NCBI RefSeq assembly: GCF_002160495.1
Contig: NZ_NFKR01000012.1
Location: forward strand, 1 to 64,000
Direction: 5' to 3'
DNA: 64,000 nucleotides
Origin: Erysipelatoclostridium sp. An173
GTDB lineage: Bacteria > Bacillota_I > Bacilli_A > Erysipelotrichales > Coprobacillaceae
A model generated the notes under the pieces. It ran no database searches and was not told where the DNA came from. It saw only the letters and a program-made list of their open reading frames with translations. The first letter of the stretch is position 1. Each line of letters opens with the position of its first letter. This document shows positions 1-64,000 of the stretch, piece by piece. Both the position numbers and the translations under genes were made by a program.

Positions 1-729
1 TTGATTGCTGGACCATGTTCTGTTGAAAGTGAAGAACAGGTAATTGAAATAGCTAAATCAATCAAAGCTTCAGGGGCTAATATTTTAAGAGGTGGTGCTT
101 TCAAACCAAGAACTTCACCATATGCATTCCAGGGAATGGGATCATCAGGATTAGATATTTTAGTAGCAGCTAAAAAAGAAACAGGACTGCCAATCTGTTC
201 GGAATTGATGGATGCATCATATTTAGATGAATTCAATGAAAAAGTTGATTTGATCCAGATAGGGGCAAGAAATATGCAAAACTTCGATTTATTGAAAAAA
301 GTCGGAGCTGGGACTAAAAAGCCAATTTTATTAAAAAGAGGCTTGAGTGCAACATTTGAAGAATGGATCATGTCAGCAGAATATATAATGGCAAGTGGAA
401 ATCCAAATGTCATCTTATGTGAAAGAGGGATCAGAACATTTGAAAGCTACACAAGAAATACATTAGATTTACAGGCAATCCCAGTAGTAAAGAAATTAAC
501 TCATTTACCAATAGTAATCGATCCAAGTCATGCCGGAGGAAAATGGTGGTTAGTAGAACCAATGGCAAAAGCAGCGATAGCAGCGGGAGCTGATGGATTG
601 ATGGTAGAAGTGCATAACAATCCAGAAAAAGCATTATGCGATGGACCACAATCATTAAGACCAGAAAAATATGAAAATTTATTAAAACAGATATCACAAA
701 TTGCTACTGTAGTTGGTAAAAAAATGTAA
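1..729 (+). CDS. aroF: 3-deoxy-7-phosphoheptulonate synthase, C-terminal part (5' end outside window)
   Basis: First enzyme of the shikimate pathway: condenses phosphoenolpyruvate and erythrose 4-phosphate to DAHP. The visible 242 residues begin inside the barrel at IAGPCSVES and continue with [16 protein letters not shown] and the late [10 protein letters not shown] stretch, all typical of the type I-beta (AroAI/KDSA-like) family. Family members are about 335 residues, so roughly 90 N-terminal residues lie upstream and the TTG at base 1 is almost certainly an internal codon. It heads the aromatic operon; aroB follows after 61 bp with its own AAGGAG. Family call is secure; subtype is from overall resemblance. 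Confidence 0.93.
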
Positions 730-790
730 TCTTTGCTAGTAGTTAAAGAGTCTTATTTTCATACAAAATATTATATAAGGAGTTATAACG

Positions 791-1849
791 ATGGATTTAA
801 TGGTATCTTTAAAAGAAAATAGTTATCCAATTTATATTGAAAGTGGAATTTTAAATCATGCAGATAAATATATTAAACAAATTTTTCAAGGCAATAAAAT
901 AATGATAATTTCCGATGATCAGGTTTATGGCTATTATGGTAAACAATTGACGGATCTTTTAAGTAAAGATTATCTAGTTGACCATGTAATAGTAGAACAC
1001 GGAGAGCAATCAAAACGGTTTGATATCTTACCATCGTTATATAAAGCATTATTGAATTTTAAATTGACAAGAACAGATTTAATTATTGCTTTAGGTGGTG
1101 GTGTCATCGGTGATCTGGCTGGATTTGTGGCGGCAACGTTTTTAAGAGGAATAAAATTTGTTCAGATTCCTACTTCTTTATTAGCTCAAGTTGACTCATC
1201 AGTAGGTGGTAAAGTAGCGGTTGATTTACCAGAGGGAAAAAATTTAGTTGGGGCTTTTTATCACCCCAAAATGGTATTAATTGACCCGCTTACTTTAAAG
1301 ACTTTACCAGAACGTTTTATTTATGATGGGATGGCTGAAGTAATAAAATACGGTTGTATTAAAGATAAAAAATTATTTGATAAATTAAACAGTTATCAAG
1401 ATTTTAATGATTTATATCAAGATATTGATCAAATTATATATCGTTGTGTTGATATTAAGCGTGATGTAGTTGAAAAAGATCAATTTGATTTTGGTGATCG
1501 GTTAGTCTTAAATTTTGGTCATACTTTAGGTCATGCTTTAGAACAATATTATCATTATCAAAAATATTCACATGGTGAAGCAGTAAGTATTGGAATGGTA
1601 CAACTTACAAAGATTGCTGAAGAACATAATTTATCACCACAAGGATTGCATCTACAAATACAAGAACTTTGTCAAAAGTATCATTTACCAGTAGTTAGTA
1701 ATGTGGAAACTGAAAAATTAATCGATGCAATCAGTTTAGATAAGAAAAATATAAATAAAAAATTATCATTGATATTATTAAAAGATATTGGTGATAGTTA
1801 TGTTTATCAAAGTGATTATTCATTAATAAAAGCAAAGGATCGGATATAA
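791..1849 (+). CDS. aroB: 3-dehydroquinate synthase
   Basis: NAD-dependent lyase converting DAHP to 3-dehydroquinate, second shikimate step, cytoplasmic. 352 residues, normal length. The NAD-binding GGGVIGDLAGFVAATFLRG segment lies near residues 102-120, SSVGGKVAVDLP follows, and the metal ligands are recognisable in MAEVIKYG (Glu), GHTLGHALE and HGEAVSIGM (His). ATG at 791 is preceded by AAGGAG at 777-782. The gene ends one base before aroA, so translation is probably coupled. Confidence 0.96.
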   Translation: MDLMVSLKENSYPIYIESGILNHADKYIKQIFQGNKIMIISDDQVYGYYGKQLTDLLSKDYLVDHVIVEHGEQSKRFDILPSLYKALLNFKLTRTDLIIALGGGVIGDLAGFVAATFLRGIKFVQIPTSLLAQVDSSVGGKVAVDLPEGKNLVGAFYHPKMVLIDPLTLKTLPERFIYDGMAEVIKYGCIKDKKLFDKLNSYQDFNDLYQDIDQIIYRCVDIKRDVVEKDQFDFGDRLVLNFGHTLGHALEQYYHYQKYSHGEAVSIGMVQLTKIAEEHNLSPQGLHLQIQELCQKYHLPVVSNVETEKLIDAISLDKKNINKKLSLILLKDIGDSYVYQSDYSLIKAKDRI

Positions 1850-1850
1850 A

Positions 1851-3131
1851 ATGACAGCAGTAAAAATAACACCAACTAAATTATCAGGAACTATTCAGGT
1901 TCCACCATCTAAATCATTAGCTCATCGAGCAATAATTGCAGCTAGTTTGGCTAAGGGAATTAGTCGAATTGATAATATTGAATATTCAAAGGATATTCAA
2001 GCAACAATCAAAGCAATGGTATCTTTAGGTACTACAATTGAACAATATGATGATTATTTAATTATTGATGGAACTACTACTTATACTAAACAAAATTGTG
2101 AGATCGACTGTGAAGAATCAGGGTCTACTTTAAGATTTATGGTACCTATTTCTATTGTTTGTTCCAATAAAGTTCATTTTACAGGTCGTGGTAATTTAGG
2201 AAAAAGACCATTAGATACTTATTATGAAATTTTTGATGAACAAAATATAGGTTATTTATATAAACAAGATATTTTAGATTTATATATCAATGGAAAATTA
2301 AAGCCAGATTGTTTTAAAATACCTGGTAATATTTCATCACAATTTATTACAGGATTATTATTTGCTTTACCGCTTTTAGATGGTGATTCAACAATAAAAA
2401 TTACATCGCCATTAGAATCTAAAGGCTATATTGATTTAACTTTACAGATTTTAAATCAATACGGAATAAAAGTAATAAATCATGATTATCAAAAATTTGA
2501 AATTCCTGGCAATCAAAAATATTATCCGCATAATTATCGCGTTGAGGCTGATTTTTCTCAGGCAGCATTTTTCCTGGTTGCCGGTGCGATTGGTAATGAT
2601 GTAGTTTTGACAGATTTAAATTTAGATTCTTTACAGGGCGATAAAATGATCTTAGATTATTTAGCGGTTATGGGAGCTAAGATCGATGTTGTAAGTGACG
2701 GTATTAAAGTTATTAGCGATAATTTAAGTGCTATAAAGGTTGATGCTAGTCAATGTCCTGATGTCATTCCAGTTTTAAGTGTTGCTTTGGCTTTAGCTAA
2801 TGGTAAAAGTGAAGTAGTTAATGCAAGAAGATTACGAATTAAAGAGTGTGATCGAATTGTTGCAACAACTACCCAAATTAATCAGATTGGTGGTAAAGTT
2901 CAAGAACTAGATGAGGGAATGATTATAAATGGCGTAAAAGAATTTGATGGTGGTAATTGTAAAAGTTTTGCTGATCATCGAATTGCCATGATGCTAGCTA
3001 TCGCTGTTACTCGCTGTAATAGACCAATTATTTTAGATAATATGGAATGCGTTGAAAAGTCGTATCCAAGTTTTTGGCAAGACTATCAATCATTAGGAGG
3101 AATTATTGATGTCATCGACATGGAAAAATAA
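1851..3131 (+). CDS. aroA: 3-phosphoshikimate 1-carboxyvinyltransferase (EPSP synthase)
   Basis: Transfers the enolpyruvyl group of PEP to shikimate 3-phosphate. 426 residues in the usual two-domain inverse alpha/beta barrel: PPSKSLAHRA near residue 18 binds substrate, EESGSTLRFMVP near 84 follows, and late motifs RIKECDRI and FADHRIAMM carry active-site Arg/Asp/Glu. Start is one base after the aroB stop. The end overlaps the aroC start by 23 bp, and the aroC ribosome site AGGAGG (3095-3100) lies inside this coding sequence, showing operon coupling. Confidence 0.96.
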   Translation: MTAVKITPTKLSGTIQVPPSKSLAHRAIIAASLAKGISRIDNIEYSKDIQATIKAMVSLGTTIEQYDDYLIIDGTTTYTKQNCEIDCEESGSTLRFMVPISIVCSNKVHFTGRGNLGKRPLDTYYEIFDEQNIGYLYKQDILDLYINGKLKPDCFKIPGNISSQFITGLLFALPLLDGDSTIKITSPLESKGYIDLTLQILNQYGIKVINHDYQKFEIPGNQKYYPHNYRVEADFSQAAFFLVAGAIGNDVVLTDLNLDSLQGDKMILDYLAVMGAKIDVVSDGIKVISDNLSAIKVDASQCPDVIPVLSVALALANGKSEVVNARRLRIKECDRIVATTTQINQIGGKVQELDEGMIINGVKEFDGGNCKSFADHRIAMMLAIAVTRCNRPIILDNMECVEKSYPSFWQDYQSLGGIIDVIDMEK

Positions 3132-4179
3132 TATTGAAATTACAATTTTTGGTGAATCACATGGAAAAGCAATCGGAATTGTTCTTGGAAATTTGCCAAG
3201 TGGTATTAAAATTGATTTTGATGCTGTAGCAAAGGAAATGAAACGCCGTGCGCCAGGGCAGGATAAAATGTCAACGAGCCGTAAAGAAGCTGATCAGGTA
3301 GAAATTATTAGCGGTATTCAAGATGGAATTACAACTGGGGCACCTCTTTGCGGGATGATTTATAACAGTGATCAGCATTCTAAAGATTATTCATTATTGA
3401 AAGAAAAAATGCGTCCTGGTCATAGTGATTATCCAGCATTTGTTAAGTATAAAGGTTTTAATGATGTTCGAGGTGGCGGTCATTTTTCAGGTCGAATTAC
3501 TGCGCCGATTGTTTTTGCTGGTGCTATTGCAAAGCAGATTTTAATGCAAAAAGGGATTTATATTGGGGCACATATTTTAAGTATTAAAAATATATATGAT
3601 GAAAATTTTGATCAAAGATTATCATTAGATACATTAAATTATCTTAGCAAGCAGCATTATCCAGTAATTAATCAGGAAATTTATGATCAGTTTGTTGAAA
3701 CAGTTGATCAAGCTCGAATGAATTTAGATTCAGTTGGGGGAAAAATTGAATGTGCAATAGTTGGATTAGAACCTGGTTTTGGGGAACCATTTTTTGATTC
3801 GATTGAAAGTCATTTATCAAGTTTATTATTTTCTATTCCAGCGGTAAAATCAGTTGCTTTTGGTAATGATAAAATCAGTGAATTATATGGTAGTGAAGCT
3901 AATGATTGTTATTATTATGATAAAGAGGGAAAAGTAAAAACTACTTCTAATAATAATGGTGGTATTACTGGTGGTATTTCTAATGGTATGCCAATTGTTT
4001 TTACTGTAGGAATCAAGCCAACACCATCAATTGGAAAAGAGCAAAAAACTATTGATGTAAAACATCAGGAAAATACTACCCTTGCTATTAAAGGACGCCA
4101 TGACCCTTGTATTGTTTTTAGAGCAACAGTTGTAGTTGAAGCGATGGCTGCATTAGCAATGTTAGATTTGGTGAGGTAG
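3109..4179 (+). CDS. aroC: Chorismate synthase
   Basis: Last common step of aromatic biosynthesis: anti-1,4-elimination of phosphate from EPSP to chorismate, needing reduced FMN. 356 residues. Family signatures seen are FGESHGKAIG at the N-terminus, RRAPGQ, MRPGHSDYPAFVKY, GGGHFSGRITAP and near the end GRHDPCIVFRA. I place the start at ATG 3109, not TTG 3106, because AGGAGG at 3095-3100 is 8 bases upstream and the protein then begins MSSTWKNN. It overlaps the end of aroA; pheA starts 3 bp after the stop. Confidence 0.96.
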   Translation: MSSTWKNNIEITIFGESHGKAIGIVLGNLPSGIKIDFDAVAKEMKRRAPGQDKMSTSRKEADQVEIISGIQDGITTGAPLCGMIYNSDQHSKDYSLLKEKMRPGHSDYPAFVKYKGFNDVRGGGHFSGRITAPIVFAGAIAKQILMQKGIYIGAHILSIKNIYDENFDQRLSLDTLNYLSKQHYPVINQEIYDQFVETVDQARMNLDSVGGKIECAIVGLEPGFGEPFFDSIESHLSSLLFSIPAVKSVAFGNDKISELYGSEANDCYYYDKEGKVKTTSNNNGGITGGISNGMPIVFTVGIKPTPSIGKEQKTIDVKHQENTTLAIKGRHDPCIVFRATVVVEAMAALAMLDLVR

Positions 4180-4182
4180 ATT

Positions 4183-5301
4183 ATGAAAGATTTAAAACAG
4201 TGTCGACAAGAAATTGATGAAATAGATAAACAATTAATAAAACTTTTTGAAAAACGGATGTCGTTAAGTAAAGAAGTAGTAACCTATAAGTTAGCGCATG
4301 ATATGGAAATTTTCCAGCCTCAACGTGAACATGAAGTAATTGAAAAAAATGCGGCTCGAATTGAAAATGATGAATTAAAAGAGTATGCTAAAAAATTTGT
4401 TCAAGACATCATGGATATTGGAAAAAGTTATCAGGCTACTTTCATTCCTTTAAAAGATGCTTATCATTTAGCTTGTCGAAAACATGAAAATGTAAAAGTA
4501 GGATATGCAGGAGTACCTGGGGCTTTTGCTCATCAGGCGATGCTTGAGTATTTTGGTGATGTTAATAATATTAATTATGTTAATTTTAAAGATGTCTATG
4601 AAGCTTTGAAAAATGATGAAATTGATTATGGTATCGTACCTTTAGAAAATTCATCAACCGGAGCTATTAATGATAACTATGATTTAGTTCGTGATTATGA
4701 TTTTTATATTGTTGGCGAACATAGCGTTGATATTACTCAGCATTTGCTTGGATTAAAAGGTGCAAAAATTGTAGATATTAAAGATGTTTATAGCCATCCT
4801 CAAGGAATTATGCAATCGTCTAATTATTTACGAGCTCATCAAAATATAACTGTTCATGATTATTCAAATACAGCAGCAGCAGCTAAATTTGTCAGTGAAA
4901 GTAATGATAAAACTAAAGGAGCAATTGCTTCAAAAATTGCTGCTAAATTATATAATTTAGATATAATTCAAGAAAATATTCATAATGAACAAAGTAATAA
5001 TACAAGGTTTATTATTATCGGTAAACATTTAGAAGATCATGAACAAACTGATCGTGTTAGTATTGTTTTTACTTTAGAACATCAAGTTGGAAGTTTATAT
5101 AGTGTTTTAAAAACAATCAGAGACCATCATATTAATTTATCAAGAATAGAATCGCGCCCAATAAAAGATAAACGCTGGCAATATTATTTTTATATTGATT
5201 TTGAAGGCAGTTTGCATGATGATAATGTTAAACTGGCACTTGAACAAATGAAAACTAAATGTTTAACACTACGAGTAATTGGAAATTATCAACATGCATA
5301 G
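4183..5301 (+). CDS. pheA: Bifunctional chorismate mutase / prephenate dehydratase (P-protein)
   Basis: Turns chorismate into prephenate and then phenylpyruvate, committing flux to phenylalanine. 372 residues with three parts: an AroQ-type helical mutase at about 1-90 (LKQCRQEIDEIDKQLIKLF), a prephenate dehydratase at about 100-280 (YAGVPGAFAHQAM, VPLENSSTGAI, SHPQGIMQ, NTRFIIIG), and a C-terminal ACT domain (SRIESRPIKDKRWQYYFYID) that normally binds phenylalanine for feedback inhibition. Lies between aroC and aroK in the operon. No tyrA, aroD or aroE is present in the window. Confidence 0.95.
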   Translation: MKDLKQCRQEIDEIDKQLIKLFEKRMSLSKEVVTYKLAHDMEIFQPQREHEVIEKNAARIENDELKEYAKKFVQDIMDIGKSYQATFIPLKDAYHLACRKHENVKVGYAGVPGAFAHQAMLEYFGDVNNINYVNFKDVYEALKNDEIDYGIVPLENSSTGAINDNYDLVRDYDFYIVGEHSVDITQHLLGLKGAKIVDIKDVYSHPQGIMQSSNYLRAHQNITVHDYSNTAAAAKFVSESNDKTKGAIASKIAAKLYNLDIIQENIHNEQSNNTRFIIIGKHLEDHEQTDRVSIVFTLEHQVGSLYSVLKTIRDHHINLSRIESRPIKDKRWQYYFYIDFEGSLHDDNVKLALEQMKTKCLTLRVIGNYQHA

Positions 5302-5310
5302 GGGGTTAAA

Positions 5311-5805
5311 ATGAAAAATATTGTATTAATTGGTATCATGGGTTGTGGTAAGACTACTATTTCTAAATTATTAGCTGAAAAATTACAGCGTCCGGTTATT
5401 GATATTGATGAATATATTGTTGAAAAATATAATCAATCAATTAATGAAATGTTTGCAATCAGCGAAGATTATTTTCGTCAAAATGAAACAGCATGTTGTA
5501 AAGATCTTGCTGATATTCAAGACCATATAATTTCTACTGGTGGTGGAGTTATTTTAAAAAAGGAAAATATTGATTATTTGAAGAAAAATGGAATTGTTTT
5601 CTATATTGATCGTCCTATTGATAATATTATCGAAGATGTTCATGTTGCTTCACGACCATTATTACAAGAAGGACCACAAAAACTTTATGATCTTGATAAA
5701 CAAAGACACCAGTTATATTTAGATGCTTGTGATTATCATTTGATTAATGATAGCAGTTTAGAAAACATTGTTAATAATATTATTTCAATAATTAATGATA
5801 ATTAA
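5311..5805 (+). CDS. aroK: Shikimate kinase
   Basis: Phosphorylates shikimate at O3 with ATP. 164 residues, a normal P-loop kinase: Walker A GIMGCGKTT at residues 8-16, substrate-binding Asp in IDIDEYI, and the glycine-rich STGGGVIL near 75. The LID region is short: HVASRPLL supplies the usual Arg. Preceded by AGGGGG and 9 bp after pheA. Last gene of the aromatic operon; a strong hairpin follows at once. Confidence 0.94.
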   Translation: MKNIVLIGIMGCGKTTISKLLAEKLQRPVIDIDEYIVEKYNQSINEMFAISEDYFRQNETACCKDLADIQDHIISTGGGVILKKENIDYLKKNGIVFYIDRPIDNIIEDVHVASRPLLQEGPQKLYDLDKQRHQLYLDACDYHLINDSSLENIVNNIISIINDN

Positions 5806-5806
5806 T

Positions 5807-5886
5807 AAATACAGGATGTTGAAATGGATTTCGTTATTTGGACATGCAAATAATGGTGTTCATTTCACTTATACCTGTATTTTTTA
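5807..5886 (+). terminator. Long multi-stem hairpin terminator after aroK
   Basis: Outer stem AAATACAGG (5807-5815) pairs with CCTGTATTT (5874-5882) and runs into a U tract. Inside it, TGAAATG (5820-5826) pairs with CATTTCA (5861-5867), and TTATTTG (5834-5840) pairs with CAAATAA (5847-5853). Three nested perfect helices make it longer and more structured than an ordinary intrinsic terminator. Confidence 0.75.
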
Positions 5887-5914
5887 TTCTTTGTCTCGAT
5901 ATGATTTATATTTA

Positions 5915-5923
5915 TGCTATAAT
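5915..5923 (+). promoter_or_regulatory. Extended -10 promoter for the GNAT-sbcDC operon
   Basis: TGCTATAAT fits TGnTATAAT, an extended -10 element, 19 bases upstream of the acetyltransferase start at 5942. No good -35 lies 17 bases upstream, as is common for this class. It follows the aroK terminator directly. Confidence 0.6.
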
Positions 5924-5941
5924 TTAGCTTAGGTGAGAGAA

Positions 5942-6346
5942 ATGGAATTAATTAAACAAGCATATGTCGATAAAGATTTACCTAAAGGCTGGAAACCATA
6001 TTATATATTTATAATTCAGGTAAATAATGAAGAAGTTGGAAAAATTGTTTTACGTGAAGGAACAATCGAGCAGCGTTATTATGATGGCCATATTGGTTAT
6101 AGTGTAGAGCCGCAATACCGTGGTCATAATTATGCCTATCAGGCAGTAATAAAACTAAAAAAGATAGCTAAAAGATTAGGCTTTGAACAGTTAGTAATTA
6201 CTTGTTCACCTGATAATATTGCTTCTAAAAAGACGATAAAAAAATTAAACGCTAAATATCTTGAAACAAAAACGATACCACCAGAATATCAAAAAGATTT
6301 CAGGGATGATGAAAGAGTTAAAGAAATTTATATAATAGAATTATAA
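5942..6346 (+). CDS. GNAT-family N-acetyltransferase
   Basis: Small acyl-CoA-dependent acetyltransferase, substrate unknown. 134 residues from ATG 5942; a GTG at 5933 in the same frame overlaps the AGGTGAG ribosome site, so the ATG is preferred. It shows a GNAT core: strands around VGKIVLREG, then GHIGYSVEPQYRGHNYAYQA, where QYRGHNYA is the acetyl-CoA pyrophosphate loop (Q/RxxGxG/A), and CSPDNIASKKTIKKL near the C-terminus. First gene of a unit with sbcD, which follows after 12 bp. No known link between this family and SbcCD lets me name a substrate. Confidence 0.85.
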   Translation: MELIKQAYVDKDLPKGWKPYYIFIIQVNNEEVGKIVLREGTIEQRYYDGHIGYSVEPQYRGHNYAYQAVIKLKKIAKRLGFEQLVITCSPDNIASKKTIKKLNAKYLETKTIPPEYQKDFRDDERVKEIYIIEL

Positions 6347-6358
6347 AGGAGTATAAAA

Positions 6359-7495
6359 ATGAGATTTGTTCATATCGGAGATATTCATCTTGGCAAATGG
6401 CTTTACCAGCAAAGCTTGTTAGATATTCAAGCAGATTTATTAGATCAGGTATGCAATTATCTAGTTGATAATGATATTGATGTATTGATCATGGCAGGTG
6501 ATATTTATGATCGTAGTATCCCAAGTAATGAAGCAGTTGATGTCTTAAATGATTTTTTAACTAAAGTGATTTTAAAACATCATAAAAAAGTGTTGATGAT
6601 TGCTGGTAATCATGACAGTGCAAGTCGTTTGCAATTTGCTAGTGGATTATTAAAACAAGAAGGGTTATATATTGAAGCTTACCCACCTAAAGAATTAAAA
6701 CCTGTTACAATAGATGGAGTGAATTTTTATTTACTGCCTTTTTTTAAACCTTCTTATATTCGTTATTTATTTAAAGATGAAAAAATCACTACATATCAGG
6801 ATGCTTTTGCATGCTATTTAAAAAATCAAAATATAGATTATTCTAAAACCAATGTTTTAATTACGCATCAATTTATTGCCGGTAATCAAGATAATATTAG
6901 AAGTGATAGTGAAGCTATTTTAAATGTAGGTGGAACAGAAATTATTGATGTTAATTTAGTTAAGCAATTTGATTATGTTGCTTTAGGACATCTTCATGCA
7001 CCACAAAAAATTTCTAAAGAAGCAATTCGTTATAGTGGTAGTTTAATGGCTTATTCATTTGATGAAGTTAATCAAAGTAAAAGTATTGTTGATGTTGAAA
7101 TCAGCAATAAAAATGTATCTTATCAATTAATTAGTCTTAAGCCTAAACAAAATCTAATCAAAATCAGTGGCTATTTTGATGAATTGATGGCTGATACTTA
7201 TCCAGGTAATAATCTAGATTTTATTGCGATTGAATTATTAGATAAATCATTGATTCCAAATGCCATCGATTATTTAAGATCTAAATTTTTAAATGTTCTA
7301 CAAATAACTTATCCATCTTTAGTAAATGAACAGGATGAACATAATTTGACTAAAGCTGATAGTGGATTTGAAAAATTAAATCCTGTAGAATTGTTTGAGC
7401 AGTTTTATAATAAAATAAAAGGCGAACAATTAAGTGATGAGGGTAAAAAAATTGTAACAGAAATTTTGCTTGGAGGTGATGATAATGCTGCCTAA
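6359..7495 (+). CDS. sbcD: Exonuclease SbcCD, nuclease subunit D (Mre11-like)
   Basis: Metallophosphoesterase subunit of the SbcCD complex, which trims DNA ends and cuts hairpins during repair. 378 residues. The phosphoesterase motifs are in order: GDIHLGK (residues 7-13), MAGDIYDR, AGNHDSASR, then ITHQF and GHLHAPQ, supplying the Asp/His/Asn ligands of the two Mn ions. RBS AAAGGAG precedes ATG 6359. The 3' end overlaps sbcC by 11 bp, so the two subunits are coupled. Confidence 0.95.
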   Translation: MRFVHIGDIHLGKWLYQQSLLDIQADLLDQVCNYLVDNDIDVLIMAGDIYDRSIPSNEAVDVLNDFLTKVILKHHKKVLMIAGNHDSASRLQFASGLLKQEGLYIEAYPPKELKPVTIDGVNFYLLPFFKPSYIRYLFKDEKITTYQDAFACYLKNQNIDYSKTNVLITHQFIAGNQDNIRSDSEAILNVGGTEIIDVNLVKQFDYVALGHLHAPQKISKEAIRYSGSLMAYSFDEVNQSKSIVDVEISNKNVSYQLISLKPKQNLIKISGYFDELMADTYPGNNLDFIAIELLDKSLIPNAIDYLRSKFLNVLQITYPSLVNEQDEHNLTKADSGFEKLNPVELFEQFYNKIKGEQLSDEGKKIVTEILLGGDDNAA

Positions 7496-10400
7496 AAAAT
7501 TAACAATGTCAGCATTTGGGCCATATTTACAGACTGTTAATATTGATTTTGAAAATTTTATTAATAATGGTCTTTTTTTAATCACAGGTCCTACCGGAGC
7601 TGGTAAAACTATGATTTTTGATGCTATTATGTTTGCATTATATGGCGTTTCAAGTGGTAGTGAACGTAGTAGCGAACAATTTCGTAGTGATCTAGCTGGT
7701 AATGACACTCCAACATATGTAGAATTAGAATTTGTTTTACATCAAGCAAACTACAAAGTTAGACGTTCTCCTAAATATTATTTAACTAATCGTAAAACTC
7801 CAAAAATGCCTAGTGCAATTTTGACAATGCCTGATGGCAAAATGATTGAAGGGGTTAAGGAAGTAAATTTAAAGATCAAAGAATTGTTAGGTATTGATGA
7901 TAAGCAATTTAAACAGATTGTAATGATTGCTCAAGGTGAATTTACTAGATTGATTTATGCAACTAGTGAAGATAGAGAAAAGGTATTAAGAAATTTATTT
8001 AAAACAGATAATTTAGGTTTATTACAAGAACGCTTAAAAGATGAGGTGCGGGAATATAAAAGTAAATATGATTTATTATTTAATCAGCGTAATCTTTTAT
8101 ATCAAAATTTAAATTTAGAAAATAATGAAATTAATTTAGAAGAGTATATCAAAGAGTATCAAGATAAAATTATTAAAGAGGAAAAGCAATATCGCCAAGT
8201 ACAAAATGAGTATAATAAAAAGAATCAGGAATTGAATCTTTATCGTTTGATAAATCAACGATTTGAACAATTAGAACAGTTAAAAAATAAATTTGAAAAA
8301 ATTGAAAAACAAAAAGTTGAGTATAATTCATTAAAAGAAACAATTACAAAATTAAAAAAAGCTACTAAATTACAAAATAGCTATAATCAAGTAAAAAATA
8401 CTAAAATAAATCTTGATAAATTAACGATACAATTAGATGATTTACAAAAAGAATTATCAAATAAACAAAGTGTTTTGAATACGCAATTAGAAAAATATCA
8501 ACAGATTCCTAATTATCGTAATCAATTAGCAAATGAGCAAATTGAATATGAAAAGTTGTTGGAAACAAAAAAACGTTTTACTAAATATCAAAAGGATATT
8601 TTGGAAAAAGAAATGGTTGAAAAAAAATGGCAGCTTTTAAAAGACAAAAATATTGAATTAGAAAATAAATTATCTAAATATAATAAATTAATTGAAAAAG
8701 ATACTTTAACTATAAGTCGCTTGGATTCATTAAAAAGTAAGTATGAATTAACAAACCAGGAATATGAAAAAATTCATCAGCATAAATTAGAAATCCATAC
8801 TTTAAATAGTGAGTATGATAATTATGTTTTAAGTGATTATAGTTGTTGTGAACTTCGTGAACAATATCAAGATATTGAAAAAGATTATCAGTATGAAAAG
8901 AAAGTTTACGATGATATTGAACATCGTTATCGAATCAGTCAGGCAGGTATTTTAGCTAGCCAGTTACAAGATAATCAGCCATGTCCTGTTTGCGGTTCAT
9001 TAAAGCATCCCCATCCAGCTAGTATAGATTTTGAAATTGTCGATCATGATGATTTAAAAAGGGGAAAACAGAAGTTTGATCATTTTAGTGAAAGACGAAA
9101 TGAAATTTTTAATGAACTGATGTTAAAACAAAAAGAAACTGAATTAATGAAAAAGCATTTAGATGAAGATGCTAAAAGATTAGGTATTGATGATGAACTA
9201 GGGAAAGAAGTTTTTATTAAAGTATTGGGGTCAGTTAATATTAAAGAGCGTCATTTATTAAAAAATGCTAAAGAAATAAGTGAAGAAATAAGTTATTTAA
9301 AAAAATTGAAAGTTAGTGTCGAAAAATACCAAAATGATGTTGGACAATTAAGTAAAACTGTTGATAAAAATAATCTTTTAATTCAAGAATATCAAGCAAA
9401 AATAAATCAGTTAATTGGTCGAAACAGTCAAAATGATGATTTAAAAGATTTTGATGATTCACAGATTGCTAAAACCATAAAAGTAAAGCAAGATAAAATA
9501 ACGTCATTAACTAATTTAATTACTCAAACCGAACAAAACTATCAACAAATTAAAGAAGTAACAATAAAGCTTAATTCGAAACAAGAATCATTAAAAAAAC
9601 AAATTGATGAACAAAATAGTAACTATCAAAAATATTTTCCTGAATATCAAACTAAATTAAAACAATTATTTGAAAATGAAGAGATGTTTTTATCAGCTTT
9701 AAAAGATATTGATAATTTAGAAATATTGGAAAATAAGTATCAGAATTATTTAGTTTCTAGAGAAACATTAGAAAAACAGATTATGCAATTAGAAAAAGAA
9801 TTAACTAATCAAAATAAAACCGATCTTTTAGAATATGAAAAAGATGTTAAAATTCTAAAAGAAGAGTTAGATGCCAAGGCTAAACAATTAAATATTAACC
9901 AGGCGCAGTTTTTAACAATTAAAAAGACAGTAAATGATATTAATACAATCGATAAAAAGTTAAGCAAAAGTTATGATAAATATAAGTGTTATTTAGATTT
10001 AAGCGAGGTTGCTTCTGGTAAAAATCAATATCGTATTTCTTTTGAGCGTTATGTGTTAGCGGCTTATTTTGAAAATATTTTAGTATATGCCAATGTTTTA
10101 CTTAAAAGAATGTCTCAAGGCCGTTATCAATTATATCGTCGTGATAATCGAAGTAAGGGTGCTGGTAAGCAAGGTTTAGATTTAGATGTCTTAGATATGG
10201 AAAGTGGTATGATTCGTGATGTTAAAACATTATCTGGCGGAGAATCGTTTAAAGCAGCATTATCACTAGCATTAGGGCTTTCTAAAATGATTCAGGATTA
10301 TGCTGGTGGTATTGAGTTAAATACGTTGTTTATTGATGAAGGTTTTGGTTCTTTAGACAGCCAGTCTTTGGATCAGGCAATTAATTGTTTAATAGATTTG

Positions 10401-10517
10401 CAACAAGATGGTAAATTAATTGGCATTATTTCACATGTTAGTGAATTAAAAGAACGAATTGATCAAAAAATAGTTCTTACAAGAATAAATAAGCAAACAA
10501 AAATATCAATTGAATAA
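7485..10517 (+). CDS. sbcC: Exonuclease SbcCD, ATPase subunit C (Rad50-like)
   Basis: SMC-like ATPase partner of SbcD. 1010 residues from ATG 7485, chosen over in-frame TTG 7470 because GGAGG sits at 7472-7476 and the protein then begins MLPKKLTMSAFGPY, as in the family. Walker A GPTGAGKT at 35-42; long Glu/Lys/Gln-rich coiled coils on each side of a zinc-hook CPVC near residue 500; ABC signature LSGGESF near 914 and Walker B LFIDEGFGSLD near 947. Complete and in frame. A separate promoter and gene (proS) follow. Confidence 0.95.
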   Translation: MLPKKLTMSAFGPYLQTVNIDFENFINNGLFLITGPTGAGKTMIFDAIMFALYGVSSGSERSSEQFRSDLAGNDTPTYVELEFVLHQANYKVRRSPKYYLTNRKTPKMPSAILTMPDGKMIEGVKEVNLKIKELLGIDDKQFKQIVMIAQGEFTRLIYATSEDREKVLRNLFKTDNLGLLQERLKDEVREYKSKYDLLFNQRNLLYQNLNLENNEINLEEYIKEYQDKIIKEEKQYRQVQNEYNKKNQELNLYRLINQRFEQLEQLKNKFEKIEKQKVEYNSLKETITKLKKATKLQNSYNQVKNTKINLDKLTIQLDDLQKELSNKQSVLNTQLEKYQQIPNYRNQLANEQIEYEKLLETKKRFTKYQKDILEKEMVEKKWQLLKDKNIELENKLSKYNKLIEKDTLTISRLDSLKSKYELTNQEYEKIHQHKLEIHTLNSEYDNYVLSDYSCCELREQYQDIEKDYQYEKKVYDDIEHRYRISQAGILASQLQDNQPCPVCGSLKHPHPASIDFEIVDHDDLKRGKQKFDHFSERRNEIFNELMLKQKETELMKKHLDEDAKRLGIDDELGKEVFIKVLGSVNIKERHLLKNAKEISEEISYLKKLKVSVEKYQNDVGQLSKTVDKNNLLIQEYQAKINQLIGRNSQNDDLKDFDDSQIAKTIKVKQDKITSLTNLITQTEQNYQQIKEVTIKLNSKQESLKKQIDEQNSNYQKYFPEYQTKLKQLFENEEMFLSALKDIDNLEILENKYQNYLVSRETLEKQIMQLEKELTNQNKTDLLEYEKDVKILKEELDAKAKQLNINQAQFLTIKKTVNDINTIDKKLSKSYDKYKCYLDLSEVASGKNQYRISFERYVLAAYFENILVYANVLLKRMSQGRYQLYRRDNRSKGAGKQGLDLDVLDMESGMIRDVKTLSGGESFKAALSLALGLSKMIQDYAGGIELNTLFIDEGFGSLDSQSLDQAINCLIDLQQDGKLIGIISHVSELKERIDQKIVLTRINKQTKISIE

Positions 10518-10522
10518 CTATC

Positions 10523-10551
10523 TTGCATATTATAGCTTTTAATAGTAAAAT
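10523..10551 (+). promoter_or_regulatory. Sigma-A-type promoter of proS
   Basis: TTGCAT (10523-10528), 17-bp spacer, TAAAAT (10546-10551), 32 bases before the proS start. The fit to a housekeeping -35/-10 pair is good; it lies immediately after the sbcC stop. Confidence 0.65.
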
Positions 10552-10583
10552 AGGGAAAGATTATAATGAAATGAGGAGAAATG

Positions 10584-12020
10584 ATGGCTAATAAAAAAAA
10601 TGAAGCGATAACAGCAATGGAAGATGATTTCGCGCAGTGGTATACTGATGTTTGTAAAAAAGCGGAATTAATGGATTATAGCAGTATTAAAGGATTTATT
10701 ATTTATCGTCCTTATAGCTATGCAATGTGGGAAATGATCCAGCAATATATGGATAAAAAATTCAAAGAAACAGGGCATGAAAATGTATATATGCCGCTAT
10801 TAATTCCCCAATCATTATTACAAAAGGAATCAGATCATGTTGAAGGGTTTGCTCCTGAGTGTGCAACTGTTACAAAAGGTGGTTTAGATACTCTTGAAGA
10901 AAATTTATTAATTCGTCCAACTTCTGAAACACTTTTTTGCGAACATTATGCTAAAATTGTAAATTCTTATCGTGATTTACCTAAGTTATATAATCAATGG
11001 TGTTCTGTTGTTCGTTGGGAGAAAACAACTAGACCATTTTTAAGAGGGGCTGAATTTTTATGGCAAGAAGGACATACTGTTCATGCTACTAAAGAAGAAG
11101 CTTGGGCAGAAACATTACAAATGTTAAAGATTTACGAAGATACTGCTCGTGAATTATTAGCAATTCCAATGGTTACTGGTCGTAAAACTGAAAAAGAAAA
11201 ATTTGCTGGTGCTGAAGCAACATATACAATTGAAGCTTTAATGCATGATGGTAAAGCTTTACAATCAGGAACAAGTCACTATTTTGGACAAGGTTTTGCA
11301 AAAGCATTTGATATGAAATTTTTATCAAAAGAAAATAAATTAGAATATGTTTACCAAACATCATGGGGTGTTTCAACACGTTTGATTGGAGCGATTATCA
11401 TGGTTCATGGTGATAACAATGGTTTAGTTTTACCACCAAGAGTTGCTCCTATTCAAGTAATGATCATTCCAATTCAACAACAAAAACCTGGTGTTCTTGA
11501 TAAAGCTAACGAAGTTATGGAACAATTAAAAGCAGCAGGTATTCGTGCTAAAGTTGATGCTAGTGATAAAACACCTGGATGGAAGTTCTCGGATGCTGAG
11601 ATGCGTGGTATTCCACTAAGAATTGAAATTGGACCTCGTGATATTGAAAATAATGCTTGCGTTATTGCTAAAAGAAACGATGGAACTAAAAATACTTATT
11701 CATTAGATGAAACATTACCTGATACAATTAATAAATTGTTAGATACTATTCATGATGAAATGTATCAAAAGGCATTGAAACATCGTGATGAAAATATTAG
11801 ACAAGCTACAACATATGATCAATTCAAAGATATTATTGCTACTAAAGGCGGATATGTAAAAATCATGTGGTGTGGTGATGAAGAATGCGAAAATAAAATT
11901 AAAGCAGATACTACTGCTACTAGTCGTTGTATTAAAGAAGACGAAGAAGCGTTTAGTGATGTTTGCCCAGTATGTGGAAAGCCAGCTAAAAAAGTTGTTT
12001 ATTTTGCTAAGTCATATTAA
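10584..12020 (+). CDS. proS: Prolyl-tRNA synthetase, archaeal/eukaryotic type
   Basis: Charges tRNA-Pro with proline. 478 residues from ATG 10584. ATG 10581 is also in frame, but AGGAG at 10574-10578 leaves a better distance to 10584. Class II motifs are visible: [50 protein letters not shown] (motif 2) and [14 protein letters not shown]. The anticodon domain follows and the C-terminus carries a zinc-type Cys set (CGDEECE, CPVCGKP) ending in FAKSY. This short form without the editing insertion is ProS type 3, found in some Firmicutes and Mollicutes. Confidence 0.96.
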
Positions 12021-12046
12021 GATACGATTTAATCGTATCTTTTTTT
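12020..12046 (+). terminator. Terminator after proS
   Basis: AGATACGATT and AATCGTATCT form a perfect hairpin with a tiny loop, followed by seven U residues. It ends only about 30 bases before the next start codon (12075), leaving almost no room for a separate promoter. Confidence 0.85.
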
Positions 12047-12074
12047 AAGGAAAGGGTAGAAAGGAGTAAAAATA

Positions 12075-13415
12075 ATGAATGATGAAAGAATGGGAAGTAA
12101 AAAAATATTACCGTTATTAGTAGAATTTAGTATACCGGCTATTATTGGGATGCTAGTTAATGCGATTTATAACGTTGTAGATCGTATTTTTATTGGAAAT
12201 GCACCAGGATTAGGTGCAATCGGAATTGCAGGAATAACAATTAGTTATCCGGTTACTTTGGTTTTAATGGCAATTTCGTTAATGGTCGGAGTTGGTGGCG
12301 CTACTCGTTTTAGTATTGCTTTAGGACAAAAAAAGCATAAAGAAGCAGCAATTTATCAAGGAAATGCGATTATTTTAACGGTTATTTTTGGTTTGATCTT
12401 TATGGTTTTTGGTAATCTTTTTGTTAATTCATTGTTAGTTATGCTAGGGTCAAGTGACAGGGTATTACCATATGCTAGAGATTATTTATCAATAGTATTA
12501 TATGGGGCAGTTTTTCAATGTGTTACAATGTGTGGTAATAATTTTTCCAGAGCACAGGGGAATCCTAAAAATGCGATGATTTCTCAGTTAATAGGAGCTG
12601 GTTTTAATATTGTTTTTGATTATATATTAATTATTAAATTTAATATGGGAATGCAAGGAGCAGCCTTAGCTACAATTGGTGGACAATTCTTAAGTATGAT
12701 ATGGCAGCTATGTTATCTATGTTCAAATCGCTCATTGATTAAATTAGATCTTCAACATATTAAAATAAGAATTAGCTTTGCTTTAGATATTATTAGAACA
12801 GGAATACCAGCCTTTTTGATGCAAATGGCAAATAGTGTTTTGAATTTTATTTTGAATAGTAGTTTAGGTACATATGGTGGCGATGTTGCTATTTCAGCTG
12901 TTGGAATAATTACAAGTTTCCAAACAATTTGTCAAATGCCTTTGACTGGTTTAATGCAAGGACAACAGCCTTTAATAAGTTATAATTATGGTGCTCAAAA
13001 AATTGATCGCGTTAAAGAGACTTTAAAGTATTCAATAATTGGGGGAACAATTATTGCTTTACTTGGCTTTTTAGCAGTTGAATTATTTCCTAAAACAATT
13101 ATTTTAATGTTTAATAACGAACCAGAAGTAGTTGAATTAGGTACTAGGGCAATAAGAATCTGGTTTATTTGTTTACCATTATTAGGGGCTCAGATCATGA
13201 GTGCAAATTATTTTCAATGTATTGGTAAAATTAAAGTTGCTAGTGTTTTGAATTTGTTAAGACAAGTAATTGTTTTAATTCCAATGATTTTGATTTTGTC
13301 ATCATTAATTGGTCTTGATGGTATTTTTATCGCTGTTCCAATTGCTGATTTAACTGCGTTTTTAATCACAATTTTCTTATTTATTAAATCAATCAGGAAA
13401 ATTAAAATTAATTAG
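12075..13415 (+). CDS. MATE-family multidrug/toxin efflux transporter
   Basis: Membrane antiporter exporting organic compounds with Na+ or H+. 446 residues and about 12 hydrophobic segments in two homologous halves. Typical stretches include ISYPVTLVLMAISLMVGVGG, GNPKNAMISQLIGAGFN and PLTGLMQGQQPLISYNYGAQ, the last a MATE hallmark in the second half. AAGGAG precedes ATG 12075. It lies just after the proS terminator, so expression may come from readthrough. Substrate unknown. Confidence 0.9.
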   Translation: MNDERMGSKKILPLLVEFSIPAIIGMLVNAIYNVVDRIFIGNAPGLGAIGIAGITISYPVTLVLMAISLMVGVGGATRFSIALGQKKHKEAAIYQGNAIILTVIFGLIFMVFGNLFVNSLLVMLGSSDRVLPYARDYLSIVLYGAVFQCVTMCGNNFSRAQGNPKNAMISQLIGAGFNIVFDYILIIKFNMGMQGAALATIGGQFLSMIWQLCYLCSNRSLIKLDLQHIKIRISFALDIIRTGIPAFLMQMANSVLNFILNSSLGTYGGDVAISAVGIITSFQTICQMPLTGLMQGQQPLISYNYGAQKIDRVKETLKYSIIGGTIIALLGFLAVELFPKTIILMFNNEPEVVELGTRAIRIWFICLPLLGAQIMSANYFQCIGKIKVASVLNLLRQVIVLIPMILILSSLIGLDGIFIAVPIADLTAFLITIFLFIKSIRKIKIN

Positions 13416-13416
13416 T

Positions 13417-13451
13417 AAAACGTTTTCTTTATCAAATAAAAGGCGTATAAT
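13417..13451 (+). promoter_or_regulatory. Promoter with AAAACGTTTT palindrome
   Basis: TATAAT at 13446-13451 lies 33 bases before the next gene. The perfect palindrome AAAACGTTTT (13417-13426) overlaps the expected -35 position. A central CG flanked by A and T runs resembles LacI/CcpA-type operators (cre), though it departs from the cre consensus at about three places. Regulator not identified. Confidence 0.45.
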
Positions 13452-13484
13452 ATAAATAGGTTAATTTTTGATGGAGGAAATGAA

Positions 13485-14378
13485 ATGAAAAGACTTTTAA
13501 ATTGTACAACAAGTGAAGCTCTAGCAATGAACGGTGAAGAATTGAAACAATCAATTTTAGCTTGTGAAGGAAGAACAGTAATGACAGAAACTGTTGTTGC
13601 TATCCCACCTTTATTAGGAGATTTAACTAATGCTGAATTAGCAGTTTCTTTTGGATCAGATATGGTTTTATTAAACGTATTTGATTGCAATAATCCTGTT
13701 ATTAATGGAATCGAAGGAACTGATGAACCAGTTAAAGAATTAAAAAGATTAGTTGGCCGTCCAGTTGGATGTAACTTGGAACCAGTTGATCCAGATGCGA
13801 AAATGATGGAAACTCGTCATGTAATTGCTGCTGGTAGACAAGCAACTAAAGAAACTATTCAAAAAGCTGAAGAATTAGGGTTTGATTTTATCTGTTTAAC
13901 AGGTAATCCAGGAACTGGAGTAACAAACAAATCAATTGCAAAATGTATTAAAGTAGCTAAAGAAAACTTTAGTGGTTTAATTATTGCTGGAAAAATGCAT
14001 GCTGCAGGTGTTGATGAACCATTAGTTGATTTAGATAGCATTAAAGAATTTATTGAAGCTGGAGCTGATGTTATTTTAATGCCAGCAGTTAACACTGTAC
14101 CAGGATTAAGCGAACAAACATTAACTGAAGCATGTAAATTTATTAAAGAACATGGAGCATTATCATTAAGTGCTATTGGTACAAGCCAAGAAGGTGCTGA
14201 TGAACAAACAATTAGAGAAATTGCTTTAATTAATAAACGCTGTGGTGTTGATATTCAACATATTGGTGATGCTGGATGGTGTGGTATGGCAATTCCAGAA
14301 AACATTATGGCATTATCAATTGCTATTCGTGGTAAACGTTGGACATATCATAAAATTGCTTCTTCAATCAATCGTTAA
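13485..14378 (+). CDS. TIM-barrel protein of the DUF7916 type
   Basis: 297 residues resembling a widespread Firmicute family labelled DUF7916 or loosely 'PEP phosphonomutase-like'; that name is from memory and tentative. Conserved-looking stretches suited to a phosphate-binding (beta/alpha)8 barrel are RLVGRPVGCNLEPVDPD, CLTGNPGTGVTNKSI, AGKMHAAGVDEPLVDLD and HIGDAGWCGMAIPENI. No signal or membrane segment, so cytoplasmic. RBS GGAGGAAATGAA precedes ATG 13485. A one-gene unit with its own promoter and a strong terminator. Reaction unknown; the cre-like palindrome upstream would fit a role in carbon metabolism, which is inference. Confidence 0.65.
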   Translation: MKRLLNCTTSEALAMNGEELKQSILACEGRTVMTETVVAIPPLLGDLTNAELAVSFGSDMVLLNVFDCNNPVINGIEGTDEPVKELKRLVGRPVGCNLEPVDPDAKMMETRHVIAAGRQATKETIQKAEELGFDFICLTGNPGTGVTNKSIAKCIKVAKENFSGLIIAGKMHAAGVDEPLVDLDSIKEFIEAGADVILMPAVNTVPGLSEQTLTEACKFIKEHGALSLSAIGTSQEGADEQTIREIALINKRCGVDIQHIGDAGWCGMAIPENIMALSIAIRGKRWTYHKIASSINR

Positions 14379-14390
14379 TAATGTTAATAT

Positions 14391-14427
14391 AAAAACTACT
14401 TAGATTTAAAATCTAAGTAGTTTTTTT
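14391..14427. terminator. Bidirectional terminator between convergent genes
   Basis: Sixteen-base perfect arms (14391-14406 and 14410-14425) around a 3-base loop, A-rich on the left and T-rich on the right. It can stop the DUF7916-type gene on + and the cyclophilin gene on -. Confidence 0.9.
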
Positions 14428-15049
14428 AATCGATTACTTTAATTGTATTGATAACCGGTTGATTTGCTTTTTCAACAGTACCGTTATTATCAGTAACTGG
14501 AACAGTTGTAGCAATCTGATCAACAACTTCCATTCCTTCGTATACATAACCAAAAACGGCATATTGTCCATCTAATGATTCAGTTGTTTGATGAACAATG
14601 AAAAATTGGGAACTAGCACTATCATAATCGCTAGAACGAGCCATTGAAATAGCACCACGAGTATGTTTTAACGGATTATCAACACCGTTAGCACTAAATT
14701 CACCTTTGATAGTTTCATCAGATCCACCAGTACCATCACCATTAGGATCGCCACCTTGAATCATAAATCCATCAATAATTCGATGGAATGTTAATCCATC
14801 ATAAAAACCATCTTTTGCTAGATTGATGAAATTAGTAACTGTGATAGGAGCCTCATCAGCTTGCAATTCTACTTTGATAGTCCCATAATTTTGAACATCA
14901 ATTTCAATATGATGATTACCGCTTAATAAATCTTCAGTATTAGTTTCATTATTGCTTGATGTATCAGTATCACTGTCACCACTATTTCCACATCCAACCA
15001 AACAAATAGCTAAAGCCATAATAGCTGTAAACTTAAAAAATTTCTTCAT
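14426..15049 (-). CDS. Cyclophilin-type peptidyl-prolyl isomerase lipoprotein
   Basis: Catalyses cis-trans isomerisation of prolyl bonds outside the cell membrane. 207 residues: signal peptide at 1-20 ending in the lipobox LVGC (Cys 20 lipidated), a Ser/Asp/Asn-rich linker to about 45, then a cyclophilin domain with [37 protein letters not shown] and the catalytic-region SSQFFIVHQ, then [15 protein letters not shown]. Preceded by GGAAG on the minus strand. Likely a surface-anchored foldase for exported proteins. Confidence 0.92.
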
Positions 15050-15393
15050 AATATCTTCCTTTCATAAATTTAATTATAGCGAATATTACTATTAGTTGTC
15101 TACATTAATTGTTTTTTCTAAGTAAAACATTAATCGTAAAACTAAGTTCTATCCTAATTTACATAATAGTCGATCTTAAATTCACAAAGTAGATTTATTT
15201 TTTCAATTGATTGATTTATTGAAAATATAGTAAAAATTAACATAGTATACTAAAAAATAGAAAGAATATATATTTAATAGTGCTATATTAACAATAAATA
15301 TATAGAACAATCTTAGGATTTTTTGGTAATAATAGAAGTAATCATAATATTTTAAATGTATATAATAGTAAGAGATTTTAAAAGGAGAAAAAT
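15050..15393. other. AT-rich divergent intergenic region
   Basis: 344 bases between the cyclophilin gene and the Panacea gene. It must hold both divergent promoters. TATAAT at 15361-15366 is a fair -10 for the rightward gene, without a clear -35. I see no RNA gene and no coding stretch. Confidence 0.5.
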
Positions 15394-16005
15394 ATGTTGT
15401 ATTATATTATTTTGATTATTTTCTTTACATTTATTGTAATTTTTACCAGGAAATGTTACAAATATATTAGGTTTAGAAAAATAGATAATACGGACAATGA
15501 ATCGGAGGCAAATAAAATGGGGGAAATTAAAGCGGTAAATATACCAATTAAAGCTGATATAAAAGATGTAGCTGACTGGTTTTTGTTAAAGGAAAATATG
15601 TCAAATAAAAAAATCCAAAAATTATGTTATTATGCTGAAGCGTGGAGTTTGGTTTTATTAGATCAAGATATCTCTCAAAATAGTGATTTTGAAGCTTGGG
15701 TTCATGGCCCTGTAAGCAAGACTTTATATAACGAATTTAAAGGATTTGGATGGCAGGAATTAACTATTACTAATCCTGTAGTTGTTAAAAAAAGATTAGA
15801 TGAACTTTTTACAAAAGAACAAATTGAAGTTTTAGAATCTGTTTGGGATACTTATGGTGAATATGGAGCTGATCAATTAGAGGCATTAACCCATACTGAA
15901 AAACCGTGGTTAGAACAAAGAAAAGGGTTAGGAAAATTTCAAAGTAGTACAAGAAAGATTTCTAAAGAAACAATGAAAAGATATTATAAATCTATTGCAA
16001 TCTAA
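15394..16005 (+). CDS. Membrane-anchored Panacea-domain (DUF4065, PanA/SocA-like) protein
   Basis: 203 residues. Residues 1-20 form a hydrophobic anchor (MLYYIILIIFFTFIVIF), then a basic patch and linker. From about residue 50 there is a Panacea domain: VADWFLLKEN, KIQKLCYYAEAWSLVL, FEAWVHGPVSKTLYNEFKG, EYGADQLEALTHTEKPW. Panacea proteins are promiscuous antitoxins (PanA) or adaptors such as SocA. Two starts look usable: ATG 15394 after AAAGGAG, and in-frame ATG 15517 after GGAGG (15504-15508), which would give a soluble 162-residue form. The next gene, 5 bp downstream, is the candidate toxin. The domain call is by recognition of the motif pattern. Confidence 0.75.
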   Translation: MLYYIILIIFFTFIVIFTRKCYKYIRFRKIDNTDNESEANKMGEIKAVNIPIKADIKDVADWFLLKENMSNKKIQKLCYYAEAWSLVLLDQDISQNSDFEAWVHGPVSKTLYNEFKGFGWQELTITNPVVVKKRLDELFTKEQIEVLESVWDTYGEYGADQLEALTHTEKPWLEQRKGLGKFQSSTRKISKETMKRYYKSIAI

Positions 16006-16010
16006 TAATT

Positions 16011-16496
16011 ATGAGTAGAAATAGAAAGAAATTAGCTAAAATAGGAATACCAGATGATAAAAAGATAATTCTTACAGATTCAGTAATTAATAAAAAAGAG
16101 CATCCCGAGATAAATTTTAAATATTTATATAAATGTAATGTATGTTGTTTTAAGGGGCTAAATAAATATCATAAAAATCATACTGAAGAAGGAATTTTTG
16201 ATCAGCTACAAAAATTTTTATATGAAATTGATAAATGTTCTAATTTAGAAGAATTGATAACACAATATACTTCAAAAAATGGAAGTAAAATTGATAATAA
16301 TAATAAATATATAAAACGTATTAAAAAAGAATTTGAAACTGCATACCCTGATGAAAAAGGATTGCTTGAGAGTAATATTATTCATTTACATTTAAAAAGA
16401 CATGGAAATGGTAAATTTGTAATATTTGGAGTTAATTATGATAGTGTGTTTTATGTGTTAGCATTTGATCCAGGTCATGAATTTAATAAATTTTAA
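16011..16496 (+). CDS. Uncharacterised protein, candidate toxin partner of the Panacea protein
   Basis: 161 residues, family not recognised. Begins MSRNRKKLAKIG, has a Cys pair (CNVCC), Lys-rich middle helices and an ordered C-terminus with HLHLKRHGNGKFVIFG and FYVLAFDPGHEFNKF, where His, Arg, Asp and Glu could form an active site. No membrane segment. Starts 5 bp after the Panacea gene without an obvious Shine-Dalgarno of its own, suggesting translational coupling as in toxin-antitoxin pairs. A terminator follows, so the two form a closed unit. The toxin role is inferred from position and size only. Confidence 0.5.
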   Translation: MSRNRKKLAKIGIPDDKKIILTDSVINKKEHPEINFKYLYKCNVCCFKGLNKYHKNHTEEGIFDQLQKFLYEIDKCSNLEELITQYTSKNGSKIDNNNKYIKRIKKEFETAYPDEKGLLESNIIHLHLKRHGNGKFVIFGVNYDSVFYVLAFDPGHEFNKF

Positions 16497-16507
16497 AATC
16501 ATAGAAT

Positions 16508-16535
16508 CCTAAGGCTTAATGCCCTAGGTTTTTTT
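16508..16535 (+). terminator. Terminator of the Panacea pair
   Basis: CCTAAGGC and GCCCTAGG form an 8-bp stem with one mismatch and a 5-base loop, followed by seven U residues. Confidence 0.75.
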
Positions 16536-16691
16536 ATGTAGAAAAGTTCAATAAAACGTACTAAATAAGTAACAAATCGATTAAAGTCCGTATTATAGTG
16601 TTAATATCTTGTCCATATAAAAATATTAAAAACTGTCATGATTAAAATTGCTATTTTTGTGATAAAATATAAGACAATCAAGGAGGTTATG

Positions 16692-17504
16692 ATGAAAAGG
16701 GTAGCTTTAATAAATGATGTGACCGGATATAGCCGTTGTTCAGTTGCTATTCAATTGCCTTTAATATCTGCTTTAGGAGTTGAATGTGTTTTTGTGCCAA
16801 CTGCAATATTATCGGTTAATACATATCATCCAGAATATTATTTTGATGATTATACTGATCGAATGGCTGATTATATTTTGACATATAAGAAAATGAATGT
16901 AGAATTCGATGGAATAGTAACAGGATTTTTAGGTTCTGATAAACAGATTGATATTGTAATAGACTTTTTTAAAACTTTTAAGAAGAAAAATACTTTTGTA
17001 TTAGTAGATCCAGTAATGGGAGATCATGGAAAACTTTATCCTACTTATACAAAGAAAATGCAGGATAAAATGCGGGAATTAATCCCATATGCAACAATAA
17101 TTACTCCTAATTTGACAGAGTTATGTGCATTGTTGGAAGAAGAATATTTAGGAAATAATATTGATTTTGATAAAATAGAACAAATGTGTCAAAGACTGTC
17201 TCAATTAGGACCAGAGAAGATTGTTGTTACAGGAATTAATGTGGAAGATAAAATAGTTAATTTCGCATATGAAAAAAATAGGGGAGCTAAATTAATTAAA
17301 GTTAAGCGAATTGGTGAAGATCGTAGTGGTACTGGAGATTTAATAAGTGGTATTATTGCGGGAAGTTACGCTAAAGGTATGGATTTTTATCAATGCGTAC
17401 AAAAAGCAGCTGATTTTGCTTGCAAATGTATTGATTATAGTCAAAAAATAGGGGCTCATAATCACTTAGGTTTATGTTTTGAACCGTTTTTAAAAGAATT
17501 ATAA
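16692..17504 (+). CDS. Pyridoxamine/pyridoxal kinase (ribokinase-like)
   Basis: Phosphorylates vitamin B6 vitamers for PLP salvage. 270 residues from ATG 16692; AGGAGG at 16681-16686 sets the start (ATG 16689 also possible). N-terminal RVALINDVTGYSRCSVAIQL and FVPTAILSVNTYHPEY match PdxK/PdxY-type kinases, with VDPVMGDHGKLYPTY and the catalytic anion hole RSGTGDLISGIIAGSY (Asp of GTGD as base) near residue 215. The radical SAM gene follows after 14 bp with its own AAGGAGG. Confidence 0.88.
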   Translation: MKRVALINDVTGYSRCSVAIQLPLISALGVECVFVPTAILSVNTYHPEYYFDDYTDRMADYILTYKKMNVEFDGIVTGFLGSDKQIDIVIDFFKTFKKKNTFVLVDPVMGDHGKLYPTYTKKMQDKMRELIPYATIITPNLTELCALLEEEYLGNNIDFDKIEQMCQRLSQLGPEKIVVTGINVEDKIVNFAYEKNRGAKLIKVKRIGEDRSGTGDLISGIIAGSYAKGMDFYQCVQKAADFACKCIDYSQKIGAHNHLGLCFEPFLKEL

Positions 17505-17518
17505 GGAGGAAAATTAAA

Positions 17519-18163
17519 ATGGTAATCTTATATACATTGGCTGGTAATAGTTATATTGATATTAAAGATTTAGATGATTATCAAGGGATTACTTGTTATG
17601 TAAATAGTACTAATCGTTGTAATTGTGCTTGTACATTTTGTTTAAGAAATACTAAAGAAATGAGTGAGTCTAATTCATTATGGTTAAAAGAAGAACCTGA
17701 TGTTAAAAGAATTATTGATGAATTTGAAAAATATGATTTGAATGCTTTTAAAGAAGTTGTTTTTTGTGGTTTTGGAGAACCGTTACTTCGTCATGATGAC
17801 TTAATGGAAGTAGCGCGTTATTTGAAAAACAAACGTTCTGATTTAATGATTAGAATTAATACTAATGGCTTAGCTTCAGTTAGTGCTAAACGAGATATTA
17901 CGCCAGATTTTAAAGATTTAATAGATACTGTTTCTATTAGTTTAAATGCACCAGATAAACAAGAATATTATCAACTAACAAGAGCTAGTTTTGGAATAGA
18001 TTCTTTTGATTATATGTTAGATTTTGCTAAGAAATGTAAAAAGTATGTTCCTAACGTGGTATTGACAGTTGTAGATATTATTGGTGAAGAAAAAATAGCG
18101 GCATGTAAAAAGATTGCTGATGATATTGGGGTAAAATTACGAGTAAGACCTTTTGAAGAGTAA
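17519..18163 (+). CDS. Radical SAM protein of the TatD-linked type
   Basis: 214 residues. The [4Fe-4S]/SAM motif CX3CX2C is present in RCNCACTFCLRN near residues 34-41, followed by FCGFGEPLLR (SAM-binding GGEP-like loop) and RINTNGLAS. The length and start ILYTLAGNSYIDI match the small 'TatD family-associated radical SAM protein' group, usually next to tatD; no tatD is seen here and its neighbour is a B6 kinase. Substrate unknown. No C-terminal SPASM or B12 domain. The next gene has its own promoter. Confidence 0.85.
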   Translation: MVILYTLAGNSYIDIKDLDDYQGITCYVNSTNRCNCACTFCLRNTKEMSESNSLWLKEEPDVKRIIDEFEKYDLNAFKEVVFCGFGEPLLRHDDLMEVARYLKNKRSDLMIRINTNGLASVSAKRDITPDFKDLIDTVSISLNAPDKQEYYQLTRASFGIDSFDYMLDFAKKCKKYVPNVVLTVVDIIGEEKIAACKKIADDIGVKLRVRPFEE

Positions 18164-18167
18164 ATAT

Positions 18168-18196
18168 TTGTATCACTGGTTTAAATATGATAAAAT
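18168..18196 (+). promoter_or_regulatory. Promoter of the tyrosine phosphatase gene
   Basis: TTGTAT (18168-18173), 17-bp spacer, TAAAAT (18191-18196), 24 bases before the start at 18220. Confidence 0.6.
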
Positions 18197-18219
18197 TACA
18201 ATCAGTGAGGTAATAAAAA

Positions 18220-18954
18220 ATGATGCAATTAAGTAGAGAAGAAAGATTATTAAAAGTTGAAAGTATGACTAATGTTCGTGATTTGGGTGGATATGAAACT
18301 CAAAATGGTTACTATACTAAAAGTCATAAATTCGTACGTTCAACAAATCCGGGTAATCTATCTAAAGATGAAAAAGAATATTTGTATGATTATGGAATTA
18401 GAGTACAGGTTGATCTAAGAAGTGATTTTGAAGTAGATCAGCAGCCAAGTGCTTTAAAAGGTTATAAAGATATTGAGTATTATAATATAAATTTATTACA
18501 GTCTAAAAATTTAAATGTTTTACCAAGTGAAGTTAGAAATTATCATGATTTATCAGGGTTCTATGTGTTTATGTTAGAATCTAATAAAGAACAATTTAGA
18601 CAAGTCTTTGAAATTTTTTATCAGCATCCTTATAATGCAATTATGTTCAATTGTTCAGCCGGGAAAGACCGTACTGGAGTAATTGCGGCATTATTAATGG
18701 ATTTAGCAGGATGTCATGAATATGATATTGTCAAAGATTATTCAGAGTCTTATGAAAATAATCTTAAAGTTATGGCTAAACTTGAAGAACTAGTTGATGA
18801 AGATAATCGGGCTTTTTTGGAATCATCACCTAAGATGATGATGAAATTTTTAGATTATTTAAGAGAACATTATGGTAGTGCTAAAGAATATTTAGTACAA
18901 TGTGGTTTGGAAATTGAAAAGATTGAAGAGATAATTGAAAATTTTACTATTTAA
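18220..18954 (+). CDS. Tyrosine-protein phosphatase (Y_phosphatase3 family)
   Basis: 244 residues. The Cys-based catalytic P-loop CSAGKDRTG (CX5R) lies near residue 145, and the N-terminal TNVRDLGGYETQNG and VDLRSDFEVDQ are typical of the bacterial/fungal dual-specificity group related to Siw14/MptpB. The late helix LMDLAGCHEYDIVKDY is also characteristic. Cytoplasmic. RBS GTGAGG at 18205-18210; ATG 18220 and ATG 18223 are both possible. Substrate may be phosphotyrosine or phosphoinositide; not decided by sequence. Confidence 0.9.
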   Translation: MMQLSREERLLKVESMTNVRDLGGYETQNGYYTKSHKFVRSTNPGNLSKDEKEYLYDYGIRVQVDLRSDFEVDQQPSALKGYKDIEYYNINLLQSKNLNVLPSEVRNYHDLSGFYVFMLESNKEQFRQVFEIFYQHPYNAIMFNCSAGKDRTGVIAALLMDLAGCHEYDIVKDYSESYENNLKVMAKLEELVDEDNRAFLESSPKMMMKFLDYLREHYGSAKEYLVQCGLEIEKIEEIIENFTI

Positions 18955-19020
18955 GTTATATATTACGTTAATACATTGATTGGTTAATATTATTAAATTT
19001 AATAAAATAAAAAAGAAATT

Positions 19021-19060
19021 CTCCTATTTAAAGATGTATAAGTAAATAGGAGGTTTTTTT
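19021..19060 (+). promoter_or_regulatory. Hairpin containing the next gene's Shine-Dalgarno
   Basis: CTCCTATTT (19021-19029) pairs perfectly with AAATAGGAG (19044-19052). The right arm contains the AGGAGG ribosome site, is followed by eight U residues, and the ATG comes at 19061. It could act as an attenuator, as a lid on translation, or both. Confidence 0.6.
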
Positions 19061-19468
19061 ATGAAAGAAAAAAGTAAATTGACATTTAAGCAAAAACAAG
19101 ATGCGGTAGAAAAATTATTTAGACAATATCATCGTGCAAAACTAAAATTATATTGCTTAGAAAATACATCGTTCTATCCTGAAATAAGTACAAGTTTAGT
19201 AAAAGAAAGAAAACATACTTATGGAAAAAATTCAATTGCAGCTCGTTTAAATCAAAGGATCGATGATAAAGATGATTTGAAAAAATTAATTTCTGCTTTT
19301 GAAATTGTTATTAATGCATTATCTCCAGAAAGTCAGGTTATCATTAATAATGAATTTATTTTAAAAAAAGATAGTGACTGGTGGAATGAATATTATAGTC
19401 GTGCGACATATTATCGAATGAAAACCAGGGCATTAGAAGAAATATTATTTTATGTAAATATTTCATAG
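19061..19468 (+). CDS. Small helical protein, sigma-region-4/ArpU-like, possibly MG284/MPN403 family
   Basis: 135 residues, charged and helical, no membrane segment. The C-terminal part (ALSPESQVIINNEF, DWWNEYYSRATYYRMKTRAL) has the pattern of sigma-70 region 4 or phage ArpU-like proteins and resembles the uncharacterised MG284/MPN403 family of Mollicutes; assignment is tentative. Stands alone between a start-site hairpin (19021-19060) and a bidirectional terminator. DNA binding is plausible, not shown. Confidence 0.55.
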   Translation: MKEKSKLTFKQKQDAVEKLFRQYHRAKLKLYCLENTSFYPEISTSLVKERKHTYGKNSIAARLNQRIDDKDDLKKLISAFEIVINALSPESQVIINNEFILKKDSDWWNEYYSRATYYRMKTRALEEILFYVNIS

Positions 19469-19472
19469 AAAT

Positions 19473-19496
19473 AAAAACTTTCTGATGAAAGTTTTT
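19473..19496. terminator. Bidirectional terminator
   Basis: AAAAACTTTC and GAAAGTTTTT form a 10-bp perfect stem with a 4-base loop between two convergent genes. Confidence 0.85.
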
Positions 19497-19502
19497 ATAA
19501 TA

Positions 19503-19973
19503 TTAATTATGGATAAAAATCCAAAAATTTAAATATAATGCAAATAAAATCCAAATTAGATAAGGAATGAGTAAATAACTAGCTAAGTGGTTTATAGAAT
19601 ATGTTACTTTTATTAGGATAATTACTAAAATATTTAGTATAAATAAAATTGCTAAAGCAAGAAGAAAGTTTTGATAATTGAAAAAAAAGATCGGCCAGCT
19701 AAAATTAATTAATAGTTGAAAATAGTAAATTATTAATGCAGTTTCTTTGTTTTTGTGGTTACTACGATGAATCAGATAACTTGATATTCCCATTAAAACA
19801 TAAAGAATTGTCCAAACGATAGGGAAAATATATCCTGGCGGAGCCAGTTTAGGACGATTGATATTTTGGTAGATATCCATTGAGTTCATAGTAAAAAATG
19901 CACTTAACCCACCAATTCCTAAAGAAATAGCAATATTTAAAATTATATACTTGTATTTTTTCAATTTTATCAC
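19503..19973 (-). CDS. TspO/MBR-family membrane protein
   Basis: 156 residues and five membrane helices, the size and topology of TspO (translocator protein, porphyrin/sterol binding). Typical motifs: RPKLAPPGYIFPIVWTILYV near residue 40-60, YYFQLLINFSWPIFFF, and a Trp-containing last helix. Single gene; convergent with the sigma-like gene across the shared terminator. In bacteria it is linked to tetrapyrrole and stress response; ligand here unknown. Confidence 0.9.
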   Translation of the reverse strand: MIKLKKYKYIILNIAISLGIGGLSAFFTMNSMDIYQNINRPKLAPPGYIFPIVWTILYVLMGISSYLIHRSNHKNKETALIIYYFQLLINFSWPIFFFNYQNFLLALAILFILNILVIILIKVTYSINHLASYLLIPYLIWILFALYLNFWIFIHN

Positions 19974-20113
19974 CTAATTTATTATAGACAATATTTAAAA
20001 AAATATGAGAAATCTTAAGAAAATGATAAATAATGATAAAATATTTTCTGAAATAGAAAAAAACGCTTCTATATAAAAGCGCTTTCATGTATAATGGTAG
20101 CAGAGGTAAAAAA

Positions 20114-20869
20114 ATGAAATTAGTATCGTGGAATGTAAATGGAATTAGAGCCTGTATTAAAAAAGGGTTCTATGATGTATTAAAGGATAGTCAAGCTGAC
20201 ATTTTTTGTATCCAGGAGACAAAGATGCAAGAAGGTCAAATAGAAATTGAAAAGCATGGTTATTATACTTATATGAATAGTGCTAAAAAGAAAGGATATA
20301 GTGGAACATTAGTTTTTACTAAAGTTAAACCTTTAAATTATAGCTATGGTATTGGTATAGAAGAACATGATCAAGAAGGTCGTGTAGTGACTTTGGAATT
20401 TGATAATTTTTATTTAGTCAATTGTTATACACCAAATAGTCAAACTGAATTAAAACGACTTGATTATCGAATGCAATGGGAAGATGATTTTTTAAATTAT
20501 CTAAATACTTTAAATCAACATAAACCGGTAATCCTTTGTGGTGATTTAAACGTAGCACATAAAGAAATTGATTTAAAAAATCCTAAAACCAATCGTAAAA
20601 ATGCTGGTTTTACAGATGAAGAACGAGCAAAAATGACAAGATTATTAGAAAGTGGATATATTGATACTTATCGTTATTTATATCCTGATCAAACTGGTAT
20701 TTATTCTTGGTGGTCTTATCGCTTTAATGCTCGTAAAAATAATGCAGGATGGCGGATTGATTACTTTATTGTTTCTGATTCTTTAAAAGATAAAATTAAA
20801 GATGCTTTTATTTGTACAGAGATAATGGGAAGTGATCATTGCCCAGTTGGTTTAGAAATAAATTTATAA
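20114..20869 (+). CDS. xth: Exodeoxyribonuclease III (AP endonuclease)
   Basis: Mg-dependent enzyme that cuts DNA at abasic sites. 251 residues from ATG 20114, set by AGAGG at 20102-20106 and the family start MKLVSWNVNGIRA. Catalytic stretches: FCIQETKMQEGQ (Glu), NCYTPNS, CGDLNVAHKEIDLKNP (Asp/Asn), YSWWSYRFNARKNNAGWRID and GSDHCPVGLEI (Asp-His). All expected active-site residues are in place. Confidence 0.96.
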   Translation: MKLVSWNVNGIRACIKKGFYDVLKDSQADIFCIQETKMQEGQIEIEKHGYYTYMNSAKKKGYSGTLVFTKVKPLNYSYGIGIEEHDQEGRVVTLEFDNFYLVNCYTPNSQTELKRLDYRMQWEDDFLNYLNTLNQHKPVILCGDLNVAHKEIDLKNPKTNRKNAGFTDEERAKMTRLLESGYIDTYRYLYPDQTGIYSWWSYRFNARKNNAGWRIDYFIVSDSLKDKIKDAFICTEIMGSDHCPVGLEINL

Positions 20870-20893
20870 TGTGAATTAAAGGAGATCGTGTCT

Positions 20894-20992
20894 ATGACAC
20901 CAATAACATTATTATCATTTTATATTTTATTAGGATTGGTTATTTTTTTCTTTATATGTGTCGCATATCAAAAAATTAAAAACAAACAGTGA
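20894..20992 (+). CDS. Single-pass membrane microprotein, 32 residues
   Basis: ATG 20894 to TGA 20992 encodes MTPITLLSFYILLGLV followed by IFFFICVAYQ and a basic tail KIKNKQ: one transmembrane helix with positive inside. AAAGGAG at 20878-20884 precedes it and a tight terminator follows 2 bases after the stop, so this is a well-formed gene despite its size. It is 25 bp after xth and may be in its operon. Function unknown; the shape resembles small membrane regulators or type I toxin peptides. Confidence 0.65.
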   Translation: MTPITLLSFYILLGLVIFFFICVAYQKIKNKQ

Positions 20993-20994
20993 AG

Positions 20995-21020
20995 ATGCAA
21001 TCGAAATGATTGCATTTTTT
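20995..21020 (+). terminator. Terminator after the microprotein gene
   Basis: ATGCAATC (20995-21002) and GATTGCAT (21008-21015) form an 8-bp stem with a 5-base loop, followed by U residues. Confidence 0.85.
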
Positions 21021-21104
21021 ATTGAAATTAATTTCTATAATAACAATAAAATTGGCTGTTTGTATTTTGAAATGAAATATTATTTTTGTTTATTATATAA
21101 TAAA

Positions 21105-21126
21105 AGGTTAGTCATTAAACTAACCT
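21105..21126 (-). terminator. Terminator of the CoA-binding protein gene
   Basis: AGGTTAGT and ACTAACCT form an 8-bp stem. On the minus strand it is followed by TTTTATTATA. It overlaps the stop codon of the full-length reading frame (21125-21127), not the early TGA at 21227, as expected if the longer frame is the real gene. Confidence 0.7.
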
Positions 21127-21508
21127 AAAGATTTTCGCTTTCTACTAAAACACAATTTTGATAATATTCTAATTTCAAGTCTTTTATTTCTTGCATCAAA
21201 TTATCATCATATGTTCCTGGCTGTAATCAGATTTTTTCAATATTTAAAGAACTGCATTCTTTAACATAATCACTGCCAAATTTAGGACTAACAACAAATA
21301 CAGCAACATCTACTGGATTTTTAATAGCACTTAGATTAGGAAAAGTGGCTTCACCATCAATTTCTTTATAGATTGGAGAAACACCATAAACAGTTTTTCC
21401 TAATTCTTTTAAACATTTAAAAATTTTATACCCATATTTTTCATGATTAGTGGTAACACCAATTACTGCGAAATTTTGATAATTTTTTAAAACATCTTTT
21501 GCTTCCAT
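21125..21508 (-). pseudogene. CoA-binding domain protein (YccU/YneT-like) with in-frame TGA at a conserved Trp
   Basis: Rossmann-type CoA-binding family, about 130-140 residues. The first 93 residues (NFAVIGVTTNHEKYGYKIF, YGVSPIYKEIDGE, PVDVAVFVVSP) match the family, then TGA occurs at 21227-21229. Reading continues in the same frame for 33 codons, starting LQPGTYDD and ending with TAG at 21125-21127, giving 127 codons. Relatives have Trp at exactly this place (W before LQPG). It is therefore either a fresh TGG-to-TGA nonsense mutation, a sequencing error, or readthrough. RBS AAGGAGAA precedes ATG 21508. Confidence 0.8.
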
Positions 21509-21584
21509 ATTATTTTCTCCTTGTATAATATTACTGTAACGGAGAAATAAGAAAATTACAACAAATATGCTTAATAATAAATAA

Positions 21585-21607
21585 ACTAGCTGTAAAAATA
21601 CAGCTAG
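21585..21607 (-). terminator. Terminator overlapping the end of pepF
   Basis: CTAGCTGTA / TACAGCTAG stem with a 4-base loop. On the minus strand it is followed by TTTATTTATT. The pepF stop codon lies inside the stem. Confidence 0.75.
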
Positions 21608-23334
21608 CCAAGTAATTGTTTATATAGTTTAATATCTTCTTTAAAAGTATCAATAGAACTTTGCCAAAAAGTTTTATCAGTTAAATCGATACCAACACTC
21701 ATACAAATATCTTCTAAGTCCATTTTACCTGTTAACGATAATAGTTTTTCATAAGTTTCGCTAAATTTAGGACCTTGTTTTAAATAAAGGGCATATAAAC
21801 CTTTGGCTAATAATAAACCAAAAGCATATGGAAAATTATAATATGAATAACTAGCATCATAATAATGAGGTTTCCAAGTCCACATATATGGGTGTAAATA
21901 ATTATTATCAAGTCCATCGCCATAAGCATCTTTTTGAGCCTGTAACATTAATTGTTTAATTTCTTCAACGGATAAAGCTCCCGATTTTCTGCTTTCAAAA
22001 AAGTTAGATTCAAATAAATAGCGAGAATAAATATCTACGATTACTTGTGTTGCCCCTGATAATTCATCTTCTAATAAAGCTAGTTTTGTTTTATCATCAG
22101 CATCTTTTAAAGCGGCTTTTGTAACTATTGTTTCGCAAAATGTTGAAGCTGTTTCAGCAATTGGCATTGGATATTCACTATTTAAAATTGTTTCATCATT
22201 TAAACATTCGCCATGAAAACCATGACCTAATTCATGAGCCATAGTAATCACATCAGAGAAGCTATTACCATAATTTAGTAAAAAACGGCTTTCTTTGATG
22301 CTGTGAAGGTTACAACAAAAAGCACCACCAACTTTTCCATTAGCAGGATAAACATCGATCCAATTGTTTTGAATGGCTTTTAAAGCAAAATCTCCTAAGT
22401 GTTTAGAAAAAGTATAGAATTGTTTTACAACAAATTCACAGCCTTTTTCATAAGAATAATTGCTTTTATCTTCAATAACAGGAGCATATAAATCATACCA
22501 AGGCAATCCATTTTCATGGCCTAGATGTTTAGCTTTAGTTTTTAAGTAATCTTTGAAAATATCAAGATTTTCTTTCATAGTTTCTAATAAAACATCTAAA
22601 GTTTTTTTAGACATTCTTGAATTTATTAAAGTTCTCTGTAGTTCATCTTGATAACCATGTAATTTTGTAGTATATAATACTTCGCCTTTAATACCATTTA
22701 AACAAGCAGCAATAGTTTGTTCTTTTTCATGATAAGATTCTATTTCAGCTAAGTATGCTTTTTTTCTAACTTCTTTATCTTTATCATAAGCCATATTTAA
22801 AACTTCAGTTAAAGGATAGGTTTTATTATCAATTGTAACTTTAATACTTGAAACAACTTGATCTTTTAATTTTTCAAAAGCATTGCTACCAGTGTTTTGC
22901 ATGTGAGCTATAATACTTTCGCTATTTTTATCAAGCGTGTGTTTTTGTTTGTTTTGTATTTCGGTTAAAATATATTGATGTTCTTTAATAAGATCACTAG
23001 AAATATTATTTAAGTCAAATGAAGCAATCCATTCTTGAGTGGCAACATCATCTTCTACAAAACTAGCGATTAAGTTATCTAATTGATCACTATATTTTAA
23101 GGCCGATTCATTAGTTGTATCTACCGATAATGTTAAACTAATAAAACAAGATAGTTTTTCAATTAATTGATTTAATTCAATTGAATCAATTAAATAGTTT
23201 TCTAGAGATTTTTCATCGTGATAGTTACGATATTCATTTATTTGCTGGTGTATTTTTTCCAGTTTTTTGAAGTCTGCTAAGAAATTTTCATCATTAAAAG
23301 ATAAATATAAATTATCTAAATTCCATTTATTCAT
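21604..23334 (-). CDS. pepF: Oligoendopeptidase F (M3 family)
   Basis: Cytoplasmic zinc peptidase that degrades short peptides. 576 residues, usual length about 600. The HExxH motif is in MAHELGHGFHGECL near residue 365, with the third ligand Glu in IAETASTFCET about 25 residues later, and the C-terminal YYNFPYAFGLLLAKGLYALY is typical of the family. Monocistronic, on the minus strand, with a hairpin over its stop codon. Confidence 0.95.
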   Translation of the reverse strand: MNKWNLDNLYLSFNDENFLADFKKLEKIHQQINEYRNYHDEKSLENYLIDSIELNQLIEKLSCFISLTLSVDTTNESALKYSDQLDNLIASFVEDDVATQEWIASFDLNNISSDLIKEHQYILTEIQNKQKHTLDKNSESIIAHMQNTGSNAFEKLKDQVVSSIKVTIDNKTYPLTEVLNMAYDKDKEVRKKAYLAEIESYHEKEQTIAACLNGIKGEVLYTTKLHGYQDELQRTLINSRMSKKTLDVLLETMKENLDIFKDYLKTKAKHLGHENGLPWYDLYAPVIEDKSNYSYEKGCEFVVKQFYTFSKHLGDFALKAIQNNWIDVYPANGKVGGAFCCNLHSIKESRFLLNYGNSFSDVITMAHELGHGFHGECLNDETILNSEYPMPIAETASTFCETIVTKAALKDADDKTKLALLEDELSGATQVIVDIYSRYLFESNFFESRKSGALSVEEIKQLMLQAQKDAYGDGLDNNYLHPYMWTWKPHYYDASYSYYNFPYAFGLLLAKGLYALYLKQGPKFSETYEKLLSLTGKMDLEDICMSVGIDLTDKTFWQSSIDTFKEDIKLYKQLLG

Positions 23335-23395
23335 AAAATCACCTCGAATAATATTATACCAATAAAAAATTTAAATATTAACTAATTTAATAAAA

Positions 23396-23417
23396 AAGGA
23401 TAGCGTTAACTATCCTT
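23396..23417 (-). terminator. Terminator of the PLD-helicase gene
   Basis: AAGGATAG (23396-23403) and CTATCCTT (23410-23417) form a perfect stem followed on the minus strand by a T-rich run. Confidence 0.75.
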
Positions 23418-26247
23418 AATCGTTATTGGTAATATAATCAAAAATATCTTTTCTAATTTCATTTTCTAATCGATATGTAAATTGAATTGCAGAATTTTTA
23501 TTATCAGGTAATTGAACTTTAATAGGGTTACCAATAGTATGTATTTGTCCCATATAATAAAATTCTTTGGAAATAGTATCGTTTTTGTTTTTTCTTACGA
23601 ATAAATGAATTTGAATATGATTTTCTTGTTCATGATATATTCGTTGTATTTCATCAGAATCAATACTTCGATTTGGTTTTGAAAAACATATTAATGTTTT
23701 AGAATCGACAAATTGATGTTGATATTTACCGCCATGATTTGCATCAAGATCGTGATTAATAAATACAGGCATTGTATTTGTGCGTTGATCATATTTATAA
23801 CCACCAATATTTAATGGAACAGCATTTACTTCCCAGTTTAATAAACGACATACGTCTTCATATGTATATTTTTGATACAGACAAAAATCAGTATTTTTAT
23901 AATTATTACTGTAAAATGATTTATATCTGTTGATGCCAAAATTAATTATTTCTATTAGCTGTTTTTTGAAATTACCATCTTTAAATAAATCGATCAATTG
24001 TTTTTCTGTATTTAGATTTTCATCTATGAAGATAGCATTTTTATAGGTTGCTTTAGCACCACCAGTAGCAAATTCTTGTCTTAGCTGGTTTACAATTGAT
24101 AAATAATTTACTTCTTTGAAATCGATACGATATTTATTTTTTAGTTCTTGTTTTAAAAGACTAATAATATTTTGATTGTTTTCAATACATAATTTAATTG
24201 CCAATAATTCATGAATTCTTTTTCCAGAAGCTAATTTAGTAGAAATATAAGTTAAATACTGTTCTTGGACATTATTGAATTTTACATTATAATCTTTTTC
24301 ATATTTTGATAAAAATTTATGATAAGAGCCTAAACTTTTATTTTGGAAAATACGTAAAACATCAATTGATTCATAAGTATCAAAATCTTGTAATCTAGGG
24401 ATACGTCCTAATTTTTGTTTTAGTTTAAAATAAGCTTCTTTTATAATTTTGACATCACTAAAATTAGCTTTATCAATAGATTCGAAAATTCTTTTTTTAG
24501 AAATCTGGTCAAAAGAAACAGTTGATTCACCAGGAATTATTAAAGAGCCTTCACTTACAAATCTTCTTAAATTATCTTTGTTGTAACTAAGATTACCGCT
24601 TAGTGCAATTGGAATTAAGAAGTTTTTTTCATAATTGCCAATAAAATCAATAATAACCACATAATCTTTAGAATTATGCTTACGTAATCCACGTCCTAAT
24701 TGTTGTACAAAAATAATTGCTGATTGAGTAGGGCGTAACATAACGATCTGATTAACTTTTGGAATATCAATACCCTCATTAAATATATCGACAGTAAATA
24801 TATAATCAAGATAATCATTAGGATTATCTGTTTCTAATTTATCCATCGCTAATCGTCTTTTTTCTTCACTATCTTCTCCAGTTAGAGCAGTAGTTTTATA
24901 ACCACGTTCATTGAATAGTTTAGATAGTTCTTTGGCTTCTTCTTTACGACTACAAAATACTAATCCACGAACTCGATTACCAGAATAACCATAAATATTT
25001 ATTTGATCAATAATATGATCAACGCGATTACTAGAAACCAGGTTGTTAAAATCCGTTTTGTCATTTAAAGATACGCCATTAACTTGAACGTCTGTTATAC
25101 CATAATAATGAAAAGGACATAATAAATCATATTCCATTGCCTGCTGTAATCTGATTTCATAGGCGATATTATAATCAAACATCTTATAAATATCAAAATC
25201 ATCACTACGTTCAGGTGTTGCAGACATTCCAAGTAAAAAATCCGGTTTAAAATATTCAACTAATTCTTGATAAGAGGATGCTCCAGCACGATGAACTTCA
25301 TCAATAATAATATAGTCAAAAGTATCGGGAGAAAATATCTCGCGATATTCCTTTTTATGAATTGTTTGTATTGTTGCAAAAATATAATCAGCTTCTAACT
25401 CTTTTTTATTACCAGAGAACAAACCTAAACTATGATTCTTAATGATTTTTTTAAAAGAATTCATTGCAGCTAAAGCAATATTTTCACGATGAACGATAAA
25501 TAGCATTCTTTTAGGGTTATAGTTTTTAACATCAAAAGCGCTAAGATATGTTTTCCCGGTTCCAGTAGCAGAAATGATCAAAGCTTTATTTTTGTTTTCG
25601 TTTCTTAATGCGTTTAAGGAATTTAATGCTTCTTGCTGCATTAGATTTGGTTCAATATTTAAATTCTTTTTCTCTTTTAACGTTGGAATAGAAGTATATA
25701 TAGTTTCATATTTTTTAATCCAATCTATTGTAAGAGGTATGGAGTGATTCCATTGTAATTTAAATTCTTCTAAAACTTTAAAAATCAGTTCATTATTTTT
25801 ATTACCAGATACTAGAATATTCCATTCTTGATTAGTAGATAATGCAGATTGGGTTAAATTGGTACTACCAATAATGATGTTATATGAATCTATGTTTTTG
25901 AAAATGTATCCCTTGGGGTGAAAACCAATATTAGGTTTATCGAAAATTCTAACTTCTATATTATCAAATTTAAGTAATTCATTAAACATATCAGGATGAT
26001 TAAAATTTAAATAAGACGATGTGATTATTTTTCCTTTTATGCCTTTGTTTTTTAAATCAATTAATGTTTGCTTTAAAACGGCTAATCCAGATTTATTGAT
26101 AAAAGCGACAGATAGATAAAAAGCATTACATGAATTGAATTGATAAATCAATTCATGAGATAGCTTGATTCCTTCTTGGTAATTATTTGTTAATAATTTT
26201 GCAGAGTTAGTAATATTATCAGCTGTTATGTGGTTTAAAGTATTCAT
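23416..26247 (-). CDS. PLD-nuclease / superfamily 2 helicase / DUF3427 protein
   Basis: 943 residues in three parts. About 20-180 is a phospholipase D-like nuclease domain with one HKD-type site (FHPKGYIF then IIGSTNLTQSAL). About 200-570 is an SF2 helicase: Walker A SATGTGKTYLSA, DExH box IIIDEVHRAG, motif III GMSATPER, motif VI QQLGRGLRKHN. The remainder matches the DUF3427 type C-terminal region. Such single-protein nuclease-helicases are scattered, often beside restriction genes, and are thought to act on foreign DNA. It diverges from a Vsr endonuclease gene 99 bp away. Defence role is inferred; domain calls are firm. Confidence 0.88.
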   Translation of the reverse strand: MNTLNHITADNITNSAKLLTNNYQEGIKLSHELIYQFNSCNAFYLSVAFINKSGLAVLKQTLIDLKNKGIKGKIITSSYLNFNHPDMFNELLKFDNIEVRIFDKPNIGFHPKGYIFKNIDSYNIIIGSTNLTQSALSTNQEWNILVSGNKNNELIFKVLEEFKLQWNHSIPLTIDWIKKYETIYTSIPTLKEKKNLNIEPNLMQQEALNSLNALRNENKNKALIISATGTGKTYLSAFDVKNYNPKRMLFIVHRENIALAAMNSFKKIIKNHSLGLFSGNKKELEADYIFATIQTIHKKEYREIFSPDTFDYIIIDEVHRAGASSYQELVEYFKPDFLLGMSATPERSDDFDIYKMFDYNIAYEIRLQQAMEYDLLCPFHYYGITDVQVNGVSLNDKTDFNNLVSSNRVDHIIDQINIYGYSGNRVRGLVFCSRKEEAKELSKLFNERGYKTTALTGEDSEEKRRLAMDKLETDNPNDYLDYIFTVDIFNEGIDIPKVNQIVMLRPTQSAIIFVQQLGRGLRKHNSKDYVVIIDFIGNYEKNFLIPIALSGNLSYNKDNLRRFVSEGSLIIPGESTVSFDQISKKRIFESIDKANFSDVKIIKEAYFKLKQKLGRIPRLQDFDTYESIDVLRIFQNKSLGSYHKFLSKYEKDYNVKFNNVQEQYLTYISTKLASGKRIHELLAIKLCIENNQNIISLLKQELKNKYRIDFKEVNYLSIVNQLRQEFATGGAKATYKNAIFIDENLNTEKQLIDLFKDGNFKKQLIEIINFGINRYKSFYSNNYKNTDFCLYQKYTYEDVCRLLNWEVNAVPLNIGGYKYDQRTNTMPVFINHDLDANHGGKYQHQFVDSKTLICFSKPNRSIDSDEIQRIYHEQENHIQIHLFVRKNKNDTISKEFYYMGQIHTIGNPIKVQLPDNKNSAIQFTYRLENEIRKDIFDYITNND

Positions 26248-26346
26248 TATATTGCTCCTTTATGCATTAGTATAATAGATTTTGTAGACGAAGACTAGTT
26301 AATATTTCATTTAGGTGATAGAATTAAGTAAATAGGAAGTGGTAAA

Positions 26347-26766
26347 ATGGCAGATGTAATGACAAAGGAACAACGTTCTAAGAATATGTCACATATTAGA
26401 GGAAAAGATACTTCAATCGAGATAAAAGTTCGTAAATATTTGTATCATCATGGCTTTCGTTATCGTAAAAATGTAAAATCTTTACCAGGGAAGCCGGATA
26501 TAGTTATTTCTAAATATCGCACTGCAATTTTTGTAAACGGCTGTTTTTGGCATCATCATTATAATTGTAAATATGCTACTCTTCCTAAAACGAGACAAGA
26601 CTATTGGTTAACAAAAATTAATAAAAATGTGGAAAATGATATAAAGCATTATAATGAATTAAAACAGCTGGATTATAAGGTGATTATAGTTTGGGAATGT
26701 GAAATTAAGGAATGTTTTGAATATCGTATGGAAAGACTGATAGAAGAGATAATTAATAAAGGATAA
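26347..26766 (+). CDS. vsr: Very-short-patch mismatch endonuclease (Vsr)
   Basis: Nicks 5' of T in T:G mismatches that arise by deamination of 5-methylcytosine. 139 residues, normal length. Visible motifs: MSHIRGKDTSIEIKVR (catalytic Asp), RYRKNVKSLPGKPDIVI, TAIFVNGCFWHHHYNCKYA (metal/His-Cys region) and KVIIVWECEIK. Vsr is usually beside a cytosine-5 DNA methyltransferase; none exists in this window. Instead it shares a 99-bp divergent promoter region with the PLD-helicase. Confidence 0.93.
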   Translation: MADVMTKEQRSKNMSHIRGKDTSIEIKVRKYLYHHGFRYRKNVKSLPGKPDIVISKYRTAIFVNGCFWHHHYNCKYATLPKTRQDYWLTKINKNVENDIKHYNELKQLDYKVIIVWECEIKECFEYRMERLIEEIINKG

Positions 26767-26850
26767 TGTAAGGGTAATAGAGTATTTAATTGAATACTTT
26801 TAGGTATGATAAATAATTTCTTATATTATGATATTAATAAGAAAAAAAGA

Positions 26851-26879
26851 TTGACTAATAGGCAAAAAAAGTGTATATT
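26851..26879 (+). promoter_or_regulatory. Promoter of rpsD
   Basis: TTGACT (26851-26856), 17-bp spacer, TATATT (26874-26879). This places transcription start near 26886, giving a leader of about 160 bases before rpsD. Confidence 0.7.
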
Positions 26880-26885
26880 TAATAG

Positions 26886-27047
26886 GCAACGAATGATAGC
26901 AGCACATAGAGTTTTGAAAATTGCGTTTATAACTTTTGTTTGTAAAGTAGCTAGCTGCAAAGTGAAATACTTAATATAAACACAGTTCAATTAATCTATG
27001 CAATGTTATTGTTTTATGCAAATAAAACAATAAATGGAGGAAAATTA
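26886..27047 (+). promoter_or_regulatory. Structured 5' leader of rpsD, candidate S4 autoregulatory element
   Basis: A 160-base untranslated leader with several possible helices. CATAG near 26905 can pair with CTATG near 26996, and a perfect 10-bp hairpin (27008-27017 with 27022-27031, loop GCAA) ends two bases before TGGAGG. In Firmicutes, S4 represses its own mRNA through a leader structure; the position and fold fit, but I cannot assign a known leader class. Confidence 0.5.
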
Positions 27048-27653
27048 ATGTCACGTTACACAGGACCACAATGGAAAATCTCTCGTCGTTTAGGATTTTC
27101 TACATTAGAAAATGGTAAAGAATTAAACAAAAGACCATATGCACCAGGTCAACATGGTCAAAAAAGAAAAAAACAAACAGAATATGGATTACAATTAGCT
27201 GAAAAACAAAAAGTAAGACATATGTATGGAGTAAATGAAAAACAATTCCATAACACTTTCAAAAAAGCTGGTAAAATGGATGGTATCCATGGTTACAATT
27301 TCTTATGCTTATTAGAAAGTAGATTAGATAACGTAGTTTACAGATTAGGTTTTGCACCAACTAGACGTGCTGCAAGACAATTAGTAAACCACGGACATTT
27401 CTTAGTAAATGGAGTTAAAACTGATATCCCATCATTCACTGTAAAAGTTGGTGATGTAATTGAAGTTAAAGAAAAATCTAAAAACTTAGCTATTATTAAA
27501 TCAACATTAGAAGGTAGAACTTTCACACCTGCTTTCGTTGAAGTAGATGATACTAAATTAACTGGAAAACTTACTCGTTTACCAGAAAGATCTGAATTAA
27601 ATCAAGAAGTTAACGAATCATTAATCGTTGAATATTACAACCGTAAAGGTTAA
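27048..27653 (+). CDS. rpsD: 30S ribosomal protein S4
   Basis: Primary 16S rRNA-binding protein of the small subunit and translational repressor. 201 residues from ATG 27048, with GGAGG at 27036-27040 and the normal start [20 protein letters not shown]. An in-frame ATG at 27003 falls inside the leader hairpin and is rejected. The S4 RNA-binding motif is [20 protein letters not shown] followed by [11 protein letters not shown]. It stands alone, as in Bacillus, not in the alpha operon. Confidence 0.97.
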
Positions 27654-27666
27654 TAAATTAAATATT

Positions 27667-27708
27667 AAAAGGTATATCATAACATTGCAGCTATGGTATA
27701 CCTTTTTT
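27667..27708 (+). terminator. rpsD terminator, also the attachment site of an integrated element
   Basis: AAAAGGTATA (27667-27676) pairs with TATACCTTTT (27697-27706), and the stem extends inward by about five pairs including a G-U. Its 3' arm lies in the 19-bp repeat shared with 32938-32956. Confidence 0.85.
27689..27707 (+). repeat. attL-like 19-bp direct repeat
   Basis: AGCTATGGTATACCTTTTT occurs here in the rpsD terminator and again, exactly, at 32938-32956. The decayed integrase gene lies just inside this copy. Confidence 0.85.
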
Positions 27709-27820
27709 GTTATTATCTAAAAAATCGCAACTAATCTATAGATATTGTATAAGTATCGCACACGAAAAGTGCCAAAAATTATTATAAAAATTATGAAAAA
27801 ATATCATTTACAATTTGGTT

Positions 27821-28488
27821 TTAATTTTCATTTTCTAAAGAAGTATAAATATCTAACGTCGTTTGATAATTCTCATGTCGAAGCAGTCTTTGAGCAATTT
27901 TTACATCAACATTTTGTTTCCGCAATCTAGTTGCAAAAGAATGTCTTAACATATGAAAACTAATATGCACACCAGATCTTTTACTATATCTTTCTAGATA
28001 TGTTTTAAGTACTTGTAGATTGATCATATTTAAATCATTGTCGGTAACTACATAATCGCAACTATTATTTTTAATAAAATCTTGTAATAGTTGTTTTAAT
28101 ATTTTTGGAATGGGAATATTATTATTAGATGCTTCGGTCTTAGCTATTTTAACAATAAGTTCCTTATTATACTGATCATAATATACACTTTTATCTCTAT
28201 ATATAAGTTCGTTAGTAAAATCTAAATCTTTTTTTCTAAGGCTAAAACTTCACCCAATAGCATTCCTGTATAATAACCAATTTTTAAAGCTATGGCATAA
28301 GATCGATATCTTTGTGTCTTATTGTTAGTTACTCCAATAATCAAATCTTTAAATTCTTTTTCTGTAATAGTGTTTTTATTTTTTGTATTAGATATCTTAC
28401 CAGTTATTTTCAACCTCGAATAAGGTAATCTATTAATATAATGTAAATTATATGCGTATTTAAACACGCCATTAAAAATTTTTATCAT
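27821..28488 (-). pseudogene. Tyrosine recombinase/integrase, truncated, frameshifted and catalytically dead
   Basis: Two adjoining frames. 28488-28222 gives the core-binding region and start of the catalytic domain (RYRSYAIALKIGYYTGMLLGEVLAL). After a run of seven A in the coding strand the frame shifts by one; adding one A joins it to a continuous second part that ends at 27821 and carries HMLRHSFATRLR, RLLRHENYQTTLDIYTS with the HxxR, His and Tyr residues. The first catalytic Arg, normally in GLRxGE, is Leu (GMLLGE). The N-terminal arm-binding domain is missing. It lies 114 bp inside the left att repeat, pointing at it. Confidence 0.85.
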
Positions 28489-28498
28489 ATTTTCAACT

Positions 28499-28663
28499 GT
28501 TGAGTATTATCTTTCCAAGCTGAATGATGAAGACAGAGAATTTATCAATGATCTTTATGTTGATCATAAGATGAAGTTTAAGTTGGTAATGGAAAAATAT
28601 GGAATTAAGAATGAAACACAAGTGTATAGGACAGCAAAAAACATTTTGAAGAAGGTATTGTAA
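28499..28663 (+). pseudogene. 3' fragment of a phage-type sigma/ArpU-like regulator
   Basis: Open frame without a start: about 54 residues, including EYYLSKLNDEDREFINDLY and KLVMEKYGIKNETQVYRTAK, with the shape of a region-4 helix-turn-helix. It abuts the truncated 5' end of the integrase head-on, so a deletion probably joined the two remnants here. Family assignment is by pattern only. Confidence 0.5.
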
Positions 28664-28702
28664 AAAAGTAATTTTTTTTGATAATATACGAAGGTGATTA
28701 TA

Positions 28703-28879
28703 ATGTTTGAGTTTATGGATACTACAACTAAATATATTAGGTATATTAAGACTGAAAATGTTACGATAGGATATACATTGCTTGCCATAATGATGTTACT
28801 AATATTAACGTTAATTGTTACGATGTATTTTTCCTCTAGAAAATCAAATAAAGAATTAAAAGAGTTTAAAAAGCTATAG
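28703..28879 (+). CDS. Small single-pass membrane protein
   Basis: 58 residues from ATG 28703, with AAGGTGAT upstream. A polar N-terminus (MFEFMDTTTKYIRYIKTENV), one membrane helix (LLAIMMLLILTLIVTMYF) and a basic Lys-rich tail (SSRKSNKELKEFKKL). Two bases after its stop, a GTG starts the broken TRADD-N-type gene, so the two were probably cotranscribed. No family recognised. Confidence 0.5.
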   Translation: MFEFMDTTTKYIRYIKTENVTIGYTLLAIMMLLILTLIVTMYFSSRKSNKELKEFKKL

Positions 28880-28881
28880 AA

Positions 28882-29274
28882 GTGATTAATTCAAAGTCTG
28901 TACTGGAAAAAAGTGTAGTAGAAATAAAAGAATATTATTCTATGGGTAAAAAATTTGCAAATGTTTCGTTTATATTAGCTATATTTAGCAGTGTTGTTGG
29001 AATAATTTGTATAATAAATGCAGCAATTTTATTTTTTATAAATAATATTTTAACATATTTACCTATTATTTCTTCAGCGTTGTTAGAAATTGTAGGTGCT
29101 ACATCATTATTTATTTTTAAAAATACACAAAAAACATTTGCAATTATATTTCAATGTTCTTCATGAAAATGAACAATTATTAACCTTAATTGATTTAGTT
29201 GAAAATATAAAAAAGATGATATTAAAGATGATGCATACCTAGATATTATTAAAAGTAAGTTAAATAGGCATTAA
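28882..29274 (+). pseudogene. TRADD-N-associated membrane-domain protein, frameshifted
   Basis: Starts at GTG 28882. LEKSVVEIKEYYSMGKKFA, then two membrane helices, resembles the TRADD-N-associated membrane domain seen in predicted immune/signalling proteins. The first frame stops at 29164-29166. The expected continuation (LHENEQLLTLIDLVENIKK) is in another frame, and a second shift leads to DDAYLDIIKSKLNRH ending at 29274. Two frameshifts make it a pseudogene. Domain name is from pattern memory. Confidence 0.6.
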
Positions 29275-29316
29275 ATGTTATGTAGATAGATATTGGTAAA
29301 TGGTCTTATTTTCACC

Positions 29317-29387
29317 TCAAAAACATGCTAATATGTTAATATACGGTTTACGAAAGAGAAAGGTGCTACCGGTGTAGTGCTTTTTTT
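29317..29387 (+). repeat. Copy 1 of a duplicated promoter-terminator-like element
   Basis: A 27-bp block (29317-29343, containing the palindrome AACATGCTAATATGTT) is identical to 31791-31817. A stem follows after a variable spacer: GGTGCTAC pairing with GTAGTGC through two G-U pairs, then seven T. ATGTTAATAT could be an extended -10, which would give a transcript of only about 40 bases. Confidence 0.6.
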
Positions 29388-29539
29388 GTTTAAATACGTA
29401 TTTATGGATTTTAAATAATTGGTTTATAAAACTTAATGTTTGTTTTTTGATAAAATAAAGAATGTGGATTATATTATTTATTTAATTTTTAATATGGTAT
29501 AAAATAAGAATATATATTATGAAAAGGAGCATTGATGTT

Positions 29540-30448
29540 ATGCCTAGTAAACCGGTTAAAAAAAGAATAAATTTTTATCAAATTCAAGCCACAAAAACAA
29601 TAGAAAATAAAAAAGAGGAATTATCAAAAGATGAAATAATAAAACATCTTCAATCTATTTGTTCTGGTTTAAATGTGAACAGTAATAATTACAAATATCA
29701 ATCTTTTGAGATGGGTTTTAATGATTATATTATTGAATTTATAAAATTTGATGATTCTATGTTATTTGCCCGTATAGGAAAAAAGACAAATGAAAATACT
29801 ATAGGTAAGAGAGATACGTTATCAGGGGATTTGCTTAATATTGAATTACAAGATAGTGAAAATATCGAAACATATACATATATTTATATTGATTTGACAA
29901 ACATGATTTTATCATATTTGGTTCTTTCGGGAACTCCTAGCAGAACTAGCTTTTCATATTTTCTTAACGAAAATGATGAAAATATAGATTTTGATTGTGT
30001 TCCCATTACGACAAAAGACGTAATTAAAAATCTTGCAAAGAAAAACGTTCTTGGAACTATTAAGTATTCGTATTGTAATCCTAAGGAATGTGTAATAGAA
30101 AATATTCCAGGTATAAATAAACAATTACTATCTTCTTTAAATGCTGATAAATCTGTAATTACTGTAAGTTTGAGACCGCCTAGATCTAAGTCTATAACTA
30201 ATAAAATACAAGATATATTTAATTTAAAAGATGAATTATTAAAAGAACATGGTCAAAATTTACAATCACTCACAATGAATGCTAAAGATTATGATGAAGA
30301 AACTATAAATTATAATTTATTAGATTATAAATTTGCCCGATATACATATATTTCTATGTTATCCTTGAAAACAGAACATGATTTTTTTGATATTATTACT
30401 CAAGAATATAAAAAAATAAAAAATACATTAGAAGATTTTATTCAATAA
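29540..30448 (+). CDS. Uncharacterised cytoplasmic protein of the element cargo
   Basis: 302 residues from ATG 29540, preferred over ATG 29519 because AAAGGAG (29523-29529) then precedes it. Begins MPSKPVKKRINFYQIQATK; no membrane segment; mixed alpha/beta, with IYIDLTNMILSYLVLSGTPS and ITVSLRPPRSKS as the most ordered stretches. It loosely recalls DUF6731-like proteins, too weak to name. Intact, unlike nearly everything else in the element. A membrane protein gene follows 15 bp later with AGGAGG, and a terminator ends the pair. Confidence 0.55.
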   Translation: MPSKPVKKRINFYQIQATKTIENKKEELSKDEIIKHLQSICSGLNVNSNNYKYQSFEMGFNDYIIEFIKFDDSMLFARIGKKTNENTIGKRDTLSGDLLNIELQDSENIETYTYIYIDLTNMILSYLVLSGTPSRTSFSYFLNENDENIDFDCVPITTKDVIKNLAKKNVLGTIKYSYCNPKECVIENIPGINKQLLSSLNADKSVITVSLRPPRSKSITNKIQDIFNLKDELLKEHGQNLQSLTMNAKDYDEETINYNLLDYKFARYTYISMLSLKTEHDFFDIITQEYKKIKNTLEDFIQ

Positions 30449-30463
30449 AAAGGAGGAAAGAAG

Positions 30464-30991
30464 ATGGACATAACAATATTTAAAAATATAATTATTATTT
30501 TATTATTTATTATAAGTGCCATCTTCTTTTGGCATTCTAAAGATTTAAAGTACAAAAATAATTATCTACTAAAATGTGCATCATATATATTGTTATATAT
30601 AGCTATTTTCATTTTATTTTCACAATATTTTTCGATTGTAAAAATAAAACAAAAAATAGATATTTTTGTTACAGTTTCTGCTACTTTATCAGGATTTGTA
30701 TTTGCTGGTTTAGCAATAATACTAGCTTTGATTGAGTTTGAACATATTAAAAACTTGTTTAAAAATGATTTTTTAGATAATTTGTTTTATAAAGGATATG
30801 GAAGTATAATAATGTTTATCTTACATATATTTTTATATTTTATAATTATTATGTTTGATATAGACAATCAGCACATTCTGGTATTTTATCAATTTATATT
30901 TGGATTATCAATTTTATTATTAGCCTTAATGGTTTCAGATTTTGTTTATTCAATCAAGCAATTAAAAAAGAATTTGAAAAGAAAAAAATAA
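30464..30991 (+). CDS. Multi-pass membrane protein, partner of the preceding gene
   Basis: 175 residues with about five membrane helices (roughly 7-24, 37-58, 68-91, 112-133, 138-162) and a Lys-rich cytoplasmic tail KQLKKNLKRKK. The third helix region VTVSATLSGFVFAGLAIILA recurs in many small membrane proteins of unknown role. AGGAGG at 30451-30456. A soluble protein plus membrane protein pair in a phage-derived element suggests abortive infection or superinfection exclusion; this is inference from architecture. Confidence 0.6.
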   Translation: MDITIFKNIIIILLFIISAIFFWHSKDLKYKNNYLLKCASYILLYIAIFILFSQYFSIVKIKQKIDIFVTVSATLSGFVFAGLAIILALIEFEHIKNLFKNDFLDNLFYKGYGSIIMFILHIFLYFIIIMFDIDNQHILVFYQFIFGLSILLLALMVSDFVYSIKQLKKNLKRKK

Positions 30992-31000
30992 TTTGCTATT

Positions 31001-31024
31001 AAACCACACTAGTTGTGGTTTTTC
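31001..31024 (+). terminator. Terminator of the cargo pair
   Basis: AAACCACA (31001-31008) and TGTGGTTT (31014-31021) form an 8-bp stem followed by T residues. Confidence 0.8.
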
Positions 31025-31143
31025 TTTTACCTAAAGTATGGTAGGATAGAGCAAGTAGCAGCTTTTTGGTTGTTGTTTAAGTAAGTAAATAAACTTTCGT
31101 TTTATACTTTTTTTTGATATCCTTTTTACAAAGGAGGGATAGT

Positions 31144-31745
31144 ATGTTTGTTTTAGAAAATATACAAAAGGTTGAAATAATCGGGGGGGAAATTCTATTG
31201 ATTGGTTAAATATTTCTTGTACATTTTTTTCGGTTTTTTTTGGTGCTGTTTTGGCGTATTATTTTTCAATAAAAGTAAATAAAAATAATAACAAGAGAGA
31301 TTATAAAAATAACTTATTGCATGAAACTTTGAAACATATAAATTTATTACAGGATGTAATTATAAAAAGAAATGAAATGATTAATAAGATGTTATCAATA
31401 AACCACGAAGATAAACAGTCTTTTAATGACTGTTTAGTTAGTATATTAGTTATAAATAATAATATATTTATGCACCAAAATGATATCAAAGTAAAAGCTG
31501 AAATATTAAAGACTGAAATTGATAGTGTTGAGATCTTAGAAAAATTGGTTAATGATTGTAACAGTGTTTCAGAAGATATTAATCAACAAGTGATGTTCAT
31601 GTGTGCTGCTATGGAAGAAGCTAAAGTGAAAATAGTTTGTTTTTTTAATATAAGCGAGATTGAAAAAAAATATAAAATACACGATACAATATATGATTCT
31701 AAACGAATGATTGAAACTAAATTAAAAGAAAACAAGTATAGTTAA
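31144..31745 (+). pseudogene. N-terminally anchored coiled-coil protein, off-frame at a G7 tract
   Basis: ATG 31144, after AAAGGAGGG, opens MFVLENIQKVEIIGG, then seven G (31183-31189) put it into a frame ending at TAA 31207. With one extra G the frame continues as NSIDWLNISCTFFSVFFGAV, a membrane helix, into the long frame ending at 31745 (KRDYKNNLLHETLKHINLLQ, helical, about 164 residues). The intact protein would be near 200 residues with one membrane helix. G runs of this length are rare in this AT-rich DNA, so this is either an off-phase contingency gene, decay, or a sequencing miscount. Confidence 0.6.
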
Positions 31746-31790
31746 TGCTAAGAATTACTAAATATATTCAGATGTGGTCGTATCTTCCTA

Positions 31791-31857
31791 TCAAAAACAT
31801 GCTAATATGTTAATATAAGATTTATGACAGAGGTGCTACTGGTGTAGTGCCTTTTTG
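31791..31857 (+). repeat. Copy 2 of the duplicated promoter-terminator-like element
   Basis: Identical to copy 1 over 27 bp (31791-31817) and for 19 of 20 bases in the stem region (31831-31850). Here the stem AGGTGCTAC / GTAGTGCCT is slightly longer, followed by five T. Together the copies bracket the intact cargo genes. Confidence 0.6.
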
Positions 31858-31926
31858 TTTGGAAATTTATTAAATAACTTTTTAAATTTATATGCTATTT
31901 TGATACATATTTATAAAAGGAATTTT

Positions 31927-32325
31927 ATGTTATTAAAAGAATGTAAAAGATGTAGAAAACTTATTCCGTATGGTTCGGTATATTGTAAATCATGTACACC
32001 AATTATTGCTGCTGAACGAGAAGCTAAAATAAAAGAATATAGGCAAAACAGTAACAAACGCTATAACAAGAAACGTAATCCCAAATATATTAAATTTTAT
32101 AATTCCAAAGAATGGCGTATATTTTCATATAAGAGACTACAAGATGACTGTTATAGGTGTGTGATGTGCGGTAGGATAGCAAATGAGGTGGATCATATAG
32201 AAGCTATTCAAATACCTGAAGGATAGGAACGAAGACTTGATTATAATAATACGCAATCTTTATGTATAGAGTGTTATAATAATAAACATAATCGTTTTAA
32301 GAAACGTGAATGTAAAAGACGTTAA
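31927..32325 (+). pseudogene. Phage HNH endonuclease with internal amber codon
   Basis: ATG 31927, after AAAGGA, opens a zinc-ribbon-like start (CKRCRKLIPYGSVYCKSC), then KFYNSKEWRIFSYKRL, CVMCGRIANEVDHIEAI (first HNH part). TAG at 32224-32226 interrupts, and the same frame continues ERRLDYNNTQSLCIECYNNK to TAA 32325, supplying the second Cys pair and final His. Relatives read GW or similar here, so TGG to TAG is likely. Sits before the small terminase, as in many phage packaging modules. Confidence 0.8.
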
Positions 32326-32505
32326 TACAAAGCTTTTAGGTATATTTTTGTTTTATTGATATAAATATATTAGTTTTTAGCTTACAATCTAAATATTAAC
32401 CCAAGGGTAGGTAAAACTTTGTGTAAGCTTTGGAGATAACTATACAGGTGGAGTTCTTTGTAGAAAAAAGTCCCCACGAGAAACCAAACTGAAAGGAGGG
32501 ATAAT

Positions 32506-32831
32506 ATGGCAGCTCAAAAACAGCCTATCGATCTTGTGATTACAAAAGGGAATAAACATATTACTAAAAAAGAAATTCAGGCGAGACGGGATAGTGAGGT
32601 TAAGCCTATTGTAGAAAATATTATCCCTCCATCTTATTTATCAAAGAAACAAAAAGAAGAATTTGAAATATACGTTGAACAATTGCTAAATCTAATGTAC
32701 CAAAGGATCCAATTTTTTTAGATAAATACATGAAGGATCAAGATAGAATGTTTAAACAATATCGAGCTAGTGCGAATGATCTAGGTTTATCTATTTCTAG
32801 TTGTTGCAAGTTGGCAGTACCGCAAACTTAA
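32506..32831 (+). pseudogene. P27-family phage terminase small subunit, frameshifted
   Basis: ATG 32506 after AAAGGAGGG. IPPSYLSKKQKEEFEIYVEQ and the preceding Lys-rich start match P27-type small terminases. A single shift near 32690 moves the rest to another frame: VPKDPIFLDKYMKDQDRMFK, then DLGLSISSCCKLAVPQ, the standard C-terminal pattern, ending at TAA 32831. DNA beyond this to the right att holds only fragments, so the large terminase has been deleted. Confidence 0.8.
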
Positions 32832-32937
32832 AAAACAGAAAAAAAGTGAACAAGTTTGATTTGTACTCTCTTCACTGGACAAACCAGTAAGGAGGATACA
32901 TATCAGTTGTAAGTTCAACTTTTTGGGTTTACTTTAT

Positions 32938-32956
32938 AGCTATGGTATACCTTTTT
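32938..32956 (+). repeat. attR-like 19-bp direct repeat
   Basis: Exact copy of 27689-27707. It carries the 3' half of the rpsD terminator without the 5' arm, as expected when an element integrates within that hairpin. Confidence 0.85.
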
Positions 32957-32989
32957 ATTTTATAGATAAAAGATATTGATAAATAGTAT

Positions 32990-34753
32990 TTATTTATCAA
33001 TATCTAATTTACACACTTCACGGTCATATGTTAATAAACCGTTGATTTCATCTTCGATATCAGAAAGCTGAGTATAAATTGCCCCACACAAACCTTTTTT
33101 GATTAGGGGAAAGATTGTAGAATTTAAAAGTTCTTGATATTCTTTTTGGAATTGTTCTTTAGAATCATAATTTTGATAACCATAAACATTGTTACTACTT
33201 ACATGATCTTTAATTTGATAAGCGTATCCGCCATATTCAGAGATTACAAATGCCCGCTTATCAGGAATTATTTTTGGTTTATCAAAATAATAATGTTCAC
33301 TTCTAAAATCGCCACAATTTTGATCAAACCAGCCACTAGCTGAATCAATTAGTCGTGTTGGATCTAGCGTGCGAAGATATTTTGTTAATTCAACTGTATC
33401 AAATTGGCCCCAGCCTTCATTGAATAAAACCCATGTTGATATACATGGAAAATGAGATAAATAATTGATAGTCTCTTTGCATTCATTAATAAACTCTTGC
33501 CGATTGGTTTTATCGTTTCTTGCAAGCAGATAGTGATGTTTATCAGAAGTACGTTTTCTAAGACTTTTGAACAAAGTTGGCAAATAAGTAACAATCAATG
33601 GATGATAAGGAGAACCGCTATTTACCATATCTTGCCAGACGATTATTCCTAAACGATCACAGTGATAATACCAGCGGGCTGTTTCTATTTTTATATGTTT
33701 TCTAATTGTATTGAATCCAAGTTTTTTGATAGTTTCAATATCATAAATTAAGGCTTTATCACTTGGGGCTGTATAAAGGCCATCAGACCAATAACCTTGA
33801 TCTAATACACCATGCATAAAAATAGGTTTGTGATTTAAACAGACTCTAGGAATATTATCTTTGTCATTTTCAATTGTAAATGTTCGCATTGCAAAATAAC
33901 TATCTACTTTATCATTATTAGTAGTGATTGTTAAAGTATAAAGATAAGGGGTATCTGGTGACCATGGTTTTTTATTAGTGATTTTAATTTTTTTATCAAT
34001 TATTTTTCCGGTTGAAGAAAAAGAGATTTCTTCTTCACCTTCAATTTTTACCTTTATCAATTGATCACTTGCTTGATTAAAAATGATAGTCATTGAAATT
34101 TGATCATTATCAAAATCAGGTACAATTTTTACATCTTTAATATATACTTCTGGTACTTCTTCTAACCATACTGTTTGCCATATACCGCTTTGAGCAGTGT
34201 AATACATCCCACCACGTTTAAGACGTTGTTTTCCTTTAGCATGGTAACTATGATCTGATTTATCTTGGACACAAACAGTAAAATCATTTATACCATTATT
34301 AATATATTTAGTTATATCTACTTCAAAGGGTAGATAACCACCAACGTGACAATATATTTTTTCATGATTAACATATATTTCTGCAATTTGATCAACTGCT
34401 CCAAAATGCAAAATAAGACGAGTATTAGGCTTTTTCTCTAAAATAACGAATCGTTGATACCATAAGTATTCATCAGGCTTTAATTGTTTATTTACTTGTG
34501 ATAATAATGATTCTGGAGAAAATGGTACTAATATTTTATTGTGAAAATATTGTGGATAACATTTTGTTGTTGTAATCGAGTATTGCCAAAAACCATTTAA
34601 ATTTAAATAATTGTCTCTTTTTAAATAGGGACGGGGATATTCTTCAAGAACATGACGATAATCGATTTCTTTTCCCCATTTTGTATAGAGCGGTATTAGA
34701 GGTTCTTTTTTTTGAAATATGTTAATAGTTTTAATTGCATTGAGTAATTTCAT
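32990..34753 (-). CDS. Glycoside hydrolase family 2 protein (beta-galactosidase/beta-glucuronidase-like)
   Basis: 587 residues from ATG 34753, with AAGGAGG directly upstream on the minus strand; an in-frame ATG at 34789 lacks one. GH2 layout: sugar-binding jelly roll (RDNYLNLNGFWQYSI, GAVDQIAEIYVN), immunoglobulin-like middle, TIM barrel with NTIRKHIKIETARWYYHCD, acid/base Glu in WVLFNEGWGQFD and nucleophile Glu in VISEYGGYAYQ. No signal peptide, so cytoplasmic. It is isolated between the integrated element and pyrF without a transporter, so the substrate cannot be told. Confidence 0.88.
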   Translation of the reverse strand: MKLLNAIKTINIFQKKEPLIPLYTKWGKEIDYRHVLEEYPRPYLKRDNYLNLNGFWQYSITTTKCYPQYFHNKILVPFSPESLLSQVNKQLKPDEYLWYQRFVILEKKPNTRLILHFGAVDQIAEIYVNHEKIYCHVGGYLPFEVDITKYINNGINDFTVCVQDKSDHSYHAKGKQRLKRGGMYYTAQSGIWQTVWLEEVPEVYIKDVKIVPDFDNDQISMTIIFNQASDQLIKVKIEGEEEISFSSTGKIIDKKIKITNKKPWSPDTPYLYTLTITTNNDKVDSYFAMRTFTIENDKDNIPRVCLNHKPIFMHGVLDQGYWSDGLYTAPSDKALIYDIETIKKLGFNTIRKHIKIETARWYYHCDRLGIIVWQDMVNSGSPYHPLIVTYLPTLFKSLRKRTSDKHHYLLARNDKTNRQEFINECKETINYLSHFPCISTWVLFNEGWGQFDTVELTKYLRTLDPTRLIDSASGWFDQNCGDFRSEHYYFDKPKIIPDKRAFVISEYGGYAYQIKDHVSSNNVYGYQNYDSKEQFQKEYQELLNSTIFPLIKKGLCGAIYTQLSDIEDEINGLLTYDREVCKLDIDK

Positions 34754-34929
34754 AAAATACCTCCTTAATATTCTATTTATATTATACAATGAGATTTATT
34801 AATATTGAAAGATAATTATTTTTTAGATTGTTAAATTTTATCTAAGATAAAGGAAATACTAGAAATTTATACAAAAATAATGGATTAATTCAAATAATTT
34901 GTTATAATCATAATAACATGGAGGTAATT

Positions 34930-35637
34930 ATGACAGATAGTAGAATATGTATTGCTTTAGATTTTCAAACTAAAGAAGAAGTAAAAGAATTTTTAGAAAA
35001 ATTCGGTGATGAAAAACTATATGTAAAAATCGGGATGGAATTATTCTATGGTGAAGGAATTGAAATGGTAAAGATGATCAAAGAAATGGGTCATAACATT
35101 TTCTTAGATTTAAAATTACATGATATTCCTAACACTGTAAAAAGTGCTATGAAACAATTAGCTAAATTAGATGTTGATATGATTAATGTTCATGCATCTG
35201 GAAGTATTGCAATGATGAAAGCAGCACTAGAAGGTTTAGAAGAAGGGAAAACTGGTGATAAAAGACCACTTTGTATCGCGGTTACTTGCTTAACATCATT
35301 AGATCAAGATGTTTTAGATAATGAATTATTAATTAATGAAAAATTAGAAAATGTTGTTTTAAAATGGGCAACTAATGCTAAAGCTGCTGGTTTAGACGGT
35401 GTAGTTTGTTCACCATTAGAATCAAAAATTATTCACGAAAATTTAGGAACAGATTTTTTAACAGTCACTCCTGGTATTCGTTTAGCTGATGATAGTGTTA
35501 ATGATCAAAAACGAGTTACTACACCAGCAATGGCTAGAGAACTTACATCAAGCTATATCGTTGTAGGAAGAACAATCACTAGATCAAGTGATCCATATGA
35601 AACATACAAAAAAGTATATCAAGATTTTCAAGGGTAA
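34930..35637 (+). CDS. pyrF: Orotidine 5'-phosphate decarboxylase
   Basis: Last step of UMP synthesis. 235 residues from ATG 34930, with GGAGG at 34920-34924; the in-frame ATG 34918 overlaps this ribosome site and is rejected. The catalytic DxKxxD set is [13 protein letters not shown] near residue 60, with [11 protein letters not shown] at the N-terminus, [18 protein letters not shown] and [11 protein letters not shown] at the end. pyrE follows 16 bp later. No pyrR-type attenuator was seen. Confidence 0.95.
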
Positions 35638-35653
35638 AGGAGATTTATTAATA

Positions 35654-36286
35654 ATGAAAAAGTTAATTGCTAAAGATTTATTAGATATTAAAGCAGTTTT
35701 TTTAAGACCAAATGAACCATTTACTTGGGCAAGTGGAATCAAATCACCAATTTATTGTGATAATCGTTTAACATTATCATATCCAAAAGTTCGTAAAGAT
35801 GTAGAAAACGGACTTGCAAAATTAATTCAAGAAAACTTCCCTGATGCACAATGCTTAATGGGAACTGCTACTGCAGGAATTGCTCATGCAGCATTAACGG
35901 CTGAAATTTTAGATTTACCAATGGGATATGTTCGTGGTGGTGCTAAAAGCCATGGACGTAATAACCGTATTGAAGGTAAAATTGAACCTGGAATGAAAGT
36001 AGTAGTAGTTGAAGATTTAATTTCAACTGGTGGAAGTTCATTAGAATGTGTTGAAGCTTTACGTGAAGCTGGATGCGAAGTAATCGGTTTAGTAGCTATC
36101 TTTACTTATGGATTACCAAAAGCAACAACAAACTTTGAAGCAGCAAATTGCAAATTTGCAACAATCACTGATTATGATACATTGATCGAAGTTGCTAAAG
36201 AACATGATTATATTAAAGAAGCTGATATGGAAAAATTAAAAGCTTGGAAAAAAGATCCAAATGATGAAAGCTGGATGGAAAAATAA
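35654..36286 (+). CDS. pyrE: Orotate phosphoribosyltransferase
   Basis: Makes OMP from orotate and PRPP. 210 residues from ATG 35654, with AAAGGAG at 35637-35643. [17 protein letters not shown] binds orotate, [13 protein letters not shown] and [17 protein letters not shown] follow, and the PRPP loop is [14 protein letters not shown] near residue 118. Cotranscribed with pyrF and ended by a terminator. Confidence 0.95.
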
Positions 36287-36303
36287 TAATTTTATTTGCT
36301 AAT

Positions 36304-36337
36304 AAACACCGGAAATGTTCCTTTTCGGTGTTTTTTT
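36304..36337 (+). terminator. Terminator of pyrFE
   Basis: AAACACCG (36304-36311) and CGGTGTTT (36326-36333) form an 8-bp stem leading into a T run. The proB -35 begins inside the end of this T run. Confidence 0.85.
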
Positions 36338-36338
36338 A

Positions 36339-36367
36339 TTGAGATGAAATGTTAAACCTAGTATAAT
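36339..36367 (+). promoter_or_regulatory. Promoter of proBA
   Basis: TTGAGA (36339-36344), 17-bp spacer, TATAAT (36362-36367), 29 bases before the proB start. A close match to the housekeeping consensus. Confidence 0.75.
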
Positions 36368-36395
36368 TAAGAAAATAATTACGGGGGTATGTAAA

Positions 36396-37529
36396 TTGCG
36401 AAATTTAGAAAAAGTAAAAAATATAATTGTTAAAATTGGGTCATCTTCTTTATGTGATCAAAACGGAAATATTGATAAAGAAAAAATTTTAAATTTGATT
36501 CAACAAATAGCATATATTAAAAGAAAGAACATAAAAATTACATTAGTTAGTAGTGGTGCCATTAATGCTGGTGTCCATATTATGAATTTAAAACAACGAC
36601 CCGATACAATACCCCAAAAACAGGCTTTAGCAGCTATTGGTCAAGCCTCGTTAATGCAAATATATGAGGATTTATTTAGTTTATTTAAATTAAAATGTGC
36701 CCAGATATTATTAAATCATGATGATTTCGATGATCGAAAACGATTAATGAATTTTAATAACGCAATGCAGGCGATAATTGATTATGATGTGGTTCCAATT
36801 ATTAATGAAAATGATACTTTAGCAGTAGATGAAATCAAAGTTGGAGATAATGATACATTAGCATCGATGATCGTTCCTGCTGTTAATGCTGATTTAGTTA
36901 TTATCGTAAGTGATATTGATGGATTATATGATGACAATCCTCATACAAATAAAGATGCTAAATTGATATCTAATGTTGCTGGTATAACCAAAACAATTGA
37001 AAATATGGCTAAAGATGCTTCTAGTAAAGTAGGAACTGGTGGCATGATTACTAAAATTAAAGCAGCGAAAATATGTAACGAATTTGGCTGTGATCTAGCA
37101 ATCGTTAATGGTAACCAGCCTAATGTATTAATTGATTTGTTAGAAGGTAAGGAAGTAGGGACTTATTTTGATAGCACTCCAGTACGTCATTTAAGTTCAA
37201 GACAACATTGGATTATGTATCGAAGCATGCCTAAAGGTAAAATTATTGTTGATGATGGTGCTCGATTAGCTTTAGTTAATAAGCATACTAGTCTGTTACC
37301 TAAAGGGATAGTTAATGTAGAAGGAAATTTTTTAATGTCACAGATTGTTGATATTGTTGATTGTAATAATGATTTAATTGCTCGTGGTATTGCTAATTAT
37401 TCTAGTGATGAAATTAGATTAATCAAGGGCTTAAATAGTAGTGAAATTGAAACAGTTCTTCATTATAAAGATTATGATGAAGTGGTTCATGCTAATAATT
37501 TAGTTTTAGTAAAAGAGGTGAATAAATAA
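36396..37529 (+). CDS. proB: Glutamate 5-kinase
   Basis: First step of proline synthesis from glutamate. 377 residues, beginning with TTG 36396 after GGGGG (36383-36387); the only nearby ATG (36389) is followed at once by TAA. The amino acid kinase domain has NIIVKIGSSSLCD, LVSSGAINAG, NENDTLAVDEIKVGDNDTLA and VGTGGMITKIKAAKI. The C-terminal 100 residues, with DDGARLALVNKHTSLLPKG, form a PUA domain. Its stop overlaps the proA start (TAATG). Confidence 0.95.
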   Translation: MRNLEKVKNIIVKIGSSSLCDQNGNIDKEKILNLIQQIAYIKRKNIKITLVSSGAINAGVHIMNLKQRPDTIPQKQALAAIGQASLMQIYEDLFSLFKLKCAQILLNHDDFDDRKRLMNFNNAMQAIIDYDVVPIINENDTLAVDEIKVGDNDTLASMIVPAVNADLVIIVSDIDGLYDDNPHTNKDAKLISNVAGITKTIENMAKDASSKVGTGGMITKIKAAKICNEFGCDLAIVNGNQPNVLIDLLEGKEVGTYFDSTPVRHLSSRQHWIMYRSMPKGKIIVDDGARLALVNKHTSLLPKGIVNVEGNFLMSQIVDIVDCNNDLIARGIANYSSDEIRLIKGLNSSEIETVLHYKDYDEVVHANNLVLVKEVNK

Positions 37530-38755
37530 TGATTGAAAAACAATTAAAACAGGCTAAAAGAGCTTGTTTAAAAATGCAAAATATTGATAGTCAAACTAAG
37601 ATAAAGGCATTACAAAAAATAAGTAGTAATTTATTAAGTAATGTTGATTATATTATAAATGAAAATAAAAAAGATATTGCTAATGCTAAAGAAAATGGTA
37701 TTAGTGATGCAATGGTTGATCGTTTATTATTAACTAAAGAAAGAATTGAAAGTATTGCTAGGGATGTTTTAAAAATTGCTGATTTAAATGATTGTATTGG
37801 TGAAGTAATTCGGGAGATTAAACGCCCTAATGGTCTATTAATTAAACAGGTTAGAATCCCAATTGGGGTAGTGGCTGTAGTATATGAATCAAGACCAAAT
37901 GTAACAGTTGATATTGCTTCTATTTGCATTAAAACAAATAATGTATGTGTTTTAAAGGGTGGTAAAGAAGCTATTAATTCTAATATTGCTTTAATAAAAG
38001 TTATAAATGAAGCAATCGAAGATATTTTACCTGATCATGTTGTTAATTTGATTGAAAATAATGATCGTCAAGTAGTAACTGAATTAATATGTGCTAATGA
38101 TTATGTTGATGTTATTATTCCACGAGGTGGGGCAGGATTAATTCAACATGTAGTTAAAAATGCTACAGTACCTGTTATTGAAACAGGAGCAGGCATTTGT
38201 CATTTATATGTCGATAGTCAGGCTGATTTAAAGATGGCTGTAGATATTGCAGTTAATGCTAAAATTTCGCGTCCTTCTGTATGTAATGCTATTGAAACAA
38301 TTTTGGTTCATCAAGATGTAGCAGGTGAATTTTTAACAGCATTAAAACCACAGTTTAAGCAAATCAAAGTGTTTGGTGATGAGGAATCTTTAAAATATAT
38401 TGATGGTACTATTGCTACTGAAAAGAATTATGCAACTGAATATGATGACTACATCTGTAATATTAAAGTTGTAAAAAATATTGATGAAGCAATCGAACAC
38501 ATTTATAATTATTCAACAAAACATTCTGAAAGTATTATTACTACAAATAATGATACTGCAAAATATTTTATGGAATCATTAGATTCAGCTTGTGTTTATC
38601 ATAATGCTTCAACACGTTTTACTGATGGTGGTGAATTTGGTTTTGGGGCTGAAGTAGGAATTAGTACTCAAAAACTTCATGCTCGAGGACCAATTGGATT
38701 ACCAGAAATGACATCAACAAAATATTTGATTTTTGGAAATGGTCAAATTAGATAA
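37529..38755 (+). CDS. proA: Gamma-glutamyl phosphate reductase
   Basis: NADPH-dependent reduction of glutamyl phosphate to the semialdehyde. 408 residues, aldehyde dehydrogenase fold. Seen: RVPIGVVAVVYESRPNVT, VLKGGKEAINSN, IIPRGGAGLIQHV, the catalytic Cys in RPSVCNAIET, and GFGAEVGISTQKLHARGP near the end. Coupled to proB by a TAATG overlap. A hairpin terminator follows. No proC in the window. Confidence 0.96.
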   Translation: MIEKQLKQAKRACLKMQNIDSQTKIKALQKISSNLLSNVDYIINENKKDIANAKENGISDAMVDRLLLTKERIESIARDVLKIADLNDCIGEVIREIKRPNGLLIKQVRIPIGVVAVVYESRPNVTVDIASICIKTNNVCVLKGGKEAINSNIALIKVINEAIEDILPDHVVNLIENNDRQVVTELICANDYVDVIIPRGGAGLIQHVVKNATVPVIETGAGICHLYVDSQADLKMAVDIAVNAKISRPSVCNAIETILVHQDVAGEFLTALKPQFKQIKVFGDEESLKYIDGTIATEKNYATEYDDYICNIKVVKNIDEAIEHIYNYSTKHSESIITTNNDTAKYFMESLDSACVYHNASTRFTDGGEFGFGAEVGISTQKLHARGPIGLPEMTSTKYLIFGNGQIR

Positions 38756-38761
38756 ATTTTG

Positions 38762-38796
38762 ATAAGATCTGCTCTTTTTAGCGGATCTTATTTTTA
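38762..38796 (+). terminator. Terminator of proBA
   Basis: ATAAGATCTGCT and AGCGGATCTTAT pair with one G-U, with a short U-rich loop and a T tract after it. Confidence 0.8.
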
Positions 38797-38833
38797 TTTA
38801 ATATTTATGTAAAAATATGGTAAATAATTAATA

Positions 38834-38876
38834 TTGACATTAGTTAGTGTACTAACTATAATCATTAGTATACTAA
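38834..38876 (+). promoter_or_regulatory. Promoter with MarR-type operators in and after the spacer
   Basis: TTGACA (38834-38839), 17-bp spacer, TATAAT (38857-38862). The spacer holds the inverted repeat TAGTTAGT-GT-ACTAACTA (38841-38858) and a second palindrome TTAGTATACTAA lies at 38865-38876 over the start region. A repressor bound here would block the polymerase, which suits autoregulation by the MarR protein encoded next. Confidence 0.8.
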
Positions 38877-38912
38877 CTAATTGTTAGTGGTGTAGGAGAA
38901 AGGAGGAGAGTT

Positions 38913-39365
38913 ATGACTGATTTGAGTTTTGATGATATTCAAGCAATAATAGTAAAGTTTAAAAGTTTAAATAAAACTATGCATTATACTTTAATGAAAG
39001 AAACTGAAGAATTTGGAATGTCACCTGAACAAACAAGATTATTATTGATTTTAAAAAGTCATCAAAACATAACACAAAAAGTTTTAGCAAAAAAATTAAA
39101 TATTACTAAGGCAACGTTATCAGTGCGTTTACAAAGACTTGAAAAGATGGGTTATGTAAGCAAAACTCAAGATAAAAAAGATAAACGAAACTATATTATA
39201 AATATTACTGAAAATGGAGAAATCTTTTTTCAAGCAGCAACAAAAGTAATGCAGAAAAAAGCTATGAGTATTTTTGATGGCGTTTCTAAAGAACAAATAA
39301 TGGTTATTAATGATGTTATTGACATCATGAAAAAAAATATTGAAAGATGTAAAGGAGAACAATAA
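38913..39365 (+). CDS. MarR-family transcriptional regulator
   Basis: 150 residues. Winged helix with MSPEQTRLLLILKSHQNITQ, recognition helix region KKLNITKATLSVRLQRLEK and wing KTQDKKDKRNYIINITENG. RBS AAGGAGGAG precedes ATG 38913. It heads an operon with two ABC half-transporters (TAATG overlap with the first) and has palindromic operators in its promoter, so it probably represses the pump and releases on binding a drug or metabolite. Confidence 0.93.
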   Translation: MTDLSFDDIQAIIVKFKSLNKTMHYTLMKETEEFGMSPEQTRLLLILKSHQNITQKVLAKKLNITKATLSVRLQRLEKMGYVSKTQDKKDKRNYIINITENGEIFFQAATKVMQKKAMSIFDGVSKEQIMVINDVIDIMKKNIERCKGEQ

Positions 39366-41593
39366 TGCTAAAATTAAAACATTATTTTAAAAAGTTTTGG
39401 GCTCCAATTTTACTTTGTGTTGGATTATTATTTTTACAGTCACAATCAGAATTAGCATTGCCAGATTATATGTCTGATATTGTTTCAGTAGGAATCCAGG
39501 CTGGTGGATTTGATAGTGCTGTAAGTGATGTTTTAAGTATTGAAACTTATAATCATTTATATGTAATGATGGATGAAGATGATCAAAAGGAATTTGAGGA
39601 TGCTTATCGTTTTGTTGAAAGTGCTGATTTAGATGAGGATACTAAAGAAAAATTTCCTCAAGCTCAAAAACAAGGCATCTATGAATTAAAAGATTTAGAT
39701 TCAGATGAGTTTGAAGACATAGAAGATATTATGGTAAAACCAATGTTGATGGTAACTTCAATTGATAGTATGGATGTAAACAGTGAAGAATATCAAAAAC
39801 AGTTTGGTTCATTGCCTGCAGGAATGACACCTTATGATGCAATTGCAATGATGGATGAAGCTACTAAAGAGCAGATGTTTAGTCAAATTGATACCCAAAT
39901 GGAAACAATGGGTGAATCTACTTTAAAGATTGCAGCTGGAAATGGTGTTAAAGCAGAATATGAAAAACTTGGCTGTGATAGTGCTACAGTTCAAAATGAA
40001 TATATTTTACAAACCGGTGTTAAGATGCTAGGAGTAGCCTTAGCGGGTACTATCTGTGCTGTTGCATGTGGTTTTTTAGCTAGTAAAGTTGGTGCAGGGG
40101 TATCAAGAATTCTAAGAAGTGAAGTCTTTAAAAAGGTAGAAAGTTTCTCTAATGAGGAATTTAATAAATTTTCAACTGCATCATTAATTACAAGAACGAC
40201 TAATGATATTACTCAAGTTCAAATGGTAGTAGTAATGTTCATTAGAATAGTTTGTTTTGCGCCTATGATGGGTATTGGAGCATTGATTAAAGCATTTAGT
40301 AATACTCCATCAATGACATGGATTATTGGACTAGTTTTAATTGTTATTTTTGGTATTATTGGGGTTGCTTTTGCAATCGTAATGCCAAAATTCAAAATTG
40401 TGCAATCTTTAATTGACCGCTTAAATCTAACAATGCGTGAAAACTTATCAGGAATGTTAGTAATTAGAGCGTTTGGTAATGAAGAACACAGTGAAAAAAG
40501 ATTTGAAAAAGCTAACCGTGATTTAACACGAGTTAATTTATTTGTTAATAGAACGATGTCGGCTTTAATGCCAATTATGATGTTTATTTTTAATGTTGTT
40601 ACACTATTAATCGTATACTATGGTGTTAAACAAGTAGATTTAGGTAATATTGCAATTGGACAAATGATGGCATTTATGCAATATGCAATGCAAATAATTA
40701 TGTCATTTTTAATGATTGCAATGATTGCAATCATGTTACCACGTGCAAGTGTAGCTGCTGATCGTATTTATGAAGTTTTATCAATGGAACCAAGAATTTT
40801 AGATCCAGAAAATCCAAAATCTTTTGATGAAACTAAAAAAGGATTAGTAGAGTTTAATAATGTTACTTTTAAATATCCTGGAGCTAATGAAGCGGTATTA
40901 GAAAATATTAGTTTTACAGCCAAGCCAGGGGAAACAACTGCCTTTATTGGTTCAACTGGTTCTGGAAAAAGTACTTTAATTAATCTAATTCCTCGTTTCT
41001 ATGAAGTGACTGAAGGAAGTATTAAAGTTGATGGTGTTGACATCCGTGATGTTAAACAACATGATTTAAGAGAAAAAATTGGTTTAGTACCACAAAAAGG
41101 ATTATTATTTTCAGGAACAATCAAATCTAATTTAAAATATGGTGCTCCTGATATTAGTGATGAGCAATTAGAAGAAGCAATTAGAGTTGCTCAAGCTAAA
41201 GAATTTATCGATCAAAAAGAAGACGGTGTTGATAGTGAAATCTCTCAAGGTGGAACTAACGTTTCAGGTGGTCAAAAACAACGTTTAGCGATTGCAAGAG
41301 CGATTGCTAAAAACCCAGAAATCTTTATTTTTGATGATAGTTTTTCAGCCTTAGACTTTAAAACTGATGCAAAATTAAGACAGGAATTAAATGAAATGAT
41401 CAAAAAGACTAAAAATACTGTTTTAATTGTTGGACAACGAATTGCTTCAATTATGAATGCTCAACAAATCATTGTTTTAGATGAAGGAAAAATTGTTGGG
41501 AAAGGAACTCACGAAGAGTTAATGAATACATGTGAAGTATATCAAGAAATTGCTTATTCACAATTATCAAAGGAGGAATTAGGACATGAGTAA
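39365..41593 (+). CDS. ABC exporter subunit with large acidic extracellular insert and degenerate catalytic Glu
   Basis: 742 residues. First membrane helix at about 14-30, then roughly 180 acidic residues (for example MDEDDQKEFEDAYRFVESAD) before helix 2 near residue 220. The nucleotide-binding domain begins near 490: Walker A GSTGSGKST, signature VSGGQKQR, Walker B IFIFDDSFSALD. The residue after the Walker B Asp is Asp, not the catalytic Glu, so this subunit forms the degenerate site of a heterodimer. It overlaps the second subunit by 8 bp. Similar to BmrCD/LmrCD-type multidrug exporters; the insert is longer than in those I know. Confidence 0.92.
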   Translation: MLKLKHYFKKFWAPILLCVGLLFLQSQSELALPDYMSDIVSVGIQAGGFDSAVSDVLSIETYNHLYVMMDEDDQKEFEDAYRFVESADLDEDTKEKFPQAQKQGIYELKDLDSDEFEDIEDIMVKPMLMVTSIDSMDVNSEEYQKQFGSLPAGMTPYDAIAMMDEATKEQMFSQIDTQMETMGESTLKIAAGNGVKAEYEKLGCDSATVQNEYILQTGVKMLGVALAGTICAVACGFLASKVGAGVSRILRSEVFKKVESFSNEEFNKFSTASLITRTTNDITQVQMVVVMFIRIVCFAPMMGIGALIKAFSNTPSMTWIIGLVLIVIFGIIGVAFAIVMPKFKIVQSLIDRLNLTMRENLSGMLVIRAFGNEEHSEKRFEKANRDLTRVNLFVNRTMSALMPIMMFIFNVVTLLIVYYGVKQVDLGNIAIGQMMAFMQYAMQIIMSFLMIAMIAIMLPRASVAADRIYEVLSMEPRILDPENPKSFDETKKGLVEFNNVTFKYPGANEAVLENISFTAKPGETTAFIGSTGSGKSTLINLIPRFYEVTEGSIKVDGVDIRDVKQHDLREKIGLVPQKGLLFSGTIKSNLKYGAPDISDEQLEEAIRVAQAKEFIDQKEDGVDSEISQGGTNVSGGQKQRLAIARAIAKNPEIFIFDDSFSALDFKTDAKLRQELNEMIKKTKNTVLIVGQRIASIMNAQQIIVLDEGKIVGKGTHEELMNTCEVYQEIAYSQLSKEELGHE

Positions 41594-43430
41594 TCAAAAA
41601 AGAAATGGCCCTAAATTCGGACACGGAGGTATGCGTGGTAATAATGAAAAAGCTAAAGATTTTAAGGGTACTTTAACAAAATTATTTAAATATCTAAGAC
41701 CATATTATTTTAAATTAGTTGTTGTAATTTTATTTGCAGCAGCTTCAACCGTATTTTCTATTGTTGGTCCTAAAATATTAGCTAAAGCTACTGATAAGTT
41801 AAGTGAAGGTGTTTTAGCTAAAGTTGCTGGTACTGGCGGTATTGATTTTGAATACATTGGTCATATCATCTTTATATTAGTATGTTTGTATTTAGTAAGT
41901 GCTTTATTTAGTTATATCCAAGGATTTATAACTTCAACAGTATCACAGCGGGTTGCTTTTGATTTAAGAACATCTATATCTAAGAAGATGGATCGTATGC
42001 CATTAAGTTATTTTGATCGGCATACAAGTGGTGATATTTTAAGTAGGGTTACTAATGATATTGATACAATTGCTCAATCATTAAACCAAAGTATGTCACA
42101 AGTAATTACTTCATCAGTTACAGTTGTTGGTATTTTTGTCATGATGTTAACTATTTCGCCAATTATGACACTAATTGCAGTATGTGTTTTACCTGTATCA
42201 GTAATTTTGATTGGCTTTGTAATGAAACACTCTCAAAAATATTTTGCTAGACAACAAACTGCTTTAGGTGATGTTAATGGTCATATTGAAGAAATGTATG
42301 GTGGACATAATGTCGTTAAAGCGTTTAATGGTGAAGAAGCATCAGTAAAACAGTTTAATGAATATAATGATGTTTTATATGAAAGTGCCTGGAAATCACA
42401 ATTTTTCTCAGGTTTAATGCAACCAATTACGGGATTTGTCGGAAATGTTGGTTATGTTGCAGTATGTTTACTAGGTGGAATGTTAGCTAGTGGTAATACA
42501 ATTACCATTGGTGATATTCAAGCATTTATCCAATATGTAAGACAATTTAATCAACCAATTAGTCAATTGGCTCAAACAATGAATATGTTACAAAGTACAG
42601 CAGCTGCTGCTGAACGTGTTTTTGAATTCTTGGATGAAGAAGAATTAGCACAAGAAACACCTAAAATTACTAGTGAAGAAGTTAGTAATATTGAAGGTTC
42701 AGTAACTTTTGCTGATGTAAACTTTGGTTATTTAAGAGATCAAACAATTATTCATAATTTTAGTTTACATGTTCATTCTGGACAAACTGTTGCGATTGTT
42801 GGACCTACTGGTGCTGGTAAAACAACAATTGTAAAATTATTAATGCGATTCTATGAATTAAATAAAGGTAGCATAATGATTGATGGTAAAGATATTCGTG
42901 ATTTTAGCCGCCATGATTTACGTTCTTTATTTGGTATGGTATTGCAAGATACATGGTTATTTAATGGAACAATTAAAGAAAATTTAGTTTATGGTAAATT
43001 AGATGCTAGCGATGAAGAAATTCAAGAAGCATGTAAGATAGCTTATGTTGATCATTTTGTTCAGACATTGGAAAATGGTTATGAAACAATTATTGATGAA
43101 GAATCGTCTAATATTTCTCAAGGACAAAAACAGCTTTTAACAATTGCTAGGGCATTTTTGAAAAATCCGAAAATTTTAATTCTTGATGAAGCAACATCTT
43201 CAGTTGATACTAGAACAGAAGTCTTGATTCAAAAAGGAATGGAAAAATTAATGGAAGGAAGAACAAGCTTCGTTATTGCCCATCGTTTATCAACAATCAG
43301 AGATGCTGATACGATTATTGTTATGAAAGATGGGGATATAGTTGAACTTGGAAATCATGATAATTTAATTGCTAAAAACGGCTTCTATGCTTCATTATAT
43401 CGTTCTCAATTTGAAGGTGTATCACAATAA
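41586..43430 (+). CDS. ABC exporter subunit, canonical ATPase
   Basis: 614 residues: six membrane helices (about 40-330) with the exporter coupling region PLSYFDRHTSGDILSRVTND, then a nucleotide-binding domain with Walker A GPTGAGKTT, Q-loop VLQDTWLFNGTI, signature ISQGQKQ (Gln in place of the usual Gly), Walker B ILILDEATSSVD with the catalytic Glu present, and switch His in VIAHRLST. Starts inside the end of the partner gene. Together they form a heterodimeric drug exporter with one active and one degenerate ATP site, under MarR control. Confidence 0.93.
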   Translation: MSNQKRNGPKFGHGGMRGNNEKAKDFKGTLTKLFKYLRPYYFKLVVVILFAAASTVFSIVGPKILAKATDKLSEGVLAKVAGTGGIDFEYIGHIIFILVCLYLVSALFSYIQGFITSTVSQRVAFDLRTSISKKMDRMPLSYFDRHTSGDILSRVTNDIDTIAQSLNQSMSQVITSSVTVVGIFVMMLTISPIMTLIAVCVLPVSVILIGFVMKHSQKYFARQQTALGDVNGHIEEMYGGHNVVKAFNGEEASVKQFNEYNDVLYESAWKSQFFSGLMQPITGFVGNVGYVAVCLLGGMLASGNTITIGDIQAFIQYVRQFNQPISQLAQTMNMLQSTAAAAERVFEFLDEEELAQETPKITSEEVSNIEGSVTFADVNFGYLRDQTIIHNFSLHVHSGQTVAIVGPTGAGKTTIVKLLMRFYELNKGSIMIDGKDIRDFSRHDLRSLFGMVLQDTWLFNGTIKENLVYGKLDASDEEIQEACKIAYVDHFVQTLENGYETIIDEESSNISQGQKQLLTIARAFLKNPKILILDEATSSVDTRTEVLIQKGMEKLMEGRTSFVIAHRLSTIRDADTIIVMKDGDIVELGNHDNLIAKNGFYASLYRSQFEGVSQ

Positions 43431-43431
43431 G

Positions 43432-43458
43432 AAACGGCTATTAAGCTGTTTCTTTTTT
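43432..43458 (+). terminator. Terminator of the MarR-ABC operon
   Basis: AGAAACGGCT and AGCTGTTTCT pair (one G-U) with a short loop, followed by a T run. Confidence 0.8.
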
Positions 43459-43486
43459 TGCCATTGATAATTATATTGGTTATAAT
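43458..43486 (+). promoter_or_regulatory. Promoter of rarA
   Basis: TTGCCA (43458-43463), 17-bp spacer, TATAAT (43481-43486). Transcription would start near 43493, so an ATG at 43495 would have almost no leader. This supports the GTG start at 43510. Confidence 0.65.
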
Positions 43487-43509
43487 ATTGTTGAATGGAA
43501 GTGAAAAAT

Positions 43510-44832
43510 GTGAAACAAAAATCGTTATTTGAAGATATGTCAAAAGAACCTTTAGCTAATCGATTACGACCAGAAACCCTAGAAGAATATGTTGGTCAAC
43601 AACATTTAATTGGTAAAGGAAAAATATTATATCAATTAATAAATAGTGATATTGTTCCCTCAATGATTTTCTGGGGTCCACCGGGAGTTGGGAAAACAAC
43701 ATTGGCAAGGATTATTGCCAATCAAACCAAGGCAAAGTTTATTAATTTTAGTGCTGTAACAAGTGGTATTAAAGATATTAGAAAAGTAATGAAAGAGGCC
43801 CAGGAATTGCAAGATACTGGACAAAAAACAATTGTTTTTGTTGATGAAATTCATCGTTTCAATAAAGCTCAACAAGATGCCTTTTTACCTTATGTAGAAA
43901 GAGGTAGTATTATTCTAATTGGGGCAACGACTGAAAATCCTTCATTTGAAGTTAATTCAGCGTTACTATCTAGATGTAAAGTATTTGTTTTAAAATCATT
44001 AAATGTTGATGATATTATGAAGTTATTAAAATATGCATTGATTAGTCCTAAAGGATTAAAATCATTGAATGTAAATATTGATGATGATCTATTATATATG
44101 ATTGCTGGATTTGCCAATGGTGATGCTAGAGTAGCTTTAAATACATTAGAGATGGCAGTTTTTAATGGAACATTTGAAGATAATCAAACATTTATAAATA
44201 AAGAAATTATTGAACAATGCATTAATCAAAAATCATTATTATATGATAAAAAAGGAGAAGAACACTACAATATAATAAGCGCATTACATAAATCAATGCG
44301 TAATAGTGATGTAGATGCTTCAATTTATTGGATGTCAAGAATGATTGAAGCAGGAGAGGATCCTTTATATGTTGCTCGTAGATTAATCCGTTTTGCTTCA
44401 GAAGATATTGGAATGGCTGATAGTCGTGCTTTAGAAATTGCTGTTGCTACTTATCAGGCATGTCATTATATTGGTATGCCAGAATGTAATGTGAATTTGG
44501 CACATTGTGTTACTTATTTGGCTTTAGCACCAAAATCAAATGCTTTATATGTTGCTTATGAAAAAGCTAAACGAGATGCTTTAAAAACAATTGCTGATCC
44601 AGTACCATTGCATATTCGTAATGCCCCAACTAAATTAATGAAAGAATTAAATTATGGAAAAGGCTATCAGTATGCTCATGATTATAGTAATAAAATTACT
44701 GATATGCAATGTTTGCCAGATAATATAAAAACTCATCGCTACTATTATCCAACCAATCAGGGAACTGAAGCTAAAGTAATAAAAAGATTGGAACAGATTG
44801 CTTATTTAAAAAAACATTTTAAAGATGGATAG
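43510..44832 (+). CDS. rarA: Replication-associated recombination protein A (RarA/MgsA)
   Basis: AAA+ ATPase acting at stalled replication forks. 440 residues from GTG 43510, which has GGAAGTG at 43498-43504; ATG 43495 in frame has no ribosome site and lies at the predicted transcript start. Walker A FWGPPGVGKTT, Walker B IVFVDEIHRFNKAQQD, sensor 1 IGATTENPSFEVN, then the tetramerisation domain with RMIEAGEDPLYVARRLIRFA and SEDIGMAD. Normal length. Monocistronic. Confidence 0.94.
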   Translation: MKQKSLFEDMSKEPLANRLRPETLEEYVGQQHLIGKGKILYQLINSDIVPSMIFWGPPGVGKTTLARIIANQTKAKFINFSAVTSGIKDIRKVMKEAQELQDTGQKTIVFVDEIHRFNKAQQDAFLPYVERGSIILIGATTENPSFEVNSALLSRCKVFVLKSLNVDDIMKLLKYALISPKGLKSLNVNIDDDLLYMIAGFANGDARVALNTLEMAVFNGTFEDNQTFINKEIIEQCINQKSLLYDKKGEEHYNIISALHKSMRNSDVDASIYWMSRMIEAGEDPLYVARRLIRFASEDIGMADSRALEIAVATYQACHYIGMPECNVNLAHCVTYLALAPKSNALYVAYEKAKRDALKTIADPVPLHIRNAPTKLMKELNYGKGYQYAHDYSNKITDMQCLPDNIKTHRYYYPTNQGTEAKVIKRLEQIAYLKKHFKDG

Positions 44833-44910
44833 TTTAATTTCTTAAAAATAACTTGTGATAAAGCCATTATTTTATTATAATTAAGCAGGTATCGAGAAGG
44901 GAAGGTTAAA

Positions 44911-45750
44911 ATGATAAAAAATATTATTGGTGGTATTGCTATTGGTATTGCCAATGTCATCCCTGGTGTCAGTGGGGGAACAATGATGGTAATATTAGGA
45001 ATCTTTAATCGGATGATGGAAGCGATAAGTGGAATTTTTAAACGAGTAAATCCTAATCGTAAGGATGATATTATCTTTATATTTCAAGTATTAGTTGGAG
45101 CAGCAATCGGGATTGTTGGTTTTGCAAAAATATTAGAAATATTATTCGAATACTATCCTACCCAAACAATTTATTGGTTTATTGGTTTAATTGCTTTTAG
45201 TATCCCATTATTTGTAAAAGGAGAAATGAAAGGTGAAAAGCTGGCTATTGTTCCTTTTGTTTGCGGTCTAGCAATAATTTTTGGATTAGAATTTTTAAAT
45301 CCTGGTGAAGGAAATACAGTTGTTAATCCTGATTTTCCACCACTTAGTTCTGGGCTTTTTATTAAAATGGTAATTATTGGAGCAATATCAGGAGTAACAA
45401 TGATTATGCCTGGTGTTAGTGGTAGTATGGTGTTATTGATTTTAGGTGAATACTATTTATTCAAGTCATATTTAGCTCATGTAACAAGTTTTAGTCTTGA
45501 TGTAATTATGCCGTTAGGTTTTATGGCAATTGGAATTGCTTTTGGAATTGTTGTTAGTGCTAAATTATGTCAATATTTTACTAGAACACATAAAGCAGGA
45601 TTCTTAAGTTTAATTTTAGGTTTAATTATTGCTTCTTCATTGGTATTGATTCCTTTTGATGTTAGTTATGATTTTAATTTGATTTTAACATCATTATTAG
45701 CAGCACTTTTTGGTGGTATAATTGTATTTGGTTTATCAAAAATTCAATAA
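44911..45750 (+). CDS. DUF368 membrane protein (PopT-like undecaprenyl phosphate translocase)
   Basis: 279 residues, about eight membrane segments. Duplicated signature GIANVIPGVSGGTMMVILG (N-terminal) and TMIMPGVSGSMVLLILGEY (middle) define DUF368. Members have been shown in other bacteria to return undecaprenyl phosphate across the membrane for cell wall synthesis; applying that here is by family. RBS GAAGGGAAGG precedes ATG 44911. Single gene with a strong terminator. Confidence 0.9.
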   Translation: MIKNIIGGIAIGIANVIPGVSGGTMMVILGIFNRMMEAISGIFKRVNPNRKDDIIFIFQVLVGAAIGIVGFAKILEILFEYYPTQTIYWFIGLIAFSIPLFVKGEMKGEKLAIVPFVCGLAIIFGLEFLNPGEGNTVVNPDFPPLSSGLFIKMVIIGAISGVTMIMPGVSGSMVLLILGEYYLFKSYLAHVTSFSLDVIMPLGFMAIGIAFGIVVSAKLCQYFTRTHKAGFLSLILGLIIASSLVLIPFDVSYDFNLILTSLLAALFGGIIVFGLSKIQ

Positions 45751-45752
45751 TG

Positions 45753-45780
45753 AAAGATTGCTACGAGTAGCAATCTTTTG
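45753..45780 (+). terminator. Terminator after the DUF368 gene
   Basis: AAAGATTGCTA (45753-45763) and TAGCAATCTTT (45768-45778), an 11-bp perfect stem followed by T residues. Confidence 0.85.
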
Positions 45781-45853
45781 TTTTATAATGATTAATGGTG
45801 GAAAAATATATAAAAAGAATTATAATATAATTGTTATTCCAGGAGGTTAGCAA

Positions 45854-46921
45854 ATGAACGTAGAAATAATTAATGTCGGAACAGAACTTTTATTAGGAGA
45901 AATTGTTAATACAAATGCTACTTATATTCAAAAAATGTGTAAGGAGCTTGGTTTTAATGTATATTTTCAAACTACAGTTGGTGATAATCATGATCGTTTT
46001 AAAGAATGCTTAGATATTGCTTTTAAAAGAGGTGCTGATTGTGTAATCACAACAGGTGGATTAGGACCAACCCAAGATGACTTAACTAAGGAATTGTCAG
46101 CTGAATATTTAGGATTAGAGTTAATATATTTAGAAGATGAAGCAAGCAAAGTTTATGAAAAATGTCGCTTTGTTAATGGAAATGATGATGTACCAGACAA
46201 TAATTTTAAACAAGCTTATTTTCCTGAAAATTGCTTTGTCTTAGAAAATGAAGTTGGAACTGCTAATGGTTGTGTCATGTCAAAAGATAAAAAAATGATT
46301 ATCAATTTGCCAGGGCCACCAAAAGAGATGAAGTTTGTTGTTGATCATGTTTTAAAAGATTATTTAAGCAAATATAAACAAGATATTATTTATACTGTGG
46401 ATATTTTAACTATGGGAATTGGTGAAAGCAAAGTTGATGAAATACTAGCAGATTTAATAGATCATCAAAGTGATGTAAGTATCGCATTATATGCTTCAGA
46501 AGAAACGGTAAGAATTCGTTTGGGATGTAAGGCTAGTAATCAAGAGAATGCTGATAAAAAGATGGAACCAATCAAAATTGAAATAGAAAAGGCACTAGGT
46601 AATTTCATTATTAAAGAAAAGAATTTAAAAGAAGCATTAGCTAAGATTATGCCAACGTATTTTATATATTATGATTGTGATGATTTTAAATTACGTGATG
46701 GATTTAGTTTGGGTCATGGTGCTAGAAATGATTTGATGAATATTTATATTGACACTGAAAAACATAAATTAGGAACTATTATTAAAATCAAATTAGAATA
46801 TCATGATCAAGTTGATTACTTTAAAGTACCATTATTAAATGATCCGACATTATCATACAATAAATTAGAATCTAAAATAATTGAACGTGTTTATCGTTTA
46901 TTAACGCAAAAATTAAATTAA
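45854..46921 (+). CDS. CinA-like protein with unusual C-terminus
   Basis: 355 residues. Residues 1-170 are the MoaB/Mog-like COG1058 domain: EIINVGTELLLGEIVNTNA, CVITTGGLGPTQDDLTKE, MIINLPGPPKEMKFV. About 175-255 is the following KH-like segment (LTMGIGESKVDEILADL, YASEETVRIRLG). Canonical CinA then has a 160-residue NMN deamidase domain with TAESCTGG; here only about 95 residues follow and show none of it (YYDCDDFKLRDGFSLGHGA, KIKLEYHDQVDYFKVP). So the pyrophosphatase-like half is present and the deamidase is absent. AGGAGG precedes ATG 45854. Confidence 0.75.
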   Translation: MNVEIINVGTELLLGEIVNTNATYIQKMCKELGFNVYFQTTVGDNHDRFKECLDIAFKRGADCVITTGGLGPTQDDLTKELSAEYLGLELIYLEDEASKVYEKCRFVNGNDDVPDNNFKQAYFPENCFVLENEVGTANGCVMSKDKKMIINLPGPPKEMKFVVDHVLKDYLSKYKQDIIYTVDILTMGIGESKVDEILADLIDHQSDVSIALYASEETVRIRLGCKASNQENADKKMEPIKIEIEKALGNFIIKEKNLKEALAKIMPTYFIYYDCDDFKLRDGFSLGHGARNDLMNIYIDTEKHKLGTIIKIKLEYHDQVDYFKVPLLNDPTLSYNKLESKIIERVYRLLTQKLN

Positions 46922-47375
46922 TATATTTTTAGATTGTTTAAAGATATTTATTAAATAATTTTACTATATTATTTACAAAATTTTTCTTTAATAATATTTA
47001 TATGTTAAGATATTAATATATCAAAAACTATTTGTCGATGTCTATTATGTAAATAAAGACGGAGTTCGACTGTGTGTATTATGAAATAATACAAATACTA
47101 TTATGGTTATTGCTAAATGATAATAGAATAAATATATTTGTTTGTTAATTCTTATTAAACGTTATTAAAGCTATTAAGAAAAAACGGGTTATTAATCTAA
47201 TCATTTGATGAAATGTAAATCAATAACAAATACTGCAGGTTTAGATTTGATAAAAATAATTAAATCTTAGTTTAAAGTAAATGAAACCTATGATAATTAG
47301 TTGTATAACTATAGATCATAGGTTTTTTTATAATTTAATAGTATTAAGTTGGTATCTTAAAATAGTAGTAGATAA
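46922..47375. other. Long intergenic region with no gene seen
   Basis: 454 bases between convergent genes. I see a small perfect hairpin GTATTAT-GAA-ATAATAC near 47079-47095, preceded by a relatively GC-rich stretch (ACGGAGTTCGACTGTGTG), and the bidirectional terminator at 47284-47328. No open frame with a ribosome site. A small RNA around 47050-47100 is conceivable but unsupported. Confidence 0.4.
47284..47328. terminator. Bidirectional terminator
   Basis: AAACCTATGAT (47284-47294) and ATCATAGGTTT (47315-47325) are perfect 11-base arms with A and T runs outside, between cinA-like and mrr-like genes. Confidence 0.8.
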
Positions 47376-48275
47376 TTAGACAAGATCATTATTAAAATAA
47401 TCAACATCTATTTGTTTTATTTCATATGTTTTAACAACACTTACTCCTAAATTGTATTGGATCATTAGATTAGTTAACATTTTTCCATCAACTAAAACAA
47501 GTTTAACTTGAAGTTGCTTTTTTGCATATTCTAAAGCTTCGTTAGTAAATGTAGAAGTAGTTATAAACAACCCTTTAGTACCACCTTGACCAGCGACAGC
47601 TCCTAAAAACTTTTGTATTTCTGGTCTTCCAACACTATTATTCCAACGTTTAGCTTGGACATAAATATTTCTAAATCCAAACTTATCTTCCTTTACAATT
47701 CCATCAATTCCTTCATCGTTACCATATCTAGTGCGTATTATTGATTCGGTATCAAAAGCATATCCCATTTTTTCTAATAAATCTAAGACAAGTTTTTCAA
47801 AGAAAATTGGTTCTTTAGAAAAAATTAGTTCTAATAATTCATCACTTAAACGAGATGATATCATTTTTAGTGACATGTCAATATTTTCAAGTGGGGTGAT
47901 ATTCTCTTTATTAGAATTTCGCTCAGACATTTCTTTATACCGTTGAAAAAATTCAACAAAATTATCATATTTCATTAGGTATTCATCAGTTATTTTTATT
48001 CCAGATTGTAAAACTGACTTACCTTCAGGAGTAATTTTGAAAACTCCTCTTTTTATTGTTTCTAATAAACCTGCTTTGACTAAATATGTTTTAGTCCATC
48101 CTAAACGATAGTATATAATTGTTGATTTGTTATTATCTAACATTAAATTTCTATCTTCAATTGATAAATTTAATAGATCAGATACTTCGCTAACAATATC
48201 TTTTAAGCGCATTTCATCATGATTATTTAAAACCTTTAGAACTTCATTGTACATTTCGTTATATTTAGGTATCAT
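47376..48275 (-). CDS. Mrr-type restriction endonuclease
   Basis: 299 residues. N-terminal winged helix of the Mrr_N type (LKVLNNHDEMRLKDIVSEVS, YYRLGWTKTYLVKAGLLE, FKITPEGK) to about 90; linker; C-terminal PD-(D/E)XK domain with GIDGIVKEDKFGFRNIYVQA and the QAK motif, then FITTSTFTNEALEYA. Mrr enzymes cut modified, usually methylated, DNA and need no partner methylase, which suits its solitary position. Minus strand with AAGGAG upstream of ATG 48275. Confidence 0.88.
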   Translation of the reverse strand: MIPKYNEMYNEVLKVLNNHDEMRLKDIVSEVSDLLNLSIEDRNLMLDNNKSTIIYYRLGWTKTYLVKAGLLETIKRGVFKITPEGKSVLQSGIKITDEYLMKYDNFVEFFQRYKEMSERNSNKENITPLENIDMSLKMISSRLSDELLELIFSKEPIFFEKLVLDLLEKMGYAFDTESIIRTRYGNDEGIDGIVKEDKFGFRNIYVQAKRWNNSVGRPEIQKFLGAVAGQGGTKGLFITTSTFTNEALEYAKKQLQVKLVLVDGKMLTNLMIQYNLGVSVVKTYEIKQIDVDYFNNDLV

Positions 48276-48370
48276 AGTAAGTCTCCTTATAATATAGTTT
48301 ACTATTATTATATCTTAAAAATAAGAAGAGTTGTTATAAAATTATCACAAATTATTTATAAAATAAGAAA

Positions 48371-48397
48371 ACCTACTAGAATTGGATTCTAGTAGGT
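48371..48397 (-). terminator. Terminator of the flavodiiron gene
   Basis: ACCTACTAGAAT and ATTCTAGTAGGT form a 12-bp stem with a 3-base loop. On the minus strand it runs into TTTTCTTATTTT. Confidence 0.85.
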
Positions 48398-48408
48398 ACT
48401 ATGAATAC

Positions 48409-50202
48409 TTAATTTTCAATTGGTTCAAAATCAGCAACACCATGTTTACAAAGTGGGCAAATATAATCATCTGGTAGTGTATCACCTTCGTAGATATAAC
48501 CACAGATTTTACATACCCATCCTTTTTTACCTTCTGTATTAGGTTTTGGTTTTACATGATCTTGATAATATGTATATGTCATTGTTTCTTTATCTGACAT
48601 TACTCTAGCTTCAGTTACTTTACAAATAAACATACCATGAGAACCTAAATCAACATAATTTTCTACTTCTAATGAAATAAATGCATTAATGTAACGTGGT
48701 AAGAATGCTAGACCGTTATCTGAATGTAATGGTTTGAAATCAGCAAATTTATCTGCTGTTCTTCCGCTTTGGAAACCAAAACGTTCAAAAATACTAAATG
48801 GTGCTTCAACAGAAAGACAGTTAACATTCAACTTACCTGTTTGTTTAATTACGTGATGTGAATAGTTTTGTTTATTTATATTTACTGCAATTCGATTAGG
48901 TGAGTCACTAACTTGAGTTACTGTATTAACAATTAAACCATTATCTTTTTTACCGTCATTACTTGTTACTACATATAAACCATAACCGATTTTAAACAAT
49001 GCTGACATATCATGTTTGTTAGCTTTGTCGTCAGATTGAGCAATATAATCACGACATAATTCATCAGCTAAATTATCTAGTGCTTCAATAGTGTCGCTTT
49101 TAACTGCTGATTTGATAGTTACTGTTGTGTCAGTAAATGTTAAATTTTTACATCCAGAAAGCATTTCTTTCATTACTTTAGCAGCTAGTGGAGACCATGT
49201 TCCATTTTCAATTAAAGCTATAGTACGTTTTTGGTAATTTCTTTCAGTTAAGTGATTGATGAATTCTTTCATGAATGGGAAAACATCAGCATTATATGTT
49301 GTAGTTGCTAAAACTAACTTTCCATAACGGAAAGCATCTTCTACAGCTTCTGCCATATCACAACGAGCTAAATCAAATACTGATACTTTTGGGCATCCTC
49401 TTTCAGTTAATTTATTAGCTAATAACTCAACAGCTTTTTTGGTATTTCCATAAACTGATGTATAAGCAATAACAATTCCTTCACTTTCAACACTGTAAGA
49501 AGACCAGATATCATATAAATTAATATAGTATCCTAAGTTTTCTTTTAATACTGGTCCATGTAAAGGACAGATGATTTCGATATCTAAACCAGCAGCTTTT
49601 TTTAATAAAGCTTGAACTTGAACACCGTATTTACCAACAATTCCGATATAATAACGTCTAGCTTCGCAAGCCCAATCTTCTTCAACATCATTAGCACCAA
49701 ATTTTCCAAAACCGTCAGCTGAAAATAAAACTTTATCTTTATTATCATAAGTTACCATAACTTCTGGCCAATGAACCATTGGTGCAAAAACAAATGTTAA
49801 AGTATGTGAACCTAAAGTTAATGATTCACCATTTTTTACTTGTAATTTCTTTACATTAGGATCTAAATCAAAAAATTGATCCATCATTGTAAAGGTTTTA
49901 GCATTAGCAACAATAGTTGTTTCTGGATACGTTTTGATGAAATTTTGAATATTTGCAGAATGGTCTGGTTCCATATGTTGTACGATTAAATAATCAGGTT
50001 TTCTATCACCTAAAACATCAGCTAAATTATCTAACCATTCATGAGTAAAATGAATATCTACAGTATCCATAACTGCAATTTTTTCATCCATAATAACATA
50101 CGAATTATAAGCCATTCCATTAGGAACTACATATTGTCCCTCAAATAAATCGACCTGATGGTCATTAACACCTACATAACGAATATCCTTTGTAATTTCC
50201 AT
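48409..50202 (-). CDS. Flavodiiron protein fused to flavin reductase and rubredoxin
   Basis: 597 residues from ATG 50202, the codon after AAAGGAAG; an in-frame ATG at 50229 overlaps that site. Four modules: metallo-beta-lactamase-like diiron domain with IVQHMEPDHSANI (HxExD) and MVHWPEVM, about 1-245; flavodoxin with VIAYTSVYGNTKKAVE, about 250-395; flavin reductase-like domain, about 405-540; C-terminal rubredoxin with two Cys pairs, CKICGYIYEG and CPLCKHG. It reduces O2 (or NO) to protect an anaerobe, carrying its own electron chain. A LysR gene lies 71 bp upstream in the same orientation. Confidence 0.93.
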   Translation of the reverse strand: MEITKDIRYVGVNDHQVDLFEGQYVVPNGMAYNSYVIMDEKIAVMDTVDIHFTHEWLDNLADVLGDRKPDYLIVQHMEPDHSANIQNFIKTYPETTIVANAKTFTMMDQFFDLDPNVKKLQVKNGESLTLGSHTLTFVFAPMVHWPEVMVTYDNKDKVLFSADGFGKFGANDVEEDWACEARRYYIGIVGKYGVQVQALLKKAAGLDIEIICPLHGPVLKENLGYYINLYDIWSSYSVESEGIVIAYTSVYGNTKKAVELLANKLTERGCPKVSVFDLARCDMAEAVEDAFRYGKLVLATTTYNADVFPFMKEFINHLTERNYQKRTIALIENGTWSPLAAKVMKEMLSGCKNLTFTDTTVTIKSAVKSDTIEALDNLADELCRDYIAQSDDKANKHDMSALFKIGYGLYVVTSNDGKKDNGLIVNTVTQVSDSPNRIAVNINKQNYSHHVIKQTGKLNVNCLSVEAPFSIFERFGFQSGRTADKFADFKPLHSDNGLAFLPRYINAFISLEVENYVDLGSHGMFICKVTEARVMSDKETMTYTYYQDHVKPKPNTEGKKGWVCKICGYIYEGDTLPDDYICPLCKHGVADFEPIEN

Positions 50203-50272
50203 ATTCAACTTCCTTTCTTTTTCCGTCAATAAAATTATAGTATATTAGTATATTTAAATCAAATAAATAATA

Positions 50273-51166
50273 TTAGTAATTAATATTGTTTTGATTATCA
50301 TTTGCAATAAGTTCAATGAACTTATTGGTCGCAACTGATTGAGTCCTTCTTTTTAAATATGCATAACCAATTGATCGTCTTGGTAAGCTGGAAATTGTTT
50401 TAACTTCATGAAGAATATTTTGATTTAAATATTCTTGAGAAAATTCTTTTATAACACAAGAAATTCCTAAGCCAGCTTTAGCAAAATCTAATAATAAATT
50501 ATGGGCACCCAATTCAATAGAAGGATTTAATAAAATTCCTTTTTTCGCAAAGAAGTTATCAATTCGGTTTCTAGTATTTGATGATTTTTCAAAAAGAATT
50601 AGTGATTTTTTCGCAAGTTCTTCAAATGTATATATATGCGGATCTTTTTTATTAGAAACAAAAATATCTTGAACTTGGAAACATTCTTTAATGATCAATG
50701 CATCATCTTTGATTGGTAGATTTAAAAAACCTAGATCGATTTGATCTGTTTTTAATAATTCCCGTGTTTCTAAACTAGTCCGATTTATAACTTTAATTTT
50801 AACTCCGGGATATAGCTGTTTAAATTTTACAATATAATCAGTTAAGAAATATTCACTAAAAGTATCTCCAGCACCGATTGTTAATTGACCATCTTTTAAT
50901 TCATGAAAATTAGATATCTGATTTTCAACACTAGTAATAATTGCTAGTGCTTTATCGATCTGCTGATGGAGCAGCTTACCTTCTTTAGTTAAACTGACTC
51001 CTTTAGAATGCCTGATAAATAATTGGGTTTGTAATTCTTTTTCGATACTGCTGATAGTTTGCGAGACAGCAGATTGTGAAATGAATAGATTTCTAGCGGC
51101 AATAGAAAATGATAGGGTGGTAGCAGCTTCGTTAAAAATTTTATACTGTTCTAATTTGATATACAT
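50273..51166 (-). CDS. LysR-family transcriptional regulator
   Basis: 297 residues. N-terminal winged helix (KIFNEAATTLSFSIAARNLF, ISQSAVSQTISSIEKELQTQ) and a periplasmic-binding-like effector domain (GQLTIGAGDTFSEYFL). AAGGAG precedes ATG 51166. It lies directly upstream of the flavodiiron gene on the same strand, so it may control that gene and sense oxidative or sulfur status; this is positional inference, and the usual divergent LysR layout is absent. Confidence 0.92.
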   Translation of the reverse strand: MYIKLEQYKIFNEAATTLSFSIAARNLFISQSAVSQTISSIEKELQTQLFIRHSKGVSLTKEGKLLHQQIDKALAIITSVENQISNFHELKDGQLTIGAGDTFSEYFLTDYIVKFKQLYPGVKIKVINRTSLETRELLKTDQIDLGFLNLPIKDDALIIKECFQVQDIFVSNKKDPHIYTFEELAKKSLILFEKSSNTRNRIDNFFAKKGILLNPSIELGAHNLLLDFAKAGLGISCVIKEFSQEYLNQNILHEVKTISSLPRRSIGYAYLKRRTQSVATNKFIELIANDNQNNINY

Positions 51167-51469
51167 TTTAGTTCTCCTTAATAACGATGTGTTAATATTT
51201 AATGATCTACATTATTATTTTACATATTATAAATTAAAATGCCAATTTTATTATTAAAGAAAAATAACTAAATGATGTATTATTATATAATTATTAATGT
51301 ATTAGTATTACTTATATCATAAATATGATATATTAATTTTACTAATAGCTAAGACTATAATATAATTAGTTAGTAAAGTAGATAAACTCTTAGATTATGA
51401 TTAATTTTTAATGCAATTTATTTGTTTATTGTATATAATGTAAGAGTAAATAAGAGAGGTGTGAATTTA
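51167..51469. other. Divergent intergenic region lysR / purA
   Basis: 303 AT-rich bases. TATAAT at 51434-51439 is a good -10 for purA, with AGAGGTG just before the start. Several partly palindromic ATTAATGTATTAGTATTAC-type stretches near 51290-51340 could be LysR sites. No riboswitch-like fold and no gene seen. Confidence 0.4.
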
Positions 51470-52747
51470 ATGGCTGGAGTAGTCGTAGTTGGAAGTATGT
51501 GGGGCGATGAAGGTAAAGGAAAAGTAACTGATTACCTTGCCCAAAAAGCTGATGTAGTAGTTCGTTATGCTGGTGGAAATAATGCTGGACATACGATTGT
51601 TTATGATGGAAAGAAATTTGCATTGAAATTGATTCCTTCAGGTATTTTTAGTGGTCATGAAGTAATTATGGCTAATGGAATGGTTGTTAATCCAAAAGCA
51701 TTTTTAGAAGAAGTTAAGTATTTAAATGATGCAGGAATTGATACAAGCAAAATTAAAGTTAGTGATCGTTGTCATGTTATTTTACCTTATCATTTAGAAA
51801 TTGATGCTATTCAAGAAGAGCGTAAAGGTGCTAATAGTATTGGAACAACTAAAAAAGGAATTGGACCTTGTTATACTGATAAATATAGCCGTATTGGTAT
51901 TAGAATGGGTGAGTTTGTAGATGAAGAATTATTCTTAGAAAGATTAAAAGAAACTTTCCCAATGAAATTATTAGAATATCCAGAATTAGAAGGTAAATTT
52001 ACAGTAGAAAGTATTTATAATGAATATAAAGAATATGCAAAAGAAATTAAACCTTTAGTATGTGATACTGGAATGTTATTAGATCAATATTTACAAGAAG
52101 ATAAAAAAGTATTGTTTGAAGGGGCTCAAGGAGCAATGTTAGATATTGATTATGGTACATATCCTTTTGTAACAAGTTCACATCCAGGTGCTAATGGTGT
52201 AAGTGAAGGAACAGGAATTGGACCTTTATATATTAAAGAATCAATTGGTATCATTAAATCATATACAACTAGAGTAGGAGCTGGACCTTTCCCAACTGAA
52301 TTACATGATGAAATCGGAGATTTAATTCGTGAAAGAGGTCATGAATATGGTACCGTTACTAAGCGTGCTAGAAGAACTGGATGGTTTGATGCTGTTGTAG
52401 TTAATCAATCTAGAAGAATGTCATCTTTAACAGGGATTAGTTTGATGTTATTAGATGTTTTAAGTGGTTTTGAAACTTTAAAGATTTGTACTGCTTATAA
52501 ATATAAAGGTGAAATTATTCATGGATTACCTTCAACTATTAAAGGTATTGAAGAAGTAGAACCTGTTTATGAAGAAATGCCAGGATGGGAAGAAGATATT
52601 ACTAATGTAAAATCTTTTGATGAATTACCTGTTAATTGTCAAAATTATATTAGAAGAATTGAAGAATTAATTCATTGTCCAATTGTAATGTTCTCAGTTG
52701 GTCCTGATCGTGAACAAACAGTAGTATTAAAAGATATTAAATTTTAA
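51470..52747 (+). CDS. purA: Adenylosuccinate synthase
   Basis: GTP-dependent first step from IMP to AMP. 425 residues from ATG 51470, set by AGAGGTG at 51455-51461. Signature GSMWGDEGKGKVTDYLA at the N-terminus, GGNNAGHTI, GTTKKGIGPCYTDK, FEGAQGAMLDIDYGTYPFVT, TVTKRARRTGWFD. guaA follows after 12 bp, so the two branches of purine nucleotide synthesis share an operon here. Confidence 0.96.
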   Translation: MAGVVVVGSMWGDEGKGKVTDYLAQKADVVVRYAGGNNAGHTIVYDGKKFALKLIPSGIFSGHEVIMANGMVVNPKAFLEEVKYLNDAGIDTSKIKVSDRCHVILPYHLEIDAIQEERKGANSIGTTKKGIGPCYTDKYSRIGIRMGEFVDEELFLERLKETFPMKLLEYPELEGKFTVESIYNEYKEYAKEIKPLVCDTGMLLDQYLQEDKKVLFEGAQGAMLDIDYGTYPFVTSSHPGANGVSEGTGIGPLYIKESIGIIKSYTTRVGAGPFPTELHDEIGDLIRERGHEYGTVTKRARRTGWFDAVVVNQSRRMSSLTGISLMLLDVLSGFETLKICTAYKYKGEIIHGLPSTIKGIEEVEPVYEEMPGWEEDITNVKSFDELPVNCQNYIRRIEELIHCPIVMFSVGPDREQTVVLKDIKF

Positions 52748-52759
52748 GGAGGTTAGTGT

Positions 52760-54307
52760 GTGAAAAGAGAGTTAGTTATTGTTATTGACTTTGGTGGACA
52801 ATACAATCAATTAGTAGCTCGAAGAGTTCGTGAATGTAATGTTTATTGTGAAATTTATTCATATAAAACTGATTTAGAAACAATTAAAAAAATGAACCCT
52901 AAAGGTATCATTTTAACTGGTGGTCCTAATAGTTGTTATTTAGAAGATTCTCCTACATATCAAAAAGAATTATTTGAATTAGGTATTCCAGTACTTGGAT
53001 TATGCTATGGTGCTCAGTTAATGCAACATGTTTTAGGTGGTAAAGTAGAACGTGCTGATGTAAGAGAATATGGTAAATCTAATCTTATTATTAGCAAACC
53101 TGAATCTAAATTATTTAAAGATGTGCCAAAAGAAAGTATTTGCTGGATGAGTCATTTTGATTATATTTCTAAGATTGCTCCAGGTTTTGAAATTACATCT
53201 TATACTAAAGATTGTCCGGTAGCTTCATGTGAAAATGAAGAGCAAAAATTATATGCAATTCAATTCCATCCTGAAGTATTACATACTGAATATGGTAAAA
53301 ATATTTTATCTAATTTCGTAATGGATGTATGTAACTGTTCTGGTGATTGGCGTATGGATTCATTTGTTGAAGAACAAGTTAAAGCTATTAGAGAAAAAGT
53401 TGGAAATGGTAAAGTATTATGTGCTTTATCTGGTGGAGTTGATTCATCAGTTGCTGCTGTATTGCTTTCAAAAGCTATTGGTAATCAATTAACTTGTGTA
53501 TTTGTTGATCATGGATTACTTCGTAAAAACGAAGGTGATGAAGTTGAAGCAGTATTTGGTCCTGAAGGACATTATGAATTAAACTTCATTAGAGTAAATG
53601 CACAACAAAGATATTATAATAAATTAAAAGGAGTAACTGAACCAGAAGCTAAACGTAAAATCATTGGTGAAGAATTCATCCGTGTTTTTGAAGAAGAAGC
53701 GAAAAAAATCGGAGCTGTTGATTTCTTAGTTCAAGGAACTATTTATCCAGATGTTGTTGAAAGTGGATTGGGTGGTGAATCTGCAGTTATCAAATCACAT
53801 CACAATGTTGGTGGTTTACCAGATGCTGTTGATTTTAAAGAAATCATTGAACCATTACGTGATTTATTCAAAGATGAAGTGCGTAAAGTAGGTTTAGAAC
53901 TTGGAATTCCTGAATACTTAGTATTTAGACAACCATTCCCTGGACCAGGTTTAGGTATCAGAATTATCGGTGAAGTTACTGAAGAAAAAGTTAAAATTGT
54001 TCAAGATGCTGATGCAATCTATCGTGAAGAAATTGCAAATGCCGGTCTTGATAAAACAATTGGTCAATACTTCGCAGCTCTTACAAACATGCGTTCAGTA
54101 GGGGTTATGGGTGATGAAAGAACATATGATTATGCAATTGCTTTACGTGCAGTAAACACAATTGACTTCATGACTGCTGAAGCTGCTCAAATCCCATATG
54201 AAGTATTAAATAAAGTTATGTCTCGAATCATTAACGAAGTTCGTGGGGTAAACAGAGTAATGTATGATATCACTTCAAAACCACCAGGAACAATCGAGTT
54301 CGAATAA
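52760..54307 (+). CDS. guaA: GMP synthase (glutamine-hydrolysing)
   Basis: Amidates XMP to GMP. 515 residues from GTG 52760, with AAGGAGG at 52746-52752. Glutamine amidotransferase domain with [11 protein letters not shown] (Cys) and [13 protein letters not shown] (His, Glu); PP-loop ATP pyrophosphatase [13 protein letters not shown] near residue 220; dimerisation domain ending [11 protein letters not shown]. Intact. Its last bases form the repeat found again at 60495 and, altered, at 63110. The 3' end of guaA is a known integration site of islands and conjugative elements. Confidence 0.97.
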
Positions 54308-54308
54308 A
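54296..54308 (+). repeat. guaA 3'-end attachment-like repeat, copy 1
   Basis: GAGTTCGAATAAA covers the last two codons and stop of guaA. The exact 13 bases recur at 60495-60507. Confidence 0.6.
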
Positions 54309-54360
54309 AAGGTAACTTAAAAATAGCCGATAAATAAAGCATATTTTGAATATTAAAAAG

Positions 54361-54410
54361 AAAATGACCTTAAATTGACCTTAAAAAGTCAAAGAAGGGG
54401 TCATTTTTTT
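54361..54410 (+). terminator. Hairpin terminator downstream of guaA
   Basis: AAAATGACC (54361-54369) pairs with GGTCATTTT (54399-54407) ahead of a T run, with an inner TTGAC/GTCAA pairing. The left arm and next bases, AAAATGACCTTA, recur at 58531-58542. Confidence 0.7.
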
Positions 54411-54500
54411 GCTTAGATAAAAAGAATTGCCAAATTCGGCGATTAAAGCAGTACTCAATATGTACTTGCTAAAAGGTGTTTGAATGATATATAGTTTGTT

Positions 54501-55403
54501 TTATATTTCATCAAATTCATCATTTATGATTTTACGGTACTCATCATAATAGTTTTTTATTAAAATCAACAATTCATCTAAACTACTAATATCTTTTTCA
54601 TATGATTTATATGAAGCTTTGATTTTTTCCATAATTTCAACTATTTCATCATCGTTAATATAATATAAATTTTCATTGATAGATTTGATAGTATCGTCAT
54701 CAATTTTTTTAGTCTTTATTACATTATTTAATATTTGAAAGCATTCATCAATATAAGGATACTCAAATTCTACATTTGAACATCCAATTAAATCAGCAAG
54801 TTGTACTCTTTCATAACTGTAGTTATTCTCATCATATAATGTTTCAATTTCGTCTATTAACTCTTGTGGAATGTTTCCTTTTGAAATATTATCTATATAA
54901 CACATGACTAAAGGAGGATCAAAATCTAAAGGTGGAATTTCTTCGATAAATTTCAAATAAGCTGATTGATCTTTACAATTTCTTAAATATATTAACAATT
55001 CTTTAAATGAAATTCTTTCATTCAATTTTCCTTCGATTAATGAATTTTTTCTATATTTTCCTAAAAAAACTTTTTCAACTTTTGATCCATTTCTAAGTTC
55101 GTAAGTATAGGTATTATTCTTTTTACTTCCTTCTATGATTAATTGGTAATATTTGTTGAAAATACTTCCAATTACTCTTCCTAAAAACTCTTTAATATCA
55201 TCAGTTAGTAGAATACAGCCATCAGTGACGCTTCTATGAATTTTATGAATATGTTTGTTAATATATGTATTGAACATATCTATTTCAACATTATTATTTC
55301 CATTAACATTGTATCTTTCATATCTAGCTGATTTATAAAAATGTTGAAGTAATGAGATTAAATCGTTTTCTCGAGAATTTAAATTAGGATTTGCACAAAT
55401 CAT
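54501..55403 (-). CDS. Uncharacterised protein paired with the metallo-hydrolase
   Basis: 300 residues, family not recognised. Mostly helical, acidic in the C-terminal half (DDDTIKSINENLYYINDDEI), no membrane segment or signal. A basic patch in the middle (KVEKVFLGKYRKNSLIEGK). It starts inside the stop of the metallo-hydrolase gene (ATGA overlap at 55400-55403), so they are one operon and probably one function. No predicted reaction. Confidence 0.5.
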   Translation of the reverse strand: MICANPNLNSRENDLISLLQHFYKSARYERYNVNGNNNVEIDMFNTYINKHIHKIHRSVTDGCILLTDDIKEFLGRVIGSIFNKYYQLIIEGSKKNNTYTYELRNGSKVEKVFLGKYRKNSLIEGKLNERISFKELLIYLRNCKDQSAYLKFIEEIPPLDFDPPLVMCYIDNISKGNIPQELIDEIETLYDENNYSYERVQLADLIGCSNVEFEYPYIDECFQILNNVIKTKKIDDDTIKSINENLYYINDDEIVEIMEKIKASYKSYEKDISSLDELLILIKNYYDEYRKIINDEFDEI

Positions 55404-56122
55404 TTTAATTTATAAAGCTTTATTTTGCGTATGTAATTTATGTTTTTTTTCAAATTATCTGGTCTAAATGGTTTTCCATGTGCAGGATAAATCCAATTTG
55501 CTTTTTCGTCAATCAGTATATTCCATGAATTTCGAAAAGCATTTTTATCCTCAATCCATATCGTGATTTTTCTTAGACTCGGTATACCATTCATCGCAGC
55601 ATCTCCACAAAAAATAATATCACCTAATTTAAGAGAAATGGAATCACAAGTATGTCCTGGTGTAAATAAAATCTTTCCTTGTAATATATTCTCCAATTCT
55701 GTTAAATTTTGAGGGGTTATTTCTATAAACCTATTAATATATTTTTTGTCGATTGCAGGGAAGAGATGATTACCATGGCCGACAATCCTCATGAACTTAC
55801 AAAATATCAATGCAATCAAACTGCTACAACCACCAACAAATGAATTTTGTCCTCTTAATAGCGTGGGCATAGCAAGGTGACTTATGATAACCTTTAATTC
55901 GGGATATTTCGATAATAGTTCGTTTAAGAAACCTGCATGGTCATCGTGAGCATGAGTTAAAAAGATATATTTAATTTCAGAAAATGCTATACCTTGCTTA
56001 TTAGCTCTTTTCTCTACGTTTTTCATACTGTGTTCATATCCTGTATCAATCATAATATATCCATTTACCGTATGATAGATGTAAGTGTTCATTACCCTGC
56101 TTCCTGCATTATATATATCCAT
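55400..56122 (-). CDS. Metallo-beta-lactamase-fold hydrolase
   Basis: 240 residues. The zinc motif HxHxDH is in FLTHAHDDHAGFL near residue 55, with further ligands in FTPGHTCDSISL and IFCGDAAMNG and the final His in IYPAHGKPFRPD. Cytoplasmic. Substrate class within this broad family (thioesters, cyclic nucleotides, lactones and others) cannot be told. First gene of a two-gene minus-strand operon in the guaA island; diverges from the GntR operon. Confidence 0.85.
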   Translation of the reverse strand: MDIYNAGSRVMNTYIYHTVNGYIMIDTGYEHSMKNVEKRANKQGIAFSEIKYIFLTHAHDDHAGFLNELLSKYPELKVIISHLAMPTLLRGQNSFVGGCSSLIALIFCKFMRIVGHGNHLFPAIDKKYINRFIEITPQNLTELENILQGKILFTPGHTCDSISLKLGDIIFCGDAAMNGIPSLRKITIWIEDKNAFRNSWNILIDEKANWIYPAHGKPFRPDNLKKNINYIRKIKLYKLK

Positions 56123-56482
56123 AGTTAATTCTCACTTTCCCATTTGACAAATTCAAATTTATCAATCAAAGATTGTTTAAAAGTACTGCATGATTAATTG
56201 TCATGTACATTATAAACTATGTAGATTTTGTATACAACAAAATCTACAAGACTTGAAAAAATACAGAAATTCGCAAGCTAATCTGAACTTGTGATAATTT
56301 TAGTTATGAAGAGGACTAATTTCACTTTTTTTCTATAATGTAAAATATTTAAATTAGCAACAAAAACTAAATATAATAAATATGTTAAATTTTATAGATT
56401 AAATTAGTGTTGACATTTGATCTTGATGTAATATAATGTACATGTACAACATGTACATTCATGTACAAGGGGAGGTGAAGTA
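56123..56482. other. Divergent regulatory region
   Basis: 360 bases. Holds a perfect inverted repeat GTAGATTTTG (56221-56230) / CAAAATCTAC (56238-56247) about 100 bases upstream of the hydrolase start, a half site CATGTACAT near 56200, and the GntR promoter-operator at 56410-56466. No gene seen. Confidence 0.55.
56410..56466 (+). promoter_or_regulatory. GntR operon promoter and ATGTACAT-type operators
   Basis: TTGACA (56410-56415), 16-bp spacer, TATAAT (56432-56437). It is followed by TGTACATGTACA, ACATGTACAT and CATGTACA, three overlapping copies of a TGTACA-centred palindrome between the -10 and the ribosome site. TGTACA-type palindromes are classic GntR half-site layouts, and another copy (CATGTACAT) lies near 56200 beside the divergent hydrolase gene. 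Confidence 0.75.
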
Positions 56483-56860
56483 ATGCAAATATTAATCAGT
56501 AATAATACAACCACGCCTATTTATGAACAAATTATTACACAAATAAAAAGTGCTATTATGAGTGGAGAATTAAAATGCGGTGACTCACTTCCCTCTATGA
56601 GAGCTCTAGCAAAAGAGTTACATATTAGTGTGATCACAACTCAAAAGGCATATGAGGAGTTACAAAGAAGTGGATTTATTGAAAGTGCTGCCGGTAGAGG
56701 TACATTTGTTTCGTCTCCTAATAAAGAGCTTATTTTAGAAGAACAGATGAGATTAGCTGAAGAAAAACTTCAAGAAGCTGCAAATATAGGACGTTCCAAT
56801 GGAATACCGTTAGATAAGTTATGTGAATTATTGACAATGTTTTATGAAGACGATGAGTAG
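56483..56860 (+). CDS. GntR-family regulator, YtrA type
   Basis: 125 residues, only a winged helix (TTPIYEQIITQIKSAIMSGE, LPSMRALAKELHISVITTQK, FIESAAGRGTFV) and a short tail, the size of the YtrA subfamily that controls ABC transporters. GGGGAGGTG precedes ATG 56483. An ABC ATPase and permease follow in the same operon, and palindromic operators overlie the promoter, so autorepression is likely. Confidence 0.93.
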   Translation: MQILISNNTTTPIYEQIITQIKSAIMSGELKCGDSLPSMRALAKELHISVITTQKAYEELQRSGFIESAAGRGTFVSSPNKELILEEQMRLAEEKLQEAANIGRSNGIPLDKLCELLTMFYEDDE

Positions 56861-56873
56861 AAAGGGTATTGTT

Positions 56874-57731
56874 ATGAATGCGTTAGAAATAAAAAATATT
56901 TCAAAAACATATAAGAATTTTAAATTAGATGATATATCATTTGTTTTACCATGTGGTCATATTATGGGATTGATTGGAGAAAATGGTGCAGGAAAATCAA
57001 CGATCATCAATTGTATTTTAGATATCATTGAAAAGGATTCAGGAAGCATATCTGTTTTAGGGCAAAAAAATGACAAAAACAATGTATCACTAAAAGAAAA
57101 TATAGGAGTAGTATTAGATGCTAGTGATGTTTATGATAATTATACTGTAAAGCAAGTTGAAAACATTATGAAGGATGTTTACAAGCAATGGAATCATGAA
57201 GTCTATGATTATTATATTCAAAAGTTTGCACTACCGTTAAATAAAATGATCAAGGATTTCAGTAGAGGAATGAAAATGAAGATGGCTATTACCATTGCTT
57301 TATCTCACCAACCTAAACTACTTATATTAGATGAAGCAACGAGTGGTTTAGATCCAATTATGAGAGATGAAATTTTAGATGTCTTTATGGAGTTCGTGCA
57401 AGATGAGAATCATGCAATTTTATTATCATCACATATATCTAGTGATTTAGAAAAAATTGCAGATTACATTACATTTATTCATGAAGGTAAACTTATTCTA
57501 TCTACCTCTAAAGATGAGCTTATTTACGAATATGGTCTAATGAAATGTCGTAATGATGAATTTGATAAGATTGAAAAGGAAGATATTATACGTTATCGTA
57601 TAAAAACTTATGAAGTAGAAATTTTGGTTAAAGACCGAGAAAAAATGGCAAAGAAATATCCAAACTGTATAGTTGATCCAACAAAACTGGATGATATTAT
57701 GATGCTGTATGTGAAAGGAGAACAAATATGA
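56874..57731 (+). CDS. ABC transporter ATPase
   Basis: 285 residues from ATG 56874 (AAAGGG upstream; in-frame ATGs at 56844 and 56853 lie inside the gntR end). Walker A GLIGENGAGKST, signature region FSRGMKMKM, Walker B LLILDEATSGLD with catalytic Glu, switch His in LLSSHISSDL. C-terminal 80 residues are a YtrB/BcrA-like extension. It ends with ATGA overlapping the permease start. Probably exports a peptide antibiotic or similar envelope-active compound, as YtrA-type operons often do. Confidence 0.92.
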   Translation: MNALEIKNISKTYKNFKLDDISFVLPCGHIMGLIGENGAGKSTIINCILDIIEKDSGSISVLGQKNDKNNVSLKENIGVVLDASDVYDNYTVKQVENIMKDVYKQWNHEVYDYYIQKFALPLNKMIKDFSRGMKMKMAITIALSHQPKLLILDEATSGLDPIMRDEILDVFMEFVQDENHAILLSSHISSDLEKIADYITFIHEGKLILSTSKDELIYEYGLMKCRNDEFDKIEKEDIIRYRIKTYEVEILVKDREKMAKKYPNCIVDPTKLDDIMMLYVKGEQI

Positions 57732-58369
57732 TTGGACTTATAAAAAAAGACTTATATTATTTGATGACAAGTTGGAAAGTTATAGTTTTATCAATTGTTA
57801 TTATTGCTTGGTTTGCTACTACTAAAAATATTGGTGCTATTATAATTACAGTTTTACCAACATTTTTTGGGTTAAGTATTCTGGGGTGTATTCAGCAAGA
57901 TGCTCAAAAGAAATGGTATGAATATTATAAGATACTTCCTATAGTTCCTAATCAAATTGTTGCTTCTAGATATTTAGCTTATTTATGTTTTGTAGGTATT
58001 GGTTTTATATTTGCAGCTATATATGGATATGGAGTTCAAATTAGTTTAGGAATTGAAAGCTTAGGTAAAAACTTTACGATGATGCAAGCTTTTCAGCTTG
58101 GAGGTACACTTGCGTTAGGTTTTGCTTCGTTTTTTATTCCTGCAACTTATTATAATAAAGGAGAAAAAATGGAAGTATCAATGATCATAAGTAGTTTTTT
58201 CTCTTTTGGAGCGATATATCTGGCATCGAAACTACTCAAATTTATAGGAGTTAATTTAATGGATTATTCGCATATAATTATTCAAATACTTTTTGTTGCA
58301 TCGATTATAGCATTTATAATTTCATGGCTTATTTCTAATTTCATATATAATAAGAAAAGATATAACTAA
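57728..58369 (+). CDS. ABC-2-type permease
   Basis: 213 residues with six membrane segments (about 16-33, 36-53, 79-98, 117-137, 147-165, 175-205). The only partner of the upstream ATPase; the gene starts within its stop. The LISLGIE-type loop and YNKGEKMEVSMIISSF region are typical of small YtrC/ABC2_membrane_5-like permeases. No third subunit follows. Confidence 0.85.
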   Translation: MIGLIKKDLYYLMTSWKVIVLSIVIIAWFATTKNIGAIIITVLPTFFGLSILGCIQQDAQKKWYEYYKILPIVPNQIVASRYLAYLCFVGIGFIFAAIYGYGVQISLGIESLGKNFTMMQAFQLGGTLALGFASFFIPATYYNKGEKMEVSMIISSFFSFGAIYLASKLLKFIGVNLMDYSHIIIQILFVASIIAFIISWLISNFIYNKKRYN

Positions 58370-58629
58370 TAATTATAAAATTATGCGATAAATTGAACAA
58401 TGCAGAACTTAAGATTGATAGAAATAGATTTTTTATGAGCTAGATGATAATCTTTTCTGTTATGATTGAGCAAGTGATTTACTAAGAAGTTTAATGGTCT
58501 TTCAATTTTGCTAAGAAAAGAAGTGACTTTAAAATGACCTTATTATATATTGAAATATATATTTTATAATAAATTTGTAAACTAAGAGAAGTAAAATATT
58601 GAAAGGAATAGAAAATAATGTTAATATTT

Positions 58630-58654
58630 CCATATCCCCCTATGGGGGATATGG
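58630..58654 (+). promoter_or_regulatory. CsoR-type operator
   Basis: Perfect 25-bp palindrome: CCATATCCCCC, centre TAT, GGGGGATATGG. The C5...G5 tracts flanked by AT match operators of the CsoR/RcnR family. It lies 15 bases before the regulator's start and abuts its ribosome site AAGGAG, and is strikingly GC-rich for this DNA. Confidence 0.85.
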
Positions 58655-58668
58655 AAGGAGTAGATACA

Positions 58669-58941
58669 ATGCAATATGAACATGACGAACAATCTAAAAA
58701 AGCGGTTGTAAATCGACTTTCAAGAGCAATTGGACATTTGGAATCAGTCAAACAAATGGTAATTGATGATGAAGATTGTTCAAAGGTCCTTGTACAACTT
58801 TCTGCTGTACAATCTGCCTTGAAAAATACAAGTAAAGTTATTTTAAAAGATCATATTGACCATTGTATTATAGAAGCTGTAAAAGAGAATGATGATGAAA
58901 CAATTGAAGAACTAAAAAAAGCGATAGATAAAATGATTTGA
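58669..58941 (+). CDS. CsoR-family metal-sensing repressor
   Basis: 90 residues from ATG 58669, with GGAAGGAG at 58653-58660; an upstream in-frame ATG (58618) would read through the operator. Four-helix DUF156 fold: VVNRLSRAIGHLESVKQMV, then EDCSKVLVQLSAVQSALKNT and KDHIDHCIIEA. The Cys...HxxxC set of copper-sensing CsoR is preserved. It sits with a MATE pump and not with a copper ATPase, so the sensed ligand is uncertain. Confidence 0.9.
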   Translation: MQYEHDEQSKKAVVNRLSRAIGHLESVKQMVIDDEDCSKVLVQLSAVQSALKNTSKVILKDHIDHCIIEAVKENDDETIEELKKAIDKMI

Positions 58942-58955
58942 TCGGAGATTTATTA

Positions 58956-60278
58956 ATGAAACGTATAAGAAAAACAGAAATAATTACTATTTTATCTCTA
59001 GCATTTCCGATCATCATAGAAAATATTTTACAAACGCTTTTAGGAACAACGGATACATATTTTGCTGGAAAACTGACAGACAATGCGATTGCCGGTATCA
59101 GTGTGACAAATATTATAATGAATATATTTATCTCATTTTTTACAGCGATTAGTATTGGTACGACTGCTGTTGTTTCAAGAAACTATGGAAAAAAGGATTA
59201 TTCAAAAACAAATCATGCAATCGTCCAGTCTATTATTGTTGGAACAGCACTCGGGTTAATTGTAGGTGTAATCTGTCTGATTTTTCATAATCCAATTTTA
59301 CATCTTTCGGGTGCTGATGAAACAGTAATGGAGTACGCAATTCCATATTACTTGGTAGTTGCTGTTCCATCTGTATTTCTTTGTCTGCAACAGGTTTTAT
59401 CGAGTTGTTTAAGAGCCATAAAAGATACAAAGACACCTATGTATGCAACAGGCTTCGCAAATATATTGAATATCATCTTAGATATGCTTTTTATTCAGAT
59501 TGGACTAGGTGTTGTAGGTCTTGCATTGGCAACAACAATTTCAAGAGTTGTTGGTATGTTTATATTACTTTATAAACTACAACATCATGATAGTGAAATT
59601 AAATTTAGTAAATCTGATTTCAAGGCAGATAAAGAAATTATACACTCATTGTTAACTGTTGGAATTCCTGCTGGAACAGAAAAGGTAATTATGCGTATCG
59701 GGCAATTAGTATATAATGGTATGATCATATCTATAGGAGTCAATTCCTATGTTGCCCATAATATTGCAGGCACGATTGAAAGTTATTCTTATATTCCTGC
59801 TATGGGATTTGGATTGGCAATTTCAACTTTAGTGGGAATATCTTTAGGTAAAAATGATTATAAACAAGCTGTTCATGATACATGGATAGGATATGGCCTT
59901 TCCTGTGTTTGTATGATGATCATAGGCATGATATTTTATGTTTTTGCTATGCCACTGGCTTCTTTATTTACTTCTACAAAAGAAGTACAGGTGCTTGTTG
60001 CTGATGTTTTAAGAATCATTGCATTTTTTCAACCTTTTTCTGCTTTAGTCCAAGTAATCACTAATGCACTACAGGGAGCTGGTGATACCAGATTTCCAAT
60101 GTATTCTACTTTTTTAGGTATTTGGGGAATACGTCTAGGAATAGGTTATATTCTTGCTATTCCTTTCGGACTAGGACTTAAAGGTGTATGGTATGCCTAT
60201 GCACTGGATTTAACAATCAGAGGTATTCTTTTATTGATAAGATTTTGTAGAGGAAAATGGAAAACTATAACATTATAA
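58956..60278 (+). CDS. MATE-family efflux transporter under CsoR control
   Basis: 440 residues from ATG 58956, with CGGAG at 58943-58947. Twelve membrane segments; typical stretches TTDTYFAGKLTDNAIAG, GTTAVVSRNYGKKDY, VPSVFLCLQQVLSSCLRAIK and ITNALQGAGDTRFPMYSTF. It starts 14 bp after the CsoR stop, so both genes share the palindromic operator. Only distantly like the MATE protein at 12075, and codon choice is slightly more GC-rich, fitting acquisition with the island. Confidence 0.9.
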   Translation: MKRIRKTEIITILSLAFPIIIENILQTLLGTTDTYFAGKLTDNAIAGISVTNIIMNIFISFFTAISIGTTAVVSRNYGKKDYSKTNHAIVQSIIVGTALGLIVGVICLIFHNPILHLSGADETVMEYAIPYYLVVAVPSVFLCLQQVLSSCLRAIKDTKTPMYATGFANILNIILDMLFIQIGLGVVGLALATTISRVVGMFILLYKLQHHDSEIKFSKSDFKADKEIIHSLLTVGIPAGTEKVIMRIGQLVYNGMIISIGVNSYVAHNIAGTIESYSYIPAMGFGLAISTLVGISLGKNDYKQAVHDTWIGYGLSCVCMMIIGMIFYVFAMPLASLFTSTKEVQVLVADVLRIIAFFQPFSALVQVITNALQGAGDTRFPMYSTFLGIWGIRLGIGYILAIPFGLGLKGVWYAYALDLTIRGILLLIRFCRGKWKTITL

Positions 60279-60494
60279 GTGGAAGTATCGCCATATTCTT
60301 TCATAGTAAGATAATTTAATAAGCTTATATTAGTTTGATTAAATTGTTATTGATACAAAACTATTGAAAATATGATACGTTTTTGATACACTTATTTTGT
60401 CAAAAGTGTAAGAAATGAAGAAAATTGAACTATTTTTGTGTTAATTAAATATATTATTGACTGATATATCGGTTAATAAAGAATTTGAGATGTA

Positions 60495-60507
60495 GAGTTC
60501 GAATAAA
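60495..60507 (+). repeat. guaA 3'-end attachment-like repeat, copy 2
   Basis: GAGTTCGAATAAA, identical to the end of guaA including its stop codon. The bases upstream do not match guaA. Confidence 0.6.
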
Positions 60508-60549
60508 TATATTGTATCCGGTGGTTTGCAGGTAGCATATAAAATAATC

Positions 60550-60587
60550 AAATCTCTTTCCTGAAATAAAGGTAAAGAGATTTTTTT
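60550..60587 (+). terminator. Terminator, possibly the original one of guaA
   Basis: AAATCTCTTT and AAAGAGATTT arms, with CC/GG extending the stem, followed by seven T. No gene lies directly upstream of it now; it follows the guaA-end repeat by 43 bases. Confidence 0.7.
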
Positions 60588-60720
60588 AATGAAAGTAGGG
60601 AAACTTACTTCTTTTAATTTGATCATTTTAACTTTGGCTAGAGCAAAGTCTAGCTACGTAAAAGTTAATGCTTGTTTTGTTTGAAAATGATATAATACCT
60701 AACAGGATGGTGAAAATAAA

Positions 60721-62607
60721 ATGAATACTAAAAATGATGATCAATTGATGGAGGCATTAGAACTATATTTAAAAGACAATACATATAATTATGCTGTAAT
60801 GATTGATGGTCCTTGGGGATGTGGAAAATCATATTTTTTAGAAAAGAAATTTATTCCTAAATTAAAAGAGGATAAGCGAAAATATGTTTATATTTCTTTC
60901 TATGGAATGAACTCACTAACTGAACTAAATAAACAAATTTATCTGCAAAATTATCTTGGAAACGATGAAGTTGAATTAAAATCAAAGTTATTTGGGTTCG
61001 GTAGTTCACTAGTTTTTGATCTTATGGAATTAAAAGGGGTAGATACAGAGAAAATTAATACAGTAAAAGATTTAGTTAAAAGTAAGATTCCTATTCAAAA
61101 AAATACAGTATTAATATTCGACGATTTAGAGAGAGCTTTAATTAGTGCTAATGAATTGTTAGGATTTATAAATGGATTTGTAGAGCATCAACATTTAAAA
61201 ACTATAGTAATTTGCAATGAACAAGAGTTGGAAGATTCACAGGATAACATAGAATTAAAATATTTAATTGCTGCAAAAGATACTATCTCTTTTACAAAAG
61301 CAATTTCTGATGATGATTTATTTAATGGGTTCGGGCGTTATCCAAAATCAGGAACTGAAAAAAAAGATGCATCAAAAGAAATAATAAGTATTGATGAACT
61401 AAAGAATAGAGTAAATAAACTTTTTGATGAAAAAACTGGATATAAAAAGATTAAAGAAAAAGTTATTGGTAACACCTTTTATTACTCTTGTGATTTAGAA
61501 TCTGCTTGTGAGTCTATACTTGATTCTTTAAATACAAATGAAGATTCCAATAATAAGGAAATTGAAGATTTTGTTAACCTAATGAAAACTCATCTTCCAA
61601 AATTTTGTGACATACTAATGCAATCTCAACACACTAATTTAAGAACCTTTCAATTTTATCTTAGTAAGATGATTCAGTTTTACTATGTTCTTAAAGAAAT
61701 TAATAATTCGCATGCGGATGCTATTTTTGAAGAAAATATACAATTTGCACTGCAAGAATCAATTAGATATAAATCGGATATACAAAATTTAAATAGTCTA
61801 GATTTTATTCAATTAGATATTGCGGATTACATAGCAGGGAGAACTTCGATTAGTTTAGATTTCGTAAATGACTTAATAAAAAAATATGAACTTTTAAAAT
61901 CAGAAGATATGATTTCTCAAAATTTAACTATTATTTATAATTGGTGTGATTACAATACCAAAAAAATAAGTAAAGCATTTGATAATTTAAAAAGTAATTA
62001 TTTTCAAATAGATCACATTCATTATAGAAGATTATTATCCACGCTAGCTATGATTGAACATTTAGGAATAATCGATGTTGTTCGTATAGATGATTTTTTA
62101 GAATCAATTAATTGTGTATTACATAGCCAAGAGAATGCTAAGAATATACTATATGAATTAAAATATACTGTTTTAGAATTACAAATCGAAAAAGAAATAT
62201 ATCAAAGATATATTAATAAATTAAGTCATCCTAATAACATCGAAGTTGTAAATCCATTACAAATGTGGGTGAATGATCAATTTTCTTGTACATCTGTTCA
62301 GAATAGTTTGTCAGTCTATGATTATGTTTATCTAAATGATGAAATAACAAATAAGATTATTCAAAAAATTCAAGAAATTAATGACGGTTTATCAATTTGG
62401 AAATTATATAGTATTTTTGATTATCTTTTTATTGAAAATCATAATGTATGGAATAATAGTATTAATGTAGAGAAAAACCTACAATCTATTGACCATCTTA
62501 TAAAGCAGGTGAATCAATATATTAACAATAATCAAACCATTGATAAAGTTATCTGGTATTCGCTAAACAAGCTTGTTATACGTTTGGAGAATATCAAAAA
62601 AAATTAA
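60721..62607 (+). CDS. KAP-family P-loop NTPase
   Basis: 628 residues. Walker A VMIDGPWGCGKSYFLEK near residues 26-42 and Walker B NTVLIFDDLERALIS near 124-138, with arginine and sensor-like FVEHQHLKTIVICNEQ, are typical of KAP/P-loop NTPase-fold proteins. The rest is a long helical region without a recognised effector or clear membrane helix (LMKTHLPKFCDILMQ, LLSTLAMIEHLGIIDVVRID). KAP NTPases are common in defence islands and phage-exclusion genes. RBS AGGATGGTG before ATG 60721; own promoter. The effector function is unknown. Confidence 0.8.
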   Translation: MNTKNDDQLMEALELYLKDNTYNYAVMIDGPWGCGKSYFLEKKFIPKLKEDKRKYVYISFYGMNSLTELNKQIYLQNYLGNDEVELKSKLFGFGSSLVFDLMELKGVDTEKINTVKDLVKSKIPIQKNTVLIFDDLERALISANELLGFINGFVEHQHLKTIVICNEQELEDSQDNIELKYLIAAKDTISFTKAISDDDLFNGFGRYPKSGTEKKDASKEIISIDELKNRVNKLFDEKTGYKKIKEKVIGNTFYYSCDLESACESILDSLNTNEDSNNKEIEDFVNLMKTHLPKFCDILMQSQHTNLRTFQFYLSKMIQFYYVLKEINNSHADAIFEENIQFALQESIRYKSDIQNLNSLDFIQLDIADYIAGRTSISLDFVNDLIKKYELLKSEDMISQNLTIIYNWCDYNTKKISKAFDNLKSNYFQIDHIHYRRLLSTLAMIEHLGIIDVVRIDDFLESINCVLHSQENAKNILYELKYTVLELQIEKEIYQRYINKLSHPNNIEVVNPLQMWVNDQFSCTSVQNSLSVYDYVYLNDEITNKIIQKIQEINDGLSIWKLYSIFDYLFIENHNVWNNSINVEKNLQSIDHLIKQVNQYINNNQTIDKVIWYSLNKLVIRLENIKKN

Positions 62608-62761
62608 CTAAATAAAAAAATTCTTAAATAAATTATTTCCTTCTTTCTCATAGTGCGATGTGTGTATCGACTATGTAAGCAGCAACTAAATTGATATTTA
62701 ATTTAAAAAAATTAGGACTTATTTGAAATCAGATAATGTCTATATAGAAGGAAAGGTGAAG

Positions 62762-62926
62762 ATGATGGATTATTTGTTATTCAATTGATAGTTAGATGTA
62801 TTCATGTATCATACGCAGGATGAATATTCAGTAATCTATTTGGCATGGGATATCATAGAAAATAAATTTGCCGATTTTCGGTATAAGGGAAAACTAGGTT
62901 TATTTTCCTTAAAATATACCGTATAG
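62762..62926 (+). pseudogene. Broken small gene of about 54 codons
   Basis: ATGATG at 62762 after AAGGAAAGGTG reads MMDYLLFN, then TGA and TAG side by side, then continues in the same frame LDVFMYHTQDEYSVIYLAWD to TAG at 62926. A good ribosome site followed by a double stop suggests a decayed gene. No family recognised. Confidence 0.4.
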
Positions 62927-63109
62927 ATTAACTTTAATCAGGTGTTTTCAAAATCGTGATTATTGTTATAAAATCATTTGGATAATTTAGGTGAAAATTG
63001 TGTGAAAACAGGGCCTTTTCTGACGAAAATCAGCGATAATATAGGCATAAAATTCATCAAAAAAAGACATTTTTGTGTGTAAAATGTCTCTGTAGAAAAA
63101 TACTTGGGC

Positions 63110-63121
63110 GAGTTCGAGTAG
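63110..63121 (+). repeat. guaA 3'-end-like repeat, copy 3 (variant)
   Basis: GAGTTCGAGTAG still encodes Glu-Phe-Glu-stop, as in guaA, but uses GAG and TAG; with the preceding C, nine bases (CGAGTTCGA) match the guaA end exactly. Consistent with a 3' end from another strain's guaA. Confidence 0.4.
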
Positions 63122-63221
63122 TACAAAATTATATTATTTATTTTATATAGCAGGTAGTCCATGGGGGTGCCTGTTGTATAAATTTTACAATTTATGTAGA
63201 TATTTGACAGGGGGTGTTGTT

Positions 63222-64000
63222 ATGAAACGGTTAAAATTAAGCTTTTTTTTGACTAAATATAGAATCATTATTATTGTAGTATTAGTAATAATATTAGTTG
63301 GTGTTGTTACATTTGGGGTATTGCAAATAGATAGCGATAAAATTATGGGGAATTCAACTTTATTTGGGGTAATAGGAACATTACTAGGGGCCTTAATTGG
63401 TGGTGTTTTTTCGTTGATGGGTTCAGTTTGGGTTAATTCAAAGCAACAGCGAGCAGTACAGAATGTGAAAAGGAAAAACGTTATTTATAGCCCATTATAC
63501 GATGAATTGGTAGATATTCAAGATCATATTCTTAAAAAAAATCCATATCCTAACTATATATTTTTTAAAAAAGAAATACAGACTATTTTACCTCATCCAA
63601 AATTTACAGCATGGAGACGAATAAAATCAGATACTCGTTATTTAGAAGTTCCCGATGTTTTGGTTAAACAAATGGAACAATTAGAAGAATCTATACATTA
63701 CTATCAGGAAGTTCGTCAGAAGGCAAATGATGAAATACAAAACATTTTAAATAGTGTTTTAAAAGATAATAATTTAAATACTTGCAGTCTTATTAATGTT
63801 GGAAGCATTATATCTGGAGATATATTGAACCAAAATGAAATTGATATTTATCATAAAACAATGGAAATAGGGAATGAAAAAACTATAGATGAATTTACAA
63901 GAGAAAAAATAAACAAAGAAATATATTATAGATGTAACAATGCGCAGGCTATCATAGAGGTTAGAAAAAAATATAAAGAGTGGCTTAACATCCAAAGGCA
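63222..64000 (+). CDS. Membrane-anchored protein of unknown function, 3' end outside window
   Basis: ATG 63222, after CAGGGGGTG, opens a frame that stays open for 259 codons to the window edge. Two N-terminal membrane helices (IIIIVVLVIILVGVVTFGVL, and GVIGTLLGALIGGVFSLMG) are followed by a soluble helical domain (NVIYSPLYDELVDIQDHI, EVPDVLVKQMEQLEESIHYY). The second helix pair with Trp-Val and KQQR recurs in many small anchored proteins near defence genes; no specific family recognised. Confidence 0.65.
   Translation, partial: MKRLKLSFFLTKYRIIIIVVLVIILVGVVTFGVLQIDSDKIMGNSTLFGVIGTLLGALIGGVFSLMGSVWVNSKQQRAVQNVKRKNVIYSPLYDELVDIQDHILKKNPYPNYIFFKKEIQTILPHPKFTAWRRIKSDTRYLEVPDVLVKQMEQLEESIHYYQEVRQKANDEIQNILNSVLKDNNLNTCSLINVGSIISGDILNQNEIDIYHKTMEIGNEKTIDEFTREKINKEIYYRCNNAQAIIEVRKKYKEWLNIQR

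Follow-up and report, generated by a model that had tools for sequence, protein, structure and literature searches.

The in-frame TGA examined here lies in a gene for a CoA-binding protein of the CoA_binding_2 family (PF13380), which occupies positions 21125..21508 of the window, the 64,000-nucleotide stretch of Erysipelatoclostridium sp. An173 DNA that was analysed. This gene reads along the minus strand (21508..21125); the first-pass annotation named no strand. From an ATG at 21508, preceded by a Shine-Dalgarno-like AAGGAG at 21517..21522 read directly from the minus-strand sequence, the frame runs for 127 codons if the TGA is read through and then closes with a TAG at 21127-21125. The TGA is codon 94 (21229-21227). 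Termination at this codon leaves an open reading frame of 93 amino acids (21227..21508) that stops inside a predicted strand comprising residues 92-95, and beyond it lie 33 conserved sense codons (21128..21226, beginning LQPGTYDD). An intrinsic terminator on the same strand (21105..21126) overlaps the later TAG, and the upstream oligopeptidase-like gene (21604-23334, minus; identity from reading of the sequence) is closed by a terminator of its own at 21584..21609, so the CoA-binding gene is probably transcribed by itself. Terminator-like sites are well above expectation in this region (three observed, 0.1 expected). On the plus strand, positions 20888-20992 hold a hydrophobic open reading frame of 34 amino acids that closely follows a good ribosome-binding site and may encode a small membrane peptide.

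Read through, the protein scores 89.6 bits against PF13380 and covers profile positions 2-115 of 116, well above the gathering cut-off of 22.8 bits that defines membership of CoA_binding_2, while the first 93 residues alone score 60 bits. The gain in score beyond the TGA bears out the initial description of an intact frame continuing for 33 codons with normal family sequence, and the terminator had likewise been placed correctly, at the later stop. An AlphaFold single-sequence model of the read-through protein (pLDDT 74, pTM 0.71) has a Rossmann-like fold matching 1y81 and 2d59, in which residue 94 sits within strand 92-95 and the part past the TGA forms helix 102-110 and strand 114-117. In fold and sequence the read-through protein thus resembles the known CoA_binding_2 structures (PF13380; 1y81, 2d59, 1iuk) over its whole length, whereas if UGA terminates, the protein made here differs from them in being cut off at a conserved tryptophan. 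On this model a truncated protein would be missing some of its core and would most likely have lost its function.

Comparison with 40 related genomes, its own included, places the TGA precisely at a conserved residue. A homologue is present in 22 of the 40, among them all eight congeners, and in each of the eight codon 94 is TGG in a gene without an internal stop. The tryptophan belongs to a W-[LM]-Q-P motif conserved across the family and in Petroclostridium; almost every family-level orthologue retains this residue, and only three divergent homologues (28-34% identity) have Ile or Val instead. The claim that the TGA falls exactly at a conserved tryptophan of a CoA-binding protein is therefore upheld, and the more general statement that relatives carry Trp at this site needs qualifying only for those three homologues. 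An apparent internal TAA in the homologue of genome G024 proved to be the natural end of that gene. Since every congener has TGG and no internal stop, the TGA is derived and private to this genome. Other strains carrying the gene were sought by an exact-pattern search of IMG/VR and a plasmid search, neither of which gave a match, and by a scan of GTDB genomes, which returned Petroclostridium only. A sense codon in all close relatives and a stop here is the pattern expected of a nonsense-mutated gene; programmed readthrough is recognized by a stop conserved among relatives, and the stop is found in none of the eight congeners. The suggestion that the TGA is a relic of codon history is contradicted by the same distribution, TGG being the codon in every other genome that has tryptophan at this position.

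A TGA at a tryptophan site invites the reading that UGA has been reassigned, wholly or in part, to tryptophan as in Mollicutes, or that it specifies selenocysteine. The first-pass annotation described the lineage as a neighbour of the Mollicutes, and TGA occupies a tryptophan site in two genes of this genome. Reassignment is nevertheless already contradicted by termination itself: in a sample of 1.24 Mb (42%) of the genome, window included, the 768 open reading frames of at least 200 amino acids end in TAA (526), TAG (162) or TGA (80), confirming that TGA stops other genes here. All nine genomes of the genus have an intact RF2 gene (prfB), which in this genome lacks a programmed frameshift TGA close to the start. 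Among the 43 tRNA genes found there is one tRNA-Trp, with anticodon CCA, and a search with tRNA-Trp(CCA) as query gave no second copy; no tRNA-Trp(UCA) occurs among the 43, a list that is incomplete (it has no tRNA-Met, for example), so that this absence is not absolute. With UGA in use as a stop and no tRNA-Trp(UCA) found, a UGA=Trp code (NCBI table 4) was rejected. Selenocysteine was rejected as well, as no match to selA or SelA was detected in this genome and the relatives have Trp, not Cys, at the site. Either form of recoding has next to no probability. The standard code holds in this genome, UGA serves as a stop for other genes in the 1.24 Mb sampled, and the TGA at codon 94 is not recoding.

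The sequence past the TGA shows no decay. The two nearest congeners share identities of 0.79 and 0.76 with the tail and of 0.77 and 0.80 with the head; residues invariant among the congeners are altered at none of 33 positions in the head and none of 16 in the tail, and the changes on the genome's own branch within the tail are two synonymous and no nonsynonymous. The parity of tail and head and the unchanged invariant columns rule out an open frame arising by chance. Together with TGG in all congeners, they support the proposal that a single G-to-A change has been caught early. An undecayed tail would, however, be equally expected if the protein were still made, and to that extent it counts against a nonsense mutation; the 33 codons of the tail are too few to separate a young interruption from a reading frame still translated. 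In-frame stops in bacterial genes tend to be short-lived (Belinky et al. 2021, PMC7918605). Like the stops of that study, the TGA is the one early stop in a gene that is otherwise conserved and whose tail is undecayed; those stops, however, are common to two or more species, and the TGA here belongs to one genome alone.

The CoA-binding gene is not the only interrupted gene. A coding-score scan of the 1.24 Mb followed by Pfam scans, with comparison to congeners for the TGA cases, identified at least seven other genes with in-frame stops, mostly TAA, in otherwise intact frames; several further high-scoring candidates were discarded on reading as natural tandem genes or antisense shadows. In a flavin reductase-like gene (Flavin_Reduct; L118:2283, G000 contig C68, plus), TGA stands in place of the CGT (Arg) of the nearest congener. 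An alpha-L-rhamnosidase (Bac_rhamnosid; L079:151-2853, G000 contig C57, plus) has TAA at a serine and TGA at a tryptophan; the rest of it aligns with the G004 protein over 901 residues with a single gap, and G004 has TGG at the TGA site. Five genes have one in-frame TAA each, within or bordering an intact Pfam domain, as judged from coding score and from Pfam matches that span the stop or reach it: those for a Sde182-like hydrolase (Sde182; L066:968, plus), a transpeptidase-domain protein (Transpeptidase; L108:10680, plus), an ABC-2 permease (ABC2_membrane_5; L114:5677, plus), an Abi_2 protein (Abi_2; L172:7209, plus) and a nucleoside phosphorylase (PNP_UDP_1; L163:3729, minus). In the phosphorylase the domain match begins immediately after the stop. 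From codon usage, TGA is expected to make up 24-26% of random nonsense changes, and Trp to TGA 1.4-5%. TGA accounts for three of the nine stops observed, two of them at Trp, a count that includes the CoA-binding case that prompted the search; with that case ascertained, the excess over 24-26% is not significant. Gene interruption is seen in a closed congener as well: G005 has a methyltransferase gene with a TAA. With several genes affected, a TGA share as expected and a similar case in G005, the interruptions look like ordinary gene decay.

These observations also bear on whether the TGA is real. An error of sequencing or assembly, or a mixture of strains, with TGG as the true codon, would fit a draft assembly of 122 contigs that contains many interrupted genes, and a change from TGG to TGA private to this genome. 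Substitution errors are, on the other hand, rare in polished short-read contigs, the CoA-binding gene has no other defect, and the interruption in G005 comes from a closed genome. We regard such an error as quite improbable.

The most interesting by-product of the analysis is the tRNA that would decode this codon as tryptophan. The only tRNA-Trp(CCA) found (L081:4701-4774, G000 contig C30, minus) has C27·U43 unpaired, four further anticodon-stem pairs by predicted pairing and a 7-nt loop, and so has the 4-bp anticodon stem; it also carries A24 and A9. The gene is identical in eight of the nine genomes of the genus, with no match in G008, and since a 27:43 mismatch (C·U or U·U) is present in most family members examined, the trait is old. 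In E. coli, an unpaired top of the anticodon stem in overexpressed tRNA-Trp(CCA) raises UGA readthrough about 2.5-fold, the unpaired pair of Blastocrithidia is also C·U, and the Hirsh suppressor carries the change G24A (Fakih et al. 2026, PMC13092985). The genus tRNA resembles those described there in its unpaired C27·U43, its CCA anticodon, its standing as the sole tRNA-Trp found and its standard-code setting, but its A24 sets it outside the class called Blastocrithidia-like (a 4-bp stem without A9C or G24A). In about 6.5% of bacterial genomes with the standard code, every tRNA-Trp has a 4-bp stem (PMC13092985); the trait is thus widespread and can coexist with the use of UGA as a stop.

Given this stem and A24 in the only tRNA-Trp(CCA) detected, low-level readthrough is plausible, and by analogy some full-length protein may be made at codon 94. 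A stronger proposal is that the near-cognate tRNA decodes this UGA as Trp part of the time, so that the mutation amounts to a knock-down, tolerated since the wild-type residue is reinserted. The conservation of C27·U43 and A24 in the genus, the precedents cited above, the placement of two of the three TGA interruptions at tryptophan and the lack of any TAG at a Trp site among the confirmed interruptions speak for it. So, at first sight, does an excess of tandem stops, a second in-frame stop occurring within three codons of the end of 38.5% of long TGA-ended reading frames and about 27% of others (p 0.01). The excess vanishes once genes with a nearby ATG are set aside (28% and 25%, p 0.72, for reading frames of at least 120 amino acids); an ATG lies near 75-80% of TGA ends, and an overlapping start such as TGATGA itself brings in an in-frame stop. 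The enrichment was accordingly rejected as a footprint of leaky UGA. Against partial decoding stand also the continued use of UGA as a stop with RF2 present, the expected share of TGA among the interruptions, and the number of standard-code bacteria with only such tRNAs. The rhamnosidase with the second TGA at Trp carries a TAA besides and is probably dead anyway. UGA-U is not known to be a leaky context. With that context, RF2 present and no relative keeping the TGA, efficient readthrough, another of the options first raised, stays unproven, while the single G-to-A change has gained support and the relic has lost it. On balance a tolerated knock-down is unlikely, and the broader idea of a genus with constitutively leaky UGA, in which C27·U43 and A24 make TGG to TGA at a conserved tryptophan only mildly harmful, appears very doubtful.

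Most probably, then, the TGA arose in this genome alone by a recent nonsense mutation that truncates a CoA_binding_2 Rossmann protein at residue 93, although the second TGA at Trp in the rhamnosidase and the potentially leaky tRNA-Trp could mean that UGA is tolerated. A single G:C to A:T transition would have converted TGG to TGA. Under the standard code UGA would terminate through RF2, making a 93-residue fragment the main product and any readthrough minor. Lacking half of one core strand, one helix and the last strand, the fragment would probably be unfolded or degraded; the gene would then be dispensable to this strain, its frame past the TGA still intact only since the change is young.

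As it stands this is most likely an ordinary young nonsense mutation, and a reminder that one TGA at a tryptophan codon does not equal recoding. The structure of the genus tRNA-Trp nonetheless offers a concrete case for asking whether leaky decoding of UGA precedes its reassignment to tryptophan near the Mollicutes. If UGA were indeed leaky throughout the genus, this bacterium, its code still standard, would stand on the verge of a reassignment of the Mollicutes type.
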